DNA of 6,233 nt. Source: an uncultured Lachnospiraceae bacterium. Its GTDB lineage: Bacteria; Bacillota_A; Clostridia; Lachnospirales; Lachnospiraceae. Every line of letters starts with the position of its first letter. Position 1 is the stretch's first letter. Location of the stretch: contig USDU01000156.1 of NCBI GenBank assembly GCA_900553635.1, positions 1 to 6,233 of the forward strand, written 5' to 3'. Position numbers and translations under genes: made by a program. The notes beneath the pieces are model-generated. The model was not told the DNA's origin and made no database searches. It saw nothing but the letters and a program-made list of their open reading frames with translations. Positions 1 through 6,233 of the stretch are shown here, in pieces.

Positions 1-1
1 G

Positions 2-139
2 TCCTTGAGGATTATACTGGAAACAGTGCAATATATAAGCTGTGTAAAAGAAAGTCTGACAGCTGGAGTCGGAATTTTGGTAATACCGCATTTTTTTGTA
101 TACCGTATTTGTAATAGAAGGAATTATCAATACAAATAA
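2..139 (+). CDS. Possible 3' end of a LysR-type transcriptional regulator (partial, perhaps truncated)
   Basis: The second forward frame is open from the window edge to a TAA at 137-139, giving 45 codons. Its middle part (residues about 13-30 of the fragment, KESLTAGVGILVIPHF) resembles the effector-domain segment of LysR-type regulators, usually of the form 'aaGlGiaiLP.f'. In that family some 50-70 residues normally follow this motif. Here only about 15 follow, ending in a basic tail, so the gene may be truncated or frameshifted, or the likeness may be chance. Frame 1 is also open as far as 114, which weakens the case. If real, it ends 21 bases before the flavodoxin start, so the two could be co-transcribed. 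A LysR regulator beside a flavodoxin or reductase gene is a common arrangement. Confidence is low because the view is short and rests on one motif. Confidence 0.33.
   Translation, partial: SLRIILETVQYISCVKESLTAGVGILVIPHFFVYRICNRRNYQYK
83..110 (+). repeat. Short imperfect direct repeat upstream of the flavodoxin gene
   Basis: ATACCGCATTT (83-93) recurs as ATACCGTATTT (100-110), with one mismatch and a 17-base period. The same segment holds an imperfect inverted repeat, GGTAATAC (79-86) against GTATACC (98-104). The spacing would suit a protein bound on one or two helix faces, so this could be an operator for the flavodoxin gene. It also lies inside the possible LysR tail, and the area is AT-rich, so chance is a real alternative. 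I see no convincing -35/-10 pair between 1 and 160. Confidence 0.25.
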
Positions 140-160
140 AGAATAAAAAGGAGTAAAGCT

Positions 161-676
161 ATGAACCATATTTTAATCGCTTATTTCTCCAGAGCCGGAG
201 AAAATTATTTCGGAGGTAAAATCAAAAGCGTAGAAGTGGGCAATACCGAAATTTGCGCAAAGGAGCTTAAGAAGGCTATCGAGGCGGATCTTTTCAAAAT
301 CGAGATGAAAGAGCCCTATTCGGACAACTATAAAAAATGTGTGGCGCAGGCCATGAAGGATATGACCATTAAGAGGCGCCCGGAGCTGAAAAAATTGCCG
401 GAGAGTATCGAACCCTATGATACGATCGTTCTGGGCTATCCCAATTACTGTGGAAGCATGCCGCAGGCGGTCACCACATTTCTGACGGCCTTTGATTTTA
501 CAGGGAAGAAGATTCTGCCCTTCTGCACCAACGAAGGAAGCGGCATGGGCCGGAGCGAAGGCGTGATCAAGAAGCTCTGTCCGACGGCGGAAGTGAAAGA
601 GGGACTGCCCGTACATGGAAGCATGGCGGCTGAGGCAGGCCCGACATTGGCGGACTGGGTGAGTAGAAATTTATAA
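161..676 (+). CDS. Flavodoxin family protein (flavodoxin_4-like)
   Basis: This 171-residue protein is predicted to bind FMN and carry electrons in the cytoplasm. Residues 3-10 form the first beta strand leading into the FMN phosphate loop (FSRAGENY, 9-16). The loop continues after an insertion at VGNT (26-29), a layout typical of a Clostridia flavodoxin subgroup. Further family marks are the strand and isoalloxazine loop IVLGYPNYCGSMP (89-101) and the late motif FCTNEGSGMGRSE (121-133). Length is normal and the C-terminal helix (LADWVSRNL) is complete. The start is fixed by AAGGAG at 148-153, seven bases ahead of the ATG. Residue 97 is Cys where I expect an aromatic Trp in close relatives, which may alter flavin stacking. 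The redox partner cannot be told from the sequence; a quinone- or FMN-dependent reductase role is also possible. Confidence 0.9.
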   Translation: MNHILIAYFSRAGENYFGGKIKSVEVGNTEICAKELKKAIEADLFKIEMKEPYSDNYKKCVAQAMKDMTIKRRPELKKLPESIEPYDTIVLGYPNYCGSMPQAVTTFLTAFDFTGKKILPFCTNEGSGMGRSEGVIKKLCPTAEVKEGLPVHGSMAAEAGPTLADWVSRNL

Positions 677-796
677 AAATTCTGTTTTTCTGTAGTATTA
701 CTGGCAGATACGGTAGAATATGAAGAAGAAATCCGAAATCGCGAAGAGACAATTTTATATCTGCAGATGGATAAATACCGATATTTATGGAAGTAA
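677..796 (+). other. Open coding-like stretch after the flavodoxin stop, possible gene remnant
   Basis: Directly after the flavodoxin TAA (674-676), the same frame stays open for 39 codons to a TAA at 794-796. The last 28 codons read like a charged amphipathic helix (TVEYEEEIRNREETILYLQM, then DKYRYLWK). This is unlike random AT-rich spacer and resembles the C-terminal helix of small regulators such as MerR-type proteins. There is no start codon with a ribosome site at its head. The flavodoxin already ends at the usual place for its family, so readthrough is not needed to complete it. The best reading is a decayed 3' remnant or a coincidence. Apart from the HD gene's ribosome site at 795-801, this spacer shows no clear terminator or promoter. 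Confidence 0.25.
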
Positions 797-811
797 GGGA
801 GTGGAAAACTC

Positions 812-1399
812 ATGGATGAACGCCTGAAACAACAGCTCGAGTTTGCCCTGGAAATCGATAAAGAGAAAAATATCTTCCGACAGACCCACCTGTCCGGACA
901 CGGGAGAAATGAGAATGACGCGGAGCATGCCTGGCATATGGCGATTATGGCTTATGTTCTGCGGGAGTACGCCAATGAACCGGTGGATATCGCGCGGGTC
1001 ATGCTCATGTGCCTGATTCACGATATCGTGGAAATCGACGCAGGCGACACCTACGCCTACGACGCGGAGGGCCTGAAGACCCAGAAAGCCCGGGAGAACG
1101 CGGCTAAGGAGCGTATTTTCTCTCTGCTTCCGGATGAACAGAAGCAGGAATTGATGCAATTGTTTGATGAATTTGAAGAATTTGCAACCCCGGAGTCCAA
1201 ATTTGCCCATGCCATGGACAACCTGCAGCCGTTGCTCCTGAACAACAGCAATGGCGGCGGAGACTGGAAGGAGCATGACGTATCGGCGGAGCAGGTCTAC
1301 GGAAGACAGCGGAAAACCCGGCTTGGTTCCGAACGGCTCTATGAAGAAACCGATCGCATTCTTCGGGAAAATATCCGGAAGGGCAGCCTGAAAAAGTAA
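812..1399 (+). CDS. HD-domain phosphohydrolase, YfbR-like (HD_3 family)
   Basis: This 195-residue soluble protein is predicted to be a metal-dependent phosphohydrolase. By analogy with E. coli YfbR it may be a 5'-nucleotidase acting on (deoxy)nucleoside monophosphates. All expected metal ligands are present in order: His39 (in DAEHAWHMA), the His70-Asp71 doublet, and Asp136 (in AHAMDNLQP). The doublet lies in HDIVE, whose Glu74 matches the conserved catalytic HDxxE pattern. After the HD core comes a Lachnospiraceae-like C-terminal segment (LLLNNSNGGGDW, about 141-152) followed by a basic helix ending GSLKK. The ATG at 812 follows AAGGGAG (795-801) at about ten bases. It lies 135 bases after the flavodoxin and 99 bases before the kinase start, so it is probably not tightly coupled to either. 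The exact substrate is inferred only from the family. Confidence 0.88.
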   Translation: MDERLKQQLEFALEIDKEKNIFRQTHLSGHGRNENDAEHAWHMAIMAYVLREYANEPVDIARVMLMCLIHDIVEIDAGDTYAYDAEGLKTQKARENAAKERIFSLLPDEQKQELMQLFDEFEEFATPESKFAHAMDNLQPLLLNNSNGGGDWKEHDVSAEQVYGRQRKTRLGSERLYEETDRILRENIRKGSLKK

Positions 1400-1418
1400 A
1401 AAATGAGGAGTGACTGGC

Positions 1419-1447
1419 TTGCAAATCCCCCTCGGATATACTATGAT
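1419..1447 (+). promoter_or_regulatory. Sigma-A-type promoter for the hybrid kinase gene
   Basis: A -35 box TTGCAA (1419-1424, five of six consensus bases) and a -10 box TATGAT (1442-1447, five of six) are separated by exactly 17 bases. Transcription would start near 1454, leaving a leader of about 45 bases before the ATG at 1499. It starts 19 bases after the HD gene stop, so the kinase could be expressed on its own. The whole spacer is the left arm of the inverted repeat described separately, which is unusual for a promoter. There is no extended -10 TG. Confidence 0.6.
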
Positions 1448-1495
1448 AATCTTAGCGAAAGACGCGAAAAATCATCGTGTATTCGAGGGGGATTT
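1423..1495 (+). promoter_or_regulatory. Long stem-loop that would sequester the kinase ribosome binding site
   Basis: AAATCCCCCTCGGATATAC (1423-1441) pairs with GTGTATTCGAGGGGGATTT (1477-1495) over 19 positions. There are 17 Watson-Crick pairs and two G-U wobbles (1435/1483 and 1439/1479). After one mismatch, ATGAT (1443-1447) pairs with ATCAT (1471-1475), and a small GCG/CGC hairpin with an AAAGA loop (1455-1465) caps the structure. The right arm contains the whole Shine-Dalgarno GAGGGGG (1485-1491) and ends three bases before the start codon. The G-U pairs suggest selection on RNA rather than on a DNA palindrome. The four T residues after the G run could also make it a weak terminator for the HD gene; both roles would insulate the kinase from upstream transcription. 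Confidence 0.6.
1485..1491 (+). promoter_or_regulatory. Ribosome binding site that fixes the kinase start
   Basis: GAGGGGG lies seven bases before the ATG at 1499. An in-frame ATG at 1403 would add 32 residues, but it has no upstream Shine-Dalgarno (the bases before it are A-rich), and the extension (ending SSCIRGGFY) does not look like a PAS domain. Translation is therefore assigned to 1499. Confidence 0.75.
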
Positions 1496-1498
1496 TAT

Positions 1499-3475
1499 AT
1501 GAATCAGCTGAATGAGACAGATGCTGAGAAGATACTTTCTGCGGTCCGGATCGGTCTGTGGCGGGTGGAATTTGAGGAAGGAAAACCGACCCGTTTTTAT
1601 GCGGACGCAGTGATGGACGAGCTGCTGGGTGTGACCGGGGATGTGACGCCGGAGGAGCGCTTCCGGTTCCATATCGCCCATGTGCATCCGGCAGATATGT
1701 CCATGTTTCAGGAATATGCGGATAAACTGGCGGAAGTACGGACAGAGATTGTATACCGGTATCTGCACCCCTTAAAAGGGGAAATGATCGTGCGCTGCGG
1801 CGGTGTGCGGGACATGTCGGAGAAGGGCTTTATCTATACCATGGGGACGCATCAGGATATCTCTGAAACCGTAAGGCTGGAGCGGGAACGGGAGATGGAG
1901 CGGCGGCTGAAGGAGATGAATAAGAGCCTTCAGAGGGATCGGGAACGCCGGGAGGATTATTATCGTGAGCTTCTGGATATACAGAGCTGTGGAATTCTTG
2001 CCTATACCATACCGGATCACCGGGTCGTCCATATGAATGCGGAAGCACTTCGCATGTACGGGATAAAGAATATAGGTGATGCACAGGAAAAAATCGGGAA
2101 TGCCTTGCGGAGCGTATACTATCCGAAACCGGGGACTGTGGAAAGACTGAGAAAGCTTCAGAAAGAAGATGATTCCGTGGATTACGAGTGTATCATCGGA
2201 AAAGGCAGTTCCAATGAGAGCCATATTGTGGCCAAGACGAAGATTGTGCAGATTCCGACCGGAGAGCGGGCTGCCCTTACCACTTTTGTGGATATCTCAG
2301 AAATGATGGTTCTGAAAAACGCCCTGCGGCAGGCAGAGGAGGGGAGCCGGGCCAAATCAGCCTTCCTCTTTGCCATGTCCCATGATCTTCGGACGCCCAT
2401 GAACGCGATTATCGGCTACGCGAATCTGATGGAGACCCACTGGGGGGAGAAGGAGCTTACCGCCGGATATCTGAAGAAGCTGAAAGAGGCCAGTCAGTTT
2501 TTGCTTGGTCTTATCGGAAATGTGTTGGAGCTTGCGCGGATTGAGAGCGGAAAAGAAAGCTTAAGCGAAGAGGTCTGGGATATGCGGAAGCTGGAAGATA
2601 CCATTGATATGCTTCTGAATGATGAGATAGTCAGAAAGCATCTGAAGCTGGAAAAGCATATGCGTGTGACGCATCCCTATATCTATTGCGACGCCATGAA
2701 GCTGCGGGAGATTCTGATGAATCTCATGAGTAACGCAGTGAAATATACGCCTGCAGGAGGAAAGGTCTGCCTGACAATGGAAGAACTGCCCTCTGAGAAA
2801 GCTGGATATGCGCAGTTTCGCGGGATTGTAGAGGACAGCGGCATCGGTATCAGCGCGGAATATCTACCCCACATTTTTGAGGAATTCACAAGAGAACGGA
2901 ATTCATCGGAAAGCGGAATTCAGGGAACAGGTCTGGGACTGCGAATTGTGAAGTCCTTTGTGGATATGATGGACGGAAGCATCCTGGTAGAAAGCGAGCA
3001 GGGAAAAGGAACCCGGTTCACAGTTTTACTTTCCTGCCGGATTGCGGAGAAAAATGATCTGAAGCAGAAGGAAGCCTCCACGGACAGACTTATGCTTTCG
3101 GGAAAACGAATTCTTCTGGCGGAGGATAATGTGCTGAACGCGGAGATTGCCATGACGCTGCTTGCGGACGCCCAGGCGGAGGTGGACCTTGCGGAGGATG
3201 GCGTCTGCGCAATTCAGAAACTTCGGGAGGTGCCGGAAGGGTATTATGATTTGATCCTGACGGATATTCAGATGCCGCGGATGAATGGATATGAGATGGC
3301 GAAGACCATTCGGGCACTTCCTGACGCCAAAGCGTCCATACCAATCATTGCCATGACGGCCAATGCTTTTGAGGAAGATCGAAGGGCAGCCCTGGCAGCC
3401 GGTATGGATGGCTATGTGGTGAAGCCGGTGGAGACGGCAGCGCTTGGAAAAGCCATAGCGGAGCTTAAAATTTAA
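1499..3475 (+). CDS. Cytoplasmic PAS-PAS hybrid sensor histidine kinase with receiver domain
   Basis: This 658-residue protein autophosphorylates on His and passes the phosphate to its own receiver. Residues about 8-122 look like a PAS_3-type sensor ending in GTHQDIS. A charged coiled coil (about 125-158) leads into a second PAS-like domain (about 158-270) that also ends in VDIS. The HisKA box SHDLRTPMNAI has its phosphoacceptor at His295. The ATPase domain shows an N box with Asn408 and Asn412, a G1 box with Asp446, and GTGLGL (476-481). The receiver (about 535-656) has Glu542/Asp543, phosphoacceptor Asp589 (LTDIQMPRMNG), Thr620 and Lys642, so all its active residues are present. There is no signal peptide, membrane helix, Hpt or output domain. 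It must therefore sense a cytoplasmic signal and signal through another protein. The gene has its own promoter and a potentially occluded ribosome site, and it converges on the ABC operon. Confidence 0.93.
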   Translation: MNQLNETDAEKILSAVRIGLWRVEFEEGKPTRFYADAVMDELLGVTGDVTPEERFRFHIAHVHPADMSMFQEYADKLAEVRTEIVYRYLHPLKGEMIVRCGGVRDMSEKGFIYTMGTHQDISETVRLEREREMERRLKEMNKSLQRDRERREDYYRELLDIQSCGILAYTIPDHRVVHMNAEALRMYGIKNIGDAQEKIGNALRSVYYPKPGTVERLRKLQKEDDSVDYECIIGKGSSNESHIVAKTKIVQIPTGERAALTTFVDISEMMVLKNALRQAEEGSRAKSAFLFAMSHDLRTPMNAIIGYANLMETHWGEKELTAGYLKKLKEASQFLLGLIGNVLELARIESGKESLSEEVWDMRKLEDTIDMLLNDEIVRKHLKLEKHMRVTHPYIYCDAMKLREILMNLMSNAVKYTPAGGKVCLTMEELPSEKAGYAQFRGIVEDSGIGISAEYLPHIFEEFTRERNSSESGIQGTGLGLRIVKSFVDMMDGSILVESEQGKGTRFTVLLSCRIAEKNDLKQKEASTDRLMLSGKRILLAEDNVLNAEIAMTLLADAQAEVDLAEDGVCAIQKLREVPEGYYDLILTDIQMPRMNGYEMAKTIRALPDAKASIPIIAMTANAFEEDRRAALAAGMDGYVVKPVETAALGKAIAELKI

Positions 3476-3488
3476 TCTTCTGTAAGGG

Positions 3489-3512
3489 AAGGCAGGCCGG
3501 ATAGCCTGCCTT
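3489..3512. terminator. Probable bidirectional terminator stem-loop between convergent genes
   Basis: AAGGCAGGC (3489-3497) pairs perfectly with GCCTGCCTT (3504-3512) around a six-base loop, CGGATA. It sits in the 35-base gap between the kinase stop (3473-3475) and the ABC gene stop. The ABC stop codon (TAA, read from 3513 to 3511) uses the last two bases of the stem. On the plus strand it is followed by TTAAATTT, a weak T tract; on the minus strand no real T tract follows. Position and stem quality support termination, but efficiency is uncertain. Confidence 0.65.
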
Positions 3513-5220
3513 AAATTTCGGGAATATCTGCGTTACCGTGAAGAGTAAAGGTGCGTCCAAATTCCGCCGAGGTACGGTGGGAGATGGAAAGCACGGTGCG
3601 GTGCGCACAGACACGGCGCAGGGCCCGCAGTACATGCTGCTCGGTCTCCGCATCCAGGTTGGCGGTGATTTCGTCCAGCAGCAGAAGATCCGGGTCGGAA
3701 GCGGCTGCCCGTGCGATGGAAAGAAGCTGCCACTGGCCCTGGGAAAAGAGCTCCGGCGCGCAGGGGGTATCATAGCCTTGCTCCAGATGGGAAATGGTGT
3801 TGGAGAGGCCGGTCAGCGCTGCCGCTTTTCGGACGGCTTCGTCGGAAATGGCCGGATCGAACAGCGTAATCTGGTCCCGCACGGTTCCGGGAACCATGTG
3901 GAAGGACTGCTCCACGTAGCCGAAGAGCTTCCGGCGTCTCGCTTCCGGAATGAAGGCCGCCGGGACGCCGTGAATCAGGACCTGTCCGGAGGTGGGCCGG
4001 TAAAGACCCAGGAGCAGCTTGAAGAGCGTACTTTTTCCGGCTCCGGTGCGGCCCAGGAGCGTCAGCTGGTCTCCGGCTTCGACGGTCAGGTTCAGGTGCT
4101 TCAGAACGGGCTTGCCATCCTCGTAGGCAAAGGAAACGTCACGGAATTCCACGATGGGAGCGTCGGCAGCCGCCCTTCCCCCATTTTCAGTAAGAGCGGG
4201 AGAATCGGAAGCACCGGTTTCCGGGCGTTCCTTCTCCGGCAGTTCCAGAAATTCCTGTATCCGGTGGATACCCGCCATCGCCGACTGAATGGTCTGAATC
4301 TCCATGCCCAGGCTCTCTACCGGGGAGAAGATCTGGGAAATATAGTTCATGACAGCCACGGCGGTACCGGCAGACATACCGAAAAGTGTCAGAATCCGGG
4401 GGCCTCCGGAGGCGGACAGCAACATAACGGCGGCCACGACTACTGCGTTCAGAATCAGGATAATGGGCGAGTAAATGGCATCGTAGAAATTCGTCCGTTC
4501 CATGGCCCGGTAGCTGTCGCCGATATAACGGTCATACTGCTGCTCCATATAGCGCTCTTTGCCCAGCGTTTGAATGGTGCGGATGTTGTGCAGGGTTTCC
4601 GGCACATGGGCGGAGGCGCGGCTGACGGCTCTCCGGTTTTCGATCTGGGCAGCCAGCATATTTTTCTGCACATGCCGGGTAAAAAGAAAGAGAAGGGGCA
4701 GAAGCAGCAGGAAAATCAGAGCAAGGCCCTTCGTCTGAAACCAGACGACAACCAGGATACTGATAATCTTACAGGCGTCTGCGAACATGCTGATGATTCC
4801 GGAAGTGAAAAGGTTCTCCACGGTATCCACATCGCCCACGAAGCGGGAGACTACCGCGCCAGGCTCCTGACGGTTCAGATCTTCGGCGGAGAGGCGGACA
4901 AATTTACCCATCAGGCGGCTGCGAAGCGCGTGGGTAATTTTCTGGCCACAGACGGTCAGAAGGCCCTCTCTTGCAGATTCCAGAAGTCCGGTAAGGGTCA
5001 GCATGATGAAATAGAACAGAACCAGAAAGAGCGGGGGCAGGGTTCCCAGTGTCAGGGTGTCGATGATGCGTGCCAGCACCAGCGGCGGCACCAGGGCAGT
5101 CAGGATAGCGCCGCAGACCGAGAGCAGAATGCCGAGGGCAAGGAGCCGGTGCCGGGCCAGGGTGGATAGAATAATCTGGCAGACGGGAGATACCTCGTTT
5201 CCTTTTTTTGCATGCTGCAT
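3511..5220 (-). CDS. ABC exporter half-transporter (permease-ATPase fusion), subunit with the consensus catalytic Glu
   Basis: This 569-residue protein is a type IV ABC exporter half: a six-helix membrane domain (about residues 20-310, hydrophobic runs near 26-50, 61-81, 141-160, 165-181, 251-270 and 280-297) fused to an ATPase (about 355-569). The nucleotide site shows A-loop Tyr366, Walker A GRTGAGKST (390-398), Q-loop Gln438, Walker B LLLLDE (Asp516, Glu517) and switch His548. The signature is degenerate: FSQGQ (492-496) instead of LSGGQ. The protein ends only 21 residues after the switch His, so the usual final helix is missing or reduced. The start at 5220 is set by AGGAGGT; an in-frame ATG 19 codons upstream overlaps the neighbouring gene and lacks support. 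Its stop lies in the terminator stem. It almost certainly pairs with the product of the upstream gene. The substrate (drug, peptide or lipid) cannot be told. Confidence 0.93.
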   Translation of the reverse strand: MQHAKKGNEVSPVCQIILSTLARHRLLALGILLSVCGAILTALVPPLVLARIIDTLTLGTLPPLFLVLFYFIMLTLTGLLESAREGLLTVCGQKITHALRSRLMGKFVRLSAEDLNRQEPGAVVSRFVGDVDTVENLFTSGIISMFADACKIISILVVVWFQTKGLALIFLLLLPLLFLFTRHVQKNMLAAQIENRRAVSRASAHVPETLHNIRTIQTLGKERYMEQQYDRYIGDSYRAMERTNFYDAIYSPIILILNAVVVAAVMLLSASGGPRILTLFGMSAGTAVAVMNYISQIFSPVESLGMEIQTIQSAMAGIHRIQEFLELPEKERPETGASDSPALTENGGRAAADAPIVEFRDVSFAYEDGKPVLKHLNLTVEAGDQLTLLGRTGAGKSTLFKLLLGLYRPTSGQVLIHGVPAAFIPEARRRKLFGYVEQSFHMVPGTVRDQITLFDPAISDEAVRKAAALTGLSNTISHLEQGYDTPCAPELFSQGQWQLLSIARAAASDPDLLLLDEITANLDAETEQHVLRALRRVCAHRTVLSISHRTSAEFGRTFTLHGNADIPEI

Positions 5221-5224
5221 GGTT

Positions 5225-6233
5225 TTATACCTCCTGTCCTTGAGTTGTTTCGGCTTCCATAGAGATAAGCTGTGCATACTCTGGTACTTTCTCTCTTACC
5301 TCTTCGTGGGTTCCCACGACCGCGTGTCCCTCATTCAACCAGATCACCTGCGCCATCTCCGGGAACAGATAGAGCCGATGGGAAATCAGCAGTACCACCG
5401 AATCCGCCGCGTAAGCCCGCAGATTTTCGAAAATCCGCCTCTCCGTATCCCGATCAAGGGCGGAAAACGGGTCGTCCAGTATCAGCAGAGGCTTTTTATG
5501 ACAGAGGGTCCGGGCCAGCGCCAGTCGCTGGGCCTGGCCGCCGGAAAGCCTCACACCGCCATTTCCCACCAGGGTCTTTATGCCATCCGGCATCCTGCGG
5601 ATTTCTTCATCCAGGCAGACCAGACGCAGGTATTCCCAGGCGTCGCCCGCATCACCCATCCGGACATTTTGCTCGATGGTATCGTTGAAAAGCTCCGGAT
5701 CATGTCCAAGATATCCGATATTCCCGAGCCGGGTTCGTTCGTCCATTTCCGTAAGATCTTCCTTTCCCAGATGGATGCTGCCCTGATAAGGATATTCACA
5801 TAAAAAGGTCTTGCCAAGGGAGGATTTCCCGCAGGCTACCGGCCCGGTGACGCCGATAATCTGTCCGGGAATGGCTGAAAAGGAAATATTTGTAAATAAC
5901 CCCTTACTTCCGGGATAGGAAAAGCCAAGATCCTGCACGGTAAGAGCAGAAGGCGCGCCCGTCTCCAGCGTCGCAGGCGTCTCCGGTGCGTACATGAGCG
6001 GCTTGATCCGCTTCCAGGATACCTGCGCCTTATGTACTGCGTTAAAGAGCTTGGCGGCGTTGGAGGACTTCACCGAAAGCCTGGTAAAGCAGGAAATAAA
6101 GGTGGTGAAGGCTGCGATATCCCAGGCTGTCCAGCCCGCGCCCAGCACATTTCGACCGCCGAAATACAGGATGAACATAAGTCCGGCCATGGAGATAATC
6201 CGGTACACGGGCGGCAGGGAAGCGTTCCAGATG
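5225..6233 (-). CDS. ABC exporter half-transporter, 3' part only (N-terminal part beyond the right edge)
   Basis: The frame is open to the window edge, giving 335 visible residues; a GTG at 6208 is internal, since coding-like sequence (IWNASLPPVYRI) continues upstream. The visible part holds the last two membrane helices of the permease domain (near 6090-6200) and a complete ATPase domain. Motifs are Walker A GPVACGKSS (Lys at 5825-5827), a Q-loop that reads YLGHDPELF with His (5702-5704) in place of Gln, a perfect LSGGQ signature (5534-5548), Walker B ILDDPFSALD with Asp (5471-5473) in place of the catalytic Glu, and a switch His in LISHR. The DDPFSALD form occurs in the degenerate sites of heterodimeric exporters. 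Its stop is four bases before the next gene's ATG, and it encodes that gene's ribosome site, so the two subunits are made together. The promoter is outside the window. Confidence 0.92.
   Translation of the reverse strand, partial: IWNASLPPVYRIISMAGLMFILYFGGRNVLGAGWTAWDIAAFTTFISCFTRLSVKSSNAAKLFNAVHKAQVSWKRIKPLMYAPETPATLETGAPSALTVQDLGFSYPGSKGLFTNISFSAIPGQIIGVTGPVACGKSSLGKTFLCEYPYQGSIHLGKEDLTEMDERTRLGNIGYLGHDPELFNDTIEQNVRMGDAGDAWEYLRLVCLDEEIRRMPDGIKTLVGNGGVRLSGGQAQRLALARTLCHKKPLLILDDPFSALDRDTERRIFENLRAYAADSVVLLISHRLYLFPEMAQVIWLNEGHAVVGTHEEVREKVPEYAQLISMEAETTQGQEV
5229..5235 (-). promoter_or_regulatory. Ribosome binding site for the second ABC gene, inside the end of the first
   Basis: AGGAGGT on the minus strand is eight bases before the ATG at 5220. 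It lies within the last codons (Gln-Glu-Val) of the upstream ABC gene, whose TAA is at 5227-5225. Ribosomes finishing the first gene would be placed to start the second, which suits a 1:1 heterodimer. Confidence 0.8.

Follow-up and report, generated by a model that had tools for sequence, protein, structure and literature searches.

The translation start of a hybrid sensor histidine kinase gene in an uncultured Lachnospiraceae bacterium is predicted to be sealed by an RNA hairpin with 25-nt arms. The explanation that we consider best, and hold tentatively, is that on read-in RNA this sealed start would be opened by translation of a 27-codon leader. From the computed hairpin, sealing and leader geometry we infer that read-in transcripts reach the hairpin, that the leader is translated and that its translation is coupled to that of the kinase. 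The whole stretch of DNA analysed, hereafter the window, is 6,233 nucleotides long and contains the following genes:

161-676, + strand: flavodoxin gene
812-1399, + strand: HD-domain gene (HD_3 / YfbR-like), the co-directional neighbour upstream of the kinase, stop codon TAA at 1397-1399
1499-3475, + strand: hybrid sensor histidine kinase gene, 658 amino acids (HisKA, HATPase_c and a receiver domain, Response_reg), start codon ATG at 1499-1501
Minus strand: two ABC-transporter genes, labelled as such by their sequence rather than by a family scan

The HD protein shares 99% identity with a protein named Laedolimicola intestinihominis, which makes that genus of Lachnospiraceae the probable source, and the closest protein cluster to the kinase stands at 97%. 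No Pfam family was found at 0.001 in the N-terminal sensor part of the kinase (window 1499-2350); some kinase relatives, 64-65% identical, are labelled PF08447 or PF13426. An alternative in-frame start for the kinase, the ATG at 1403, would give a protein of 690 residues and was rejected: its Shine-Dalgarno sequence reaches just -0.6 kcal/mol, and all ten homologues examined start at 1499 or within about 12 residues of it. On the + strand, a 543-codon open frame at 3538-5169 lies antisense to an ABC-transporter gene and is probably a shadow of the codon usage of that gene.

The elements at the kinase start are arranged as follows:

1419-1447, + strand: promoter-like site TTGCAA-17-TATGAT, 9/12 match, predicted start near 1454
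1423-1447, + strand: left arm of the hairpin (anti-Shine-Dalgarno)
1448-1470, + strand: hairpin loop of 23 nt
1471-1495, + strand: right arm of the hairpin
1485-1491, + strand: kinase Shine-Dalgarno GAGGGGG within the right arm, duplex energy -9.6 kcal/mol

The original prediction had described a 19-bp inverted repeat, which we find at 1423-1441/1477-1495. Past a mismatch at 1442/1476 the repeat runs on for five further pairs, so that the arms are in fact longer, at 25 nt each with 22 Watson-Crick pairs, two G-U pairs and one mismatch. The two G-U positions noted before are indeed present, at 1435/1483 and 1439/1479, and the kinase Shine-Dalgarno does lie within the right arm, four bases in from the arm end. 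The left arm, which had been reported to hold the promoter spacer, takes in most of the -10 box too. This repeat is beyond chance: it scores 21, the best score across 60 dinucleotide shuffles of the window being 15.5, and the hairpin RNA has a fold z of -4.8, with equal stability in none of 200 shuffles. Rfam gave no matches in the window at the gathering score, the phage search gave no match, an exact pattern for the hairpin base was absent from 397 genomes of the family, and the plasmid search returned pieces in 5 records, covering no more than 3% of the query. The sole match to this pattern in a viral contig was dismissed, its sequence being unlike ours outside the patterned arms. An invertible promoter segment was also considered, for which 23 nt between the arms seems too short.

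Folding in silico agrees with the proposal that RNA containing the left arm hides the kinase Shine-Dalgarno and that RNA begun at 1454 frees it. For nine starts tested between 1250 and 1424 the site is on average 0.00 unpaired, and opening it in these RNAs is predicted to cost 19.5-23.5 kcal/mol, whereas in RNA from 1454 it is 0.37 unpaired and takes 3.6 kcal/mol to open. Along a sweep of start positions the unpaired fraction is 0.04 at 1428, 0.28 at 1432 and 0.27-0.55 for 1436-1465. When the RNA from 1454 is folded to 1560 or 1600, the site is only 0.15-0.17 unpaired, and opening still costs about 4 kcal/mol. The read-in opening cost of 19.8 kcal/mol is higher than any among 270 background gene starts (maximum 16.2), which were taken from 400 kb of two relatives with gene starts called by a simple script. 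As computation, the hairpin and the sealing are solid, and the hairpin is a regulatory element of a known kind.

The original prediction was right about the hairpin and overlooked a short open frame that passes through it:

1405-1410, + strand: leader Shine-Dalgarno GAGGAG, separated from the HD stop by 5 bases, duplex energy -7.7 kcal/mol
1419-1502, + strand: putative leader open reading frame of 27 codons with a TTG start; its stop TGA at 1500-1502 overlaps the kinase ATG (ATGA, -4 spacing)

The leader Shine-Dalgarno is spaced 8 bases from the TTG at 1419, and the frame crosses both hairpin arms and the loop. Because this frame runs through the hairpin onto the kinase start with a Shine-Dalgarno of its own, read-in RNA is not simply blocked, and the earlier statement that it is does not follow. 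How often would such a frame arise by chance? We counted leaders that had 15 codons or more, a Shine-Dalgarno reaching -7 kcal/mol or better, and a stop no further than six bases from the kinase start. Shuffling 1400-1484 yielded one in 6 of 5000 trials, or in 106 of 5000 when the arms were preserved, and 3 of 949 intergenic gene starts without a hairpin have one; among the 22 other hairpin-sealed starts in relatives, none has a coupled leader of this definition. Against the leader count its TTG, a weak start codon, and its post hoc identification. Codon usage does not settle the matter, the leader's score of 1.3 being ambiguous (15% of in-frame windows have this score or a lower one, 12% of off-frame windows this score or a higher one).

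We hypothesize that the decision would fall during transcription of the RNA. If a ribosome entered the leader before the polymerase passed about 1485-1490, the arms would be kept apart and translation could be handed over to the kinase. Such a ribosome might be drawn from the free pools or arrive by re-initiation after the HD stop, and HD ribosomes terminating there, 20 bases upstream, would be a natural supply. If none arrived in time, the leader and kinase starts would both be sealed. A transcript begun inside or past the left arm would allow the kinase to be translated without the leader.

For RNA ending at 1440-1480, the leader initiation region (1404-1433) takes 8.0-9.3 kcal/mol to open; for ends at 1490, 1500 and 1545 the figures are 20.7, 28.3 and 26.4 kcal/mol, respectively. 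On the finished RNA, leader initiation costs as much as kinase initiation (26.4 vs. 27.6 kcal/mol) because the stem starts two bases past the leader start codon, and this counts against the leader. The leader Shine-Dalgarno and start alone are cheap to open at all RNA lengths (4.0-6.6 kcal/mol), the cost of the region residing where the left arm begins. As long as the nascent RNA lacks the right arm, weak pairing is predicted between the left arm and the leader Shine-Dalgarno (window 1405-1433), so that the leader and kinase sites are competitors for a single arm. A ribosome placed at leader codons 1-9 (odd codons modelled) leaves the kinase Shine-Dalgarno 0.34-0.48 unpaired; one at codons 11-17, in the loop, lets the basal stem re-close, and the value falls to 0.00; for codon 19 it is 0.84. 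At codons 21-27 the site is open only through the ribosome's own cover, so hand-over requires re-initiation. From the opening costs and ribosome positions together, the outcome on read-in RNA should therefore hinge on entry into the leader within the roughly 70 transcribed bases before the arms are completed.

An extension of this scheme, which we regard as quite improbable, is a two-entry gate. The single anti-Shine-Dalgarno arm would pair with the leader site in nascent RNA or with the kinase site in finished RNA, kinase would be made from read-in RNA only while HD and leader ribosomes closely trail the polymerase, and the nested promoter would provide a second, ungated supply. If this were true, the level of the kinase would report both the origin of its transcript and how tightly translation follows transcription.

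Among the genomes searched, the junction of HD and kinase genes with its hairpin was seen only in the window. A protein scan of genome contigs with the kinase found only distant kinases (8 loci, 27-40% identity), and whole-genome searches yielded four homologues of 56-64% identity. The genus search found homologues in 4 of 64 genomes (at most the best 19 candidates per genome scored), the family search in 1 of 397 and the order search in 2 of 392, the latter being two of the same four homologues (best 3 candidates per genome scored in both). Three smaller genus searches gave nothing close; at a looser limit 0 of 1, 1 of 2 and 2 of 5 genomes had matches of 48-52% over the C-terminal part. The four homologues sit in other neighbourhoods (500 bases upstream compared), their Shine-Dalgarno sites open cheaply at 0.5-4.2 kcal/mol, and none has a comparable stem, the best nearby score being 6.5-7.5. 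The HD gene was followed through sets of 9 and 16 orthologues, two of them common to both, for a total of 23, and no close copy of the kinase follows any of these within the flank compared. About 770 bases downstream of one HD orthologue (L064) lies part of a generic kinase of 40% identity.

Predicted sealed starts are not confined to this kinase. In a survey of 2.69 Mb from two Lachnospiraceae genomes, window included, a stem scoring at least 12 lies over the Shine-Dalgarno at 25 of 1973 scored gene starts (about 1%, the window's kinase counted in); removal of one start with an upstream gap under 60 and of one duplicate leaves 23 with the window and 22 others. A Pfam scan of 20 of these 22, over the first 300 residues at most, identified four transposases, two Mutator-type and two DDE_Tnp_1-associated, which together with one each of MarR-, MerR- and TetR-type regulators make up 7 of the 20. 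The transposase genes with sealing hairpins (L053:2573, L162:1998, L074:7404 and L130:13085) are as expected for read-in protection. A promoter match of at least 9/12, placed to escape the hairpin, is present at 9 of the 22 starts, compared to 4.9 expected from matched controls (P 0.035), or at 10 of 23 compared to 5.2 when the window is included (P 0.019); two of the nine belong to the DDE-type transposases L074 and L130. At a cut-off of 8/12 the count is 15 vs. 8.8 expected (P 0.007), and at 10/12 it is 4 of 22 vs. 2.3 (P 0.20). Without the transposases it is 7 of 18 vs. 4.3 (P 0.10), or 11 of 18 vs. 7.6 at the 8/12 cut-off (P 0.07). A smaller count against shuffles, which ignore that promoters are common in such places, gave 9 of 17 (window included) vs. 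a mean of 2.1. Promoters lying upstream of the arm, whose RNA would be sealed, show no significant deficit (4 of 23 vs. 6.2). On this thin evidence, origin-dependent sealing may be a recurrent design that is driven in part by transposases.

Two starts in these genomes deserve mention. A MarR-family gene at L118:17095-17523 (- strand) has a perfect 19-bp inverted repeat with a 9-nt loop that hides its Shine-Dalgarno, and an 11/12 promoter match placed so that its predicted RNA escapes the left arm. On the - strand of L122, a long stem scoring 20.5 covers the apparent start, near 9687, of an ABC-transporter ATPase gene whose true start is uncertain.

Does the sealed start depend on the leader, or on where the transcript begins? 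The original prediction held that the hairpin prevents kinase initiation on read-in RNA and that a promoter in the left arm yields a short free RNA from about 1454. We rank this reading second and hold it doubtful; coupling through the leader, which we rank first, is at least as likely, and the two can both hold. The promoter hexamers lie where they had been placed (TTGCAA at 1419-1424, a 17-base spacer at 1425-1441 and TATGAT at 1442-1447). Their 9/12 match speaks for dependence on origin, as do the contrast between 0.00 and 0.37 unpaired, the escape promoters at other sealed starts and the precedent of T4 gene e, as presented in the relevant part of PMC3014915. However, the window contains 7 sites of equal quality compared to 4.6 +/- 2.3 across 50 shuffles, and of 908 intergenic gene starts in two relatives, 29% have a match of at least 9/12 in the same relative place. 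By these counts the nested promoter is ordinary and stands at base rate; it is possible, not indicated. The sealing of the Shine-Dalgarno and its escape in RNA from 1454 are supported in silico. For the class as a whole, the excess of escape promoters at 9/12 loses significance at the stricter cut-off or when transposases are left out, and promoters that would produce sealed RNA are not significantly rarer. The leader could, moreover, unseal the hairpin on read-in RNA, and the hairpin is absent at the four kinase homologues.

The hairpin could instead be mainly a weak intrinsic terminator or attenuator of the HD gene that contains the kinase Shine-Dalgarno by chance, with leader translation or a second promoter permitting transcription of the kinase. 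This we consider unlikely, and it takes third place. Its stem has a G-C-rich base followed by ATTTTATAT, and the U-tract score of 2.21 is higher than in 27 of the 29 stems within genes and in 27 of the 85 that lie downstream of one; against this, it falls below the median of 2.9 for the downstream stems. Some support comes from the HD orthologues, as stems scoring at least 12 after 2 of the 23 (L062, 12; L068, 15) fit ordinary terminators, and shorter G-C-rich stems follow three others (L031, L034 and L067). No stem near the score of 21 follows any of the 23, however (for L065 only 83 bases past the stop were compared), and a 23-nt loop with 25-nt arms is unusual among terminators. Very improbable, in our estimate, is that the repeat works as DNA, as an operator overlapping the promoter, with the RNA hairpin as a by-product. 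The arms do overlap the promoter-like site, and some of the other surveyed starts with long repeats encode MarR-, MerR- and TetR-type regulators. On the other hand, 25-nt arms 23 nt apart would make a long operator; G-U pairs, which RNA pairing would tolerate, account for two of the three imperfect positions; and the right arm sits on the kinase Shine-Dalgarno.

Should the leader or the nested promoter act as proposed, translation would determine how much of a hybrid sensor kinase a gut Lachnospiraceae species contains, according to the start point of the RNA and to whether the leader is read, and this would be a case outside phages and transposons. All of the proposed mechanisms are of known kinds: mgtQ-mgtB and coupled gene pairs for the leader, T4 gene e and td for transcript origin. 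In IS10, IS50 and IS200, fold-back hairpins protect the transposase from read-in transcription, and the kinase hairpin likewise hides a ribosome site in read-in RNA; here, however, the gene is a chromosomal sensor kinase (HisKA, HATPase_c, Response_reg) and no transposase. In an open-licence library of papers, fold-back sealing gave no match, and none of the titles listed for related subjects, a sensor kinase among them, was on point.

In T4 gene e and td/I-TevI, according to the part of PMC3014915 that deals with them, the ribosome site is sealed in early read-in RNA, and a late promoter within the 5' strand gives RNA in which it is open; for gene e, the 5' ends and the structure were mapped and lysozyme synthesis was down 100-fold. 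The present locus shares an upstream strand that seals the Shine-Dalgarno and a promoter-like site in that strand. It differs in that this promoter is predicted from sequence, at base rate, and in that a leader frame is present.

For coupling through the leader, the closest likenesses are mgtQ-mgtB and, grouped with it as translational coupling, the coat-lysis pair of phage MS2. As in mgtQ-mgtB, described in the relevant sections of PMC8092293, an intergenic short frame has its own Shine-Dalgarno and the downstream Shine-Dalgarno is sealed in a stem. The overlap of stop and start (NTGA) is that of the commonest coupled pairs, for which an RNA-unfolding model has been put forward, in the portion of PMC12548453 concerned with spacing. 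Translation of mgtQ frees the mgtB ribosome site from its stem, but the logic of that precedent differs from ours, because efficient mgtQ translation lowers mgtB, as far as the same sections of PMC8092293 describe it. Moreover, mgtQ has 8 codons and acts through alternative stems, whereas the putative leader at our locus extends across the entire stem and terminates on the kinase start.
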